Positions 1 through 64,000 of a DNA stretch of 64,000 bases are shown one piece after another (positions within the stretch are counted from its first letter, which is position 1; each line of letters begins with the position of its first letter). This stretch comes from Methanolinea sp. (GTDB taxonomy: Archaea > Halobacteriota > Methanomicrobia > Methanomicrobiales > Methanospirillaceae): the NCBI GenBank assembly GCA_024518585.1, contig JANIHI010000004.1, forward strand, positions 1 through 64,000. Reading direction: 5' to 3'. The notes beneath the pieces are model-generated. The model did no database searches and was not told where the DNA came from. It worked only from the letters and a program-made list of their open reading frames with translations. A program made the translations under genes and the position numbers.

Positions 1-70
1 CTTGTTCCCTGAGATATACCTCTGCTCTCTCCTCGTCATTTGTGTATCGTGTAAGTTCAACCAGGTTCAT
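1..70 (-). CDS. N-terminus of leftward gene, possible IS1595-like transposase (partial)
   Basis: Only the first 23 codons lie in the window; the gene continues past the left edge. The peptide begins MNLVELTRYTNDEERAEVYL and is preceded, reading leftward, by AAAGGTGG about 10 nt before the ATG at 70, so the start looks genuine. The short sequence resembles the N-terminus of ISXO2/IS1595-type transposases, which begin with a similar helix before a zinc ribbon (family knowledge). With so few residues this is a guess; it could be another small-domain protein. No terminal inverted repeat was identified between this gene and the next. Confidence 0.35.
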   Translation of the reverse strand, partial: MNLVELTRYTNDEERAEVYLREQ

Positions 71-144
71 TCATCTGGCCACCTTTGTTTAGTATATAGT
101 TGTGGCCTATATTAAGGAATTACCTAAAATTTTTTTATACGAAA

Positions 145-153
145 TTTTATATA
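145..153 (+). promoter_or_regulatory. TATA box for the DUF308 gene
   Basis: TTTTATATA lies 36 nt before the ATG at 189 in an AT-rich stretch. That would put transcription start about 10 nt before the start codon, typical of archaeal short-leader transcripts. Assigned by pattern only. Confidence 0.45.
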
Positions 154-188
154 GTGGGAACAGGAACAGAGCAGCGGAGATTTGAGCG

Positions 189-761
189 ATGGCTGAAGAA
201 ACCATGGAAGAGTCACTCTGCAGGATGAAGTGGTCAACATTTGTCCTAACGGGTGTCATGGCCCTGTTTTTTGGTATTCTCTTTTTCCTTTTCCCGGCAC
301 TGACCGCCGAGGTTATCGTCACGCTGCTGGGCATCATTATCATCGTGCTTTCGATCTTTGCAATCACCCTAGCCCTCATGAGCCGCGTGGGCGATACGTA
401 CTCGGCAGCCCTCCTAATCGGCGGTCTATGCGGTTTTCTGGTCGGTGTGGGAGCAATAGTCTCCCCTGTCCTCTTCGGGGCCTTCTTGAGTATCATCCTT
501 GGTGCAGTCCTCTTCGTGACAGGGGTCATCAATATCGCCATGGGTACGGCGGAGCGTGACGGTCGTCCACGGTGGAGCATGTACCTCCTCGGTATAGTCT
601 CCATCATATTTTCGGTGATCCTGATGCTCTATCCCCTCTTTGGGTCAATCATCCTGTTTGGATACCTTGTCGGGGTCTATTTCGTCCTCTACGGAATCAT
701 GCTCATATGGGCAGGGTTCATCGTCAAGGCCATTATTCCCGATTTCTGCCCTCGGGAATGA
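189..761 (+). CDS. HdeD/DUF308-family integral membrane protein
   Basis: The 190-residue protein is almost entirely hydrophobic, with about six predicted membrane helices in hairpin pairs, for example FGILFFLFPALTAEVIVTL near the N-terminus and LLGIVSIIFSVILMLYPLF near residue 140. Helix pairs with an internal Gly-rich turn and length near 190 aa fit the HdeD/DUF308 family. In enterobacteria HdeD is linked to acid stress; in archaea the role is unknown. It stands alone, with its own TATA box upstream and about 500 nt of non-coding DNA downstream. Start ATG at 189; no strong Shine-Dalgarno site, consistent with a short leader. Family call fairly secure, function unknown. Confidence 0.75.
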   Translation: MAEETMEESLCRMKWSTFVLTGVMALFFGILFFLFPALTAEVIVTLLGIIIIVLSIFAITLALMSRVGDTYSAALLIGGLCGFLVGVGAIVSPVLFGAFLSIILGAVLFVTGVINIAMGTAERDGRPRWSMYLLGIVSIIFSVILMLYPLFGSIILFGYLVGVYFVLYGIMLIWAGFIVKAIIPDFCPRE

Positions 762-1269
762 AATAAGGCGGTTATCCCAAATTTTTTGGTCGCCTGTTCC
801 ACCAGGGAGAAAAACATCCAATAGATTGCTCTCCATACAAGCATTCCACACCGAAAAAAAACTACGCGATTCTTTCCGGTACACAGGCATATGCATTCAC
901 GCATTGGGCGCAGCCGAATTCAATGAAAATGCATTGAATTTTTCTTCCATCGGGCCGTGTGCGGAACGAAATTTGTGCGTTTTCATTCAAACTGCCCATG
1001 ACAGCCGTGTGGTCGGGCATAAAAGGTGAAAACCACGAAATGAATTTTAATTAAAAAAAATTCCCACAGTCACAATTCCCTGCTGTGATGCACATCGTCC
1101 GGAAATTATCATCTGATCTCCCCGAAAGGAGTCTCTTTTCCTTATTCTAATCAGATGGACCAGGTCTCTTTTTTTGACGCCATTCCGGCCGAAAAGGTAA
1201 TTTTTTTACCATGGGTGGACAATTTCCATAAAAAGGACCCATACGAGGAGGTCCTAGGTTTGGTGTCTC
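762..1269. other. 508-nt intergenic region, no supported gene
   Basis: No convincing reading frame was found on either strand; overlapping short frames have biased composition and no ribosome site. The sequence has AT-rich stretches around 1040-1070 that could hold the promoter of cheC. A GAGGAGG ribosome site at about 1245-1251 belongs to cheC. No repeat or tRNA seen. Confidence 0.6.
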
Positions 1270-1887
1270 ATGAAGTTTTCCCGGATGCAGCTGGAAGCAA
1301 TGAAGGAGCTGACCAATATCGGGGCTGCCCATGCCGCGACCTCTCTTTCCCAGATTCTGGGGACTGCTGTCCACATGACCGTCCCGGAGATCAGAATTCT
1401 CGACGTGTCCCGGATTGGAGAAGTCCTCGGCGATGAAGTCGCAACCATGGTTGTCTTCCAGTTGCAGGGAGATCTTCCCCACGGGGGATTCCTCGTCCTC
1501 CATTTTCCCAACGAATCTGCGGCAAGGACTGCCTGTATCATGTGTGGAACTATCGCAGGAGATATTTCTCTGGGAGAGATGGAGCAGAGCGCGCTTCTCG
1601 AAGCGGGAAATATCATGGTCTCGTCGTTTCTCTCGGCAACCTCCGATCTCCTGGGAATGATGATGCTCCCCTCCCCTCCCTCTGTAGCTGTCGATATCAT
1701 CCACGCGGTCATCCAGTCGCTCATTGCAGGGATGGGAGTCGACGTGGATGACATCATTGTCTTTCAAATCCATCTCTCCTCCGAAGAGCACCAGATTTCG
1801 GGAAATATCATCCTGCTTCTCGAGCAGACGACAATGGGCCGGATTGCGTCAATCCTTGAGCGGATGGTTGGTCCAGCGAGCGGATAA
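1270..1887 (+). CDS. cheC: CheC-type chemotaxis phosphatase
   Basis: CheC dephosphorylates CheY-P in archaeal and Gram-positive chemotaxis. The 205-residue protein carries two copies of the phosphatase signature E-x2-N-x22-P: E13/N16/P39 in the first half (after ELTNIGAAHAATSLSQIL) and SALLEAGN...P in the second half. The first copy has Glu where the consensus Asp/Ser would be (residue 9); the second fits S-x3-E-x2-N fully, so both sites may be active. ATG 1270 is the first in-frame start after a stop at 1255; GAGGAGG lies about 18 nt upstream, a long spacing. No other che gene is nearby, so it must work with a chemotaxis system encoded elsewhere or serve another receiver protein. Confidence 0.88.
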   Translation: MKFSRMQLEAMKELTNIGAAHAATSLSQILGTAVHMTVPEIRILDVSRIGEVLGDEVATMVVFQLQGDLPHGGFLVLHFPNESAARTACIMCGTIAGDISLGEMEQSALLEAGNIMVSSFLSATSDLLGMMMLPSPPSVAVDIIHAVIQSLIAGMGVDVDDIIVFQIHLSSEEHQISGNIILLLEQTTMGRIASILERMVGPASG

Positions 1888-1977
1888 TCCCAGAAGGGAA
1901 AGAGAGGACAAGACGATATCCGGAACGGCCCGACCGAAAGGAAATTGGTCTGGGGGACATGATGGAAAATACAGCCT

Positions 1978-2634
1978 ATGCTCTCAGAGTCGTTTTCCGT
2001 CGAACTGGTCTCGTGGCGCGAGGCGGTCAGGTTATCCCGTGCCCTCGCGGAGATGGTTCGGGGACGTCTCCTCCCGGACCTTGTGGTTGCTATCGGCAGG
2101 GGGGGATTCGTGCCGGCACGAATCCTCTGCGATTCCCTGATGATTACGACGCTCACGTCTATCCGGGTCGAACACTGGGGGCAGGCGGCACAGTGCCAGG
2201 AAAAAGCGCTCGTCCGGTACCCCCTCTCCACAGACATCAGGGACCTTGACGTCCTCGTCGTTGATGATGTGACTGATACCGGGGAGACGCTCGAGACCGC
2301 CTGCCAGTACCTCGAATCCCTCTCTCCGCGGCACATACGGACAGGGGTGCTCCACCACAAGACGTGCTCGAAATTCACCCCCGATTACTATCCCCTCACC
2401 GTCAGCGAGTGGCGGTGGATAGTCTATCCCTGGGCACTCCATGAAGACCTGACCGGCTTTGTGGAACGGGTGATGGGACCTAAACCTGTCACTGTTGCAG
2501 ATATCCGGTCCCTGCTGCAGGAAAAATTTTCCATGGCACCGTCATCCTGGGATGTTACGATGGCCCTTGAGGAACTGGTGCGGCAGGGGAGAGTTACTCC
2601 AGATGGGGCGACATATCGGAAGCGTCAGGATTGA
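1978..2634 (+). CDS. Purine/xanthine-type phosphoribosyltransferase
   Basis: Type I phosphoribosyltransferase transferring ribose-5-phosphate from PRPP to a base, probably a purine in salvage. The PRPP loop VLVVDDVTDTGET is at about residues 94-106, and VVAIGRGGFVPARIL near residues 36-50 is typical of the archaeal Gpt/Hpt-like group (COG2236). Length 218 aa is slightly longer than the catalytic domain; the last ~45 residues look like a small winged-helix-type tail. ATG 1978 is the first start after an in-frame stop at 1960; GGGGG at 1952-1956 is a distant ribosome site. It follows cheC by 90 nt, but a functional link is not evident. Substrate not determinable here. Confidence 0.82.
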   Translation: MLSESFSVELVSWREAVRLSRALAEMVRGRLLPDLVVAIGRGGFVPARILCDSLMITTLTSIRVEHWGQAAQCQEKALVRYPLSTDIRDLDVLVVDDVTDTGETLETACQYLESLSPRHIRTGVLHHKTCSKFTPDYYPLTVSEWRWIVYPWALHEDLTGFVERVMGPKPVTVADIRSLLQEKFSMAPSSWDVTMALEELVRQGRVTPDGATYRKRQD

Positions 2635-2649
2635 GAAATGACCCTGCGG

Positions 2650-3102
2650 TCATCCCCCGTTGAGGCAGAGGTCGAGGGCACCTCCCCGACACATCTCGTC
2701 GAATATCCGGGCGGGATCATTGTTCTCCGGTGGAGAATAGGAGCGGGGTTGCGCCAAAAGGATCTCTCTCATGGCGAGTGCAACCTCCGGTGGTCGGAAT
2801 CCGGTAATCATCCTTTTTGCTTCCCTGTCAACCTTTCCGCTTGCAAAGAAGAGGGAGCATTCCGGGCAGAGGACGAGAATGCTGCATTCAGGGGTTGTGG
2901 CCTTTGGTTCCGGGCCCTGGTACGGGTCAAAAACGTGGGCAGAGAGGAGGGAGAGGGAAAACGAAATACCACAGTGCTCGCAGCGTCCCCCGCACGCACG
3001 TGCCAGGCGACGGACCTTGACGGGGTGGGCCCGGAGCCAGCGTGCAACCCCGAGGGGAGAACCGGGGCCCTGGCAGTTCCCCTCACCGGCCGGGAGCATC
3101 AC
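2650..3102 (-). CDS. Small HNH/zinc-ribbon-like protein, unknown function
   Basis: A 150-residue leftward gene, convergent with the phosphoribosyltransferase. It contains CEHCG near residue 42, SAHVFDP about 15 residues later and LVLCPECS near residue 75: the Cys pairs and central His of an HNH-type zinc fold, but the usual Asn and final His pair are not evident. GGAGGGG lies upstream of the ATG at 3102, supporting this strand; the opposite-strand frame of similar length has a composition typical of an antisense shadow. Could be a degenerate HNH endonuclease or a structural zinc protein. No functional context. Confidence 0.55.
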   Translation of the reverse strand: MMLPAGEGNCQGPGSPLGVARWLRAHPVKVRRLARACGGRCEHCGISFSLSLLSAHVFDPYQGPEPKATTPECSILVLCPECSLFFASGKVDREAKRMITGFRPPEVALAMREILLAQPRSYSPPENNDPARIFDEMCRGGALDLCLNGG

Positions 3103-3363
3103 GCGAAATTCCCCTCCTCATGTTCACATATTTCAGAAATGTCTCCTGTGTGCACAATCCCCTCTCCTGATCAAGACGGTTTCCAGGGGATAATTACCAG
3201 GACCTCATATGATTTTTTCCCCGCGACCAGCCCCCCCGGGGTATCCCGGTGACCATCAGGAAGTCCCGGATCTTTTTGATACGCAGGGCAGAAAGGGATT
3301 AAACATGCCGGGCACAAAGGAAAAGGGAGGTTAGGGTCGGGGGTCGTGCCCGAAGGAAGCACC

Positions 3364-4290
3364 ATGAGGATCGTTATTGCCCTGGGAGGAAATGCCCTCC
3401 TCAAACGCGGGGAACCCATGACAGCAGAAGTCCAGAGGGAGAACGCAAGGACAGCGGCCCGCCTCATTGCACCCCTTGCAGCAGGTCACGAGATCGTGAT
3501 CTCGCATGGCAATGGCCCCCAGGTGGGACTCCTCGCCCTCCAGGCAGCGTGCTACCGGGGAGTTGAACCCTATCCCCTCGATCTCCTGGACGCCCAGACG
3601 GAGGGAATGATCGGGTACATGATCGAGCAGGAGCTCTCCAACCACCTGTCCCCTCCACGGCCCTGTGCAACGGTTCTCACCATGGTTGAAGTTGACCCCG
3701 CGGACCCCGCATTTCTGCACCCGACCAAGTTTGTCGGTCCAGGTTACGATACAGCGGAAATGGAGCAGGTATCCCGCGAGAAAGGCTGGACCTTCGCCAG
3801 GGATGGCGACACGTGGAGGAGGGTAGTCCCTTCCCCTGACCCGCACCGGATCATCGAGATCGTACCGATACGCCTTCTCCTCTCGCATGGTGTCATCGTG
3901 ATCTGTGCAGGGGGGGGAGGAATCCCTGTCGTCCCCGCACAGGCAGGAAGCGGGCGGTCCCTCGGGGTGGAGGCCGTCATCGACAAGGACCTTGCCAGCG
4001 CACTCCTTGCACGGGAAGTCTCTGCCGACCTGCTCATCATGGCAACCGATGTCGACGGGGTATACCTCGAATGGAATACCCCGCGGGCACACCGGATCGA
4101 CTCTGCAACACCGCACCATTTGAGAGAGTACACATTTGCACCCGGCTCCATGGGCCCCAAGGTCGAGGCTGCCTGCAGGTTCGTTGAGGCGACCGGTAAG
4201 AGGGCAGCAATCGGGGCACTGACAGCGATCTCAGGGCTGGTCGCCGGGACGGGAGGAACTCAGGTAAGGGGTCGGGAGGACGCGTCATGA
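3364..4290 (+). CDS. arcC: Carbamate kinase
   Basis: Interconverts carbamoyl phosphate + ADP and carbamate (NH3 + CO2) + ATP. Amino-acid-kinase fold motifs: IALGGNALL at the N-terminus, [10 protein letters not shown] near residue 44, AGGGGIPV near residue 185, VIDKDLAS and [10 protein letters not shown] further on; 308 aa is normal. ATG 3364 is chosen over an upstream in-frame GTG at 3346 because GAAGGA sits just before it and the kinase motif starts right after. Its last 4 nt overlap the arginine deiminase start (ATGA), so the two are translationally coupled. This suggests the catabolic direction (ATP from arginine) rather than carbamoyl-phosphate synthesis. Confidence 0.93.
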
Positions 4291-5546
4291 CGAAACTCGG
4301 GGTCTACTCGGAAGTCGGGCGCCTGCGTGCCGTCATGGTCCACCGTCCTGACATGAGCATCAGGCGCCTCACACCTGCCAATTGCCGCGAATTTCTGTTT
4401 GATGACATTCTCTGGGTCGAAAAGGCCCAAGAAGAGCACGATGCCTTTGTCCGGGTACTCACGGAGGAGGGTGTGACAGTGTACTATTCAAGCGATCTCC
4501 TTACCCATGTCCTGGAACCGGAAGAGAACAGGAGATGGGTGGTCGACCGGGTGGTCAACCCGGTGACTGTCGGGCCATCGGCATGCGCTCCGGTCCGCAT
4601 GTGCCTCCGGGAGATGGAGCCGGGCCAGCTGGCAATGCACCTCGTGGGAGGACTGACGAGGAAGGAACTCGAGTGTATCTACCTCGAAGGGATGAACAGG
4701 TCATCACTCCCTGTTGCCTCGACGCCCCCCGATTCATTCATCCTGCCACCCCTCCCGAACTCGCTGTTCCCCCGGGACTCGTCGTCCTGGATCGGGGATG
4801 GGGTAACGATAAACCCGATGCGCTGGCCGGCACGCCGACCCGAGGCAGTCAACGTCGGTGCAATCTACCGGTTCCATCCCATTTTCCGCGATCGGGGAAC
4901 CAGGACATGGTACTCCTGCCTCGAGGGAGGGGAAGGGATATCCCTGCCCTACCAGGGCTATCCATCGATGGAAGGGGGGGATATCATGCCGATTGGCAGG
5001 GGTACCCTCCTTGCAGGCATGGGAGAGAGGACCAGCGGTCCCACCCTTGAACATCTTGCCGGGACTCTCCTATCCTCTGGTGCGGTCGAGAGCGTGATAG
5101 TGGCCCAGATGACCCATGATCGGGCGCACATGCACCTCGACACGGTCTTTTCGATGCTCGATGTGGACATGGTGACAGTCTACCCAAAGGTCACCCGGTC
5201 GCTGCGGACTTTCCGTATCACGCGGGGAGAAGGTCAGAGTCCTTTCCTGGTCACAGAAGAGGGGGACTTCCTCTCCGCAGTTGCACATGCACTGGGCGAG
5301 GAGAAGCTTACCGTGATCCCAACCGGCGGGGACGAGTATGAGGCAGCGCGGGAACAGTGGGACGACGGGAACAATGTCCTTGCGGTGAAGCCGGGACGGG
5401 TGGTAGCGTATGACAGAAACGTGCATACCAACAGGAATTTCCGGAAGGCCGGAATTGACGTGATAGAGGTTGAGGGCTCAGAACTCTCCCGGGGACGGGG
5501 AGGCGGGCACTGTCTCACCTGCCCGCTCCACCGCGAGGGGATCTGA
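4287..5546 (+). CDS. arcA: Arginine deiminase
   Basis: Hydrolyses L-arginine to citrulline and ammonia. The 419-residue protein has the pentein-fold signatures: N-terminal [30 protein letters not shown] around residue 160, the [10 protein letters not shown] segment with the catalytic His/Asp, and the C-terminal [10 protein letters not shown] loop, whose first Cys (C409) is the expected nucleophile. Length matches bacterial ADI. It overlaps arcC by 4 nt. The middle enzyme of the pathway, ornithine carbamoyltransferase, and an arginine/ornithine antiporter are not in the window; the anabolic argF product elsewhere could serve. ADI genes are patchy in methanogens, so horizontal acquisition is plausible but not shown. 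Confidence 0.93.
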
Positions 5547-5626
5547 CAGGGCAGGCTCACCGCGGGAAGGCCCAACACCGGAAACTACATTTTTGACCTT
5601 GGAGAGGCCTATTACACATCCTGATA

Positions 5627-6358
5627 ATGACACAATTTCTGCACAGGGACCCCATCTCCCGGCGGCTGGAGGAGTTGATCAGCGAGAGAGAGGCACTCGC
5701 ACAGTTCCCTAGTGGGGAACTTGTTGCCGTTATCAGAGACGTTGGGTTCTCCTGCGACCTGTGTTCACGGTGTTGTACCAGGGCATTCAATGGTCACGTC
5801 TTATTGCTCGATGACGATGCCCGCTGGATGATCGAGAACGAACCTGCTGCCCTTGAACCGGCACCGGTGCTTGACTTCTGTGACCAGAACGGGACATTGT
5901 ATGCCCCGGCATTTACCCTGCGATCAGTGCATGACAGGGCCGGTTCGTGCTGGTTTCTGGAAAAGGGGCGGTGCAGGGTTTACACGAACCGTCCGTGGGT
6001 CTGCAGGATTTATCCCTACATGCTTCACCGCGAACCCGATGATGACGGCTCTGTCGACTGGCGCCAGGTGAGCGGCCTCGACCTGCATGGAAGCTACCAC
6101 CATCCGATATCGCTGGAAGACGCAAAAAAAATCGCAGCTGATGTCATTGCATTCGAATCAGCCGTTCTCGACCACGAGATTGGGTTCCTCGAATATACCC
6201 GCGATTTTTTTGCCCAGAACGGGCTCCAGCACTCAAAAAAGGTTTATAATTCCCAGGTTCGGCGTCTGTCGAGGGGCGGGACCGTGGCCGTCCGGGTCTT
6301 TTACAGGGGGAAATTTGAAGAGTATACCGTGAAAGGAAACGTCCCCCGGAGGAAATGA
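5627..6358 (+). CDS. YkgJ-family Cys-cluster protein
   Basis: The 243-residue protein carries CDLCSRCC near residues 43-50 and later SCWFLEKGRCRVYTNRPWVC, the spaced cysteines of the YkgJ/UPF0153 family, thought to bind zinc or an Fe-S cluster. The region WVCRIYPYM is a family hallmark. Function in any organism is uncertain. The ATG at 5627 lies 80 nt after arcA. It converges with the PAS-sensor gene, with about 37 nt between their stop codons. Confidence 0.8.
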   Translation: MTQFLHRDPISRRLEELISEREALAQFPSGELVAVIRDVGFSCDLCSRCCTRAFNGHVLLLDDDARWMIENEPAALEPAPVLDFCDQNGTLYAPAFTLRSVHDRAGSCWFLEKGRCRVYTNRPWVCRIYPYMLHREPDDDGSVDWRQVSGLDLHGSYHHPISLEDAKKIAADVIAFESAVLDHEIGFLEYTRDFFAQNGLQHSKKVYNSQVRRLSRGGTVAVRVFYRGKFEEYTVKGNVPRRK

Positions 6359-6395
6359 CGGGATATGGATCATCCCCTGGCTTTCCAAAAAGTAT

Positions 6396-9041
6396 TCATT
6401 GGTCTTTTCCCCTTTCCTTTCGGATGATGCAACTTTTTTCCAGGGAACGTAAATACGTGATATCCTCAACGATCCCGGTGATAAAGGAGAGGGATCCATC
6501 GGGATGAAACATCGCAAGCGCAGTGACGAGGACCTGCAGGGTCTCTCCATCCTGTTTCCTGAGGACCACTTCGCGGTTTTTCACGAAACCATTCCTGCGG
6601 AGTTCATCGAGGAGTTCGGCCCTTCCCCCCTCCTTTGCAAAGAGGGAGCTCACGGCAACCCCCTGCAATTCCTCCAGGGACGAAAACCCGAGCATCTCGA
6701 AGAGGGACTGGTTTCCCCATATGAACCGCCCTTCGGGGTCACCTGTTGACCGGTAGGCCCCCACGTTGATACTACTGACGAGGTCCTTGTATTGAACTTC
6801 GGTCTTCCGAAGCCTTTCCTCTGCTTTTTTTTGGGTGATATCACGGACGGTTGTCGAAATGCCGACGATCCGGCCGTCTGCACCCATGACAGGAGAGACG
6901 GTCAGGGAAACATCGATGGTCCTGCCATCCTTTCTCACCCGCTGTGTCTCGAACTCGACAATGTATTCCCCATCCAATGCCCGTTTCTGGATCCTGTGGA
7001 TCTCCCCGGCTCGGTAAGAGGGCTCCAGCACCTGGAGGTCCTTTCCCTGCATCTCCTCAAAAGTGTACCCGTATATCCTGGTTGTGGCAGGGTTCCAGGA
7101 AATAACTCTCCCATCCGTGCTCGTGCTGAATATGCCGTCATGGGATGACATGAAGAGGTTGAAAAGGAAGTTCTTGGTTTGAATTGACTCGTGCAGGTGT
7201 GTCAGGTCCTCGTACACGACGAGCTGGTCACCGTTTGACAACGTGACAGGAAGGAACGAGATATCCTTGAAAAACCCGTCCTTGCACCTGACAGGGAATT
7301 GGCGGGGACGGATCTGGCCCGGGGTGGAAGAAGCAAGGTCCTTTTTCCACAATGTCTTTGCCTCCCTCTGGAGAGAGAGGTCGGGAAACGCCTTCATGAA
7401 CCAGGTCCGTCCATTGGGGATATCCTCAAGGGTGTAGCCAAAGAGCTCGGTAAAGCGGGGACTGACGTAGTGGTACTTCCCGGCACCGTCAATGATAGCG
7501 ATGGGGTGGGAAGAGATCGCGGCGACCTTCTGGAAAAGTTCGATTGCTGCCTCCCTTGTATGCAGGGAAAGACGTTCGCGCAGCGAAAGGGCAGCCAGTT
7601 TCAGGTAGTCCGCGAGATAATCCTTTTCTTCCCGGATTACCTCCCGGGGAGCGAAGATCCCAACCGCTCCATGGAGCGTCCCTCCCCATGTGATTCCCGC
7701 ACAGCATGGCGGATCCCCGGGGGAGAATTCATGGGGGGGTATTTCCCCGGTTTGGAGACATTCAACAAGGCGCCGGGACAGGGAGTGAGGCAGCCAGGTC
7801 ATCCCTCCCGGGGGTATCCCGTCCGGGATCGAAAAACACGTCTCGCCGTTCTTCTGGGAGAATTCCTTTCCGACCAGGTCCCCGCCGGAAATGAAGGAAT
7901 GGTCACCGGGATACTCCCCGCTCCACACTGCCTTAATGCACCAGGTCTGCGTCTCGTGGTTGATGGAACAGACAGCAACGGATGCACCGGGAATGAGCGT
8001 GGCAATATCGCGGGCAATGTGCGCATAGACCTGATCATCATGCCGTTCGTCAAGGAAGTTACACAAGGCCCTGGTGAGGATGGCTTCGCACCTCTCCTTC
8101 TCTGCCTGGTGTTCCTGTGCCTTTACCTGCGGGGAGATGTCCACGCCGGTTGCAACGATGGACAGGAGATGGAAATCCCTGTCGAAAATTGCATAAAATG
8201 CCCATTCTATGCCACATGCACCACCAGGGGAAGCACCTGTCATGAGAGTCAGGGAAAACGATGGTTTTTCGTGCGAGAGAGAAAAAAGGCATGACTGCAC
8301 CCTGTTTGCGTCTTCGTGATTCAGCAGATCGTAAAAATTCGTTTCCAAAAGGGAAGGCACGGTAGGGAAGAAACGGGATGCGTAGCAGTCACTCCCGGAT
8401 AGGGTCTGGCCGGTGGGGAGAAAATGGACCATGAAAAGGGAGGGTGCATGGGCAACCGCCTCCAAGACCTGTCTTTCGGAATCAAGGTGTCCACGCAGGA
8501 ACAGGACCTCGGTGCAGTCCTCAATGAGTGCCAGTTCTCCCCTCTCTCCGTTCTCGAGGAGTGCGGGAACCTTCTTTATCTTCAGTGAAACAGATTGCCC
8601 ATCCCTGGTTTGGGCGATACAGATATCGCGAGACCTCTCTGGACCAGCATCCCCCGGGGAACGGTATAGGAGCCGAGAGAGGTGGGGAAATTCTCTCACA
8701 TTGTGCCCACAGACGTCTTCTCTCCGGCAGCCGAGGAACGAAATGAGAGGCGCATTGGCATTCATCACGGTCCCCTCGCCATCAACGAGAATGACCATAT
8801 CCCGGACATAGTCAAGTGGTGAGACTTCACCCTCCCTTTCGGCAAGGGTAAAAACCCTCGTTGTCCCGAAAGAATGGGCCTCGACCTGCCCTGCGACCAG
8901 GAGGGCATGGAGGTCGCGGGAGACTGAATTGCGGTGGCGCTTGAGCAGGCCCGCCACCTCGTTGATACACAGCCCCTGGGGGTTTTCAGAAAGCAGTTTC
9001 TTTATTCTTTCAATCTTTTCCGTTGGAGGTCCCTTCGTCAT
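6396..9041 (-). CDS. HTH-PAS-GAF multi-sensor protein without kinase
   Basis: An 881-residue soluble sensor. Order: winged-helix/HTH at residues ~5-67 (IERIKKLLSENPQGLCINEV, then a DNA-recognition-like helix); PAS at ~73-185; PAS-like at ~190-315; GAF-like at ~330-490; then three PAS domains beginning near 505, 630 and 755, the fourth showing DGRVISWNPATTRIYGYT. The protein ends soon after the last PAS (DITYLRSLEKS); there is no HisKA/HATPase domain and no membrane helix. Such HTH + PAS proteins are numerous in Methanomicrobiales; they may bind DNA directly in response to redox or ligand. It is divergent from a TPR gene, and a perfect inverted repeat lies in the shared promoter region. Confidence 0.85.
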   Translation of the reverse strand: MTKGPPTEKIERIKKLLSENPQGLCINEVAGLLKRHRNSVSRDLHALLVAGQVEAHSFGTTRVFTLAEREGEVSPLDYVRDMVILVDGEGTVMNANAPLISFLGCRREDVCGHNVREFPHLSRLLYRSPGDAGPERSRDICIAQTRDGQSVSLKIKKVPALLENGERGELALIEDCTEVLFLRGHLDSERQVLEAVAHAPSLFMVHFLPTGQTLSGSDCYASRFFPTVPSLLETNFYDLLNHEDANRVQSCLFSLSHEKPSFSLTLMTGASPGGACGIEWAFYAIFDRDFHLLSIVATGVDISPQVKAQEHQAEKERCEAILTRALCNFLDERHDDQVYAHIARDIATLIPGASVAVCSINHETQTWCIKAVWSGEYPGDHSFISGGDLVGKEFSQKNGETCFSIPDGIPPGGMTWLPHSLSRRLVECLQTGEIPPHEFSPGDPPCCAGITWGGTLHGAVGIFAPREVIREEKDYLADYLKLAALSLRERLSLHTREAAIELFQKVAAISSHPIAIIDGAGKYHYVSPRFTELFGYTLEDIPNGRTWFMKAFPDLSLQREAKTLWKKDLASSTPGQIRPRQFPVRCKDGFFKDISFLPVTLSNGDQLVVYEDLTHLHESIQTKNFLFNLFMSSHDGIFSTSTDGRVISWNPATTRIYGYTFEEMQGKDLQVLEPSYRAGEIHRIQKRALDGEYIVEFETQRVRKDGRTIDVSLTVSPVMGADGRIVGISTTVRDITQKKAEERLRKTEVQYKDLVSSINVGAYRSTGDPEGRFIWGNQSLFEMLGFSSLEELQGVAVSSLFAKEGGRAELLDELRRNGFVKNREVVLRKQDGETLQVLVTALAMFHPDGSLSFITGIVEDITYLRSLEKSCIIRKERGKDQ

Positions 9042-9226
9042 ACTATTCTCTGGGGAGAAAAGGCAAGGATTCTTCCCCCGTCGATTGCATAGTCACACCT
9101 GATAATCTCTCCTTCCCTTTATAAAATCGTGCCCTGCAGTTTCTCTCTGTCAATCGCATCTGCCATGCAGTTGTGCACAAAAAAATGCTCCTTCTTTTGC
9201 TATTCGTTTTATCTGTGCGTTTTATG

Positions 9227-9248
9227 CTTGCAAATCGTTAATTGCAAG
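9227..9248. promoter_or_regulatory. Inverted repeat CTTGCAA-N8-TTGCAAG, candidate operator
   Basis: A perfect 7-bp inverted repeat with an 8-nt spacer sits in the divergent promoter region between the HTH-PAS sensor (start 9041, leftward) and the TPR gene (start 9308, rightward). Its half-site spacing of about 15 nt centre to centre would suit a dimeric winged-helix protein. The neighbouring HTH-bearing sensor is an obvious candidate ligand, but this is inference from position only. Confidence 0.4.
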
Positions 9249-9307
9249 CACCATTGTAATTTTTTCTCAATCCTGGGATGGAACCAGGGTCACAGGAAGG
9301 AAAAAAC

Positions 9308-9664
9308 ATGGAGCCAAAACAAATGGGAAGGGTAAGTGGGCAGGCACATCCGGATGCAGCATACCTGCTCCGCGAAGCAGCCGAGTCAGCGAACAGGGGC
9401 GAGCACCTCCAGGCACTGGATATGATTGAGAAGGTTATTGACAGGAACCCCCACATTGCCATGGCATGGCACGAGAAAGGGAATTGCCTTGATGAAATCG
9501 GCCGGTGCGAGGAGGCACTCTCCTGTTATGACAGGGCGATAAGTCTTGACGCCCACAATGCGGAGACGTGGTTCAACAAGGGACTGACCCTCAAGAAGAT
9601 GGGACGCGAAAAAGAAGCCTACGATTGCATGAACCAGGGGGTCGACCTGGCCATTGGGAGATAA
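9308..9664 (+). CDS. Small TPR-repeat protein
   Basis: A 118-residue protein made of about three tetratricopeptide repeats (motifs such as AWHEKGNCLDEIGRCEEALS and TWFNKGLTLKKMGREKEAYD, with the W-G-A spacing). TPR proteins act as protein-binding scaffolds; the partner is unknown. ATG 9308 is preferred to one at 9278 because AGGAAGGA at 9294-9301 precedes it at good spacing. It is divergent from the HTH-PAS sensor and may be regulated with it. Followed by a T-rich stretch that probably ends transcription. Confidence 0.75.
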   Translation: MEPKQMGRVSGQAHPDAAYLLREAAESANRGEHLQALDMIEKVIDRNPHIAMAWHEKGNCLDEIGRCEEALSCYDRAISLDAHNAETWFNKGLTLKKMGREKEAYDCMNQGVDLAIGR

Positions 9665-10047
9665 TATCAGACCTTTATTCTTTTTATTTTTTTAATATAT
9701 TTTTTTCAGGTTTTTTTATATTAATACTCTACAAAGTGTTACAAGAGGGGGTGAACCAACGATTTGAAAGAACCTTAGAAGGAGGAATTCATGAGTTGAT
9801 CACCTCCCTGAGGGAGCAAAAAGGTAAAAATGGAAATAAAGAGTATTAACCTGTACAATCATTGTGGAACATTAACACCTGTCCATGTGAACAGGACACC
9901 AGGTTGTTTTTAATCCAGGTTTTATAGCACTGTGCGATGCAACGGATGCAGACATTATTGCATGGCATTCTCAATATTTTTTTTACAATATATTAACATA
10001 TAAAAAAATTAAATAAAAAAAATTCTCTCCAAAATAACGTTTAGATA
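9665..10047. other. AT-rich leader region of the fdh operon
   Basis: About 380 nt without a supported gene. 9675-9717 is T-rich and probably terminates the TPR transcript. A 33-codon frame opens at the GTG at 9751 and closes at TAA near 9849 with little ribosome-site spacing; too weak to call. ACAAT-C-ATTGT (about 9855-9865) and the near-perfect 18-bp palindrome at 9878-9895 may be regulator sites. A second TATA-like TTTTATAG occurs near 9920. The region from 9970 to 10045 is very A/T rich, common ahead of strongly expressed archaeal genes. Confidence 0.5.
9878..9895. promoter_or_regulatory. 18-bp near-perfect palindrome upstream of fdhA
   Basis: CCTGTCCATGTGAACAGG is symmetric except at one pair (and the central T/G). 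It lies about 200 nt upstream of the fdhA start and 20 nt upstream of a TATA-like sequence at about 9919. Candidate regulator site; no known archaeal consensus is matched. Confidence 0.3.
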
Positions 10048-10060
10048 CTTTTATTTTATG
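10048..10060 (+). promoter_or_regulatory. TATA box of the fdhAB operon
   Basis: CTTTTATTTTATG lies about 40 nt before the fdhA ATG. Transcription would begin near 10080, giving a short leader that includes AGGTG (about 10086-10090) as ribosome site. Confidence 0.5.
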
Positions 10061-10095
10061 CCGGTCATAACACGGCACCGTATACAGGTGTTTAA

Positions 10096-12165
10096 ATGAA
10101 TGCAAAGTACGTACAGACAACCTGTCCCTACTGCGGGACCGGGTGTACCTTCAACCTCGTGGTGAAGGAGGGAAAGGTCGTCGGGACCGCTCCCTACCAG
10201 CGTTCACCCGTCAACGAGGGGAAGGTCTGCCCGAAGGGCACGTATGCCCACGAGTTCGTGAACCACCCGGACCGCCTCACGAAGCCGCTCATCAAGAAGG
10301 ACGGCAAGTTCGTGGAGGCGACCTGGGACGAGGCACTCGACCTCGTGGCCAAGAAGTTCAAGCAGTACAAGCCGGACGAGTGCGCATGCCTGTCGTCAGC
10401 AAGGGTCTCGAACGAGGAGAACTACGCGATGATGAAGTTTGCCCGCGGCGTCCTCAAGACGCGGCACATCGACCACTGCGCGAGGCTGTGCCACGCATCA
10501 ACGGTCGCGGGCCTTGCCTCGACGTTTGGCTCGGGTGCGATGACCAACTCGATCGGGGACATCGCGGAGTCCAAGTGCATCTTCATCATCGGGAGCAACA
10601 CGTTTGAACAGCACCCGCTGATCGGGCGCCGCGTGATGCAGGCGAAGGCCAACGGTGCAAAGATCATCTACGCGGACCCGCGGTACACGCCGACGGCAAA
10701 GCAGGCCGACCTGTACATGCAATTCCGGTCGGGGACGGACGTAGCGATCTTCAACGGCCTGATGCAGGAGATCCTGAAAAACGGCTGGGAGGACAAGGAG
10801 TTCATCAAGAACCGGACCAAGGACTTCGATAAACTCAAGGAAGAGGTCATGAAACCCGAGTATGCGCTCGAGAACGTCTCGAAGGTCTCGGGTATCCCGG
10901 CCGCCCAGCTCAAGACCTGCGCCGAGTGGTTTGCCAAGGCAGAGTCTGCCTGCATCCTGTATTCGATGGGGGTCACGCAGCACACGACGGGGGTTGACAA
11001 CGTCCGGTCGATTGCAAACCTCCAGATGCTGACCGGCAACCTGGGCCGGCCCGGGACGGGTGTCAACGCTCTGCGTGGCCAGAACAACGTCCAGGGCGCC
11101 TGTGACATGGGATGCCTGCCCGTCGTGTTCACCGCCTACCAGAAGGTGATCGACGAGGCGGCCCACAAGAAGTTCGCCGACGCCTGGGGGTTCCCGGACG
11201 GCATCTGCGAGCCGAAGAACGGGTACGAAGTCACGGTCATGATGGACGTGCTCGTCGACAAGCCCGGCGAACTCAAGTGCATGTACATCATGGGCGAAAA
11301 CCCGATGATCTCTGACCCTGACCTCCACCACGTCGAGAAGGCGCTCAAGAACCTCGAGTTCCTGGTGGTCCAGGACATCTTCATGAACGAGACGGCGGAA
11401 CTCGCCCACGTGGTCCTGCCGGCCTGCTGTTACGCCGAGAAAGACGGGACCCAGACCTCGACCGAGCGGCGCGTCCAGATGTGGAGGAAGGCCCAGGACC
11501 CGCCGGGCGAGGCACGGCTCGACTGGCAGATCATCGCGGATATCGCGGCACGCATGGGATATGCAAAGCAGTTTGCCTGGAAGAGTGCTGAAGAGATCTT
11601 CGAGGAGATCCGGAAAGTCACGCCCTCGTATGCCGGCATGAGTTATGCCCGCCTCAACAAACCCGAGGCAGCCCACTGGCCATGCCCGACTCCCGACCAC
11701 CCGGGGACGCCGATCCTCCACAAGGAGAAGTTCGCCCACCCCGACGGGCTCGGCCAGTTCTTCGCCGTCCCGTACAAGCCGCCCGCCGAGGTCCCGGACG
11801 CCGAGTACCCGTTCATCCTCACGACCGGCCGGTGCCTCTGGCAGTGGCACACCGGGACCATGACACGCCGGTCAGAGTCCCTCGAGGCCGAGGAACCGAC
11901 CGGCTGGATCGAGATCAACCCCGAAGACGCAAAGGCGCTCGGGATCAAGAACGGCGAGATGGTCAAGGCAACAACACGCCGGGGAACCGTCAACGTCCCC
12001 GCACGCGTTACCCCCGATATCATGAAGGGCGTCATGTTCATGCCGTTCCACTACAAGGAATGCGCCGCAAACGTCCTGACCAACAACGCCCTTGACCCCA
12101 TCGCCAAGATCCCGGAGTTCAAGGCCTGTGCTGTGAAGATCGGGAAGATCGAGGGGGGGAAGTAA
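10096..12165 (+). CDS. fdhA: F420-dependent formate dehydrogenase, alpha subunit
   Basis: Catalytic molybdopterin (Mo/W) subunit oxidising formate to CO2. At 689 aa it matches methanogen FdhA. The N-terminal [4Fe-4S] site is CPYCGTGC with a further Cys in KVCPKG. The active-site ligand in DHCARLCHAS is Cys132, encoded by TGC, so this is the cysteine rather than the selenocysteine form. MGVTQHTTGVDN and the MGENPMISDPD loop are typical of the molybdopterin-binding domains. fdhB starts 1 nt after the stop, forming one operon. Formate oxidation supplies reduced F420 (and, via heterodisulfide reductase complexes, electrons) for methanogenesis. No formate transporter (fdhC) is adjacent. Confidence 0.96.
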   Translation: MNAKYVQTTCPYCGTGCTFNLVVKEGKVVGTAPYQRSPVNEGKVCPKGTYAHEFVNHPDRLTKPLIKKDGKFVEATWDEALDLVAKKFKQYKPDECACLSSARVSNEENYAMMKFARGVLKTRHIDHCARLCHASTVAGLASTFGSGAMTNSIGDIAESKCIFIIGSNTFEQHPLIGRRVMQAKANGAKIIYADPRYTPTAKQADLYMQFRSGTDVAIFNGLMQEILKNGWEDKEFIKNRTKDFDKLKEEVMKPEYALENVSKVSGIPAAQLKTCAEWFAKAESACILYSMGVTQHTTGVDNVRSIANLQMLTGNLGRPGTGVNALRGQNNVQGACDMGCLPVVFTAYQKVIDEAAHKKFADAWGFPDGICEPKNGYEVTVMMDVLVDKPGELKCMYIMGENPMISDPDLHHVEKALKNLEFLVVQDIFMNETAELAHVVLPACCYAEKDGTQTSTERRVQMWRKAQDPPGEARLDWQIIADIAARMGYAKQFAWKSAEEIFEEIRKVTPSYAGMSYARLNKPEAAHWPCPTPDHPGTPILHKEKFAHPDGLGQFFAVPYKPPAEVPDAEYPFILTTGRCLWQWHTGTMTRRSESLEAEEPTGWIEINPEDAKALGIKNGEMVKATTRRGTVNVPARVTPDIMKGVMFMPFHYKECAANVLTNNALDPIAKIPEFKACAVKIGKIEGGK

Positions 12166-12166
12166 T

Positions 12167-13342
12167 ATGGGACTCTTTGGTGGAAAACCCGACGTGAAAA
12201 AGGGCGACATGGTCTATGCCTGGACCAGTGACGCGGATATCGCAAAGAAAGCTGAGTGCGGGGGGGCGGTCACGAGCCTCCTGAAGTATGCACTCGAACA
12301 GAAGATCGTGGATGCAGTCATCGCGGTCGGGAAGGGCCAGGACATTTACGATGCTGTCCCCGTTCTGGTCACCGATCCAAAGCAGTTGAAGGATACGGCC
12401 GGATCACTCCATTGCGGGACACTCCTCCTCGCAAAGGTTGCGCAAAAGTTCATGGAGCGGTCAAAGGGGATGAAAGTCGCGATGACAGTGAAAGGCTGCG
12501 ATGTCATGGCCCTCCACGAACTTGCGAAAAGGAAAAAGATCGACCTAAACAACCTCCTCCTCATCGGCGTCAACTGCGGGGGGACCGTCAGCCCCGTCAT
12601 GGCGCGGAAGATGATCAGGGAGAAGTTCGGCGTCGACCCGGACACTGTCCACAAAGAAGAGATTGACAAGGGCCAGTTCATCATCGAGTACGAGGGCGGC
12701 CACAAGGGCATCAAGATCGATGACCTGGAGGACGGGGGCTACGGCCGCAGGTCCAACTGCCGCCGCTGTCTCTACAAGGTCCCCCGCCAGGCAGACCTTG
12801 CCTGCGGGAACTGGGGGGTCATCGGCGACAAGGCCGGCAAGGCCACGTTTGTCGAGGTCTGCAGCGAGAAGGGTGCTGACCTCCTCGCCCGTGCGGTCAA
12901 GGACGGTGCCCTCAAGACCGAGAAACCCGACCCCAAGGGTCTCGAGATGAGGGGCAAGGTCGAGGGAGCGATGATCAAGCTGGGAGAGAAGTGGCGGAAG
13001 AGGGACTTTGAGGCACTCTCCAAGGATCTCTGGGGGACAATCCAGAAGGAGACCTCCCGGTGCATCAAGTGCTACTCCTGCATCGAGAACTGCCCGGTCT
13101 GCTTCCCTTCCTCAGGGGCACTCAAGGCCAAGGATCTCGTGGTGAAACCGGGCGAGGTCCCGCCAAACCCCATGTTCCACCTGCGCAGGTTTGCCCACAT
13201 CTCCGATTCCTGCGTCAACTGCGGCCAGTGCGAGGAACTCTGTGCAATGGACATCCCGCTTGCAAAGTTCTCTCATGCCATCAGGGTCGAAGCTGACATG
13301 GCCTTCGAGCCGAAGCTGGGAAAACCGGGATATACCAACTAA
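12167..13342 (+). CDS. fdhB: F420-dependent formate dehydrogenase, beta subunit
   Basis: FdhB carries FAD and Fe-S clusters and passes electrons from FdhA to coenzyme F420. The 391-residue protein has the FrhB/FdhB N-terminal region (AECGGAVTSLLKYALEQKIV), conserved KGCDVMAL and GVNCGGTVSP segments, a Cys-rich SNCRRCLYKVPRQADLACG loop and two C-terminal ferredoxin motifs, CIKCYSCIENCPVC and CVNCGQCEELCAM. GGGGGG before the ATG at 12167 is the ribosome site, overlapping the end of fdhA. A T8 run after the gene suggests the operon ends here. Confidence 0.95.
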   Translation: MGLFGGKPDVKKGDMVYAWTSDADIAKKAECGGAVTSLLKYALEQKIVDAVIAVGKGQDIYDAVPVLVTDPKQLKDTAGSLHCGTLLLAKVAQKFMERSKGMKVAMTVKGCDVMALHELAKRKKIDLNNLLLIGVNCGGTVSPVMARKMIREKFGVDPDTVHKEEIDKGQFIIEYEGGHKGIKIDDLEDGGYGRRSNCRRCLYKVPRQADLACGNWGVIGDKAGKATFVEVCSEKGADLLARAVKDGALKTEKPDPKGLEMRGKVEGAMIKLGEKWRKRDFEALSKDLWGTIQKETSRCIKCYSCIENCPVCFPSSGALKAKDLVVKPGEVPPNPMFHLRRFAHISDSCVNCGQCEELCAMDIPLAKFSHAIRVEADMAFEPKLGKPGYTN

Positions 13343-13349
13343 ACCATCC

Positions 13350-13357
13350 TTTTTTTT
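13350..13357 (+). terminator. Oligo-T terminator after fdhB
   Basis: A run of eight T residues begins 8 nt after the fdhB stop codon; archaeal termination commonly uses such oligo-T tracts. No strong hairpin is seen before it. Confidence 0.5.
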
Positions 13358-13486
13358 CAGGTCAAAGAACCCTGTATTTTTCCATGGCCCGGATAGAGGC
13401 CAGTTGACGATTCCTGTTTGAGGGAAAAACAACCTGATAATAATCTTTTTTGGGAATAAGGTCTCACCATTCAGGAACAATTACCC

Positions 13487-14410
13487 ATGGACCCATTTTC
13501 CGCGATCTTGATCATTGCCGGGCTCATCCTCTTTGAGACGATTACGAGCATTGACAATGCAATCATCAATGCCGAGGTCCTCTCTACGATGAAAGAATGG
13601 GCACGGAGGTGGTTCCTGCTCTGGGGACTCCTCATTGCCGTTTTTATCGTGCGGGGAGTACTCCCCTGGTTCATCGTCTGGATGTCAACGCCGTCCCTTG
13701 GTCCCTGGGGTGCACTCACTGCAACCTTCAGCAGCGATCCGATGGTCGTTGCGGCCATTGAAGAGTCTGCACCCGTCCTCCTGATGGGAGGGGGAACATT
13801 CCTCATATTTCTCTTCTTCCACTGGATATTCCTCGAGCCGAAGTTCTATGGTCTCCGTGGGGAACGGTACATCGCGACAAAGGGGGTCTGGTTCTTTGCC
13901 GTTGTCTCGGTCCTGCTCTCCCTCCTTGTCTGGGAAGCCCTCCAGGTCAACCCCCTGATGGCATTCGGCGCGGTGGTCGGTTCGACCGCATTCTTCATCG
14001 TCCATGGTTTCCGCCAGAATGCCGAGGAGCAGGAGAAGAAGATGATGGGGGGAGAGATGTCAGACATCTCGAAAATCTTTTACCTCGAGGTCATCGATGC
14101 GACGTTCTCGATCGACGGGGTCCTCGGAGCATTTGCATTCACCCTGTCTGTCCCCCTCATCATCATCGGGAACGGGATGGGTGCATTCGTCGTCAGGGAG
14201 CTGACGGTCAGGAACGTGGAGAACATCAAGAAATACAGGTATCTGAAAAACGGGGCGATGTATTCCATTTTCGTCCTGGGGATTATCATGGTCCTCGACA
14301 GTTTCGGGGCCCATATCCCGAACTGGCTCTCACCCCTCGTCACATTTGGCATTGTCGGCTTCTTCTTCTACAAGTCCATGCGATACGTTGCCCTTCGGGA
14401 AGGTGAGTAA
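13487..14410 (+). CDS. DUF475/TerC-like integral membrane protein
   Basis: A 307-residue protein with seven to nine membrane helices. Two internally similar acidic motifs, ETITSIDNAIINAEVL near residue 16 and LEVIDATFSIDGVLGAFAFT near residue 200, carry Asp residues within helices as in the TerC/DUF475 (COG2899) family, thought to move or sense metal ions (Mn export or tellurite resistance in relatives). ATG 13487 is preceded by AGGAAC. Monocistronic by appearance: about 145 nt follow fdhB, and a different pathway gene follows. Family assignment good, substrate unknown. Confidence 0.8.
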   Translation: MDPFSAILIIAGLILFETITSIDNAIINAEVLSTMKEWARRWFLLWGLLIAVFIVRGVLPWFIVWMSTPSLGPWGALTATFSSDPMVVAAIEESAPVLLMGGGTFLIFLFFHWIFLEPKFYGLRGERYIATKGVWFFAVVSVLLSLLVWEALQVNPLMAFGAVVGSTAFFIVHGFRQNAEEQEKKMMGGEMSDISKIFYLEVIDATFSIDGVLGAFAFTLSVPLIIIGNGMGAFVVRELTVRNVENIKKYRYLKNGAMYSIFVLGIIMVLDSFGAHIPNWLSPLVTFGIVGFFFYKSMRYVALREGE

Positions 14411-14570
14411 AGAAAGTCAATATCCCGGAGGAGACCTCCACCGCAGCACGCCCGTGTCAGGCAGATTGGGGTTCGTTATGGCAAGGCCTGGTAAAGAGAA
14501 AGGAGCAGAGTCCTGTTTTTTTCTGTTCCGCCACCTTCAAGAGGGTATGCCGTCCACACTCTGTGAGAAC

Positions 14571-15254
14571 ATGCAGCGCCCCCATGTCATCGTGAACATT
14601 GCCATGAGTGCCGACGGGAAGATCTCGACCTGCGAAAGACGGCAGGTCAAAATATCGGGGAAAAATGATTTTTCCCGCGTTGACCGCCTCAAGGCAGAAT
14701 GCGATGCCGTCATGGTCGGGATAGGGACGGTCCTTGCGGATGACCCGTCCCTCACCGTCAAGTCGGGAGATCTCGTAGCGGCACGCGTCGGAAGGGGACT
14801 TCCCGGGAACCCCGTGAGAGTGGTTGTAGACTGCCGTGCCCGCACGCCCCTGGATGCCGCCATACTCCACAAGGGGGAAGGCAGAAGGATCATCGCGTGC
14901 TGCGAGGGTGCCGAGAGGGAAAAAAGGGAGTCACTCTCCACCCTCGCAGAGGTGATCGTTGCCGGGAAGGGGGCAGTCGATCTCGCGGTCCTGATGGACG
15001 AGCTGTGGAGGAGGGGAATTAAGAACCTGATGGTCGAGGGGGGCGGAAGGCTGATCGGTGCACTCTTTACCGAGGGACTCGTCGATGAATACATCACGTT
15101 TATCGGCAACATCGTCATCGGGGGTGAGAAGGCCCCCACACCTGCGGACGGTCCGGGCTTTGTGCGGGAAGACGATTTTCCCCGCCTCACCCTTTTTGCC
15201 GCGGAGAGGATGGACAACGGTATCCTCCTGCACTGGGTCGTGGAGAGAAAATGA
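14571..15254 (+). CDS. arfC: 2,5-diamino-6-ribosylamino-pyrimidinone 5'-phosphate reductase
   Basis: Reduces the ribosyl group of the GTP-derived pyrimidine to ribityl, an early step in archaeal riboflavin and coenzyme F420 (deazaflavin) synthesis. RibD C-terminal fold: RPHVIVNIAMSADGKIST at the start, VGIGTVLADDPSLTVK near residue 47, and LMVEGGGRLIGALFTEGLVD near residue 150 for NADPH/substrate binding. Length 227 aa matches archaeal ArfC. ATG 14571 is chosen because family members begin just before the PYVIVN-type strand; an upstream ATG at 14547 has its GAGGG abutting it. The gene starts 160 nt after the DUF475 gene. Confidence 0.9.
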   Translation: MQRPHVIVNIAMSADGKISTCERRQVKISGKNDFSRVDRLKAECDAVMVGIGTVLADDPSLTVKSGDLVAARVGRGLPGNPVRVVVDCRARTPLDAAILHKGEGRRIIACCEGAEREKRESLSTLAEVIVAGKGAVDLAVLMDELWRRGIKNLMVEGGGRLIGALFTEGLVDEYITFIGNIVIGGEKAPTPADGPGFVREDDFPRLTLFAAERMDNGILLHWVVERK

Positions 15255-15271
15255 TCAAGACCTGACCTGAC

Positions 15272-16513
15272 GTGACACAGGGCACATTCCTCCCCCCGGG
15301 ACCAGTCATTGTCCTCATTGCCGTATTTGTCCTCATCGCCGTACGCCAGGTGGGGAGATTCCGGTTCCGCATCTGGCAGGTCATGTGCATGGGTGCACTC
15401 GCCGTCCTCATCCTTGGAGAGATAAGCCCGCGCGACGCTCTCTTCTCGATCAACCCTGATGTCATGTTCTTTCTCCTTGGGATGTTCATCGTGGGCGAGG
15501 CACTGGAAGAGAGCGGATACCTCCACGTGATTGCATTTCGGCTCTTTTCGAAAGCCCGGTCCGGACGGCAGTTCATCCTGTTTATCCTCGTCTTCATGGG
15601 TCTCCTCTCTGCCATCCTCATGAACGATACGGTTGCAATCATTGCAACGCCCGTGGTGATTGCCTATGCCTGCCGGTTTGGTCTCCCGCCGGGGAAAGCC
15701 CTCCTTGCCCTCTGTTTTGCCGTGACCACCGGGAGCGTCCCAAGCCCCATCGGCAACCCCCAGAACCTCCTCGTTGCCACCTATAGCCAGTTGCCACAAC
15801 CGTTCCTTGCGTTCCTGGTCTACCTTGGTATCCCAACCGCAATCGGTCTCATTGTCACATACCTCCTGCTGACGCACGATGTCGACCAGGGGGAATCTGA
15901 GTGCAATTTTGATGAAAGGCAGGACAAGGTCAGGGACGAGGACCTTGCGCGGATTAGCCGCATCTCCCTCTCTCTCATTCTCCTCCTCATCGTCGTCCGG
16001 GTCCTCACAGGCCCCCCCCTCATCCCCCTATCGGCCATTGCAATCGCAGGTGCGGCCCCCCTCGTTATCCTGTCACGGGAACGGGTCAGAATTGTACGAT
16101 CAATTGACTGGCCGACGCTTGCCTTCTTTGCCGCGATGTTCGTCCTGATGCAGAGCGTTTACAATACGGGGATATTCCAGTCGGGAATAGATTTTGGATC
16201 CCTCACGTCCATCCCTCTCATCCTCTCCACGAGTGTGTGTATCAGCCAGTTCGTCTCCAACGTCCCCTTCGTCGCCCTTTTTCTCCCGCTTATCATGAAA
16301 GAGGGAATGCCCGTGGCATCCCTGATGGCACTTGCTGCCGGGAGCACCATCGCAGGTAATCTCACGATCCTGGGAGCAGCAAGTAATGTCATCATCATCG
16401 AGAACGCCGAGAAGAAAGGGTATACCATCACGTTCTTAGAGTTCATCAGGATTGGCCTGCCCCTGACGATCGCCCAGATCATCATCTATGCTCTCTATCT
16501 CGCCATTTTCTAA
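15272..16513 (+). CDS. SLC13/ArsB/NhaD-type ion permease
   Basis: A 413-residue integral membrane protein with about eleven helices. The paired motifs MNDTVAIIATPVVIAYA (about residue 115) with SVPSPIGNPQNLL (about 150), and the C-terminal FVSNVPFVALFLPL with AGNLTILGAASNVII, are the two inverted Asn/Pro-containing hairpins of the ion-transporter superfamily (NhaD Na+/H+ antiporters, ArsB, SLC13). Substrate not clear; with no ars genes nearby, a Na+/H+ or anion role is as likely as arsenite. GTG 15272 is the first start; 17 nt separate it from arfC, so cotranscription is possible. Confidence 0.8.
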   Translation: MTQGTFLPPGPVIVLIAVFVLIAVRQVGRFRFRIWQVMCMGALAVLILGEISPRDALFSINPDVMFFLLGMFIVGEALEESGYLHVIAFRLFSKARSGRQFILFILVFMGLLSAILMNDTVAIIATPVVIAYACRFGLPPGKALLALCFAVTTGSVPSPIGNPQNLLVATYSQLPQPFLAFLVYLGIPTAIGLIVTYLLLTHDVDQGESECNFDERQDKVRDEDLARISRISLSLILLLIVVRVLTGPPLIPLSAIAIAGAAPLVILSRERVRIVRSIDWPTLAFFAAMFVLMQSVYNTGIFQSGIDFGSLTSIPLILSTSVCISQFVSNVPFVALFLPLIMKEGMPVASLMALAAGSTIAGNLTILGAASNVIIIENAEKKGYTITFLEFIRIGLPLTIAQIIIYALYLAIF

Positions 16514-16635
16514 AAAGAGGGAGAATGATTCGCGGGCTGTTCCGTGGGGGCCGGTCAGGAGAAGAAAGGTGATGTAACCGGGAAGCCGATAATGAAAATA
16601 CCCGGTGAGGCAGTTCTCTCGGGGGGAGGGCAACG

Positions 16636-19098
16636 ATGACACAAGGGATTGATAAAAAGACGGCTGAACTCAAGATAGCGGGAATGAGATGTGCCACGTG
16701 CGCAGTAAACCTCGAAAAGGCTTTAAAGGACGAGGGACATGCCGACTCGGCCACTGTCAACCTTGCCTCTGAGACCGCCCACGTTGACTACAATCCATCA
16801 GCAACGAGCCTCACAGACCTCGAGGCCGCTGTCAGGAAAGCGGGGTACGATGTTGTCTATGACCAGGTCACAATAAGAGTCGGGGGAATGGTCTGTGCAA
16901 CCTGCGTCGAGACGATCGAGGCTGCCCTGAAGGCACTTCCCGGTGTGGTAAGTGCAACGGTCAACCTCTCGACAGAGAAGGCCTCTGTGGTCTACAACTC
17001 CTCTCTTTCGACCCTGGACGAGATGAAGAAGGCCATCGAGGACGCAGGCTACCAGTATCTGGGGCTTGCTGACCAGGTGACAACAAGTGCCGAGGAGGAT
17101 GCCCGTCGGCGGGACCTCCAGGACAAGGCCCGGCGATTCCTGGTTGGCTTTGGTGTCAGTATCCCGGAATTCATCCTGATGGTGTCACAACCTCCCCTCT
17201 CCCCGCACACCCTCTCGCTCCTCATGCTGGTACTTACCACCCCTGCGTTCGCCTACGTTGCCTATCCCATCTACAGGGGGGCTGTATCAGCCCTGCGGAA
17301 CCGCACCCTGAACATGGACGTGATGTATGCCATGGGAACCGGTGTTGCATACGGCGCAAGTGTGGTATCCACGGCGGGAATTGGCCTTTCGCACGATTTC
17401 ATGCTGTACGACACGGCATTAATGCTCGCCTCGTTCCTCATGCTGGGGCGGTACCTCGAGGCAAGGGCCAAGGGGAGAACGACCGATGCAATAAAGGCAC
17501 TCATCGGGCTCCGCCCGCGAACAGCCACACTCATCACCGATGGGGAAGAGAGGGAGGTCCCAATCGAGGATGTCAGGGTGGGGGATCTCATACGCGTCAC
17601 GCCCGGCGAAAAAGTCCCGGTTGACGGCACCGTGATCGCGGGCGAGAGCTCCGTCGATGAATCCATGGTCACGGGGGAGCCCGTGCCGGTGTTCAAGACC
17701 CCCGGATCAACCGTCGTCGGGGGGACGATTAATACCAACGGTGTCCTCACGATCAAGGCACAGAAGGTTGGGAAAGAGACGGTGCTGGCGCGGATCATTG
17801 CACTCGTTGAAGACGCCCAGGCATCCCGGCCACCCGTCCAGAGGGTTGCCGACGGCGTCGTGGCATACTTCATCCCGGTCATCCTGGCAATTTCCACCCT
17901 TACATTTCTTGTCTGGTCCTTCGCCCTCCACGCGCCCCTCACATTCTCCCTGACTGCATTCGTCTCTGTCCTTGTCGTGGCATGCCCATGCGCGCTGGGA
18001 CTTGCCACCCCGACGGCGGTAACGGTAGGAATCGGGAGGGGCGCTGAACTCGGGGTCCTCATCAGGAACGGTGAGGCGCTCGAGGTTGCAGACCGGGTCA
18101 ATTCAGTGGTTCTTGACAAGACCGGAACACTCACGCAGGGAAAACCTGCATTAACAGATATCGTTCCCTTGAACACAGGAAGAACAACCCTCCTCTCGCT
18201 TGCCGCAGCGGTTGAGAAAAATTCGAAACATCCCCTGGCAAGGGCAATCGTTGACGCAGCAGCAGCCGAGGGGGTGGCCCCCCTGGATGGGGAGGAGTTT
18301 TATTCCCACGGTGGAAAGGGCGTCTCGGCCCGGGTTCTCGGGGAGCAGGTGCTGATTGGAAATGCGGGTTTCCTGGAAGAAAACGGGATAACCCTGTCGC
18401 CCGATGCAGGCGAGATCATCGCGAGACTTGGCAGAGAGAAAAAGACGGTCGTTGCGATCGCGACCGGCGGGACCATTGCCGGGGTCATTGGCATCGCGGA
18501 TCCCGTGAGGGAGACATCTGCGGAGGCTGTTGAAGAATTCAGGAAGATGGGTCTTTCGGTCAGCATGGTCACCGGGGACACCATCCGGACGGCAGAGGCG
18601 ATTGCAGAGAAGCTGAAAATCGAAAATGTCATTGCCGGGGTACTTCCCGAAGAAAAGGCCCGCGAAGTCAAAAAGATGCAGGAATCGGGGAGGGTGGTGG
18701 CGTTCGTGGGTGATGGCGTGAACGATGCGCCGGCACTCGCACAGGCGGACGTCGGGATCGCGATTGGAGGTGGGACCGACGTAGCCATAGAGAGCGGGGA
18801 CATCGTCCTCATCAGGGACGACCTCCTCCATGCGGTCGCAGCACTCCAGCTCTCCCGCAAGGTCATGGCCCGGATACGCGGCAACCTCTTTTGGGCATTC
18901 GCCTATAACGTTGCCCTCATCCCTCTTGCAGCAGGAGTCTTTTACCCTCTCACGGGGTACATGCTCCAACCGGAGCTCGCGGCCCTCGCGATGGCCGCAA
19001 GTTCTGTCACCGTCGTCTCCCTCTCCCTTACCCTCAAAAGGTATATACCTCCCGTTCTCCGAGATCGTTTACCAGGGGAAAAAACCCATGGCCATTGA
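16636..19098 (+). CDS. copA: Copper-transporting P1B-type ATPase
   Basis: Exports Cu+ from the cytoplasm using ATP. The 820 residues carry two N-terminal heavy-metal-associated domains with CxxC (C19/C22 and C87/C90), eight predicted membrane helices, the membrane CPC motif (C450-P-C452) that defines Cu+/Ag+ specificity, the phosphorylated Asp494 in DKTGTLTQG, the TGE loop (MVTGEPVPV), the HP motif (SKHPLA) and [10 protein letters not shown]. Start ATG 16636 follows GGGGGAGGG. Its 3' end overlaps the start of a tiny YHS gene by 11 nt, so the two are cotranslated. Confidence 0.95.
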
Positions 19099-19231
19099 CC
19101 CGGTATGCAAGATGACAGTTGATGAGAAGGCAGCACGGTTCAGGACGGAATACAGGGGAAAAACCTACTATTTCTGTGCCCCGGGCTGCAAGAAAAAATT
19201 TGACGCCGACCCCGGGAAATACGTAACCTGA
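19088..19231 (+). CDS. YHS-domain mini-protein overlapping copA
   Basis: A 47-residue protein, essentially one YHS domain: [13 protein letters not shown], then [17 protein letters not shown]. The cysteines of PVCKM and FCAPGC form the putative metal site; YHS domains occur fused to or beside copper ATPases and are thought to bind Cu or another metal. ATG 19088 overlaps the last codons of copA, with CAGGGG upstream as ribosome site. It may act as a metallochaperone for the pump. In some organisms this domain is part of the ATPase; here it is separate. Confidence 0.85.
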
Positions 19232-19328
19232 GTGGGGGACGGGACCTGCCAATCGTGCGTCAACCCCAAAACCAGCATTTATGGGAGGGCCATACATAAC
19301 CCATCCCGTTAGAAGGAGTGCAAAAAAG

Positions 19329-20456
19329 ATGGAGGACCCGGAGGAGAGTGTCATGTCCCGGGAAGATGGGGATGGGGGGTTCATGACGTGGCAGGAGGAA
19401 GACCTTGTCGCCCGTCTGCCAGGGGTCATGCGGGCGAGAAAGGCTGCCGGTCTCGATGGTCTTGTCGGAGATCTCCAGGCAATCGTCATCAACACGGAAA
19501 GGGAAAAGCTCGAGGCTGCAGTCGCCGAACTCCTTGCATTCACGGGGCTAGCGATCGACGAGCACTTCTCCACAACCCGGACCCAGGCATATACCCTCCG
19601 GATACCGGGCTCCCCTGCTGTCATTGTCAAGAGCCGCCTTGCCGGAAAAAATCCTTTCCTTCCTTTTAACCAGGCCGAGAAGGCAAGGAAACTTCCCAAT
19701 ACCCGCCTCGAGACATTCATCTTTGGATGCCGTGATATCGATGCCTATTGTGAAATACAGAGGGAAAGGGGTGTTCGTTTCCAGACAGACGAGGTTCTCA
19801 CGGGTCCTGATTTCCGCTTCATCCAGACGGTCCCCTCTCCCTATACAGGCAATTCCCTTGGTTTCATCGAATGGACGGGCCAGGGGCGGTCATTTGCACC
19901 ATCAGGTGCAGAGAGACGCCCCATCACTCTTGAAAAACCAGGGCATTCCTACCTTGCGAACATAGGGAAGCTGGACCATACCGCAACACGGGTAAGGGCA
20001 AAAGAGCGGAACGCAGCAATTCTAGAGTTCCTCTCCCTGACCAATTATCACTTTGACTTTGCCGTCTTTGTAAAATCTCTCAACTCCATCACGAGCGTCG
20101 CCCGCCTGACCGATGATGCTTTTGCTATGGTCTTTACCTCCGGCATCGCACCTTACCGCGAGGGAGAGGACGCGGGGCCAACCGAGAACTTCATCCACTT
20201 TTACGGGACACGCGTCCACCACATGGCATTTTCAACAGACGACATTGATGCAGTCTTTGCAGAGCTGGTAACCCATGGCATGGAATTCCTCGTGAAACTC
20301 GTCGGGTCCCGCGAGGAAGGACTCAAACAGACGTTCTCCATGCCGTTCCCCCACACGATGATAGTCAACGAGTACATCCACAGGTACGAGGGGTTCGACG
20401 GGTTCTTTACCCGGAGTAATGTCGAGGAACTGACGCGGGCGACGGGGAGGCAGTAG
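19329..20456 (+). CDS. HPPD-like VOC-superfamily protein with intact iron triad
   Basis: A 375-residue protein with two vicinal-oxygen-chelate modules. The C-terminal half resembles 4-hydroxyphenylpyruvate dioxygenase: LDHTATRV (His217), RVHHMAFSTDDID (His298, aligning with the QHVAF histidine of HPPD) and MIVNEYIHRYEGFDGF (Glu348, aligning with the FEFIQR glutamate), followed by RSNVEEL as in HPPD GNFxxLF. These would be the 2-His-1-carboxylate iron ligands. HPPD needs O2, so the reaction in a methanogen is unclear; it may be an isomerase, a lyase or an O2-responsive enzyme. ATG 19329 has GAAGGAG at 19312-19318. Monocistronic; no tyrosine-catabolism genes nearby. Confidence 0.65.
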   Translation: MEDPEESVMSREDGDGGFMTWQEEDLVARLPGVMRARKAAGLDGLVGDLQAIVINTEREKLEAAVAELLAFTGLAIDEHFSTTRTQAYTLRIPGSPAVIVKSRLAGKNPFLPFNQAEKARKLPNTRLETFIFGCRDIDAYCEIQRERGVRFQTDEVLTGPDFRFIQTVPSPYTGNSLGFIEWTGQGRSFAPSGAERRPITLEKPGHSYLANIGKLDHTATRVRAKERNAAILEFLSLTNYHFDFAVFVKSLNSITSVARLTDDAFAMVFTSGIAPYREGEDAGPTENFIHFYGTRVHHMAFSTDDIDAVFAELVTHGMEFLVKLVGSREEGLKQTFSMPFPHTMIVNEYIHRYEGFDGFFTRSNVEELTRATGRQ

Positions 20457-20518
20457 GGAGGATTCACGATGGATTTCTGTTCTCCAGAAAAGGGCCCGAA
20501 GGTGACACGACGGTGACC

Positions 20519-21259
20519 ATGAAGTACTCCTGGCAGATTAAACTCGCAATTTTCCTCGTTGCCTTTTCATTCTCGGTCTATCTCCTCAAGTTCCTCATCC
20601 TCGGGGATCCGGAAAACACGTACTTCTACGTCTTCAATGCCCTTGGTTTTCTTCCCATCAATGTGCTCCTTGTCACTCTCGTGTTAAATGAGCTCCTCAG
20701 CACGAGGGCACGCAGAGAACGCCTCGAGAAATTGAACATGGTCATCGGGACATTCTTTTCTGAAATGGGTACCGATCTCCTGCACACGATAACCCGGAAA
20801 GACCCTGATATCGCCCGTATTGCCGACACGCTGGCGGTCAGGGAAGATTGGAGTGACGAAGATTTTGCAAAGACAAAGAAAGTCTTTTCATCATACCCGT
20901 TTCGAGTGCTTCCCGAAAGGCAGGACCTTGAATTGATGCGGACATTCCTTAAAGAGAAGCGGAATTTCCTCCTTCGCCTCCTGGAAAATCCCATGCTCCT
21001 CGAGAACCAGGCTTTCACCGAGCTCCTCCGGGCTGTGACGCACCTCGGCGAAGAACTCGAGAGGAGGGGAGATCTCCTTTCCATTCCGGATAGCGACCTC
21101 GCCCATCTCCAGAAGGACATTGAACGTGTCTATCGCCTCCTCTGCCTCGAATGGCTGGCATACATGCACCACCTGAAGCGCCATTATCCCTACCTCTTCT
21201 CGCTCGCGATGAGGACGAATCCCTTTGACCCGAGTGCCCGGGTGGTAATCGGGCAATAA
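20519..21259 (+). CDS. Membrane-anchored protein of unknown function
   Basis: About 246 residues. Two membrane helices at the N-terminus (IKLAIFLVAFSFSVYLLKF and a second around GFLPINVLLVTLVLNELL) are followed by a charged, mainly helical cytoplasmic domain of about 185 residues with no recognised motif. ATG 20519 has GGTGA at 20501-20505; an in-frame GTG at 20513 is an equal alternative. It begins about 60 nt after the HPPD-like gene, so they could be cotranscribed. I do not recognise the family; similar proteins appear to be conserved in Methanomicrobiales, but this is recollection, not a search. Confidence 0.65.
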   Translation: MKYSWQIKLAIFLVAFSFSVYLLKFLILGDPENTYFYVFNALGFLPINVLLVTLVLNELLSTRARRERLEKLNMVIGTFFSEMGTDLLHTITRKDPDIARIADTLAVREDWSDEDFAKTKKVFSSYPFRVLPERQDLELMRTFLKEKRNFLLRLLENPMLLENQAFTELLRAVTHLGEELERRGDLLSIPDSDLAHLQKDIERVYRLLCLEWLAYMHHLKRHYPYLFSLAMRTNPFDPSARVVIGQ

Positions 21260-21395
21260 TTTTCCTCTCTTTTCTCCTGTCTCCCAGGAGAGCCCATCCC
21301 ACGGAACAATGACAGGACACACCCCGAAAAATTTCTGGAATAGAAGCATTAAAGGGCAGGGAAGTGGACATACACATAGTGAGGAGGATTAACTC

Positions 21396-21884
21396 ATGCT
21401 CAAGAAAAACATTGAAGAAGCGCTGAACAAGCAGCTGAACGCGGAGCTCTACTCGGCCTACCTCTACCTGGCAATGGCGGCCTACTGCGAAACCATTCCC
21501 ATGAAGGGTTTTGCAAAATGGCTCAGGGTCCAGTCAGAAGAGGAAAAGGCCCACGGTATGAAATTTTTTGACTACATCATCGAGGCGGGGGGGACCGTGA
21601 AGCTCGCCCGGATCGAAGCTCCAAAAACCGAGTGGAAATCCGTTGGGGATGTCTTCGAGCAGGTCTATGAACACGAAAAGAAGGTCACCGGGTTGATCAA
21701 CGGCATCATGGATCTTGCGGTCAAGGAGAAGGATTACGCGACGCAGAACTTCCTCGGGTGGTTCGTGAAGGAACAGGTCGAGGAAGAGGCAAATGCAAGT
21801 GAGATCCTTGCCCAGATCAGGATGATCAAGGATGTCGTTGGTCACATGTTCTGGCTTGACCACGAACTGGGCAAGAGAGGATGA
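21396..21884 (+). CDS. ftn: Ferritin
   Basis: Iron storage and oxidation cage subunit, 162 aa. Ferroxidase-site residues fall in LNAELYSAYLYLAMAAYCE (Glu in helix A), SEEEKAHGMKFFDYI (the E-x-x-H pair in helix B), and EQVEEEANASEIL in helix D. It resembles the bacterial/archaeal FtnA class rather than heme bacterioferritin: no axial Met in helix B is evident. GAGGAGG at about 21380 precedes ATG 21396. In a methanogen it would store iron for the many Fe-S enzymes and limit oxidative damage. Its 130-nt upstream gap probably has its own promoter. Confidence 0.93.
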   Translation: MLKKNIEEALNKQLNAELYSAYLYLAMAAYCETIPMKGFAKWLRVQSEEEKAHGMKFFDYIIEAGGTVKLARIEAPKTEWKSVGDVFEQVYEHEKKVTGLINGIMDLAVKEKDYATQNFLGWFVKEQVEEEANASEILAQIRMIKDVVGHMFWLDHELGKRG

Positions 21885-22138
21885 GAAAGAGAACCCAAAG
21901 AAAGACAGAACAATCCCCTCCCTTCTTTCCCCCCAATTTTTCCTTCCCAAAATGTACGTGACATTTTCCGCGATACAGGTACCCAGGATAGAAAGAACAT
22001 AAGGCAGCGGAGTCGGATAAGATCCCTTCCTGGTAAACCCCGGGGTATTGCCTGTATCCTGGAGGGGTGCAGTACATGGGGTATTTTTAAGGATAAAAAA
22101 AATCCAGTCCTGATAGAGGGAAGAGAGGTGGTCTCCTG
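21885..22138. other. Intergenic region between ftn and the DUF362 gene
   Basis: No gene seen. GATACAGG near 21975 and CCTGTATC near 22050, and CCAGGATA/TATCCTGG beside them, could pair over about 70 nt. GGTATTTTTAAGG near 22080-22092 is the best TATA candidate for the following gene. Confidence 0.4.
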
Positions 22139-23260
22139 ATGCCATCGAATGTTTATTTTGCCCGGATGAGGGCCCGTGAACCGCATGAAAATACCCTGTC
22201 AAAAATAAAGAGGCTGTTTCTTGCTGCGGGGTTTCCGTCACTGATCGCCCCGGGAGACCTGACGGCCATCAAGATCCACTTTGGAGAATGGGGTAACGAG
22301 TCTTACATCCATCCTGTCCATACCCGGCAGGTGGTCGACTGCGTGAAAGAGGCGGGAGGAAAACCGTTTCTTACCGATTCGAACACGCTCTACAGGGGCA
22401 GCAGGGCGAATGCAGTTGATCACATGGTCACGGCGATCGAGCACGGGTTTGCCTATGCCGTTGTGCACGCACCCCTCGTCATAGCCGATGGCCTCCGGGG
22501 AAAGAACTGGAGGAAGGTTGAGATCCATTCCCGCCATTTTCCTTCTGTCCTGGTCTCTGGTGACATCGCTGATGCCCATGCAATGGTGGTCCTCTCCCAT
22601 TTCAAGGGTCACGAGGTAGCCGGTTTTGGAGGAGCGATAAAGAATCTCGCCATGGGATGTGCCCCGCCCGCCGGGAAGCAGGCCCAGCACTGTGCCCGCC
22701 CCCTCCCTATCGGGGAACGCTGCACGGGATGTGGCCGGTGTGTCCTGGCGTGTCCGCGAAACGCGATTTCCCTTAAAACCGTAAAGAAAAGGACCGCCGC
22801 ACATATCGAGCCCTCACGCTGCGTCGGTTGCTTCGAGTGCATGACCGTCTGTCCTTCTCAGGCAATAGATGTCGACTGGGAAACAGAGATCCCCCAGTTC
22901 GTGGAGAGAATGGTGGAATATGCCGTGGGGGCAGTCAGTGGCAAGGAGAAAAAGACCGGTTACATGAATTTCCTCCTCCAAATCACACCGGATTGCGACT
23001 GTGTCCCCTGGAGCGATGCATCAATCGTCCCGGACATTGGCATTCTTGCGTCCACTGACCCTGTTGCCATTGATGCAGCAAGTTTTGACCTTGTTAACAG
23101 AGAAGAGGGAAGGCCTGATTCATTCCTGCAGGGGAACTACCAGAGGGGAGAAGACAAATTCAGGGGAATGAGGAAAAAGACTGACGGATACAGGCAGATA
23201 CGGTATGGAGAGGAATGTGGCCTGGGGTCCTCGGGATATGAACTTATCACCCTCTCCTGA
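22139..23260 (+). CDS. DUF362 protein with two [4Fe-4S] clusters
   Basis: The 373 residues comprise a DUF362 region (TAIKIHFGEWGNESYIHP near residue 42; SHFKGHEVAGFGGAIKNLAM near 160) interrupted by a ferredoxin insert with CTGCGRCVLACP and CVGCFECMTVCP around residues 197-242. A further Cys pair, DCDCVPW, follows near residue 283. DUF362 proteins are widespread in methanogens; function unknown, presumably redox. The gene has ATG 22139 after a weak GGTGG site and stands alone between ferritin and the glutamate-synthase-like gene, both redox-linked. Confidence 0.88.
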   Translation: MPSNVYFARMRAREPHENTLSKIKRLFLAAGFPSLIAPGDLTAIKIHFGEWGNESYIHPVHTRQVVDCVKEAGGKPFLTDSNTLYRGSRANAVDHMVTAIEHGFAYAVVHAPLVIADGLRGKNWRKVEIHSRHFPSVLVSGDIADAHAMVVLSHFKGHEVAGFGGAIKNLAMGCAPPAGKQAQHCARPLPIGERCTGCGRCVLACPRNAISLKTVKKRTAAHIEPSRCVGCFECMTVCPSQAIDVDWETEIPQFVERMVEYAVGAVSGKEKKTGYMNFLLQITPDCDCVPWSDASIVPDIGILASTDPVAIDAASFDLVNREEGRPDSFLQGNYQRGEDKFRGMRKKTDGYRQIRYGEECGLGSSGYELITLS

Positions 23261-23380
23261 GGGATTGCAGGAACGGATTCATCCCATTTTTTTTTCAAAT
23301 GAAAACCAGGGGAGACCGGCGGTGGGATTTCTAAGAAAAATATATATGGAGAAGGAAGGCAAGGGCTTATAAACATTTGA

Positions 23381-23417
23381 AATATAAATCTATTGCTAGT
23401 TTGGGCCTGTTTGCCCA
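23381..23417 (+). promoter_or_regulatory. TATA box with TGGGC-N6-GCCCA palindrome at the start site
   Basis: AATATAAAT (from 23381) is a good TATA box, preceded by purines resembling a BRE. The perfect inverted repeat TGGGC-CTGTTT-GCCCA spans 23402-23417, overlapping the predicted transcription start (about 23407). This is the usual place for an archaeal repressor site. It does not match the known NrpR consensus GGTA/GGAA-N6-TACC/TTCC but shares its layout of half-sites separated by 6 nt. Confidence 0.45.
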
Positions 23418-23465
23418 GACTCCCTTTCAAATATTTAAAGTGAAAAGAGAACGCAGGAGAGAACT

Positions 23466-25055
23466 ATGAACCTTCGTCAGCCAAATGCAAACGAGGCAAC
23501 AGGCACGACTAACCGGTCGCGGAATGTTGCACCGGTATCTGGGATATGCACACGGTGTGTTGATGGGTGCAAGGGGAGCTGTGAGATCTGGCTCTCCTCG
23601 TTCCGGGGGAGGGAAGTCCTGTACCCGGGACCCTTTGGAGAGATCACCGCGGGTGCCGACAAGAACTACCCGGTCGACTATTCACACCTCAACATCCAGG
23701 GGTATGCGATGGGTGCACGGGGCCTTCCAGAGGGGACTGAGATTGGGCCTGACAGTGCAGTCTTTTACTCGGTCAATACAGAGACGGAGTACGGCTGGGA
23801 CAAGAAAGTCAGGATGAAAATCCCGATTTTCACCGGGGCGCTCGGGTCTACGGATATTGCCCGTATCAACTGGGAACACTTTGCAATCGGGGCTGCCATT
23901 TCCGGGATCACTATCGTCTGCGGTGAGAACGTCTGCGGTGTCGACCCTGCCCTCCAGCTGGACAACAAGGGGAAGGTGAAGAAATCACCGGAGATGGACC
24001 GGAGGATTGAACTTTACAAGAAGTTCTGGGATGGATACGGCGAGATGCTGGTCCAGATGAACGTCGAAGACACCCGCCTTGGAACCGCTGAGTATGTTTC
24101 CTCGAAGCATAACCTCGAGACAATTGAGCTCAAGTGGGGACAGGGAGCAAAGTGCATCGGGGGGGAGATCAAGGTAAAGTCACTCGAAAGAGCGCTCGAG
24201 CTGAAAAAGAGGGGGTACATCGTCCTTCCTGACCCCACAGTTCCCGAGGTTCAGGCGGCATTCAAGCAGGGGGCGTTCAAGGAGTTTGAGAGACACTCGC
24301 GCCTTGGATTCATCAGCAAGGAAGGGTTCCTCGAGGAAGTCGACCGCCTCCGTGATATCGGCTTCAAGAGGGTGACCTTAAAGACAGGTGCCTACTCAGC
24401 AGTTGAGCTGGCAATGGCCATCCGTTACGGCTCGGAAGCAAAGATCGACCTCTTGACCATCGACGGTGCCCCCGGCGGGACGGGCATGAGTCCCTGGCCC
24501 ATGATGAACGAGTGGGGCATACCGACCTTCTACCTCCAGTCGCTTGCGTATGAATATGCCGAACTGCTCAAGAAGAGGGGGCTGCGTGTGCCTGACCTTG
24601 CGATGGCAGGCGGATTTTCAGACGAACCGGGCGTCTTCAAGGCCCTTGCAATGGGAAGCCCGTACTTCAGGGCCGTGTGCATGGGCCGCGGCCTCATGAT
24701 ACCCGGGATGGTCGGCAAGAATATCGAGAAATGGATCAAGGAGGGAGACCTGCCCAAGACGGTCTCGAAGTACGGGACAACCCCCGAGGAGATATTCGTC
24801 ACGTGGGAAGAGCTGCGTGCGAAATATGGCTCCCGGTTCAAGGAGATACCCATGGGCGCCATCGGGATATACACCTATGCCCAGAAGTTCAGGATCGGTC
24901 TCCAGCAGATCATGGCCGGGAACAGGAACTTCGCCATCAGCTCGATCTCCCGTAGTGATGTTATGGCTCTCACCGAGGAGGCCTCACGTGTCTCAGGCAT
25001 TCCCTACGTCATGGATGCCTATGCAGACGAGGCCCTGACGGTGTTGCTTGATTAA
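23466..25055 (+). CDS. Archaeal glutamate-synthase-like FMN/Fe-S protein
   Basis: FMN-binding domain of glutamate synthase (GltB central/FMN region, archaeal type). The N-terminus has CTRCVDGCKGSCEIW, a Cys-rich region that could hold an Fe-S cluster. TIDGAPGGTGMSPWPMMNEW near residue 335 and LAMAGGFSDEPGVFKALAMG near 380 form the FMN/phosphate-binding barrel end. It lacks the amidotransferase domain and a separate small subunit is not adjacent, so ammonia or another reductive reaction is possible. ATG 23466 follows AGGAGA. 529 aa is normal for the stand-alone archaeal form. It has a candidate operator upstream, hinting at nitrogen or redox control. Confidence 0.85.
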   Translation: MNLRQPNANEATGTTNRSRNVAPVSGICTRCVDGCKGSCEIWLSSFRGREVLYPGPFGEITAGADKNYPVDYSHLNIQGYAMGARGLPEGTEIGPDSAVFYSVNTETEYGWDKKVRMKIPIFTGALGSTDIARINWEHFAIGAAISGITIVCGENVCGVDPALQLDNKGKVKKSPEMDRRIELYKKFWDGYGEMLVQMNVEDTRLGTAEYVSSKHNLETIELKWGQGAKCIGGEIKVKSLERALELKKRGYIVLPDPTVPEVQAAFKQGAFKEFERHSRLGFISKEGFLEEVDRLRDIGFKRVTLKTGAYSAVELAMAIRYGSEAKIDLLTIDGAPGGTGMSPWPMMNEWGIPTFYLQSLAYEYAELLKKRGLRVPDLAMAGGFSDEPGVFKALAMGSPYFRAVCMGRGLMIPGMVGKNIEKWIKEGDLPKTVSKYGTTPEEIFVTWEELRAKYGSRFKEIPMGAIGIYTYAQKFRIGLQQIMAGNRNFAISSISRSDVMALTEEASRVSGIPYVMDAYADEALTVLLD

Positions 25056-25120
25056 AAAAATCTCATTTTTTGGTTGTGTCACAAGATCGGCTAAGATCTC
25101 ACCAGCACAAGAGATAGTCT

Positions 25121-25290
25121 GAGTTATCCCAGCTAACAAGTATTTCGGTTATCAGAAAAGTAAGCCAGTTGAACCGCCGCGGGGGCGCCCCGTCAGGGGG
25201 CGAGGGAACTATCCTCATGTGGGGGTGTGGGGGCGAGGCATCCCCCATTTCAATTCCTATCCACCCACTCAAACTAGCGAAGAGCCAAAA
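25121..25290. repeat. Structured repeat element, copy 1
   Basis: First of two related elements (other copy 36398-36587). It forms, in order, hairpin CGCCCC/GGGGCG (25186-25202), hairpin CCTCA-TG-TGGGG (25213-25224), hairpin TGGGGG/CCCCCA (25228-25247), then a 29-nt unpaired tail 25258-25286 differing from copy 2 at one position. The stems differ in sequence between copies but keep pairing. It sits in a convergent gap between the glutamate-synthase-like gene and the leftward nuclease-like gene, so the transcribed strand is unknown. Could be a non-coding RNA, a 3' UTR element, or a non-autonomous mobile element; tail conservation argues for function or recent spread. Confidence 0.65.
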
Positions 25291-25307
25291 AAAGAAGGAG
25301 GGAAACC

Positions 25308-26453
25308 CTAGCGGTGCGAGAAGGTCTGGAGTATCTTGGAAGCGATCCGTGACCCTAGTGAGGGGGAGAGTGACTCGAGCCACAGGAAGAAACCCACGCG
25401 GGAAGGAGTATTCCGCTCGAACTTGAAGTTACCTTCCTTGTCCTGGACCATCTTGAGGTACTCCTTCTTTTCTGTCGACCGGAGATAGATGAGAGGCTCG
25501 TAGCCCGGCAGATCGGTTGCAAGGATGACCTTTGAAAACTTTTTCCTTATTTCGTCAAAGCCGACCTTTCGTCCCCTGATGGAAAAATCATACTCCTGGC
25601 ACACTCTCCGGACCGCCGAGGGGTAGAGACTTCCATAGAGGATCTTTTTGACAAGGGGGGAGGTCTCATGGGGACTCCGGGTGCTTTTCACATCGATCTC
25701 CTGGGAAACGTTTGAAAATACCCAGTTCCTCTGCCAGTCGTGGAATTTCTGGTAGTTAAAAGGCCTCCGGAACGAGAAACCCGCAGCATCGACCATCTTG
25801 GGGTGCGGCAGGTACGTATTCCTCCCCCTCCTGGTCCATGCACGAGGGTCTATAATGGACTTAATCTCCTCGCAGGGGGCTGTCTGGAAATAGTACGTAT
25901 CCGGGTTCTTGAGAATCCGCCGGCCGGCAGCGTAGTTTGCAACATTGAAGGAGGAGACGAGGAGGAACGGGACATGGGGCTGGTCAAAGAGGTAACCAAG
26001 GAGAGTCCTCTTGTAATCTATCTCGACCTCGAATTCCTTGAGGTCAGAGGGAGAAGTCAGGACCTCCGCAAAAATGATCCGGTTCTCTCCATCGACCATG
26101 AGAAGGTCAAATTCTGCAAGGTCCTGACCGTTACCCCTTATCGTAATATCTCCAGACCGGGAATAGAAGATCCCGTTCTGTCCTAGCTGGGCGGTCCTCC
26201 TCCGGCGGGGGGCATCAGCACCTTTGAGGGCTAGGAACCGGATTGCATCATTCCTTGCTGCTATCTCGACAAACATCTCGTAGATGATTGCCTCGTACCA
26301 CCGACCTTCGGCGGTCCTCATCTTTTCAATATCAGGAGAAAAGAGCTTGTTACGTTCGATTTTAGAGAGATGCCGCGTCGCATTCTGTGCAAGGGAGGGA
26401 CTCGGTAAAAAATGGGGAGAACACTCTTCCAACCACCGGGACAATGACACCAT
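25308..26453 (-). CDS. Orphan PD-(D/E)XK-nuclease-like protein
   Basis: A 381-residue leftward gene. EGRWYEAIIYEMFVEIAARN (about residue 48) followed by DITIRGNGQDLAEFDLLMVD and RIIFAEVLTS (about 101-132) resembles the helix + E-x(n)-FD-x(n)-xExx core of PD-(D/E)XK nucleases, but the final Lys is Val/Leu-Thr, so catalysis is uncertain. The C-terminal half (residues 200-380) has no recognised motif. No methylase, integrase or defence partner is adjacent. The stop codon lies 18 nt from repeat copy 1. Composition is similar to neighbours. Function unknown; a restriction-like or DNA-repair role is only a guess. Confidence 0.55.
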   Translation of the reverse strand: MVSLSRWLEECSPHFLPSPSLAQNATRHLSKIERNKLFSPDIEKMRTAEGRWYEAIIYEMFVEIAARNDAIRFLALKGADAPRRRRTAQLGQNGIFYSRSGDITIRGNGQDLAEFDLLMVDGENRIIFAEVLTSPSDLKEFEVEIDYKRTLLGYLFDQPHVPFLLVSSFNVANYAAGRRILKNPDTYYFQTAPCEEIKSIIDPRAWTRRGRNTYLPHPKMVDAAGFSFRRPFNYQKFHDWQRNWVFSNVSQEIDVKSTRSPHETSPLVKKILYGSLYPSAVRRVCQEYDFSIRGRKVGFDEIRKKFSKVILATDLPGYEPLIYLRSTEKKEYLKMVQDKEGNFKFERNTPSRVGFFLWLESLSPSLGSRIASKILQTFSHR

Positions 26454-26610
26454 TCTCTCATTATTTATAAAACCTCTCCAATTAAAAATGTACCCTATCG
26501 GGACTTACACCCCTTCCCCGTCCCAGGAGATGGAAAACACATATTGCCTGGGGATAAAATGTTAATCATCCGGGAAGGATCATGGGCCCGCCAGGGGCCG
26601 GAAGGGATTC

Positions 26611-27738
26611 ATGGAGAAAAGGATTCTCATCGTGGACGACAACAAGTTCATCGTGGAAGGGTTGCATGCAATCCTGCGTAAGAAGGGGTTCCAGACGCTT
26701 TCTGCTTTAAATGGCCCCGAAGCCCTTGACCTCCTCTCCCGCGTGACCCCGGACCTTCTCCTCCTTGATATTTCCATGGAACCGATGAACGGGTGGGAGG
26801 TCCTGGAAAAAGTGCGTGCAAGGCAAAATCTTGCCCTTCTCCCTGTCATTGTTTTCTCTGCCCGAAAGACACTCTCTGATGAGGCAGAGAAGAACAGGCT
26901 GAAAGTGAACGCCGTCCTCCAGAAACCCATCAATATCTCGCAACTGCTGGAAAGTATTATGATGGCGATGGGTATCGGGGAACCTAATATCCCTGTGCCA
27001 GAGGAGGAACCGGGTATCCCTGTGCCAGAGGAGGAACCGGGTATCCCTGTGCCAGAGGAGGAACCGAGTATCCCTGTGCCAGAGGAGGAACCGAGTATCC
27101 CTGTGCCAGAGGAGGAACCGGGTATCCCTGTGCCAGAGGAGGAACCGAGTTTCCCTGTGCCAGAGGAGGAACCGGGTATCCCTGTACCGGAAGAGGAATC
27201 GGGTATCCCTGTGCCGGAGGAGGAACCGGGTATCCCTGTGCCAGAGGAGGAACCGGGTATCCCTGTGCCAGAGGAGGAACCGGGTATCCCTGTGCCAGAG
27301 GAGGAACCGAGTATCCCTGTGCCAGAGGAGGAACCGGGTATCCCTGTGCCAGAGGAGGAACCGGGTATCCCTGTGCCAGAGGAGGAACCGGGTATCCCTG
27401 TGCCAGAGGAGGAACCTAATATCCCTGTGCCGGAAGAGGAACCGGGTATCCCTGTGCCAGCGGTGGATGAACCGGGTATCCCTGTGCCAGAGGAGGAACC
27501 TAATATCCCTGTGCCGGAAGAGGAACCGGGTATCCCTGTGCCAGCGGTGGATGAACCGGGTATCCCCGTTCCAGCGGAGGAGGAACAAAAAACCGGGAAA
27601 TTGGAAACTGGTGACTTAGGCGACCAGGAGACAAAAGATGAAGAAAAAATCAGAGAAAAAAAATACAAATCTCTGGAGGAGAGATTGCACGAGTTTCATA
27701 TCATTTTGGGTTTTGAAAGTCACAAGTCAGAGAGGTAA
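26611..27738 (+). CDS. Response regulator receiver with 22 nine-residue repeats
   Basis: Residues 1-120 form a CheY-like receiver: acidic pair D9/D10, phosphoacceptor D53 (LLLLDISMEP), VFSAR for the Ser/Thr switch and LQKPI for the conserved Lys. Then 22 near-identical units of the type EEEPGIPVP (two carry AVD instead of EE), encoded by 27-bp repeats, and a short charged tail (DQETKDEEKIREKKYKSLEE) likely forming a coiled coil. The repeat is acidic, Pro-rich and probably extended, acting as a spacer or a multivalent binding arm. GGAAGGG precedes ATG 26611. No histidine kinase is adjacent. The receiver is certain; the output is unknown. Confidence 0.85.
   Translation: MEKRILIVDDNKFIVEGLHAILRKKGFQTLSALNGPEALDLLSRVTPDLLLLDISMEPMNGWEVLEKVRARQNLALLPVIVFSARKTLSDEAEKNRLKVNAVLQKPINISQLLESIMMAMGIGEPNIPVPEEEPGIPVPEEEPGIPVPEEEPSIPVPEEEPSIPVPEEEPGIPVPEEEPSFPVPEEEPGIPVPEEESGIPVPEEEPGIPVPEEEPGIPVPEEEPGIPVPEEEPSIPVPEEEPGIPVPEEEPGIPVPEEEPGIPVPEEEPNIPVPEEEPGIPVPAVDEPGIPVPEEEPNIPVPEEEPGIPVPAVDEPGIPVPAEEEQKTGKLETGDLGDQETKDEEKIREKKYKSLEERLHEFHIILGFESHKSER
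26980..27572 (+). repeat. 27-bp coding tandem repeat (22 units)
   Basis: Direct repeats of about 27 bp (consensus GAACCGGGTATCCCTGTGCC followed by AGAGGAG), contiguous, with few substitutions. Substitutions cluster in the fourth and fifth codon (GGT/AGT/AAT giving Gly/Ser/Asn) and in CCA/CCG. The last part shows a higher-order repeat containing GCGGTGGAT. Units stay in frame, so copy number can change by slippage or recombination without breaking the protein. The opposite strand is also open for over 300 codons, an artefact of the repeat. Confidence 0.95.
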
Positions 27739-27811
27739 AGGGAGGAGGAGAGGCATCCACTGGGGAAGAATGCACCGGGAAAGAATGAGTTGTGGGAAAT
27801 TAGGTTGGGTG

Positions 27812-27826
27812 AATATATTTATATAG
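27812..27826 (+). promoter_or_regulatory. TATA box of tRNA-Lys
   Basis: AATATATTTATATAG lies about 45 nt upstream of the mature tRNA 5' end, giving a leader of roughly 20 nt. A strong archaeal TATA match in an AT-rich stretch after the repeat gene. Confidence 0.55.
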
Positions 27827-27866
27827 TTTTCTTGCGTTGTACTAATGCTGCGCGTGTGAAGTGGGT

Positions 27867-27940
27867 GGGCTCGTAGCTCAGTTAGGTAGAGCGCCTGGCT
27901 TTTAACCAGGTGGTCGGGGGTTCAAATCCCTCCGGGCCCG
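27867..27940 (+). tRNA. tRNA-Lys (anticodon TTT)
   Basis: Full cloverleaf: acceptor stem GGGCTCG with CGGGCCC (one G-U pair), D-arm TAGCTCAGTTAGGTAGAGC, anticodon stem CCTGG/CCAGG with loop CTTTTAA (anticodon TTT at 27901-27903), T-arm GGGGGTTCAAATCCCTC. CCA is not encoded. No intron. Confidence 0.97.
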
Positions 27941-27945
27941 CTGCC

Positions 27946-27972
27946 ACGGTTAAAACAGGCAGTTTTAACCGT
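27946..27972. promoter_or_regulatory. Perfect 11-bp inverted repeat between tRNA-Lys and rpoH
   Basis: ACGGTTAAAAC-AGGCA-GTTTTAACCGT starts 6 nt after the tRNA and ends 46 nt before the rpoH start. It could fold in RNA as a tRNA 3' trailer hairpin, or act in DNA as an operator for the RNA polymerase operon. No T-run follows, so an intrinsic-terminator role is unlikely. Confidence 0.55.
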
Positions 27973-28018
27973 TGATGGCTGAGTGACCTGACCAATCATT
28001 TAAAAAAGGGGGCCTGGG

Positions 28019-28270
28019 GTGAGTAAGACATTAAATGTACTGGAACATGTGATGGTTCCAGACCACAAAATCATGAGCGAGGATGAAATCCAGCAACTCT
28101 ATTCTCTCTATCACATCTCAAGTGAACAATTACCAAAGATTTACCATGACGATCCTGCAGTAAAAGCCATTGGAGCCAAGGTCGGTGATGTCATCCGCAT
28201 CATCCGGACATCCCACACAGCGGGAAGGGCCGAATCATTTCGGCTGGTCGTGAAGAGACCAAAGAAGTAG
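28019..28270 (+). CDS. rpoH: RNA polymerase subunit H (Rpo5)
   Basis: Small archaeal RNA polymerase subunit matching the C-terminal part of eukaryotic Rpb5, at the jaw of the enzyme. The 83-residue sequence [18 protein letters not shown]...[20 protein letters not shown]...RRxKP-type end is characteristic. Start is GTG 28019; TTTAAAAAA just upstream is too close to be its TATA box, so the promoter is unclear. First gene of the rpoH-B2-B1-A1-A2-rpl30e-nusA operon, the conserved euryarchaeal order. Confidence 0.95.
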
Positions 28271-28345
28271 GATTACATTCAGGCGGGGCTGATCGTTCTG
28301 ATAGACAGGAGCGTATTATCAAGGGCATATTTTTCCCGGGAGCAC

Positions 28346-29857
28346 GTGGCACGCCACCAGCTCGATTCATTCAACAACTTTCTCACCCAGAATCTTCAGA
28401 AGGTTGTCAACGAGCAGCGTGTCATCGAAACCGACATCGAGATAAGGGGAAGGAGCAGCGAACCGGTATGGGTTGAACTCGGCCGGGTTGAAGTAAAGAA
28501 ACCACTCGTCCGCGAAGCGGACGGGTCACAGGGAGACCTCTTCCCAAGCGAGGCACGCCTGCGGAACCTCACTTATGCAGCACCTATCCAACTGGAGCTC
28601 ACGCTCGTGCAGGGAGAAGACCGCCAGGAACCGGTCATCACCACCATCGGGCAGCTCCCCATCATGGTCGGGTCTGTTGCGTGCAACCTGTACGGCATGA
28701 CGGATGAGGAAAGGGTAGCCCATGGCGAAGATCCCCTTGACCCGGGGGGATACTTCATTGTGAACGGGACCGAGCGTGTCCTGATGACGCTCGAGGACCT
28801 TGCCTCAAACAAGATCATGACGGAATATACCGAGAGGTACAACGAGCGGATATATGTTGCAAAGGTCTTTTCGCAATACAGGGGTTACAGGGCGCTTGTC
28901 GTCGTGGAAAGAAACCGGAAGAACCTCCTTGAGGTGTCTTTCCCCTCGGTAGCCGGCCATTTACGGTTCGTTGACCTCATGCGTGCGCTGGGTATGGTCA
29001 GTGACCACGACATCGTGGGTGCGGTCTCTACCGATGAGGACATCCTCACTTTCATGATGCAGAACCTTGAGGAGAGCGAATGCGACAGCGTTGATGCCGG
29101 CATCATGTACGTGGGAAAGAAACTTGCACCCAACCAGACTAGGGACTACCAGCGCAAGAGAGCCGAGTTCGTCCTTGACAACTACCTCCTCCCCCATCTC
29201 AATTACCTCATGCCCACGACCCTCAAGGAAGGCGACGAAGGTTTCCGGGAGGCCGTTGAAGAGGTAAGGCTTGCAAAGGCACATTTCCTCGGGCGCATGG
29301 CGGAAGCCTGTTTTGACCTCGTCCTATCGAAGCGGCGAATAGACGACAAGGATCACTATTCCAACAAGAGGCTGAAACTTGCCGGGGACCTGATGGAAGA
29401 CCTCTTCCGCATCTCCCTCAACAGGCTGACGAGGGATATCAAGTACCAGCTCGAGAGGGCCAGCATGCGACACCGCGACCTCTCGATTGGGACCGCGGTG
29501 AGGGCCGATGTGCTCACCGAACGTCTCCTCCACCCGCTGGCAACCGGGAACTGGGTCGGTGGGAGAACGGGGGTTTCCCAGCTCCTCGACAGGGTCGACC
29601 ACATGAGCGTCCTCTCCCATCTCCGCAGGGTTATCTCTCCCCTTTCTCGTTCCCAGCCTCACTTTGAGGCCCGTGATCTTCACCCCACACAGTGGGGACG
29701 GATATGCCCGAGTGAAACTCCCGAAGGACCCAACTGTGGCCTGGTCAAGAACTTCGCGCAGATGGTTGAGATCAGCAGGGGAGTCCCCGATGAAGAGGAA
29801 GTGATCCGGATGCTGTACACGCTCGGCGTTGAACACATCACGGGAGGTGCGGTATGA
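28346..29857 (+). CDS. rpoB2: RNA polymerase subunit B'' (Rpo2 N-terminal part)
   Basis: N-terminal half of the beta-like subunit (lobe and protrusion), split from B' as in most methanogens; 503 aa. Typical segments: QLDSFNNFL at the start, [28 protein letters not shown] (fork loop region), [17 protein letters not shown], and the C-terminal [27 protein letters not shown], conserved in all multisubunit polymerases. The start codon is GTG 28346. Stop overlaps the rpoB1 start by 4 nt. Confidence 0.96.
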
Positions 29858-31668
29858 AAAAAGCGAGAGTCTTTGTAGACGGAGCTCTTATCGGTCTCAT
29901 CGAGGATCCAAAAGATCTGGTTGCACAGATACGTGCAATGAGGCGCCAGGGCAGCTTGTCCACAGAGGTCAACGTCTCCCACAAGGAGTTTAACAACGAT
30001 GTCGTCATCCACACAGACCGCGGGAGGGCACGCCGTCCCCTCATTGTCCTTTCGCAGGGAAAACCCCTCATTACCAGCGAGGACATCGAGAAACTCCGGA
30101 AGAAAGAGATCGGTTTTGAAGATCTTATAAAGAAAGGCCTGATCGAACTGGTCGATGCCGAGGAGGAAGAAGACCTTTTTATTGCAATCAACCCCGAAGA
30201 GGCAACACCGGACCATACCCATCTCGAGATCGACCCTTCCCTTATCCTTGGTATCGGGGCAGCACACGTCCCCTTCCCCGAGCACAACGCAAGTCCCCGT
30301 GTGACGATGGGTGCGGGTATGGTCAAGCAGGCCCTTGGTTTCGGGGCGGCAAACATGAAGATCCGCCCCGACACGCGGGGGCACCTCCTCCACTACGTCC
30401 AAAAACCGCTCGTCCATACTCAGACGTCTGACCTTATCGGGTCCGACGACCGGCCGGCCGGCCAGAACTTTGTGGTCGCCATCCTCTCCTTTGAAGGGTA
30501 TAACATCGAAGATGCACTCATATTCAACAAGGCATCCATAGACAGGGGCCTGGGGAGATCCCACTTTTTCCGTACATACGAGGGAGAGGAGAGGAGGTAC
30601 CCCGGGGGCCAGCTTGACCGGATCGAGATACCCGACGAGGAGGTAACCGGTGCCCACGGTGCAGAGAGCTACAAGAACCTTGATGATGACGGGATCATCA
30701 ACCCCGAAACCATCGTCAATGAAAAGGACGTCCTCATCGGGAAGACCTCGCCCCCCCGGTTCCTCGAGGAACCGACAAGTGATCTCATTACCGTTGAAAA
30801 GCGGCGCGATACGTCTGTGACAATGCGGAGCAACGAACGCGGTATTGTCGACACCGTGATCATCACGGAGGGTGAGAACAGCTCGCGCCTCGTGAAAGTC
30901 AGGACCCGGGACCAGCGGATCCCGGAAGTCGGAGACAAGTTCGCCTCGCGGCATGGTCAGAAAGGAGTCATCGGCCTCATCACACCCCAGGAGGACATGC
31001 CGTTCACCGAGGCCGGGCTGACCCCCGACCTCGTGATCAACCCCCATGCAATCCCGAGCCGAATGACCATCGGGCACATGCTCGAGATGATAGGGGGGAA
31101 GGTCGGTGCACTCGAAGGGCGGCGAGTCAACGGAACTGCCTTTTCGGGTGAGAGGGAAGAAGACCTGCGTGCCTCCCTCAAGCGGCAGGGATTCGCCCAT
31201 ACCGGCAGAGAGGTCATGTACGATGGTATCACTGGCAGGCGTTTCTCTGCCGACATCTACATGGGAGTCATCTATTACCAGAAGCTTTACCACATGGTCT
31301 CTTCGAAGATGCATGCCCGGTCCCGTGGACCGGTCCAGGTCCTTACCCGTCAGCCCACGGAGGGGAGGGCACGGGAAGGTGGTCTTCGGTTCGGTGAGAT
31401 GGAACGGGACGTCATGATCGGCCATGGTGCTGCCATGGCACTCAAGGAACGTCTCCTTGATGAATCGGACAAGGTCCAAGAATACGTCTGCGCCCGGTGC
31501 GGGATGGTAGCGATGCTGGACCGGAAATCCAATACGACGCGCTGCCTTTCCTGTGGGAGCGAGACAGACATCTACCAGGTGGAGATGTCGTATGCCTTCA
31601 AGCTCCTGCTCGACGAGATGAAGAGCATGGGAATTGCCCCCCGCCTCAAGCTCGAGGATGTGGTCTAG
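29854..31668 (+). CDS. rpoB1: RNA polymerase subunit B' (Rpo2 C-terminal part)
   Basis: C-terminal half of the beta-like subunit, 604 aa, containing the hybrid-binding domain and wall. Conserved: [70 protein letters not shown], and a C-terminal zinc site (CARCGMV...CLSCGS). ATGA overlap with rpoB2 couples translation so the halves are made in equal amounts. Confidence 0.97.
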
Positions 31669-31679
31669 GAGGAAGTGAC

Positions 31680-35495
<3,816 letters not shown>

Positions 35496-35496
<1 letters not shown>

Positions 35497-35786
35497 TGGA
35501 TTTCAATGCCTCTTTAAGAAGGGCCATAAAGACAGGAAAAGTTCTGCTCGGGCAGAACGTCACTGAACAGTCCATCCAGAACGGGACAGCCCAGATGGTC
35601 GTCGTTGCAGAGAACTGCCCGGAAAAATTCAGGGAAATGCTCAAGTCCAGGGAAAATCTCTTTGTTCACACGTTCCAGGGGTCAAGCGTCCAGCTTGGGA
35701 AAGCGTGCGGAAAACCCTTCATGGTCAGCGCACTCGTCATCGTTGATCCCGGTGAATCAGACATTCTCAGTCTCAAGAGGGCATGA
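35496..35786 (+). CDS. rpl30e: Ribosomal protein L30e
   Basis: 96-residue large-subunit protein of the L7Ae/L30e family, binding a kink-turn in 23S rRNA. ASLRRAIKTGKVLLGQNVTEQSIQNG and the central VVVAENCPEKF strand-turn are typical. Its position between rpoA2 and nusA is the conserved euryarchaeal order. Start overlaps the rpoA2 stop by one base; the stop overlaps the nusA start by four. Confidence 0.94.
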
Positions 35787-36238
35787 GGACCATGGTTGAA
35801 GTTCTCCTTAACGAAGACTGCATGCGCCTGATGTCCCAGTTTGAGAAGCTGACCGGTGCAGGGAGCAGGGACTGTGTGATCGATGACCGCAACAACCGTA
35901 TCATTTTTGTCATCAACCCCGGTGAGATGGGCTTGGCGATTGGAAAGAGTGGGGCGAGCATCAAGAAAGCCATGGAGGTCATGGGCAAGAAGATCGAGGT
36001 GGTGGAGTATGCCCAGAACCCGGAACAGTTCATCCGGAACTGCTTCCTCCCGGCAAAGGTGACGTCCGTTGTCCTAGAGGGAGATGAGGACTCCCTCGTC
36101 GCCCAGGTCGAGGTGAGGGACGAAGACCGCGGCCTTGCCATCGGAAAAGAGGGCAAGAATATCTTCAAGGCAAAAAAACTTGCCCAGCGCCAGCACAACA
36201 TAAGCGACGTGCTCCTCGTTACAAATGAACCGGAATAA
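35783..36238 (+). CDS. nusA: Archaeal NusA-like KH protein
   Basis: Two KH RNA-binding domains in 151 aa without the S1 and N-terminal domains of bacterial NusA. GXXG-type loops: GLAIGKSGASIKKA (about residue 50) and GLAIGKEGKNIFKA (about 114). ATG 35783 overlaps rpl30e by 4 nt; a second ATG at 35792, closer to the first strand, is also possible. It presumably binds RNA during elongation or termination. In many euryarchaea rps12, rps7, fusA and tuf follow; here a non-coding stretch and repeat copy 2 follow instead. Confidence 0.93.
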   Translation: MRTMVEVLLNEDCMRLMSQFEKLTGAGSRDCVIDDRNNRIIFVINPGEMGLAIGKSGASIKKAMEVMGKKIEVVEYAQNPEQFIRNCFLPAKVTSVVLEGDEDSLVAQVEVRDEDRGLAIGKEGKNIFKAKKLAQRQHNISDVLLVTNEPE

Positions 36239-36348
36239 AAATTCCCGGTCGAAAAATTTTTCATTTTACCTCCTGCCATCTCCGATGCCGTTTTTTGCGC
36301 AACTGTTTGGGAAGCGATGGACCCCGTGAACCGGTAACTGGTTACACG

Positions 36349-36362
36349 GGTATATTTTTACC
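36349..36362. promoter_or_regulatory. GGTA-N6-TACC palindrome overlapping a TATA-like box
   Basis: GGTA-TATTTT-TACC matches the operator layout known for NrpR in Methanosarcina mazei, and the spacer makes a TATA-like TATATTTTTA. No protein gene lies downstream; transcription rightward from here would start near 36380 and cover repeat copy 2. About one chance occurrence of an 8-base motif is expected in a window this size, so this is weak. Confidence 0.25.
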
Positions 36363-36397
36363 CTCTTCGTCATTTCAAGTGGGCACGTTGTATGAAT

Positions 36398-36587
36398 GGG
36401 TTATCGTCTCTCCCTGGATTGAGCTGGTTAATCAAAAAGAAATCGGCTTAAAACGAAATGGATGGGGAAACCGCCGCCGGGGCGCCCTTTTCTGGGCGGC
36501 GTGACTATCCTCATGTGAGGTGTAGGGGCAGGGCAGCCCCCACTTTTAATTTTTATCCACCCACTCAAAATAGCGAAGAGCCTATTT
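36398..36587. repeat. Structured repeat element, copy 2
   Basis: Second copy of the element at 25121-25290, same orientation. Hairpin CGCCC/GGGCG (36483-36498), hairpin CCTCA-TG-TGAGG (36509-36520), hairpin GGGGC/GCCCC (36525-36540), then the 29-nt tail at 36554-36582. Compared with copy 1 it has an extra ~17 nt before hairpin 1. Again it lies between converging genes (nusA and a leftward coiled-coil gene) and is followed by a T-rich stretch (TATTTTTAT). On the leftward strand it would follow the end of the coiled-coil gene. Non-coding RNA or mobile-element remnant; undecided. Confidence 0.65.
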
Positions 36588-36615
36588 TTATAAAAAATTG
36601 GGCTAAAGTTTTTTT

Positions 36616-36909
36616 TTAAATTTCGAACGATTTCTGAGCTTTCTCCCCTTCCCTGTCTGCAGGAGAGACGGGGCAGATCCCGCGCAGGGCTGACTGGACT
36701 TCTTTCAAACGGAGAGATATCTGGTGGAGTTTGGCGTCCAGGTCCGAGAGATCGTACTGGATGTTCCGGAGGTCATTCTTGATGCTCTCCAGGTCAAAAA
36801 AGGCACTGTCAATCTCGGCAATAGCACTCTCAATTATCACGTCAGTTTCTCGACAGGGGTCTTTCATGGCAACACTACCGGAGGATCCGAGGTGCTCCTT
36901 TTTCAACAT
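36616..36909 (-). CDS. Small coiled-coil protein, unknown function
   Basis: A 97-residue leftward gene. Residues ~28-75 (AIAEIDSAFFDLESIKNDL, then NIQYDLSDLDAKLHQISLRL) have a clear heptad pattern and would form one long coiled coil; no other motif. AAGGGAAA precedes ATG 36909; an in-frame ATG at 36866 gives a shorter form. It sits between repeat copy 2 and tRNA-Arg. Not recognised; plausible because of strand-specific codon structure and heptads, but small. Confidence 0.5.
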   Translation of the reverse strand: MLKKEHLGSSGSVAMKDPCRETDVIIESAIAEIDSAFFDLESIKNDLRNIQYDLSDLDAKLHQISLRLKEVQSALRGICPVSPADREGEKAQKSFEI

Positions 36910-36952
36910 TTTCCCTTGTCATCACGCATTTCCCCGGTGGTAGTCCTCCCAA

Positions 36953-37027
36953 CGGGCCTGGAGGGATTCGAACCCTCGACATCCGGGTTAGAAGCCCGGC
37001 GCTCTATCCTGGCTAAGCCACAAGCCC
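36953..37027 (-). tRNA. tRNA-Arg (anticodon TCT)
   Basis: Read leftward: acceptor stem GGGCTTG/CAGGCCC with one G-U pair, D-arm TGGCTTAGCCAGGATAGAGC, anticodon stem CCGGG/CCCGG with loop CTTCTAA (anticodon at 36990-36992), T-arm GAGGGTTCGAATCCCTC. CCA not encoded, no intron. Confidence 0.97.
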
Positions 37028-37212
37028 ATGCACGCTTTTTGATTATCATTTGTCTCACGGATAATTAATCGTTGTTTTGGAGTCCCGCCCGTTATTCGAG
37101 GGAATCCCGGTTGGAGATCGTGCCGTCCATGAATTCCATGGGGAACCACCTTCTGCATTTCCGTGGCGGAAAACATTAGAATGGCAAAATACGTGGGGGG
37201 GGAAAAATGTGA

Positions 37213-37605
37213 TTATCCTGCATGGTAGCAGGCACTCTTCATGACATCGACGGTAATGGGCTGGATGAAACCTTCCACGGTGACACTCTTGACGGTTGAC
37301 GAACCGACGCACCGGACCTTGATCCGGGCTGACATCCTCTCTCTCTCCTCGTAATGCAGACCGTGTGAATACTCCACCATCCTTTTCATGGTGATCGAAA
37401 GGGAGATGATCTCAACGACAATACCCGAGTCCCCGGGAGACAGGTCTTCCATGTCCACCGATGTCATGAATACAAGGTCGCCTGGGTTGATTCCGGCAAG
37501 GGTGACCACGTTATGCGTGCTCTGGAGTTCCAGTGTACGGGCCTTACCCTCCTGGAGCTCCCTTATTATCTGAGGGGATATCCCGGTTAACGCATAGCAC
37601 TTCAT
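37213..37605 (-). CDS. DUF473 family protein
   Basis: 130-residue protein restricted to methanogens and relatives as far as known. It begins KCYALTGISPQIIRELQEGK and contains LAGINPGDLVFMTSVDMEDLSPGDSGIV, a beta-rich PUA- or ASCH-like stretch; function unknown. ATG 37605 is preceded by GGTGATC, a perfect match to the 16S anti-Shine-Dalgarno end, which overlaps the stop of the PAC2 gene; a GTG at 37614 is a less likely start. It is probably cotranscribed and translationally coupled with PAC2. Confidence 0.82.
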   Translation of the reverse strand: MKCYALTGISPQIIRELQEGKARTLELQSTHNVVTLAGINPGDLVFMTSVDMEDLSPGDSGIVVEIISLSITMKRMVEYSHGLHYEERERMSARIKVRCVGSSTVKSVTVEGFIQPITVDVMKSACYHAG

Positions 37606-37610
37606 CGTGA

Positions 37611-38339
37611 TCACCCATACATCGGCAGGTGCTCTTTCTTCGGCATCGTCTCGGCAGACTTGACCTGTTCGGCCAGCTTCTGCATGGTTGATTCGATCTC
37701 TTCGGCCTGTTCGATCAGGGGTTGCACGTCGAGGTTGATACCGTACATCTTGTTCAATACCTCGATGGCTGCCGCCGAAGCGCGGGGATCAGGGGCGTTG
37801 ATAGTCTCCCCGAGGAGGCCGAACGCAGGGATATTCCGGATCTTGCACTCGGTGAGGATGCTGCTTGCAATTCCCGATATGCTCCCGATCGGTAGGATGA
37901 TGGTCGAGTCCTGTATCCGCTGGAGCGCTTCGTCGCTGCTCGCAACCCCAAAAACCCTCTTTTCTGGTTCGTTGGTGATGATACCCGCGATTGTGACGAC
38001 CTCCTTGACAGAGAAGGGCTCAAGCCAGTCCATGATCCCGTTTGCGACTTCGTAGCAGATCATGGGGTGGATAGGTATATCTGCCACAATGGCAGAAAGA
38101 TTCCCCTTCTCGTACACCCTCACCGGCACATTGATCACCCCCCTGTTCATCATGGCCAGGGGGGGGAAATACTTGCTATTGATGCTCCCGATCTGCTCAA
38201 AGTTGAGCTGGTCGACCATGTACTGGAGTGCGATGCTCCCTACCAGTCCACTGCCGGGAAACCCCATCAGGACAGTTGATCCAGGGCCGGAGAGCGAGCG
38301 GGAATATATCTTTATATCAGGTTTGGGCTCAGACGACAT
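37611..38339 (-). CDS. PAC2-family protein (proteasome assembly chaperone-like)
   Basis: About 242 residues. VLMGFPGSGLVGSIALQYMV near the N-terminus and the later VVTIAGIITNEPEKRVFGVA and IPAFGLLGETINAPDPRASA segments are hallmarks of the archaeal PAC2/COG2047 family. Eukaryotic PAC2 helps build the 20S proteasome; the archaeal role is inferred only. Ends MYG next to the DUF473 start. ATG 38339 is preferred because AGGAGGG abuts the upstream ATG at 38357 with no spacing; both are possible. It is divergent from the DUF5611 gene with only about 35 nt between starts, so promoters overlap. Confidence 0.85.
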   Translation of the reverse strand: MSSEPKPDIKIYSRSLSGPGSTVLMGFPGSGLVGSIALQYMVDQLNFEQIGSINSKYFPPLAMMNRGVINVPVRVYEKGNLSAIVADIPIHPMICYEVANGIMDWLEPFSVKEVVTIAGIITNEPEKRVFGVASSDEALQRIQDSTIILPIGSISGIASSILTECKIRNIPAFGLLGETINAPDPRASAAAIEVLNKMYGINLDVQPLIEQAEEIESTMQKLAEQVKSAETMPKKEHLPMYG

Positions 38340-38374
38340 TAGATTAACATATTCCATCCCTCCTAAAAAGTATT

Positions 38375-38692
38375 ATGCAAGAATATCCTGTCAAGAGGGG
38401 TTATGGCCGGGACCTCCCGGAATCAATTCCGAAGATCCTGAAGGAGTGCTTTGGTGTAGATCCCAAAAAAGACGACAACTATTACCAGATATCCTACGGG
38501 GCGCTTGTCCTGCTCAAAACTTCACCCGGCAAAGGGGGCAAAACACTCATCGTCCACACCGAGTCAGACAGGAATGCACCGGATGATGTCATCCTTGACA
38601 CCAACAGGCGGTTCCGGACGTTCCTCGAAAAGGTGACGGGCTATTCCACCAAAGAGAGGGTGAAATTGGCAAAGAGCATAGAAAAAGAGTGA
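38375..38692 (+). CDS. DUF5611-like small protein
   Basis: A 105-residue soluble protein beginning MQEYPVKRGYGRDLPE, with ISYGALVLLKTSPGKGGKTLIVHTESD in the middle and a basic helical end. The mixed alpha/beta pattern and start resemble the DUF5611 family of methanogens. Function unknown. The divergent neighbour starts about 35 nt away, so the leader must be very short; no clear Shine-Dalgarno site is seen. Ends 13 nt before the converging leuS stop. Confidence 0.7.
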   Translation: MQEYPVKRGYGRDLPESIPKILKECFGVDPKKDDNYYQISYGALVLLKTSPGKGGKTLIVHTESDRNAPDDVILDTNRRFRTFLEKVTGYSTKERVKLAKSIEKE

Positions 38693-38705
38693 GAAAAGAG
38701 ACTCC

Positions 38706-41486
38706 TCACTCAAGGATAAGGGCAGGCTTCAGGGGGAGTGCACCCTTTGCCCGGGGATGCGAGATTGCATCGGCATCTGTTATGGTCACCGGTACACCCG
38801 CTTCCTTCTCGAGGAATCCGATGGCAGAGAAGAATATCTCCCTCTCGTCGCAGTTGCCTGCCAGGTAGCCTTCCACCAGGCCGGGGGGCAGGCGATGGAC
38901 GTGGGTGATGCATTGTCTGACCGCATCGGCGGCATCCTTCCCTTTCTTCCTGAAACGCTCCTCTCCCATGATATCCTTGACCACTCTGGTCTTGTCGGCA
39001 GCGCCTGCAACAGCAGCGAAGATCTCCCTCTTCCATGCCGGCGCGATGCATATGGTCAGGGATCGTGGAGTAATCTGGATCACCTTTCGAATTGACTCGA
39101 GATCCTCGGTGAGCCGAAGGAGCATTTCTTCGGCAAGCTCGAGATTGAGATCAATTTTTCCCTGGTCCGGTACTGGCCAATCTGCGAATGAAACGAGCCC
39201 CTCTCCCCCGATCTCCTTCCATAGCCTTTCACAGATGAAAGGAATGACGGGTGCCATCAGGCGTGTCCAGACGTGGGCAAGCTCGCGCACGCCGCCGCCC
39301 CCGGGGGTCCCCGGGACAATTCTCCTCCTGTGCCATTTGAGATCGGCATCGATGGCATAGAAAGCCTCCTGGAGTGCCTGCCTCGTCTGGAAGACCTCGA
39401 GGGCCTGCGTGGTCTTCTGGATGTGCTGCTGGAGACGGGAAATGAGCCAGCGGTCGATCGGAGCGACCTCCGACGGTGCCGTGCGACTCTCCTGGATAGT
39501 GTTATAGAACCTTTCAATCTGCTTTCGCGTTGATTGGACGAGTTCATTCCTCCAGTCAAAGTCCTGCCATGGTTCGGCACTCCCGACAAGGAACATCCGG
39601 ACGGTATCTGCTCCGAACTCCATGACCGCGTCTTCAAGGAGAAAGACATTGCCCTTTGAAGAAGACATCTTGGCGCCGTTCAGCAGGCCCATGCCAAAGA
39701 CAACCATCCCCCGGGGAAGACAGGAAGGGGGAAAGATAGCCACGTGGTGGAAGAGCTGGAACGTGAGGTGGTTGGAAATGAGGTCTTTTGCAGAGAACCG
39801 GTAATCATAGGGGTACCAGTAGCAGAACTCTTTCCGCATCTGGGCAAGCATATCCTTCCGCGGGTGATCGGGACATGGTTGACCGCAGAAGATGTAATCA
39901 AAGACGTCCGGCGTGAGCTCTTCGGGCAAAAACTCTTTGAGGTGGTGCGCGACCGTGTAGTAGGCCATGTATATTGTGGAGTCACTCAAGGGTTCGATGA
40001 GCCAGCCGGGGTCCCAGGGAAGCCGGGTCCCGAGTCCGACGCGCCGGGTACATGCCCAGTCCTTCAGCCACCCCACTGTCCTCTCGAATTCTGCACGCAC
40101 CTCCGGGGGGACGAGGACCATCTTCTCAATCTGGGCACTCACTTCAGCCTTCCAGGAAGGGTCGCTATAGGTGAGGAACCACTGGTCATGGAGAATCTTG
40201 ACAAAGACCTGCCCGCCGCACCGGCAGATGACCGGGCGGGTGTCAAACTCGTACATGTACTTGGAGCCGTCCCTGGCAACGAGGAGTGCACCCACGCTCT
40301 CCCGGGCTTCCCTGACAGTCATCCCCCCGAACTCTTCGCGGAGTTTCCCCTGGGAAAACTCGGCACTGTAGACCTCCTGCGTGATTGCCTCCATCCTCGG
40401 ATCAGTCTGGTCTTTAACGCCAGCCCTCTCGATGGCATCCTTTGCCGGGAAGTCCCCGTACCCGGGGACGCGGATGAGACTGACCGGTTGGATGTGGGAA
40501 TAGTGTCCCTGGGACTGGAGGTCCCGGAGTGCAATGTAGTCAAAGGGTGCGTGCCCCGGCACGCTCATGACCATCCCCGTCGCCATACCGGGATCGACAA
40601 AGGATGCCGGGAGAACGGGGACTTCGCCGCACAACCGGTGAGAAACCTTCTCGTTGACGAGCGCAGACCCGGGAATTTCGCCCTCGATTGAGACCGTGTG
40701 GTCCTGTAAGGAGAGTTTCTCGGCTGCCTCCCTGCTCACGATCCAGGGGGCCCCGTCAACAATCGCCCGCACGTAACTGGCCCGGGGATTGACCCAGAGG
40801 TTGGTCACGCCGTAAATTGTCTCGGGCCGGAGCGTTGCTGCCGGGATGAAGGCGTCCTTCCACCGGAACATGATGAGGACGAATTTCTGTATCTCGGCAC
40901 GGTCCCCTTCGAGGAGGTCATGGTCGCCGACAGGATTTTCGCACTGGGGGCAATACCGGACGGGGTGTGCCCCCTTTGTTACGTGACCCCCCTCCCGGAG
41001 GTGTTTCCACTGCCACTCGATGAACTTGCTGTACTGCGGGTCCACCGTGGTGAATCGTCGTCTCCAGTCGATGGAGAGCCCGCAGGCCCTCATGACCCTC
41101 TGGTACTCCTCGGAAAAGTGACGAACTATTGCAAGGGGGTCCACGAACTGTTCCAGGGTCTTTTGGGGGACCTTGTACAGATCCCTGTACAGCCGTATTG
41201 CCTTCTCGTCACCCCGTGCAATTCTCTTTGAGATTCCTATGACGGGGGCACCGGTGACATGGAATGCCATCGGGTAGAGAACCTCCCTCCCGCGCATCCG
41301 CCAGAAACGTGCAATGACGTCAGGAACGATATATGTCCTGCCATGCCCGACGTGCATCGCGCCACTCGGGTAAGGATAGGCAACCGTCAGGTAGAACTTT
41401 TCCCTTGCGGAGGGGTTAGGTTCAAATGCATGTTCCCATGCTGTCAGGCAGTCCCTCTCCAACTGCCTTGGGTCTGGTAGGCTCAC
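38706..41486 (-). CDS. leuS: Leucyl-tRNA synthetase (archaeal type)
   Basis: Class I synthetase charging tRNA-Leu, 926 aa as expected for the archaeal/eukaryotic form. ATP site HIGH motif as HVGHG in [20 protein letters not shown] motif as KMSSS in [13 protein letters not shown] (about residue 635), with the editing (CP1) domain between them and zinc-type Cys pair in CPQCENPVG. The C-terminal domain is of the archaeal type. It is the last gene of a leftward run prepilin peptidase-hisI-PINA-leuS. Confidence 0.96.
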
Positions 41487-41528
41487 GTCCTGTCACCTTC
41501 TCTTCTGCGCATGAAAGTGAAAATAATT

Positions 41529-43415
41529 TTATACCGGCCTCAATTTTATTGTATCGCCGTCATTGTAACGTTTTATCAGTTCCTGGGCAATTGTTGAGTT
41601 CTTGGCAAGGTGGATCTCCCCGCTGTCATTGACGGTGGCGGTAAAGAGGTATTCCCTGCCTGCGAAGACATCCACGATCTTTCCCGTCTGTTCAGGGCAG
41701 AATATGACGAGTTGTTTCTTGTCCATCCGGATCTTGACTCCCCCGCCGAGATGAAGTTCCTCCTCGGTTTGGGTCCCCCCACCCTTATCGAGTTCGCTCC
41801 GTGGCCTGATATCAATTCCAATGCCCAGCTTGTTCACGATTGCCGCGATGTTTTTTCCTCCCTTGCCTATCGCGGCAGGCACGTCCTTGTCCTCGATATA
41901 CACGACGGCCTTTGAGTCAGAGAGCATCTGGACGTCGACGAATCCATCGGTATACCTCCCGATCTCTCTCTGTATATCTTTTTCAAGGGCTTTCCACTGA
42001 ACATTCCCTTCCTTGGCCGCTGGGATGGAGGGGGGCTTGAGGGTCGTTTCTGCGGGGGCAGCATGCGGGACCATGACGGGCATGACAATGGTCTCCCCGT
42101 CATACTTGAAGATCTCATAGACTAGGTCCCCCGTCTCATGGTCCGAAACGGTGGTCACGGGACGCAGGTTGATCTCGCTGGACATGCCCTCCGGGACCTT
42201 TATGGTAAACCCAATGTCGTAGATGTTGGTGATCTCCCCCTTGTCCACGAATATGATGGTGTTTATGATCTGGGGGAGGACGCCAAAATCGACCCTGTCC
42301 GAGAACCTTTGGAGTGCGTCATGCGCCCCTATGGCATGAATGACACCGACCATCCCGATCCCGGCAAGGCGCATGTCGGCAAAGACCCAGAAGTCCTCGT
42401 TTCTCCGGAGCTCGTCAAAGATGACGAAGTCGGGCCTCACGAGCATGAGCACATCGGCAGTGTTCTCCATGCTCCCATCGAGCGTCGTGTACTGGGTGAT
42501 ATGGTCGGGGACCTGGAGCTCGCGGGGGGCCTCCATCGTCTTGACGACGTGCCCGTTTTCGGCAAGGTAGGTGGCGATACTCTGGGCAAGCGTCGTCTTC
42601 CCTGACCCCGGGGGACCGGCAATCAGGAGTCCACGGCGGTCCCCGATAATGCGCGTCTTGATGATGGAAGCCTTGTTGAACTGTTCCAGTCTCACGTCGG
42701 CAATGGGGCGGACCGCGGTGATCTCCATGCCGTCCGAGAAAGGTCTCCGCGTAATTGCGATACGCATTGAACCGATCTGGACAACGGTGACACCCCTCTT
42801 CTCGAGCTCAATGAACCCGTCGGGATGCCTTTTCGCGCGCTCGAGCACTTCCTGCGCAAGTGTCCGGAGCTCGTAATCGGTTATGGGTTGCTCACGGATC
42901 TTCTCGAGCCTCATCTCCTTTATTGTGCCCTTTTTTGCCATGGGGGGGACGCGTTCCTTGAGGTAGACTGCCATCGTGTGCTCATCAAAGAACTGGTCGA
43001 TGCCAAGCGGGGCAAAGCCGTCCACCTGGGGCCGGAGGTATATTACGTCCAGGCCTTTTGCCTTGGCGACTTCTGCCTGGACAATATCGCTCGTGATGAA
43101 TTTTGCATTGTGCTCGATCGCAACTTTCCTTATCAGGGCGTCTATCTCTCCCCCACTGGCAAGTTTGACCTGTTCGAGGGTCGGCCTGTCACCCACGAAC
43201 TTGAGAGTAATGGTGCCGTCATGTGCAAGCCTGCAGAGTGCCTGGAGCTCGGTAAGCCCGAGGAAACCTATCTCCCGTCCCTGGTTTGCCTGGGCTTCCA
43301 GTTCTGCAACCACTGCTTCAGGTATGACTATTGTTGCACCCTTGTATTCTCCCGCCTGTATCAGGGAGGTGATCCGACCGTCTATGACAACACTTGTATC
43401 CGGTACGAGATTCAA
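41529..43415 (-). CDS. PINA: PIN-domain/KH ATPase
   Basis: 628 aa. PIN-domain at the N-terminus (VPDTSVVIDGRITSL and acidic EIDALIRKVA, with TSDIVQAEVA), then a PilT/VirB11-like ATPase core with Walker A GPPGSGKTT near residue 270, Walker B DFVIFDELR near 330, and a KH domain with AIGKGGKNIAAI near 545. In Sulfolobus, PINA forms a hexamer acting on Holliday junctions with Hjc and Hjm. Start is TTG 43415, supported by GGTGAT at 43421-43426 five bases ahead. Despite secretion-ATPase resemblance this is not the pilus motor; the motor is at 50283. Confidence 0.9.
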   Translation of the reverse strand: MNLVPDTSVVIDGRITSLIQAGEYKGATIVIPEAVVAELEAQANQGREIGFLGLTELQALCRLAHDGTITLKFVGDRPTLEQVKLASGGEIDALIRKVAIEHNAKFITSDIVQAEVAKAKGLDVIYLRPQVDGFAPLGIDQFFDEHTMAVYLKERVPPMAKKGTIKEMRLEKIREQPITDYELRTLAQEVLERAKRHPDGFIELEKRGVTVVQIGSMRIAITRRPFSDGMEITAVRPIADVRLEQFNKASIIKTRIIGDRRGLLIAGPPGSGKTTLAQSIATYLAENGHVVKTMEAPRELQVPDHITQYTTLDGSMENTADVLMLVRPDFVIFDELRRNEDFWVFADMRLAGIGMVGVIHAIGAHDALQRFSDRVDFGVLPQIINTIIFVDKGEITNIYDIGFTIKVPEGMSSEINLRPVTTVSDHETGDLVYEIFKYDGETIVMPVMVPHAAPAETTLKPPSIPAAKEGNVQWKALEKDIQREIGRYTDGFVDVQMLSDSKAVVYIEDKDVPAAIGKGGKNIAAIVNKLGIGIDIRPRSELDKGGGTQTEEELHLGGGVKIRMDKKQLVIFCPEQTGKIVDVFAGREYLFTATVNDSGEIHLAKNSTIAQELIKRYNDGDTIKLRPV

Positions 43416-43444
43416 AAAATATCACCGGTATAATCTTGTCCCTC

Positions 43445-43807
43445 CTATTTATTAGCATATACCCTGGCTGGGTCAAACACCCTCTCCCCCAGAATCTCGC
43501 CGTCGAGAGTCCGGAAGAAACAGGACCGGTACCCTGTGTGGCATGCCGCACCGGTCTGCTCCACCTCGTAGAGGATGCAGTCCTCGTCACAATCAACAAG
43601 TATCCTCACGACACGCTGGAAGTGTCCACTCTCCTCTCCTTTTTTCCAAATTTTCTTTCTGCTCCGTGAAAAGTAATGGGCAAACCCTGTTGCCCGTGTG
43701 AGGCTGAGAGCCTCGTCGTTTGCGTATGCCACCATCAGCACCTCCCGCGTGCGGGTGTCCTGCACCACGACGGGGATGAGGCCGTTTGAGTAGTTCAGTG
43801 CGAGCAT
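43445..43807 (-). CDS. hisI: Phosphoribosyl-AMP cyclohydrolase
   Basis: Third step of histidine synthesis, opening the purine ring of PR-AMP. The 120-residue stand-alone HisI has the metal-binding [15 protein letters not shown] and [11 protein letters not shown] motifs and the [16 protein letters not shown] substrate segment. Its ATG starts 3 nt after the prepilin-peptidase stop. No other his gene is adjacent except hisS 14 kb away (unrelated step). Confidence 0.95.
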
Positions 43808-43809
43808 CT

Positions 43810-44601
43810 TTATACACCTGCCATTGATCGGATGAGGAAAAAGAGGATATCGCCAAAGACGAGGGCAGAAATGAGCCCTGCCGTCAGGGGGATGAGGAAC
43901 GGAATGCCATAGGATATCCAGACATCCCCGGCCTTGGCATAAGCCTCTATTTCTTTTTTGTATTTGTCCGGGTGGAAGCGGAGGTCCCGGGTATAGACCC
44001 TGCCCTCACCCGAGAACATCCTCCTGATAGCATCTCCTGGCCGGATAAAACAGCGCCTGAGTTCCCCGTCCTCCCCGATTGTGACATCTTCCATGATGAA
44101 CCCGAATACCCTCGTCAATTCCGGGGCAGGGACAGGGAAACCGAGAAAAATGTAGGGAAAAGGTCCTGTTCGTCCCTGGGCGAGGTTCCGGAAGAAGAGG
44201 ATCAGCGGGGAGAAGAGGTTCAGGATGAGGGCATTCACAAGGACCGTAAACGGCAGAAAGCCCAGGGGAGGGATCCCTGCAAGTGGCACCCAGGGAAACG
44301 CCGGAAGGCCCACCGAGAGGAATATCAGGGCCCAGGCATCGGCCCCCCCAAAGAAGTTGAAATACGCAAAAAAGTAAAAAATGAAAGAAAATAGCAGTGT
44401 GAGGGCCACAAAGGTGGCAACCGTGGACCAAAGACCCTGTGCCATTGCAGAACCATAGAACCACAGGACCATGGGGATGGTGATGGCAAGAAGGGGGTAC
44501 CACGTGGGAAAGGGAACCCGACGTTCCCTGAAGTCACGCCAGGAGGCATAGAGAAATACAATGGTGATGGCACAGGCACTGATGGCCAGGGGAACGATCA
44601 T
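43810..44601 (-). CDS. A24-type archaeal prepilin/preflagellin peptidase
   Basis: 263 aa with about six membrane helices. The two catalytic Asp sites of GxGD-type aspartic peptidases are visible: [11 protein letters not shown] near residue 18 and [13 protein letters not shown] near 72. It would cleave class III signal peptides of archaeal pilins/archaellins at the membrane. A cytoplasmic ~90-residue insert follows helix 5 ([14 protein letters not shown]...). ATG 44601 is chosen; the longer reading frame upstream has non-coding character and overlaps the divergent gene. Its nearness to the pilus motor at 50-55 kb supports a shared function, although pilin genes themselves are not in this window. 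Confidence 0.82.
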
Positions 44602-44731
44602 GGATACAACTATATCGTGTGATGTGCAGGTTCTTATGTAATGCCCCCCCTCGGATAATATCCTGGGGAGGGGGGAGAATCGGCCCTGGCAGGGATATCC
44701 TGCCGGAAATGGGGTGGAGAAGAGAGGGTGA

Positions 44732-45382
44732 GTGGGGAGGCGGGTTGTCCTGACCAGCAAAGAGATTATCGAATCCGTGGTGGGCAGTTCTCCTGGTGAA
44801 GGTCCGTTTGGCATCAGGGAGGCAATCGAGACTGCGCGGAGGGGTTCATTTTCCGGTGTGGGACGTGCGCATAATAAAGGGAGAGACATTTTCCTGCTCT
44901 TCCTGGAGGGCGACCCAAAAGGCGCACTCCTGGAAGATGCCAAGGGGACCCTGTTTGGGAACAAGGCTGTCTACCTCCTGGACGGAACGGAAAAATTCAC
45001 TCTTTTTTCCATCAAACCTGAGATCGTCGAGCGTCTCATCCTCAGTTGTCGTATCTTTGATCAGAATATCATCAACCGGGTCCTGCCCGTTGACCTGCCG
45101 GAAGTGGTGAGCAGGACAGAGGGGGGCGCCGGCATCTTTGCTGTCGTTGTCATCAGCGAGGGCAAGCCCGTCGCAGGCCAGCGGGTCTCCATCAGGAAGG
45201 GGGGCCAGGTCGTGGGAAATGATTTCACCCGCAAGGACGGGAAAGTGTCATTCCGGCTACTCTTTGGAAAATACGAGTGTGTCGTCCATTTTCGCGACCT
45301 GTCGACCAAGGTATACGAATTTGAGTTCAGCCCGGAACTACATAACAGCCCCGTTACCCTTGATATCAGTCCCCTGGATTGA
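44732..45382 (+). CDS. PATAN/DUF4388-like protein with Ig-like C-terminus
   Basis: 216 aa, divergent from the prepilin peptidase. Residues ~35-100 (GRDIFLLFLEGDPKGALLED, then GNKAVYLL) share the strand pattern G-x-L-x-x-G-x-I/A-x-x-A-x-x-G-x-x-A of DUF2226/PATAN domains seen in two neighbours. Residues ~125-210 look like a beta-sandwich (VAGQRVSIRKGGQVVGNDFT, DGKVSFRLLFGKYECVVHF), as in carboxypeptidase-regulatory-like domains. GTG 44732 is used; other starts lack frame. No signal peptide. Domain naming is inference by eye and not confirmed. Confidence 0.6.
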   Translation: MGRRVVLTSKEIIESVVGSSPGEGPFGIREAIETARRGSFSGVGRAHNKGRDIFLLFLEGDPKGALLEDAKGTLFGNKAVYLLDGTEKFTLFSIKPEIVERLILSCRIFDQNIINRVLPVDLPEVVSRTEGGAGIFAVVVISEGKPVAGQRVSIRKGGQVVGNDFTRKDGKVSFRLLFGKYECVVHFRDLSTKVYEFEFSPELHNSPVTLDISPLD

Positions 45383-45436
45383 TGATCTGGCCAAAAATTC
45401 TCTCTCGATGCCCAGCTTCCGGGGACAGAATGGGCA

Positions 45437-45447
45437 ATATTATTTAG
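45437..45447 (+). promoter_or_regulatory. TATA box of the V4R gene
   Basis: ATATTATTTAG lies about 45 nt before the chosen ATG at 45486, fitting transcription near 45465. This favours 45486 over in-frame ATGs at 45450 and 45459, which would be upstream of the message start. Confidence 0.4.
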
Positions 45448-45485
45448 CTATGACCGGTATGAGAATATTTGACAGGAATGTGACC

Positions 45486-46595
45486 ATGAAAAAGGAAGAT
45501 TTTGAAGCGATCCTCAATGGCAGCCGCGACGTCACTGCGTACATGCAGGTGAAGCCTCAGGAAGGCATTACCACTTGTTTTGGAGTGAGGACCGCGAGCA
45601 ACCCGGATTACCTTGTAAAGGCCATTTATGAGATGTATGAGCGGAGTCTCAACCGCAAGCTGGCGGTCAAGGCTGTTGCCCAGCTCTTCCGTTCCGTGGG
45701 GTTGGGCTCACTGGGCCTCTACCGCCTGTTACAGAAACTGGGAATGGAGCTTTCCCCCGCCCAGTTCCTCGTCCTCGTCTTCACACTCCAGCACCAGCAG
45801 GGGTGGGGTGCTCCCCTGACCCTCGTTGATGAGCAGGAGAGGAGGATCATTCTCCGCACGAACCAGACTTTTGAGTCCCAGGTCCTGAAAGAGTGGAAGA
45901 TGCCGGTCTGCGGTATCCACGTCGGCTGGATCGAGGGGGTCCTGACCGCAGTTACGGGCAAGAACTGGTTCTGCCTCGAGACAAAATGCGTTGCAAATGG
46001 TGATGACTGCTGTGAGTTTGTCGCAGACCAGCGGGAAGCAAGCTGGAAGTGGAAGGCAGAGGCTATCACCCGTGGTGATTCTGCAATAACTGAGTATATC
46101 GACTTCAGGCCGCTCGAGGGAAAGATCCAGCTGATCGATGACCCGGTCGTGATGATGCCGCGCTTCATTTTCACGTCCATGATGAACTCCCTGACGCGGA
46201 CCATGGGGGAGGCACCTGCCGGGGGGGTCAATTACCGTGCTTACATGGACATGGGAAAGGAGAACGTGGCTCATTACAAGAAGATGGGGATCTCCAACCC
46301 CAACACCCTGGCAGATATGGCCTTCACATTCTATTCGCAGATGGGATGGTTCAGGATTATCAGGATGGAGTGGAACGAGGCAGAAAAAGTCAAGACAATT
46401 ACCCTGGAACATACCGTGGAATCGGAATCCTTTGGAAAGACAGGAAAGAAAGTCTGTTACTGCACGGCAGGTCTGCTGACCGGCATTGTCGAAGGGGCAT
46501 TCGGAATAAAGGTCCAGGGAAAGGAGATACAGTGCAGGTCAAAGGGAGACGAGCATTGCGTCTTTGAGATACGCAACAGGCCCAATGGTGCGTGA
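45486..46595 (+). CDS. Protein with two V4R (4-vinyl reductase) domains
   Basis: 369 aa. Two V4R-type domains, each ending in the paired cysteines: CFGVRT...FCLETKCVANGDDCCEF (first half) and VCYCTAGLLTGIVEG...IQCRSKGDEHCVFEI (C-terminal). V4R domains bind small hydrophobic molecules or metal and occur in signalling and in bacteriochlorophyll enzymes; in methanogens they are sensory by guess. Lies between the PATAN-like gene and the leftward pilus-regulatory arm. Confidence 0.75.
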   Translation: MKKEDFEAILNGSRDVTAYMQVKPQEGITTCFGVRTASNPDYLVKAIYEMYERSLNRKLAVKAVAQLFRSVGLGSLGLYRLLQKLGMELSPAQFLVLVFTLQHQQGWGAPLTLVDEQERRIILRTNQTFESQVLKEWKMPVCGIHVGWIEGVLTAVTGKNWFCLETKCVANGDDCCEFVADQREASWKWKAEAITRGDSAITEYIDFRPLEGKIQLIDDPVVMMPRFIFTSMMNSLTRTMGEAPAGGVNYRAYMDMGKENVAHYKKMGISNPNTLADMAFTFYSQMGWFRIIRMEWNEAEKVKTITLEHTVESESFGKTGKKVCYCTAGLLTGIVEGAFGIKVQGKEIQCRSKGDEHCVFEIRNRPNGA

Positions 46596-46617
46596 AACCA
46601 AAAAATATCCTTTACAT

Positions 46618-46818
46618 TCATTTTAAATTGAGCTTTTTTATCTCTTCGAAATTTCTAACAAGGGCTTCGATCTCCGAGTCAGTAATGGTGAGGCGGGACT
46701 CGAGTTCCTTGACGTCCCGGACGAGCTGGCGAATCTTTGCATACATGAAGATCAGGATTGCCAGCAGGATGACGATAACACAGCTGGAAAAGAGGAGGAG
46801 AAGGCTTTCAAGCGTCAT
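46618..46818 (-). CDS. Small membrane protein with coiled coil, coupled to minD
   Basis: 66 aa: one N-terminal helix through the membrane (LLLLFSSCVIVILLAILIFMY) followed by a charged coiled-coil (IRQLVRDVKELESRLTITD, then ALVRNFEEIKKLNLK). Its ATG at 46818 overlaps the minD stop by 4 nt (ATGA), so it is coupled to MinD and could tether MinD or the motor to the membrane. Too small to assign to a family. It converges with the V4R gene. Confidence 0.7.
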   Translation of the reverse strand: MTLESLLLLFSSCVIVILLAILIFMYAKIRQLVRDVKELESRLTITDSEIEALVRNFEEIKKLNLK

Positions 46819-47600
46819 TTCTTTCCCCGGAAGAGAACCTTTGTGAACCGTTCGATGAAGCGTTCCTGCGATTGCGGCCCTCTCTGTTCGAGCGGGATCC
46901 CGGCAATTTCAGCAGCAAGGTTTCGGATTGCCACCGAGGCCGATGAAGCAGGGAACTTGACCACGATGGGTGTTTTGAACGATGCTGCTTTCCTGATGTT
47001 CTGGTCTTCAGGGATCGTCCCGAGGACCCGGACACCGAGCACCTTCTCCATCTTCTGGTTGATTATATCGGACTTTTCCAAACCGGCCCTGTTGACAATG
47101 ACACCAAAAACATGTCCGCCGACGACTTCCGTGAGGATCTTGGTCTTGAGGGCATCCACGATCGAGGAGAGTTCGGGGTTCACAACGAGGATGACATCGT
47201 CTGCCACGGCAAGCGGAATGATCCCATCCCGGCTGATCCCCGCGGGGGCATCAATGAGAAGGAAATCGCACATTTCGACAAGGTCGCCGAGAACGTCCTT
47301 GAGCCTTTCAGGATTCGCCTGCTGGAAACCCTGGAGGGAGATACCACTGGGGACAACCTTGACCCCGGCAGGCCCTTCATAGACGGCATCGTGGATATGT
47401 GCTTTGCCCGCAAGGACCTCGTGGAGCGTGACGGGGACATCCTCGAGCCCGAGGGCAAGCCCCATGTTAGCCATGCCGATGTCGGCGTCCATGATGATGG
47501 TACGCTTCCCGAACTGGGCCAGGCTCGTCCCGATGTTGACCGTTACCGTCGTCTTGCCCGTCCCCCCCTTTCCCGACGCGAATGTAAAGACCCTGACCAT
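46815..47600 (-). CDS. minD: MinD/ParA-family ATPase
   Basis: 261 aa with deviant Walker A KGGTGKTT at residues ~11-18, IIMDADIGMANMGLALG (switch I region), and LLIDAPAGISRD (Walker B-like). The C-terminus FIERFTKVLFRGKK is a basic-hydrophobic helix resembling the MinD membrane-targeting helix. In bacteria and archaea such ATPases position division septa, chemoreceptors, archaella or pili on the membrane (MinD2/MinD4 types in archaea). Its neighbours here are Roadblock and PATAN-like proteins and a secretion ATPase, so positioning of pili is the best inference; MinE is absent. Confidence 0.9.
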   Translation of the reverse strand: MVRVFTFASGKGGTGKTTVTVNIGTSLAQFGKRTIIMDADIGMANMGLALGLEDVPVTLHEVLAGKAHIHDAVYEGPAGVKVVPSGISLQGFQQANPERLKDVLGDLVEMCDFLLIDAPAGISRDGIIPLAVADDVILVVNPELSSIVDALKTKILTEVVGGHVFGVIVNRAGLEKSDIINQKMEKVLGVRVLGTIPEDQNIRKAASFKTPIVVKFPASSASVAIRNLAAEIAGIPLEQRGPQSQERFIERFTKVLFRGKK

Positions 47601-47669
47601 TCAACCCTCCTTGAAGGTAAATGTCACCCTCGTTTTATATAAGCCTGCTGAATATCCCGCGCATTAGTC

Positions 47670-48254
47670 CTAGATCCACCTCTTCAGGATGGCAGAGAGG
47701 TCTCTCGTGATGGCCGGGATATCCGGGTCGGGAGTATTTTTTTTGGGTCGCATGATGCCAATCAGGGGATTGCCCTTGTAGTCCATCGTAAATACCCTGG
47801 CACTGTCATCCTCGGGCACCCCTCCGGTCATGTACGCATAACTGACCCGTGCGGCCTCGTCAATGGCTGAAGGATGACCGCTGGAAGCGACAACGAGTCC
47901 ATCGGGGGATGAAAGTGTCAGGGAATCCAGGCCATAGATGTGGCATAAACGCTGCATCCCTGAAGGGATATCAGGGGCGTCCCGGACAGGGTCAAAGGTC
48001 TCCCGCCCTCCTGGCGGCCGAATAACCACATCCCCGGTGGAAGCCGTCTTCTCCGCCCCGCCCGGGACGGGTCCCCGGACAGGGGGAGCGCCTGTCGTTC
48101 CTGGAGTGCGTCCCTCTGTCCCCTGGAGGGCATTCTCCACCTTCTGGGCCAGGCGCAGGGTATAAATGACACTGATAAGCGAGAGGAAGAGAATGATGCC
48201 GGTCAGGATGAGGATGACGAACAGTAAAAAAATATCGGGGGTACTAACCTCCAT
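47670..48254 (-). CDS. Membrane-anchored Roadblock/LC7-like protein
   Basis: 194 aa. N-terminal membrane helix (IFLLFVILILTGIILFLSLI), a Pro/Gly-rich linker of about 60 residues, and a C-terminal alpha/beta domain (LCHIYGLDSLTLSSPDGLVVASSGH, later NPLIGIMRPKK) with the Roadblock/LC7 strand-turn-strand pattern. Roadblock proteins such as MglB are partners of small GTPases controlling polarity. Gene lies between minD and the PATAN-like gene in the leftward arm, with only 5 nt to the upstream gene. Confidence 0.7.
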   Translation of the reverse strand: MEVSTPDIFLLFVILILTGIILFLSLISVIYTLRLAQKVENALQGTEGRTPGTTGAPPVRGPVPGGAEKTASTGDVVIRPPGGRETFDPVRDAPDIPSGMQRLCHIYGLDSLTLSSPDGLVVASSGHPSAIDEAARVSYAYMTGGVPEDDSARVFTMDYKGNPLIGIMRPKKNTPDPDIPAITRDLSAILKRWI

Positions 48255-48259
48255 GACCC

Positions 48260-49006
48260 CTAATCCTCCTGCCTCCTCTCCTGGTCAGCGATGAGGTAAT
48301 CGAGGTGAAGCCGTTCGATCATCAGCCTGCAGTTCTCGCGAATTTTCCTGCTCATGCTCTCAACATCCATGGCATCGAGTGCTTTTAAGTCCTGGTCCAT
48401 GAGGACATAACCTTCTGTTCCCTGGAAATCATCATCGTCATGACGGGGGATGCCCCCCGTACCGGCATTGAGACCCCTGGCGGGAATGGCGGGGACAGGT
48501 TCCGACTGAACCGTCGGTTGAATGTCGGGCATAGTCCCGGAGTGGGGAGTCAAAATCCTCTGCTCGGGCAATCCATTACTTTCCATGTTTCTTTTGCGTC
48601 CCTCCCGGGCACGGTCCTCCTCCACGAACGGCGGCTTTTCTTCAGGGGTGGGGGATGGGGTGGGGGATGAGGGGGTCGTCTGCTGTTTCAGGAGGTCCAG
48701 GTTTGTGACCCTGCAGGAATGGTTGAACTCCCAGGTCAGCTTCAGCTGGACGGGGGTGAGGTCAGAAAGTTGTGCATCGGCAGAAAAAGAGAGCAAACCA
48801 ACGAGCATCTTCAGGACCTCGTCCCCACCCGAGGTGTCACAACCCGCAAGAACAATCCTTCCCCTGTCGAGGACAATCTCGATGGTATGACCATTGCACA
48901 CGAGGCTGCACACCCCGGAAAATCGTTCTTTGGCGAGATTATCCAGTATGTCACCAACCTTCTTCCCAAAGAGCATGGAGCGGAAAGTCCCCCGCGGCAG
49001 CTGCAT
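48260..49006 (-). CDS. DUF2226/PATAN-like protein
   Basis: 248 aa. Residues ~10-85 (FGKKVGDILDNLAKERFSGV, then EIVLDRGRIVLAGCDTSGGD) form the N-terminal domain of the DUF2226 type: helix, strand, G-R-I-V-x-A-G, then a helix with leucines. The middle (about 110-205) is Pro/Gly/acid-rich and disordered; the last ~45 residues are helical (MSRKIRENCRLMIERLHLDY) and could dimerise. ATG 49006 chosen; a GTG at 49027 adds seven residues. First gene of the leftward arm, head-to-head with the rightward pilus operon. Confidence 0.65.
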   Translation of the reverse strand: MQLPRGTFRSMLFGKKVGDILDNLAKERFSGVCSLVCNGHTIEIVLDRGRIVLAGCDTSGGDEVLKMLVGLLSFSADAQLSDLTPVQLKLTWEFNHSCRVTNLDLLKQQTTPSSPTPSPTPEEKPPFVEEDRAREGRKRNMESNGLPEQRILTPHSGTMPDIQPTVQSEPVPAIPARGLNAGTGGIPRHDDDDFQGTEGYVLMDQDLKALDAMDVESMSRKIRENCRLMIERLHLDYLIADQERRQED

Positions 49007-49127
49007 CGTACTGAGTGAGAGCGGCACTCTTGATAATCCTATTGGTGAGTGAATGGGGAAAAAGAGGGAAAAAAATTCTCCTGGGAGGATACTCCGGTAA
49101 TTTTGGCCAAAGATGGCAAAGATTTTT

Positions 49128-49139
49128 ATTTATATATAA
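49128..49139 (+). promoter_or_regulatory. TATA box of the rightward Roadblock-pilus operon
   Basis: TTTATATATAAC lies about 40 nt ahead of the ATG at 49174, and AGGTGG at 49163-49168 is the ribosome site. The 170-nt gap between this start and the leftward arm start is the shared divergent control region. Confidence 0.55.
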
Positions 49140-49173
49140 CAAGAGAGATATTCTGGTGTAAAAGGTGGCATAG

Positions 49174-49521
49174 ATGTTGAAACAAATTCTGGGTGAATTT
49201 TTAAAAATTGACGGGGTCTCTGCGGCAGTTGTTGTGGGGAGGGACGGTTTCGTTATTGAGAGTGCAGTCTCCGGCAAGATGGATATCGATGCCCTGGGAG
49301 CAATGGCATCCACCGGCCTTGGGACATCAGAAGCTATGGGAAAAGAACTTGGCAAGGGCGAACTCCGGCAGATGCTCGTTGAACTCGACCAGGGGCCGAT
49401 CATCATGTCACCCCTCTCTCCGGATGAACTCATTGCCATCGTTGCCGGGAACGAAGCAAATATCGGGCGGATCCGGTACGAGTTGAAGAAGAACAAGGAA
49501 AGGCTCGTTGCAGCTCTCTAA
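49174..49521 (+). CDS. Roadblock/LC7-domain protein
   Basis: 115 aa, a single Roadblock/LC7 domain: helix (LKQILGEFLKIDGVSAAVVV), GRDGFVIES turn, central helix (DALGAMASTGLGTSEAMGKE), then LVELDQGPIIMSPLSPDEL and the final helix. It resembles archaeal MglB-like proteins that form homodimers and regulate small Ras-like GTPases; no GTPase gene is in the window. First gene of the rightward operon, with the next start 5 nt after its stop. Confidence 0.85.
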   Translation: MLKQILGEFLKIDGVSAAVVVGRDGFVIESAVSGKMDIDALGAMASTGLGTSEAMGKELGKGELRQMLVELDQGPIIMSPLSPDELIAIVAGNEANIGRIRYELKKNKERLVAAL

Positions 49522-49526
49522 AAGAC

Positions 49527-50222
49527 ATGAAAATTCCTGATGGCGCCTACCTGGGGAGTTCTGATGACCCGTTCCGGTACCTTTCAGGGGAAGAAGCGAG
49601 GCCCTTTTCCGGGAGGGTGGAGGTCCTGACTGCAGAAGGGGCCGGCCTCCTCCTCGTCAGGGAAGGCGAATGCATCGCTGCGTGCTACAGGGAAAAGGAC
49701 CGTGAGTTGAGGGGAGGTGATGCCATCACCTACCTGATGCAGAGAAAGGGGGAGGGCCGCGGGGAGCCCCGGTTTATCCAGTACAGGTATACACCCGATG
49801 AGGTGGCTGTCGCTGAGAAATACTGCCTTAACCGGGGGTTCTCGACTCAAAAAAAGGGCATTTCGCGCCCTGGACCGGGGGGGAGGATTGAAGAAGGGGC
49901 ACTTTCACGGCTGGTGGAATTGCCGGGAGTCAGGGCAGTGCTCGTCTTCTTTGAAGGATTTCCCATCCAGTCTTTGGGAGACATGGACCCCGAACAGGCG
50001 GCGGCGGCGGGCGAGGACTTTTTGAGGGCCGCACGCAAGATGAGCCGTGACATCCATGTCGGCGAGCCCCAGCAGGTCACGCTGGAGGGAGACAGGGGTA
50101 TTTTTATTATTATCCACGATGGTGACCTCTCGCTCTGCGTCATGGCAGAAGCGGACGCACACCTGGGTCTCCTTCGGCTTGCCCTCAAATCGCTTCAGCA
50201 AAAAGTGACCCTGGGAGGGTGA
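49527..50222 (+). CDS. PATAN-like + Roadblock-like fusion protein
   Basis: 231 aa. N-terminal region (~20-80, with RVEVLTAEGAGLLLVREGEC and GGDAITYLMQRK) has the same strand/helix plan as the DUF2226/PATAN-like protein 48260-49006. C-terminal region (~125-225, ELPGVRAVLVFFEGFPIQSL, GIFIIIHDGDLSLCVMA) is Roadblock-like. This fusion links the two domain types found separately in the neighbouring genes. ATG 49527 follows the Roadblock stop closely. Domain calls by eye; moderately sure. Confidence 0.65.
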   Translation: MKIPDGAYLGSSDDPFRYLSGEEARPFSGRVEVLTAEGAGLLLVREGECIAACYREKDRELRGGDAITYLMQRKGEGRGEPRFIQYRYTPDEVAVAEKYCLNRGFSTQKKGISRPGPGGRIEEGALSRLVELPGVRAVLVFFEGFPIQSLGDMDPEQAAAAGEDFLRAARKMSRDIHVGEPQQVTLEGDRGIFIIIHDGDLSLCVMAEADAHLGLLRLALKSLQQKVTLGG

Positions 50223-50282
50223 AGAAAGTTCTTTGATGACACACCGTACACTGCTCAATCAAGGGGAGGGAGTTGCACCGAG

Positions 50283-52541
50283 ATGACAGGAGAGACAAAA
50301 AGAGATAAGATACTGGGGTCCCTCTTTGGGAAGAAAAAAGGTGAGGGGTCCGAGGGAGGGAAAAAGCAATCGGATACGACGCCTCCACCTCCCGTATCAG
50401 GCACGGCGGACGCGGACCTCGATGCCCTCATCAGGAAGATTGGGCTGGGAACTCCCCGGGAAGAGAAGGGGGATGTCCCCCTCCCCGTTGCGGAAGGACA
50501 GGGATACCCGGCAGCAGGCACATCCACGCCGGCCGGGCCGCCCATCACTATTCATTCAGAAAAGGCCGGTGAGCAGGGAGATATCCCGGCGGGGATTCCA
50601 CCCGATCAGCCACCCGAGGCTTCGGAAAAAGGGAGAGGGGAGGCACCAGTCACCGCCCCCCCGAAATTTGTTCCTGCAAAAAGGAAAGTCCGTGGTGCGG
50701 ATAAGGGGGCAGAAGATGAGGCCGTGATCTCCGTTGATGAGATCGATGACCTGTCGGGCCTCATCCTGCCCAAGGGGGCGACGTTCCAGATAGAGGAGGT
50801 CCGCATCCAGGACCGGAGCAATATCTTCACGTTCAAGGGGATGGGGGGAGATGTCGTTGGAAAAGATCTCCAGAAATCTGATCTGGTCGATTCCGGGATC
50901 AAGAGAGTGACAGAAGTCGCAGGGGAGGTCCAGGCAGAAGACAGTTCCGGGAGCCTCCTGAAAAAGTTTAACCCCTTGAGGGTCATCCACAAGGTCCCCG
51001 TCGAGTACAATCCCCGCACGCATGGCCCCCTCGTCGATCTGACATTCCGTCCCCGCCCGGGTGTCGAGCAGATCGAGCTCTACCCTGTGAACGAACCCTA
51101 TGCATACGTCCGGATCACCTACGACAATGCAACCCACGAATACCTGTATGAAGTCCTGGAACCGAAGCTCACTCCCGCGGAAAATGACCTCTTCAAGGAT
51201 ATAAAGGAACGCATCTTCGAGAGGCTTGACCTCAATACCCAGAACGTCCTGGAAGATATCGCTAAAAAGACCTTGCGGGACGTGACGGACGATATCATCC
51301 GCGATTATGGGATCTCTCTCTCCCCCATCCAGAGGGAAAAGATACTCTACGCCATGTACAAGGAGTTCCTCGGTAATGGCATGATCGATCCCCTCATGCA
51401 TGACAGGTACATCGAGGACATCTCGTGCGATGGTGTCAATGCAAACCTTTTCGTGTTCCATACCCGGTACGAGTCCATGCGGACAAACCTCGTGTACCGG
51501 AGTGCGGACGAACTGGATTCCTTCGTCATCAAGCTTGCACAGCGGTCCGGGAAATACATCTCCATTGCTGAACCCATGCTCGATGCAACCATGAGCGATG
51601 GGTCACGTATCCAGATGACGCTCGGGACAGAGGTAACGGCCCATGGGTCAACGTACACGATCAGGAAGTTCAAGGACGAACCCATCACGCCCACGGACCT
51701 GATCGAGTGGCGGACTTTCTCCCCCCTCTCCATTGCGTTCTTCTGGCTTGCAGTCGAGAGCGGGAAGTCCTGTATCTTTGCGGGAGGGACGGCATCAGGA
51801 AAGACCACATCGCTCAATGCGATCTCCCTTTTCATCCCTCCCCTGGCAAAGATCGTGACGCTCGAGGACACGCGGGAACTCAAGCTTCCCCACCCGAACT
51901 GGATCCCGAGCATCACGCGCACGTCCTTTGATACATCGGGCAAGGGCGAGATCGACATGTACGAGCTGCTCAGGGCGGCACTCCGGCAGAGACCCGAGTA
52001 TATCCTCGTCGGCGAGGTCCGTGGCAAGGAGGCACTGACACTCTTCCAGGCAATGAGCACGGGCCACGTCACCTACTCGACGATCCACGCTGACTCCGTG
52101 GCAAGCATCGTGCACCGGCTTGAAAATCCCCCCCTCAATGTCCCCCGGAACATGCTCTCGGCGCTCGACCTCGTCTCGGTCCAGGTCCAGGCACGTGTCG
52201 GCGGCCAGCGTATCCGCCGGAACAAGCAGATCATTGAGATTCTTGACATCGACCCCCGCACAAACGAGTTGATAACAAACGAAGTGTTCCGGTGGCACCC
52301 GGCGACTGATGAGATCACCTATTCCGGTAAGTCCTACGTCCTTGAAGAGATCATGGAGTCGCGGGGGTGGGACGAGGAGAGGATGAGGGAAGAGCTCAAG
52401 ATGCGCCAGGAAGTCCTCGAATGGATGCGAATCAAGAAGATTCGGAATTACCGTGATGTCAGTAACATCCTCATCCAGTATTACCGGGACCCGGCAGGAA
52501 CGATGGAGAAGGTCAGGAAAGAGCTCTACGGATACACATGA
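50283..52541 (+). CDS. Type II/IV secretion-type (GspE/TadA/PilB-like) ATPase
   Basis: 752 aa. Residues ~1-140 are a Pro/Glu/Gly-rich flexible region; ~150-400 form an N-terminal domain; the core has Walker A GGTASGKTT (Lys507), the Asp-box-like VTLEDTRELKLPH, and Walker B YILVGEVRGKEAL with THGHVTYSTIHADS (seen as STGHVTYSTIHADS) for the His box. C-terminal ~100 residues are charged helical. It would power assembly (or retraction) of a pilus/archaellum-type filament. Stop overlaps the first TadC-like gene by 4 nt, so motor and platform are coupled. Similar clusters occur in archaeal type IV pili/Tad loci. Confidence 0.9.
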   Translation: MTGETKRDKILGSLFGKKKGEGSEGGKKQSDTTPPPPVSGTADADLDALIRKIGLGTPREEKGDVPLPVAEGQGYPAAGTSTPAGPPITIHSEKAGEQGDIPAGIPPDQPPEASEKGRGEAPVTAPPKFVPAKRKVRGADKGAEDEAVISVDEIDDLSGLILPKGATFQIEEVRIQDRSNIFTFKGMGGDVVGKDLQKSDLVDSGIKRVTEVAGEVQAEDSSGSLLKKFNPLRVIHKVPVEYNPRTHGPLVDLTFRPRPGVEQIELYPVNEPYAYVRITYDNATHEYLYEVLEPKLTPAENDLFKDIKERIFERLDLNTQNVLEDIAKKTLRDVTDDIIRDYGISLSPIQREKILYAMYKEFLGNGMIDPLMHDRYIEDISCDGVNANLFVFHTRYESMRTNLVYRSADELDSFVIKLAQRSGKYISIAEPMLDATMSDGSRIQMTLGTEVTAHGSTYTIRKFKDEPITPTDLIEWRTFSPLSIAFFWLAVESGKSCIFAGGTASGKTTSLNAISLFIPPLAKIVTLEDTRELKLPHPNWIPSITRTSFDTSGKGEIDMYELLRAALRQRPEYILVGEVRGKEALTLFQAMSTGHVTYSTIHADSVASIVHRLENPPLNVPRNMLSALDLVSVQVQARVGGQRIRRNKQIIEILDIDPRTNELITNEVFRWHPATDEITYSGKSYVLEEIMESRGWDEERMREELKMRQEVLEWMRIKKIRNYRDVSNILIQYYRDPAGTMEKVRKELYGYT

Positions 52542-53461
52542 ACGAGTGGGAACGTATCGCCTTTAGGCTTTTTGGGGACTATGCCGGTAAAAGGAGGGAC
52601 CAGTATGCGTCACTCCGGAGTGACCTGGTCACGGCCCGGATGAAGGTCCCCTTCGAGGTGTACCTCTCAACGGCATACCTCAGCTCCGTGGTTGCAGGAA
52701 TCATCGCATCGGTTGCCCTTGGCGTGATCACATACCTCCTCAATATCCCGTCCATGATCCATTACCAGGGAGCCGTCCCTGAATTCATGTTTGTCATATC
52801 CGAGTACAGCCTCATCATCGGGACAATCATCGCGGTGGTTGTCTCCTTTGTCGTCGTGGCAGGGATTACGTTTCTCGTTTTCCTGGTTTACCCAAGCGTA
52901 GTTGCCGGGAACCGCCGGCGGAACATCGATGCAACGCTGCCCTATGCCATCAATTACATCACAGCGATGTCCACCGCGGGCATACCCCCCGCAGAGATAT
53001 TCAGGCAGCTTGCGAACAGTCCCATGTACGGGGAAAGTGCCGTCGAAGCCCGGTTCATCGCGATGGAGATAGACCTGTTTGGACGCGATCTCCTGGATGC
53101 ACTGAGGCTTATATCTGCGACGACCCCGAGCCTCCGCATGAAAGAGTTCCTCCAGGGAGCCATGGGATGCATATCGGCAGGAAGCAGCCTGACGGAATAC
53201 TTCCGGACGAAGGCAGAGCAGTACTCCCTTGAAAACAGGCAGACCCAGAAGCTTTTCCTCGATACCCTTGGGCTGATATCTGAGTCCTACGTGACAGCGA
53301 TGGTAGCCGGTCCCCTTTTCCTGATCATCCTCCAGTCCATCATGGCAATCCTGTCCCGGTCGTCCCAGCCCATTTTCCTCTATATCATTATTTACCTGAT
53401 GATTCCCTTCGGCAGTCTCATGTTTGTCATCCTGATCAGCTCAATGACACCGGAGGGCTGA
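52538..53461 (+). CDS. TadC/FlaJ-type pilus platform protein 1
   Basis: 307 aa, type II secretion F-domain protein with three or four membrane helices: two near residues 43-115 and two near 225-300. The conserved cytoplasmic segment DATLPYAINYITAMSTAGIPPAEIFRQLA is the T2SSF motif. It is the inner-membrane platform that couples to the ATPase. ATG 52538 overlaps the ATPase stop by 4 nt, and the second copy follows 2 nt after its stop. Confidence 0.9.
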   Translation: MNEWERIAFRLFGDYAGKRRDQYASLRSDLVTARMKVPFEVYLSTAYLSSVVAGIIASVALGVITYLLNIPSMIHYQGAVPEFMFVISEYSLIIGTIIAVVVSFVVVAGITFLVFLVYPSVVAGNRRRNIDATLPYAINYITAMSTAGIPPAEIFRQLANSPMYGESAVEARFIAMEIDLFGRDLLDALRLISATTPSLRMKEFLQGAMGCISAGSSLTEYFRTKAEQYSLENRQTQKLFLDTLGLISESYVTAMVAGPLFLIILQSIMAILSRSSQPIFLYIIIYLMIPFGSLMFVILISSMTPEG

Positions 53462-53463
53462 AA

Positions 53464-54726
53464 ATGGGACTGAGAGATCGCGTCTTTGGGCGTAAGCGGG
53501 AAAAAACAGGGGGACCAGGCACGATGCAACCAGAGGGATCCAGCCGTGGTATATCCGGACCGGACGCCGGCGCAGGGAGCCCTGTTCCCCCAGGAGAGGG
53601 GAAACCCCCGGCCCCTCCGGCCAGACCAAAAAGACCTCCCGTCGTGCCACCTTCTCCCGCTCCGCCGGTGACAAGACAGGAACCAGCAAAGACTGGTCGT
53701 TTTGCGCCCCTATTCCGGAGGGAAAAGAGTGCACCGGTTGACCTCTCCTCGGGTGAGATCGGTCGGTTTGCCAGGGAACAGGAGCAGATAATCAGGAAGC
53801 TCGAGAAATACAGGGCGGAACGTTACGGCCTGATGCGGGTTATCAAGCATCCCGTTGCAGTCCTCCTGGAAAAACCGATCAATATCCTCATTCTGACAGT
53901 TCCCCTTGCAATCATCATCTTCCTGGTCGGAACGGCTGTTGTCATCCGGGACTATGGGATGGGGGTCATTTTCTCGACGACAATGGTCGATGATCTCGTG
54001 ATCGTCTCGATACTGGTTGCAATTGTCCCCCTTGCAATTATGGACTTCCTCGAGAGCAGGAGGATAAAAAACCTGGAAGAGGCCCTGCCCAACTTCTTCC
54101 GGGACCTCGCCGGCATGAATGACAGTGGCATGACACTGCCAAACGCAATCCACCTTGTTGCCCAGGGTGAATACAGCACCCTCACGCCGTTCATCAGGCG
54201 ACTGGATAACGAGATGTCCTGGAACACCACCTTCATTGAAGCCATCCAGAGATTCAGGGCCCGCCTCGGGACCCCGCTTGCAGACCGGAGTATCGACCTC
54301 ATTGCCAAGGCAAGCAAGGCGGGCGGTGACGTGAGCGAAGTCCTCCGGGCAGCAGCCCGTGACACCTATGAAGTCCTTGCACTCCGGACAGAGCGGCGCA
54401 ACAACATGCTCATCTACGTCATCATCGTGCTGATCTCTTTCCTCGTCTTCGTCTTTGTGATATTCATTTTGGTGAGCACTTTTCTCTCCACGATGGCGAC
54501 TGCAGGGAGTGCGGCCGCGGCTGCAGGTGCGGGTGCCGCTTCATTCATCGGTAATATCGACCTTTTTTTCTACACCCGGCTCTTCTCCCATGCAGCCATG
54601 ATACAGGGGATCTTTTCAGGACTCGTGGCAGGCCAGATGGGCGAAGGCAGGGTTGTCGCCGGGCTCAAGTACTCTGCAATTATGCTCGTGATCGCGTGGG
54701 TCATCTTCCGGTTCATGATCGGATGA
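53464..54726 (+). CDS. TadC/FlaJ-type pilus platform protein 2
   Basis: 420 aa. The first ~115 residues are Pro/Gly/Lys-rich and disordered; then two membrane helices ([20 protein letters not shown] and [17 protein letters not shown]), the T2SSF-like segment [28 protein letters not shown], and two or three C-terminal helices. Archaeal systems often use two such proteins as a heterodimeric platform (TadB/TadC). The stop codon lies inside the convergent top6A 3' end, overlapping by 14 nt. Confidence 0.88.
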
Positions 54727-55810
54727 CCAGTCCCATGTCCGAAAGCCGGCGGGGGAGGTACTCGCGGGTCACGAAGTCAAGACCCCTTGCAGCAAATGCC
54801 TGCTGTTCCGACTTGAGCCCGAGCGAGAGCTGGAGGGAGATCTGCTCTTTCCAGTAATCGGAGGCGAACCGGGGGTCCGAGAGCTCGCTCTGGAGAGCGG
54901 CGATATCCTTCTCTGTCAGGGCATCAGCAGGGAGGTTATAGTCCCTGATATCGCTCGGCTGGACACCGATGAACTGGGCCCTCGGGGTCGCGAGGAGCTC
55001 GGACATGTGGGCACTCTTGATTGCTCCGTATGCCACGCTTGCATAAATCCGGTAAGACCAGGGGTCCCCGTCGGTGAAAACATAGACGGGAAGGTGGAAT
55101 TCGTCGGAGATGCGGTGGAGCATCCGACGTGTCGAACGGGCGGGTTGCCCTTTGAGGTGAACGAGGATCGCGTTGTATTCCTCGTCAAAACCATTCTCGA
55201 TCAACCGTGCAAACATACCCCCCGTTTCAATCGCGATCACGCAACTGGCATCATGCTCCAGGAACTCGATATTTTCCACGTTGCTTGGGATCTGGTACCC
55301 TGCTTCTCCCACGTCCTCCTGGCAGTGGATGACTCTCTCCCCCCTGCGCGTCATCTCCTTCAACCGGAGCGGTCCAAAAATAGTCGCACCGTCTTCCTCG
55401 GGCCGGAGATGGAATGCCTCCCTCTGGAGGTCAGTCAGGATCTCGAGGTCCTCGATAAGGTAGTTACTCTCGTCCTGTGCAGAAAACTTGGCTTTTTTCC
55501 ACCCCTCCGAGATATAGTAAAGCTCTCTCAACGTGGAGGACCGATTTTCACGCAACTGGGTCTTGAGGAACCATATGACGTAGGACATCTTGAGGAGGTG
55601 AAGCGCGCTCTTGGCAGTGTGTGCCGAGCGGACACTCTCGCGGTCACCCAGTTTCCACACCTCGGACTCGTCGTCGTAAGCAATGTTCTGCTTTGTCCGC
55701 GTCGGCAGCGTGATGGAGGGAATCGTCCCCTCCTCCATCTGACGGTACCACTGCATTGCTATGGAGATCAATCTCTCATAGGCTTTCTTTTCAAGAGTGT
55801 CATTCTGCAT
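54713..55810 (-). CDS. top6A: DNA topoisomerase VI subunit A
   Basis: Type IIB topoisomerase cleaving subunit, homologous to Spo11; 365 aa. The catalytic tyrosine lies in [11 protein letters not shown] (about residue 100); the Toprim acidic motif is [13 protein letters not shown]. Its ATG is 11 nt inside the end of top6B, the usual coupled arrangement. Its 3' end overlaps the pilus platform gene. Confidence 0.96.
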
Positions 55811-57605
55811 CGAGATCTACCACCGCCACGTTTTCCGGGGACACGCCACGGACCTGGACCGTACCTCCTCCCGACCCCCCATATTCTGCCGCCCACATCT
55901 CCCCGGGTGCAACCTCGAGCTGCCACATCTTCGTGTATTCCCCTTCCACCTCGGTCACGATGGCGGGTGGGGGGACGGCATCGCGTCCCGCGTCGGGTGA
56001 GATGTCATAGAGGGAGATCGCCCCCCGCGTCCCGGTGTGGTTACGCACCTCGATCCGTACCCGTCCATCCCGTGTGACCTTCTTGACGACGATGCGCCGC
56101 ATGATCCGTCCCTCAATCAGGGACGTGTCAGGAACAGGCATTTCAACGATCTCCGCAACCTTGGAGGCGATATCGGGAATGATTGCGCATACCGCCCTGG
56201 CCCTGTCTTCAGCCAGCCTATTTTTATCCCTCTGGGAGAGGTACGTCTTGAGCTCACGGCCGAGTTCCTGGAGGACGAGCGTAATCTCCCGTTCTATCTC
56301 AGGAATCCCGGCGATAGCGTCCTTGCTCTCGCTCGTGAACGGGACATTCGTGGATGCCACGTGCACGAGGATCAGGACAGGCCCCAGGGGTAACCCGGAC
56401 TGGGCGATGTTGTAGTTCTTCCATGTAATCCCTGCGATGCACGCCGTGATTGCACAGGCCCCTTGCTGGTACATGAGCGGCACCCGGTTTGCAAACCGCA
56501 GAATCGTCGCATTTCCATCGGGGGAGAGCTTCCCCCCGTACCCGATTGCAGCCTCGACGAGGAAAGGGTGGCCGGAATAGACGGACCCGGGGCGGGTCCG
56601 TGCCTTCACAAAATCCATCTGGAACTCTTTCTCAAGCGAACGGGTGATGAGCTCTTCACCAATGGGAGAGAGGCACGTTTGGGTCGGTGGCGCAGGGACC
56701 CGGGCATTCTGCATAGCTGCCAGGAGATTCTTCTGGTCCTGGGGAGAGAGCGACATGACGGGTGATCGGGGAGAAAGACCGGCTGACTGGCATATCTCGA
56801 TGGCAGTCTTTTTTCCGATACGGGAAAAATTGCTGACGAGGAATTCATCGCACGGGGAGGAACTTGCAGCAATCATGCGCATCAACTGACCGATTTCAAT
56901 CCCGTGGGGGTGGGGTTTGATAGCCTTCGGGCAGGTGATTGCCTCGTCACTCACGCGTTCAAAGAGGAATGTCTCACCATCGATTTCGACACGGATCCGG
57001 GCATGGGGATTAACGACAGAGGTATATTTGAGGTATTCGAGCAGCTTTTTCTTTGCCGCGATGGTACTTTTGAACTCGATCTGCACCCTCGTCCCGTGCG
57101 TCCGGTCCCATTCTACCACCTCTTTCCCGGCGATGCGGGGTTCATTGGTCTGGATATCGATTTGGACGAGGTACCGGTATGCCGGGAGCGCCGGTCCGGT
57201 CCGTGATATAACGATCGTGGGGAGCCCTGTTGTCAACTGCGCATAGAGAACAGCGGCACTTATTCCGATCCCCTGTTGCCCCCTGCTCTGGCGAATCTGG
57301 TGAAAACGGGAACCATAGAGAAGTTTTCCAAAAACGAAGGGGATTTGTTCCGGGACAATCCCGGGACCGTTGTCCTCGACGATAATACGGAAGACGTCCT
57401 GGCCGCACCGCAGGATACCAACATAGATATCCGGCAGGACACCTGCCTCCTCGCATGCATCCAGGGCGTTATCGACGGCCTCCTTGACGGTGGTGATGAT
57501 CCCCCTCGTGGGGGAGTCGAAACCAAGGAGATGCTTGTTCTTCTCAAAGAACTCCGCGACGCTTATGCTCCTCTGCTGCCGGGCAAGTTCATCGGCAAGC
57601 GTCAC
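55800..57605 (-). CDS. top6B: DNA topoisomerase VI subunit B
   Basis: ATP-binding GHKL subunit, 601 aa. Bergerat motifs: [14 protein letters not shown] (N-box), VEDNGPGIV (G1) and [17 protein letters not shown] (G2); the transducer Lys region follows. Start GTG 57605 is preferred over GTG 57611 because GAGGTGA directly precedes the latter but is 6 nt before 57605, and homologs begin with MTLA-type sequence. It overlaps the hisS end by 17 nt. Confidence 0.95.
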
Positions 57606-58824
57606 CGCCACTCACCTCGGCGATGGCCAAAGGCAACGGGAGCTCCTTCTGATTCCCTGTCCGGAGATCCTTGACAGTCACCACGCTATTCTCCTCTTCC
57701 CGGCGGGCAACGATTAAGGCATAGTCTGCCGTGCGCGATATGTGGGCCAACTGCTGGCCCAGGCCCTTGCCTGAAAGGTCCATTTCAGTCAGTATTCCTG
57801 CGTCCCGGAAGGCCTTTGCAACCGTTATGGCCCATTTTCGTGCGTCGGGGGTATGGGCAACCCCGACCTTCGTCTCTTTTCTGCAGGGAATTTCTCCGCG
57901 GGCGACCATGACCCTGTCAAATCCGATAGCAAACCCGCAGGAGGGGCTGTCCTCGCCCCCGAAGAGGTGGGCGAGGCGGTAGGCCCCTCCCCCGGCGACC
58001 TGGTTCTCTGCCCCGAGGTTCTCGGCAAAGACTTCAAAAACCATCCCGGTATAGTAATCGAGGCCACGGGCGATACCCGGGTCCAGCGTGTAGGGAATTT
58101 TGGCCTGGTCCAGTAGTGCAAAGAGCTCACGTATCCTGCCGGATTCTGGCATGTCCCCGGTGATGGAGAACACCTCGTCGATGGTCCTGCTGGAGACGAG
58201 GGCGATGAGTTTCTCCCCGAGACCGGATAACCCGTGCGACGAGAGGTAGGACAAAAGACCCTCGAGATTTTTCTTGTCAAGGAATACCCTGACCTTTTTC
58301 TGGTCCTCGGGGGAGAGGTCCTGCAGGAGGGCCTTCATGAAGCCGAGGTGACCCACGTGGATGGCAAACCCGATCCCCGTGGCGGAGAGCAGGCGGTGCG
58401 CAAGCATGATGACCTCGGCCTCCGCGAGGGGTGAATCTGCACCAATCAGCTCGACACCGAACTGCCAGAACTGGCGGAACCTTCCTTTCTGGGGCCTTTC
58501 ATACCGGAAACAGTCAGCAAAGTAGAACCACCGCACGGGCTTTTGCAGTGTTTTTCCCACGTTCACGTACATCCGCAGGACGGGAGCCGTGACTTCAGGT
58601 CGGAGGGCGAGTTTTCTTCCTCCCTTGTCTTCAAAGACGTACATCTCCTCGATGATGCCCTGCCCTGACCGAAGGGTAAAGAGTTCAAGTTCTTCGAAAT
58701 GCGGTGTGCAGACTTCGCGGTATCCCCACGTCCGCGCAATTTTCCGGAGTGTATTCTCTACCTCTCGCCTCTGTTCCATCTCGTCGGGAAGGAAATCCCG
58801 TGTGCCTCTTGGTCTCTGGAGCAT
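57589..58824 (-). CDS. hisS: Histidyl-tRNA synthetase
   Basis: Class II synthetase, 411 aa. Motif 1 near the start ([14 protein letters not shown]), motif 2 [17 protein letters not shown], the histidine signature [15 protein letters not shown], motif 3 [12 protein letters not shown], and a C-terminal anticodon domain. ATG 58824 follows GGGTGAT with good spacing; the longer upstream frame to 58893 overlaps the preceding gene and is rejected. Tightly packed with top6BA downstream. Confidence 0.96.
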
Positions 58825-58832
58825 GGTATGAA

Positions 58833-59171
58833 TCACCCTTTTGATGCGGGACCGCGGGGAAAACGCGGGGCCCTCCCCGTCAGCCGGTCCCATGTGCCTT
58901 CATCTGAAAAGACCCGCTCCCGCTGGACCCGTCCCTGGAGGTAGAGTGCCGCAAGGATGATCCCAAGGCCGACAAGTTCAGTGGGAAAAACCGGTGAGGA
59001 GGTATACGTGAACAGGAAGCCCAGGAGAGCAAGGGCACAATGAAGGATACCGCGATACGCAGCAGCCCGGTAACCGGAAAGGCCGGTCCGTACAAATATC
59101 CGGGTATCCCGCAACCACAGGAAAAAGGCCACGCTGATACCAAACGCGGCAACGTATACCAGATAACTCAT
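58833..59171 (-). CDS. Small integral membrane protein, unknown
   Basis: 112 aa with three predicted membrane helices (YLVYVAAFGISVAFFLWL, ILHCALALLGFLFTY and TELVGLGIILAALYLQG) and a basic tail. No family recognised. It ends 8 nt before the hisS start, so is probably cotranscribed with hisS and top6. Its start ATG 59171 faces larB. Confidence 0.6.
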   Translation of the reverse strand: MSYLVYVAAFGISVAFFLWLRDTRIFVRTGLSGYRAAAYRGILHCALALLGFLFTYTSSPVFPTELVGLGIILAALYLQGRVQRERVFSDEGTWDRLTGRAPRFPRGPASKG

Positions 59172-59184
59172 GGTGTTACATCAC

Positions 59185-59192
59185 TTATTATA
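59185..59192 (+). promoter_or_regulatory. TATA box of the larB operon
   Basis: TTATTATA lies about 30 nt before the larB ATG at 59221, suggesting a very short or absent leader. Confidence 0.4.
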
Positions 59193-59220
59193 CCCTGGCC
59201 CATATCTTAATTATCACATC

Positions 59221-59997
59221 ATGGCATCGAAACACCGTCTCCGCGAGGTTCTCCAGGGCTTGAAGGAAGGACGTATCACCCTTGATGAGGCGGCACGCAT
59301 GATAGATGGTCTCTGGATCGAGGAAGTGGAGGGGATGGCCCGGCTCGATCTCGGGAGGACAACCCGCTGCGGGATCCCCGAGGTCATCCTTGCCGAAGGG
59401 AAATCGCCGTCCCAGTTGGCCGGCATCGTGCGCCGGGCGACCGAGCTGGGCCAGAGGACGATCGTATCACGCCTCGGACCTGAGCACGCACGGGTAATCC
59501 AGGAGATCTGCGATGAGGAGACCATCCCTGTCATCTGGCACGAGAAAGCGGGCATGGCAGTTATTGCCTGCAGTCCGGGGACGCCACCGGGGAACGGGAT
59601 CGTCGCGATCATCACTGCAGGGACGTCTGACCAGAAAGTTGCAGAGGAAGCGCGTGTCATTGCAGAGGAGATGGGATGCAGCGTCAGGACGGCATATGAT
59701 CTCGGGGCTGCGGGGATCCACCGCCTCTTTCCTGCCCTGAAAAGGTGCCTGGACGCCCATGTCTTTGTTGTCGCGGCCGGGAGAGAGGGGACTCTTCCTG
59801 CTGTCGTGGCAGGCCTTGTTGACAGGCCTGTCATCGGTGTCCCTGTCAGCACGGGGTACGGCTACATGGGAGAGGGCAGGGCGGCACTGGCAAGTATGCT
59901 CCAGTCCTGTGCGGTCATTGCCGTGGTGAATATCGACGCGGGGTTCGTTGCCGGGGCTTTTGCAGCACGTATCGCGAGCATGGTGGGAGAGAGATGA
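59221..59997 (+). CDS. larB: LarB: pyridinium-3,5-dicarboxylate mononucleotide-forming enzyme (NCAIR mutase-like)
   Basis: 258 aa, PurE-like fold. In the nickel-pincer cofactor pathway LarB carboxylates and hydrolyses nicotinic-acid adenine dinucleotide. Diagnostic: [18 protein letters not shown] near residue 48, [14 protein letters not shown] near residue 138, and [28 protein letters not shown] near 180. ATG 59221 is preferred over 59170. The downstream NMN adenylyltransferase gene overlaps it by 4 nt; that enzyme family makes the dinucleotide substrate. LarA, LarC and LarE are not in the window. Confidence 0.92.
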
Positions 59998-60518
59998 CGC
60001 GGGGACTCTACATTGGGAGGTTTCAGCCGTACCACTGCGGCCACCAGTACATCCTGGAAAACATTGCCCGGAAAGTTGATGAGATCATTATCGGTATCGG
60101 GAGTGCCCAGATATCCCACGAGCCATCCAACCCTTTTACGGCGGGAGAGAGGGTGTTGATGATCACCAGGGCCCTCGTCTCCATTGGCATCCCCGTCTAT
60201 GTCATCCCCATTGAGGACGTATACCGAAATGCGCTCTGGGTCTCCCACGTCCGGTCAATGGCCCCTCCCTTTGACGTCGTGTTTTCGAGCAACCCGCTTG
60301 TGGTCAGACTCTTTGAGGAGGAGGGAGTGACCGTTGAATCTCCTGCCATGTATGAGCGTGAGTTCTACAGCGGGACAGAAATACGCCGGCGCATCCTCGC
60401 CGGGGAGGAGTGGGAAAACCTCGTCCCGGTACCCGTTGTGGATGTAATCCGGGAGATTGACGGTATTGGAAGGATTCGCCAGGTCGCCAGGAACGATGGC
60501 GATGCCCAGCGGTTTTGA
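59994..60518 (+). CDS. nadM: Archaeal NMN adenylyltransferase
   Basis: 174 aa. Transfers AMP to nicotinamide (or nicotinate) mononucleotide to make NAD+ or its acid form. Nucleotidyltransferase motifs [10 protein letters not shown] at residues ~8-17 and the [10 protein letters not shown] near residue 125. Translationally coupled to larB (ATGA overlap). Presumably it serves general NAD synthesis as well. Confidence 0.94.
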
Positions 60519-61800
60519 CACGATAGACATGTTCAGGAAGATCAAAGAGATCATTGGGGCGAAAGAACCGGTCAGGGTGCGGGAGATCCATGTCGAGGAG
60601 GTTTCCCGGATCATCGAGGAGTATGAACGCGCTTTGGAAGCGGAATTATTGGAGAAATTTTCCGCCCCCCGCCAGGAATTTCTTGTTCTCAGGAGCCACC
60701 TGCAGTCCTGCCTTGCCAGGTTGGGAGGGACACAGGCGAAGACCGCATTCCATCCAAAAATAGAGAGGATCACGAAAAACTCACTTCCAGAGTTCGAGAA
60801 AGCGCTCTCCTCTGCCCTCGAGAGGACTTTTCCCAATGAGCCGGACGCATTTTACCAGGCGGCAACCGAATCTCTCAAGGGGTGTGTCAAGGGCCTCGCT
60901 GGCCCGGGCAGGTACCTCGGGACTGTTTTCCCCGAGGAGATGAAAGAGATCAGGACCCTCGTTGATGCACTCGGCCAGAAAATTAACAGCATGACACCCG
61001 CGCTGGCTGATACCAGGGCAAGGAGGGAGAGGATAGCCCAGGCCCGGAGCATCTACTCATCACTTACCGAGGCAAAAAAATCCCTCGAAAGGACAAAGAA
61101 GGAATTATCTGCCCTCACCGAATCCCAAAAGGACCTTGGCCGCCGCCGGGAGGAACTCGAACGGGTCAGCAATGAGTGCCATGCGACCATCTCGGCAGAT
61201 ACGGACCTATCAAGAACAGAGGCGGATGCGGAAAGGACAAGCCGAAAGATCGGCGATCTGGAGCGAGAGTCACTCGTGGTTCTCTCAACCCTGTCCCACG
61301 TCCTGAAAAAGGCCGAAAAAATCGTCCAGAAAAAGGTGGGGACCGGAAAGGAACTGAACCACGTCGTGCGACTCCTTGCGTCAGAAGGGGCACGCCTCCA
61401 GGCAAGTACCGCAGACCGCATTGCAAAAGTGCTGCCGGTTATCCAGGGACTCATCTCGTCGGGCGACATCCAGCTCAAGAACCAGGAAGAACAGGTCCTT
61501 TTCCGGTCCCCTGGAAGTATACCTTCACGTCTCTATTCTCTCATTGAGCAAAGGCAGGAGCTTGAAAGGATGCTTGGTGCCGAGCAGGAGATGATAACGC
61601 ACCACCCGGCAAGGGTCCGCCTCGCCTGGGCAGAAAAAGCGCTCACGGAGGTTTGCGCCGATGCAAAAAAAGTGCAGCGGGATATCGATGAAAAGCAGGA
61701 GAAGGCCAAGGTCCTGGAAAGGGACCTTCCCAGGCGGTTACGCGACCTTGAGGCGGCTCTCTCTCATCTTCTCGCGGAAAAGATCAGTATCGTGACCTGA
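60502..61800 (+). CDS. Long coiled-coil protein in the larB-nadM operon
   Basis: 432 aa, hydrophilic and mostly helical: strong heptads at ~180-260 (for example [34 protein letters not shown]) and ~385-425 ([20 protein letters not shown]). No ATPase head, no signal peptide and no membrane helix. Starts inside nadM (overlap 17 nt); ATG 60502 has AGGA 9 nt upstream, ATG 60496 and 60529 are alternatives. Not recognised; SMC-hinge-less coiled coils of this kind can be scaffolds. Gene context suggests cotranscription, not shared pathway. Confidence 0.6.
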
Positions 61801-61874
61801 AGAATGGTCTCACCGGTATCCTCAGGCCATGGTGAATCCATGAGGGAGGAGAAAAAGGGGACGTAACTGGAGAT

Positions 61875-61883
61875 TGTATATAC
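61875..61883 (+). promoter_or_regulatory. TATA box of small Cys-rich gene
   Basis: TGTATATAC lies about 30 nt before ATG 61910; the message would be leaderless or nearly so, and no Shine-Dalgarno site is seen upstream of the ATG. Confidence 0.4.
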
Positions 61884-61909
61884 TTGCACCGGTATACAAC
61901 ACCTGGGTT

Positions 61910-62182
61910 ATGTCAGGAGAGCAGGATGATTACAGGGTTCTCCCCGTCAGGGGAGGATTGGTCCCCTGTCTTCCCGGGCGGGAAGAGACAGTCGAGCATT
62001 GCCGTTTCTGTGTGCATTCACGGTATTTCCTCGTCAGGGGAGAGTACCATAAATCACCGGCACTCGTGTATTGCCTCCGGCACAGGGACGCCCAGGAAGT
62101 CGATATGAAACAGGTCGAGGCCGTGAAATGTGCCGACCGGAAAGGGGAGGGGTACCGGAGCATGATGACGATTCTCGGTTAG
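61910..62182 (+). CDS. Small Cys-rich protein (possible zinc binding)
   Basis: 90 aa. Cysteines at VEHCRFCVHSRYF, VYCLRHRDAQEV and VKCADRKGEG could supply four metal ligands (CxxC, C, C), with two or three His nearby. Frame opens further upstream at 61874, but that would precede the predicted message start. No family recognised. It converges with the RHH gene 10 nt away. Confidence 0.5.
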   Translation: MSGEQDDYRVLPVRGGLVPCLPGREETVEHCRFCVHSRYFLVRGEYHKSPALVYCLRHRDAQEVDMKQVEAVKCADRKGEGYRSMMTILG

Positions 62183-62192
62183 CCACCTCTTT

Positions 62193-62531
62193 TTAGGTTT
62201 TCCAGAACTCGTACCATTTCTTACTCTGGTAGGGGACTGTCCTGTTTTCCCGGAGCCATTCGACCTCGATGGTGTGGTGCATTACCCGTATCTCTTCTGT
62301 CAGGTTGGAAAGGACCGTCTTTACGTCTGAGAGTGCCGCCTTGATCTCGAGGTACTCGTCGAAAGTCCGCGGTTGCGTCACAGGCACTCCGGTCCCCTCT
62401 GTGAGGCATGCGATGCCGGTCTGGATGCACTCCGTAATAGCCCTGTTCCTTTCGAGACCATGGTCCTTGGCATACCTGTCGACCAAATCCATTGTATCTG
62501 CATCAATGGTAATCGAGACCCTCATCGGCAT
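62193..62531 (-). CDS. Ribbon-helix-helix (CopG/NikR-type) regulator
   Basis: 112 aa. RVSITIDADTMDLVDRYAKD at the N-terminus is the RHH beta strand + helix A, and GLERNRAITECIQTGI the second helix, as in CopG/MetJ/Arc-type DNA-binding dimers. The C-terminal ~60 residues are helical and include LSDVKTVLSNLTEEIRVMH; no toxin gene or NikR metal site is evident. GAGGGAT lies just before ATG 62531. Target unknown; it faces cobQ from the same strand (cobQ begins further right), so it may be downstream of cobQ in one transcript. Confidence 0.8.
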   Translation of the reverse strand: MPMRVSITIDADTMDLVDRYAKDHGLERNRAITECIQTGIACLTEGTGVPVTQPRTFDEYLEIKAALSDVKTVLSNLTEEIRVMHHTIEVEWLRENRTVPYQSKKWYEFWKT

Positions 62532-62639
62532 ATGCGATCCCTCGTGATTTCTCGCTGTGGTACATTTCACCCTCCTCCCTGAAATAACTCCCTCCCGGCA
62601 TTCCCGTGGCGCTTTTTCCCCTCCCTTTCCTCGTCATAC

Positions 62640-64000
62640 TCAGTCGAAAAAGGGGAGAATCATATCTAAATTCACGGACCGGCAGAAAAGAGAGGCAAGT
62701 TCATCATAGGGATCGTGGCAGGGAGTCTCCGGCACGTAACAAAGACCTTTTTTCTCATGGAGGTAACGACAGAGGGCATCCACAGCAGAGGGGTTCGAAA
62801 AGAGTCCGTGGAGGTAGGTTCCAATGATGAGGCCGTCCCTGCTCACCGCTCCCTCTCCCTCGAATGCCTCCTGTTCCTGCCCCCGGATTGTCACCCCCAT
62901 GTGAATTTCGTACCCGCAGACTGTGCCGATTTGGGTCAGGATTGGGCCGATGTGGCGTGCATTCCGGGTGACCTGCTCGGTCTTTTTCTCGTAACTCTCA
63001 AAACGGGTCACGACATCGAGGAGGCTAAGACCCGGGTGGATGCCCGCACGCGACTCAACACCCGAATCGATGACCTCCCTGCCGAGCATCTGGTAACCCC
63101 CGCAGATCCCGATGACCGGGACTCCCCTCGAAGCAGCCCCCCGGATCTCCTCTGCCGTCCCTGATGCAAAGAGTTGAGACAGGTCGTCCACGGTGTTTTT
63201 TGTTCCCGGGATGATGAGACAGTCAAACCCCTCAAGCGAGGATCCCAGGGGGACGTATTCCACGGCGACACGCCTCTCCAGGCATTCGAAATCGGTAAAA
63301 TTTGATATGTGGGGGAGCCGGATGATACCGACCCTGACCGGGTGAAAAACAGATCTCTTGTCTCCCAGGGAGAGGGAATCCTCGCTGGGAATGGCGATAG
63401 AAGCGTGGGGGAGAATTCCAAGCACCGGGACACCCGTAATCTCCTCAAGCATCCGTCTCCCGGGTTCAAATATCGCGGGGTCGCCCCGGAACTTGTTGAT
63501 GATCACCCCCCTGACGAGGGGGACGATATCGGGTGGGAGGAGGGAGATTGTACCATACACCTGGGCAAAAACACCACCTCTCTCAATGTCGGCAACCAGG
63601 ATGATGGGGTACCGGAGTGCCCGGGCAAGCAGGACGTTTGCAATATCGCGGGAGTACAGGTTGATCTCTGCAGCCCCTCCTGCGCCCTCCACAACGAGGT
63701 GATGGTACTCTGTTTTCAGCTTCTGGACAGCCTCGAGGGCAATCGAGAGTAAATAATCAGTCTCCAGGTAATATTCGCGTGCAGGGATATCCTTGAAGGG
63801 ACGGCCGAGGAGAACGACCTGGGAGACCGAATCACCCTTTGGCTTGAGGAGGATGGGGTTCATCTCTGCCGTTGGACGTACACGCGCTGCCCGAGCCTGT
63901 ATCGCCTGCGCAATCCCAATCTCCCTTCCATCATCGGTGACGTAAGAATTGAGGCTCATGTTCTGGGATTTGAAGGGAGCAACACTGATTCCGCGATCGC
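62640..64000 (-). CDS. cobQ: Cobyric acid synthase (partial, 5' end outside window)
   Basis: Glutamine-dependent amidation of the cobyrinic-acid side chains in cobamide (vitamin B12-type) synthesis, needed for methyltransferases in methanogens. The frame runs through the right edge: the last codons in the window read [13 protein letters not shown], matching the family N-terminus, so about 30 residues are missing; the ATG at 63959 is internal. BioD-like half: [29 protein letters not shown]; amidotransferase half: ICGGYQMLG (nucleophilic Cys) and GTYLHGLF (His). The Cys/His motifs are intact. Confidence 0.95.

Follow-up and report, generated by a model that had tools for sequence, protein, structure and literature searches.

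An HPPD-like VOC protein with an invariant putative metal triad in methanogens and other, mainly anaerobic, hosts

The stretch of 64,000 nucleotides from Methanolinea sp. analysed here (the window) encodes a protein of 375 amino acids belonging to a coherent family without a name that is separate from 4-hydroxyphenylpyruvate dioxygenase (HPPD, EC 1.13.11.27). As judged by sequence comparison, the family retains the metal site of HPPD and part of its ligand pocket, and the network required for HPPD turnover is gone. HPPD needs O2 and a keto acid, and methanogens are strict anaerobes. The original prediction had pointed to an HPPD-like homologue with a full iron triad in a methanogen, and family-wide invariance, fold and profile alignment all agree with it. 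From sequence and model, the three triad residues are inferred to bind a metal, and the reaction is probably new. A literature search found no description of the family.

Gene, fold and profile evidence

The open reading frame and the residues His217, His298 and Glu348 named in the original prediction were found at the positions given there (Table 1). The gene occurs once in the Methanolinea genome. An alternative in-frame ATG at 19281 would yield a protein of 391 aa and, since conservation begins only at about residues 17-26, either start is possible.

Table 1. Coordinates, in the window, of the HPPD-like gene and of its domains and residues (AtHPPD, Arabidopsis HPPD)
Feature	Position	Strand	Basis
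HPPD-like two-domain VOC protein, 375 aa plus stop	19329..20456	+	ORF, homologues, fold
N-terminal VOC-like domain, about residues 46-182, without metal triad	19464..19874	+	Model secondary structure, whole-length Foldseek match
C-terminal VOC domain, about residues 212-352, carrying the predicted metal site	19962..20384	+	Model, Foldseek, hhalign
His217, predicted first metal ligand (AtHPPD His226)	19977..19979	+	Invariant 67/67, hhalign
Ser253 (AtHPPD Ser267)	20085..20087	+	Invariant 67/67, profile mapping, PMC6750108
His297, at the place of AtHPPD catalytic Gln307	20217..20219	+	Invariant 67/67, profile mapping
His298, predicted second metal ligand (AtHPPD His308)	20220..20222	+	Invariant 67/67, hhalign
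Gln334 (AtHPPD Gln379)	20328..20330	+	Invariant 67/67, profile mapping
Glu348, predicted third metal ligand (AtHPPD Glu394)	20370..20372	+	Invariant 67/67, hhalign
C-terminal helix with Asn364 (AtHPPD Asn423); invariant last residue Gln375	20412..20453	+	Model helix 362-372

An AlphaFold2 model built from the family alignment reached a pLDDT of 90 and a pTM of 0.90. When this predicted model was compared with the PDB by Foldseek, the best 50 matches listed were all HPPD or hydroxymandelate synthase (HMS, EC 1.13.11.46) and covered almost the full chain length, with a best E of 2.9e-20 and TM values of about 0.6-0.73, the highest TM among the matches listed being that of the HMS structure 2r5v (0.68-0.73). 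The model, Foldseek and Pfam together place the protein in the VOC superfamily, in which paired beta-alpha-beta-beta-beta modules surround a metal site, and the predicted architecture is the two-domain VOC fold of HPPD along the whole chain. His217, His298 and Glu348 fall within or at the margins of model strands 212-221, 298-303 and 346-352, which are the places of the HPPD ligands, so that at the level of matching strands the co-location check proposed with the original prediction did not speak against it. Its remark that the N-terminal module lacks similarly clear motifs was fair: in the model this module adopts a VOC-type fold, and it contains a few invariant residues (G41, L49, R126, E128, Q144 and F151) but no metal triad.

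In agreement with the fold, a whole-chain profile-profile alignment by hhalign against seven HPPD-type sequences gave E values of 7e-13 (global) and 1.3e-9 (local). The P. fluorescens and Arabidopsis references (the latter for its C-terminal part) match the PDB except for two or three terminal letters each; a human HPPD sequence served as a further reference. A plain sequence search against the PDB found marginal similarity, whereas the family profile returned HPPDs as top matches (E 3e-4). Identity to solved HPPDs is about 16%. HMS, an O2-dependent enzyme of the HPPD sequence family, shares the fold, but its sequence similarity does not rise above background (E about 0.1).

The best NCBIfam match of the protein is the HPPD model TIGR01263, with a score of 25.2 bits where the cut-off is 277, and the Salidesulfovibrio homologue reaches 34.9 bits, likewise below the cut-off. 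In Pfam there are only short glyoxalase-type matches, among which Glyoxalase and Glyoxalase_3 exceed their cut-offs; one bacterial/MAG homologue (L018) has no Pfam match at E 0.01. An automatic 'dioxygenase' annotation should thus be read with caution, as Pfam covers only a short stretch of the Methanolinea protein.

Predicted metal site and ligand pocket

All 67 full-length homologues carry H217, H298 and E348, which is therefore not chance. The original prediction had matched the motifs around these residues to the HPPD iron ligands, and hhalign indeed pairs them with the Fe(II) facial triad His226/His308/Glu394 of AtHPPD. It had also compared the endings of the two proteins; the GF...N...L segment does align with the C-terminal helix of HPPD. 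Further residues invariant in the 67 members are N252, S253, G283-P284-T285-E286, H297, Q334, F336, F360, N364 and Q375. Relative to AtHPPD, the retained positions include, besides H217, S253, H298, Q334, E348 and N364 (Table 1), F336 (F381) and F360 (F419), so that the Glu394-Gln379-Asn423 network and the stacking Phe381 have invariant counterparts (E348, Q334, N364 and F336).

In contrast, the network that forms the active state in substrate-bound AtHPPD, Ser267-Asn282-Gln307-Gln293 (PMC6750108), is represented by its serine alone (S253). Asn282 is replaced by G272 or A274, Gln293 by P284 or G283, Gln307 by H297 and Phe424 by V365; placing Asn282 and Gln293 requires small gaps, and neither of the alternative placements considered yields Asn or Gln. 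In AtHPPD, loss of these side chains lowers catalytic efficiency about 160-fold (N282A), 99-fold (Q307A) and 3722-fold (Q293A), while Asn423 binds the substrate phenol OH and Phe381 packs onto the substrate ring (PMC6750108). As the turnover-critical residues are replaced in the family, ordinary HPPD chemistry is unlikely. Also missing are an insert of about 30 residues ahead of Q334 and everything beyond the C-terminal helix.

The C-terminus (20441-20456 of the window and its counterparts in the homologues) is unusually fixed: 64 of the 67 members terminate exactly at the invariant Gln, approximately where the C-terminal tail of HPPD starts. Five bacterial/MAG homologues (L013, L015, L016, L017 and L018) carry an additional N-terminal CxxC...CxxC module that is zinc-ribbon- or rubredoxin-like. 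A few gene copies are broken by single in-frame stops (L017, at 1640-1642; L092, around 6140; and L093), which suggests occasional decay or assembly error. The in-frame TGA/TAG codons led us to consider the use of selenocysteine or pyrrolysine; they were judged to be damage because their positions differ, they occur in single genomes and one falls at a glycine position.

Distribution and genomic neighbourhood

Methanomicrobiales and Desulfovibrionales, together with a small number of further and mostly anaerobic lineages, contribute the 67 full-length members. Scanning species genomes yielded 19 relatives with 47-87% identity. Their archaeal hosts are Methanolinea, other Methanoregulaceae and a Thermoplasmatales MAG; the remaining hosts include Salidesulfovibrio brasiliensis, a second member of the Desulfovibrionaceae, a Bacillota MAG, Candidatus Aegiribacteria and Candidatus Tenebribacter. 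Whole-genome searches detected the family in 43 of 232 Methanomicrobiales genomes, among them five in which it is represented solely by a distant subfamily and two with nothing but short fragments, and in 33 of 199 genomes of the order of Salidesulfovibrio. Carriers were few in samples of four phyla (295, 247, 199 and 149 genomes), in which numerous matches at about E 1e-6 were short VOC matches at the 'HHxA' region and were not counted as members. No member was found in the plasmids and viral contigs searched. Every named host of the relatives is a methanogen, a member of the Desulfovibrionaceae or a MAG, and those in culture are anaerobes; the family is so far mainly one of anaerobes, a restriction that rests on a few named hosts.

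In a quick tree, whose deepest branches are long and poorly resolved, the 28 Methanomicrobiales sequences group together (SH-aLRT 88) among bacterial lines and HPPD falls far outside. The phylogeny proposed as a check on the original prediction therefore sets the family apart from HPPD, with the triad retained in every full-length member. High identity across domains together with patchy presence suggests horizontal spread, for which the tree falls short of proof.

The gene lies in an island that, in Methanolinea and one related genus, comprises a CopA-type ATPase, a YHS protein, the HPPD-like gene, a 248-aa membrane protein, ferritin, a DUF362 ferredoxin-like protein and a glutamate-synthase-like protein. 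At 16636-19098 of the window stands the CopA-type ATPase, a heavy-metal pump of the P-type that has two HMA domains and is followed by the YHS metal-binding protein; the membrane protein, which has no Pfam or NCBIfam match, lies at 20513-21259. The CopA-YHS island is conserved in several Methanomicrobiales genera. In sister methanogen genomes that carry it, the membrane-protein gene directly follows YHS (or CopA), which makes the HPPD-like gene an accessory unit of one gene at this place, either acquired or lost. As the ferritin/metal-pump island also exists without it, these neighbours are no evidence for O2 protection. A homologue of the membrane protein (37% identity) also adjoins the HPPD-like gene in the Thermoplasmatales MAG (L016), and the membrane protein could be a real partner. 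A divergent subfamily (L032-L036), which retains the triad and shows about 30-37% identity where it matches, stands directly behind DUF362 in five genomes from a different Methanomicrobiales family, usually close to CopA-YHS.

Elsewhere the neighbours, named from their sequences and not by profile matches, are priA or NAD-glutamate dehydrogenase in Desulfovibrionales, a tRNA pseudouridine synthase and bioB in the Bacillota MAG, and a flavoprotein, a TMEM175-like protein and ruvB in other methanogens. Such lineage-variable, unrelated contexts make gene context uninformative on function, and neither a substrate nor a conserved gene partner was found among the contexts compared. An operon-based assignment was rejected, as neighbours vary by lineage, the Methanolinea island also exists in genomes that lack the gene, and DUF362 is present almost throughout the order (185 of 232 genomes). 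A link to mercury methylation, considered because of the phyletic pattern, was likewise dismissed: the Methanolinea genome lacks hgcA, and the presence of hgcA and that of the gene are uncoupled.

Possible reactions

That the protein is a bona fide HPPD converting 4-hydroxyphenylpyruvate to homogentisate is very improbable. Fold and ligands are the same and TIGR01263 is the best NCBIfam match, but the score lies far below the cut-off, which none of the 232 Methanomicrobiales genomes exceeds with any protein, and the catalytic Gln/Asn network is lost. Moreover, homogentisate dioxygenase (PF04209) was absent from ten genomes, nine with the family (that of Methanolinea included) and one with the distant subfamily only, whereas a Caulobacter control was positive. 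The tyrosine-to-homogentisate pathway was thus not found in the host or in the nine other genomes; we rejected homogentisate/tyrosine catabolism on these grounds, and the tyrosine-like quinone chemistry entertained in the original prediction finds no support. Its two other suggestions, a different VOC reaction and a role in O2 protection, both stay plausible.

Our preferred reading, held tentatively, is that of a divalent-metal VOC enzyme with a 2-oxo-acid-type ligand, O2-independent chemistry being somewhat favoured. As a VOC protein of the HPPD/HMS branch that founded a separate family mainly in anaerobes, it would bind a divalent metal, probably Fe(II), and the metal would coordinate an oxygen ligand in bidentate fashion, with a 2-oxo acid or an enediol as the likeliest candidate; the retained stacking Phe and phenol-anchoring Asn suggest that this ligand may be aromatic. 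With less assurance, we infer an O2-free reaction (tautomerisation, isomerisation, lyase or similar), for which the invariant His297, beside a metal ligand, is a candidate acid-base residue. The leaning towards O2-independent chemistry comes from the concentration of the family in anaerobes and from the missing HPPD turnover network. It is also favoured by the VHH motif, which the family has in common with methylmalonyl-CoA epimerase, a metal-dependent VOC enzyme that works without O2. This likeness is confined to a VHHxAF motif around the second His, shared with single-domain VOC proteins too, within weak local similarity (TIGR03081, 19 bits against a cut-off of 114.95); both the epimerase and the single-domain proteins have another ligand arrangement and are short single-unit proteins. 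The retained oxygenase-type ligands argue against O2-independent chemistry, as a 2-His-1-Glu site with equivalents of Gln379 and Asn423 is typical of O2-activating relatives. We know only of O2-dependent enzymes in the HPPD/HMS branch and, to our knowledge, every characterised two-domain HPPD-type enzyme uses O2. The more specific proposal of an HPPD-fold metalloenzyme that has abandoned O2 and uses its 2-His-1-Glu site for an O2-independent 2-oxo-acid reaction, which would be an undescribed class, is possible, and we advance it with a little more reserve.

A less probable reading, to be taken seriously nonetheless, is an O2-dependent 2-oxo-acid oxygenase that would carry out an HPPD/HMS-like oxidative decarboxylation of another substrate at traces of O2, in scavenging, detoxification or repair. 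All members have the full O2-activating ligand set and equivalents of Gln379, Asn423, Ser267 and Phe381, Desulfovibrionales are a major host group, and the Methanolinea island includes ferritin, although sister genomes have that island without the gene and no link to O2 is apparent in the bacterial contexts (priA, glutamate dehydrogenase). Nearly all microbes are reported to have some O2-using enzymes (PMC11494890), but the equivalents of Asn282, Gln293 and Gln307, critical to HPPD turnover, are lost (PMC6750108). A non-catalytic role, as a sensor or regulator that binds a metal or ligand and descends from an HPPD-like enzyme, is unlikely: the zinc-ribbon-like module of five members, the solitary gene with neighbours that change by lineage and the fixed C-terminus would suit such a role, but the ribbon is absent from most members, no DNA-binding or signalling domain was found, and the invariant triad and several pocket residues point to chemistry beyond structure. 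Keeping the iron site in a mainly anaerobic family would mean either that an oxygenase scaffold can be converted to O2-free chemistry or that strict anaerobes maintain a dedicated 2-oxo-acid oxygenase for exposure to O2.

QuiC has a C-terminal HPPD-like module with a VHH motif, but it is fused to a TIM-barrel 3-dehydroshikimate dehydratase and scores only 15 bits here. Two single-domain VOC proteins, WP_102300553.1 and WP_024319131.1, which adjoin NRPS genes in Vibrio europaeus and Rhizobium sp. T136 (L140, 2420-2962, and L141, 2414-2959), share 26-29% identity with the C-terminal domain and, like the family, lack the HPPD insert; their triad positions read IDH, QHVA or AHVA, and IEL, and they have an LKQAF or LTQAF motif. 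They differ in having one domain of about 181 aa, a biosynthetic-cluster context and aerobic hosts.
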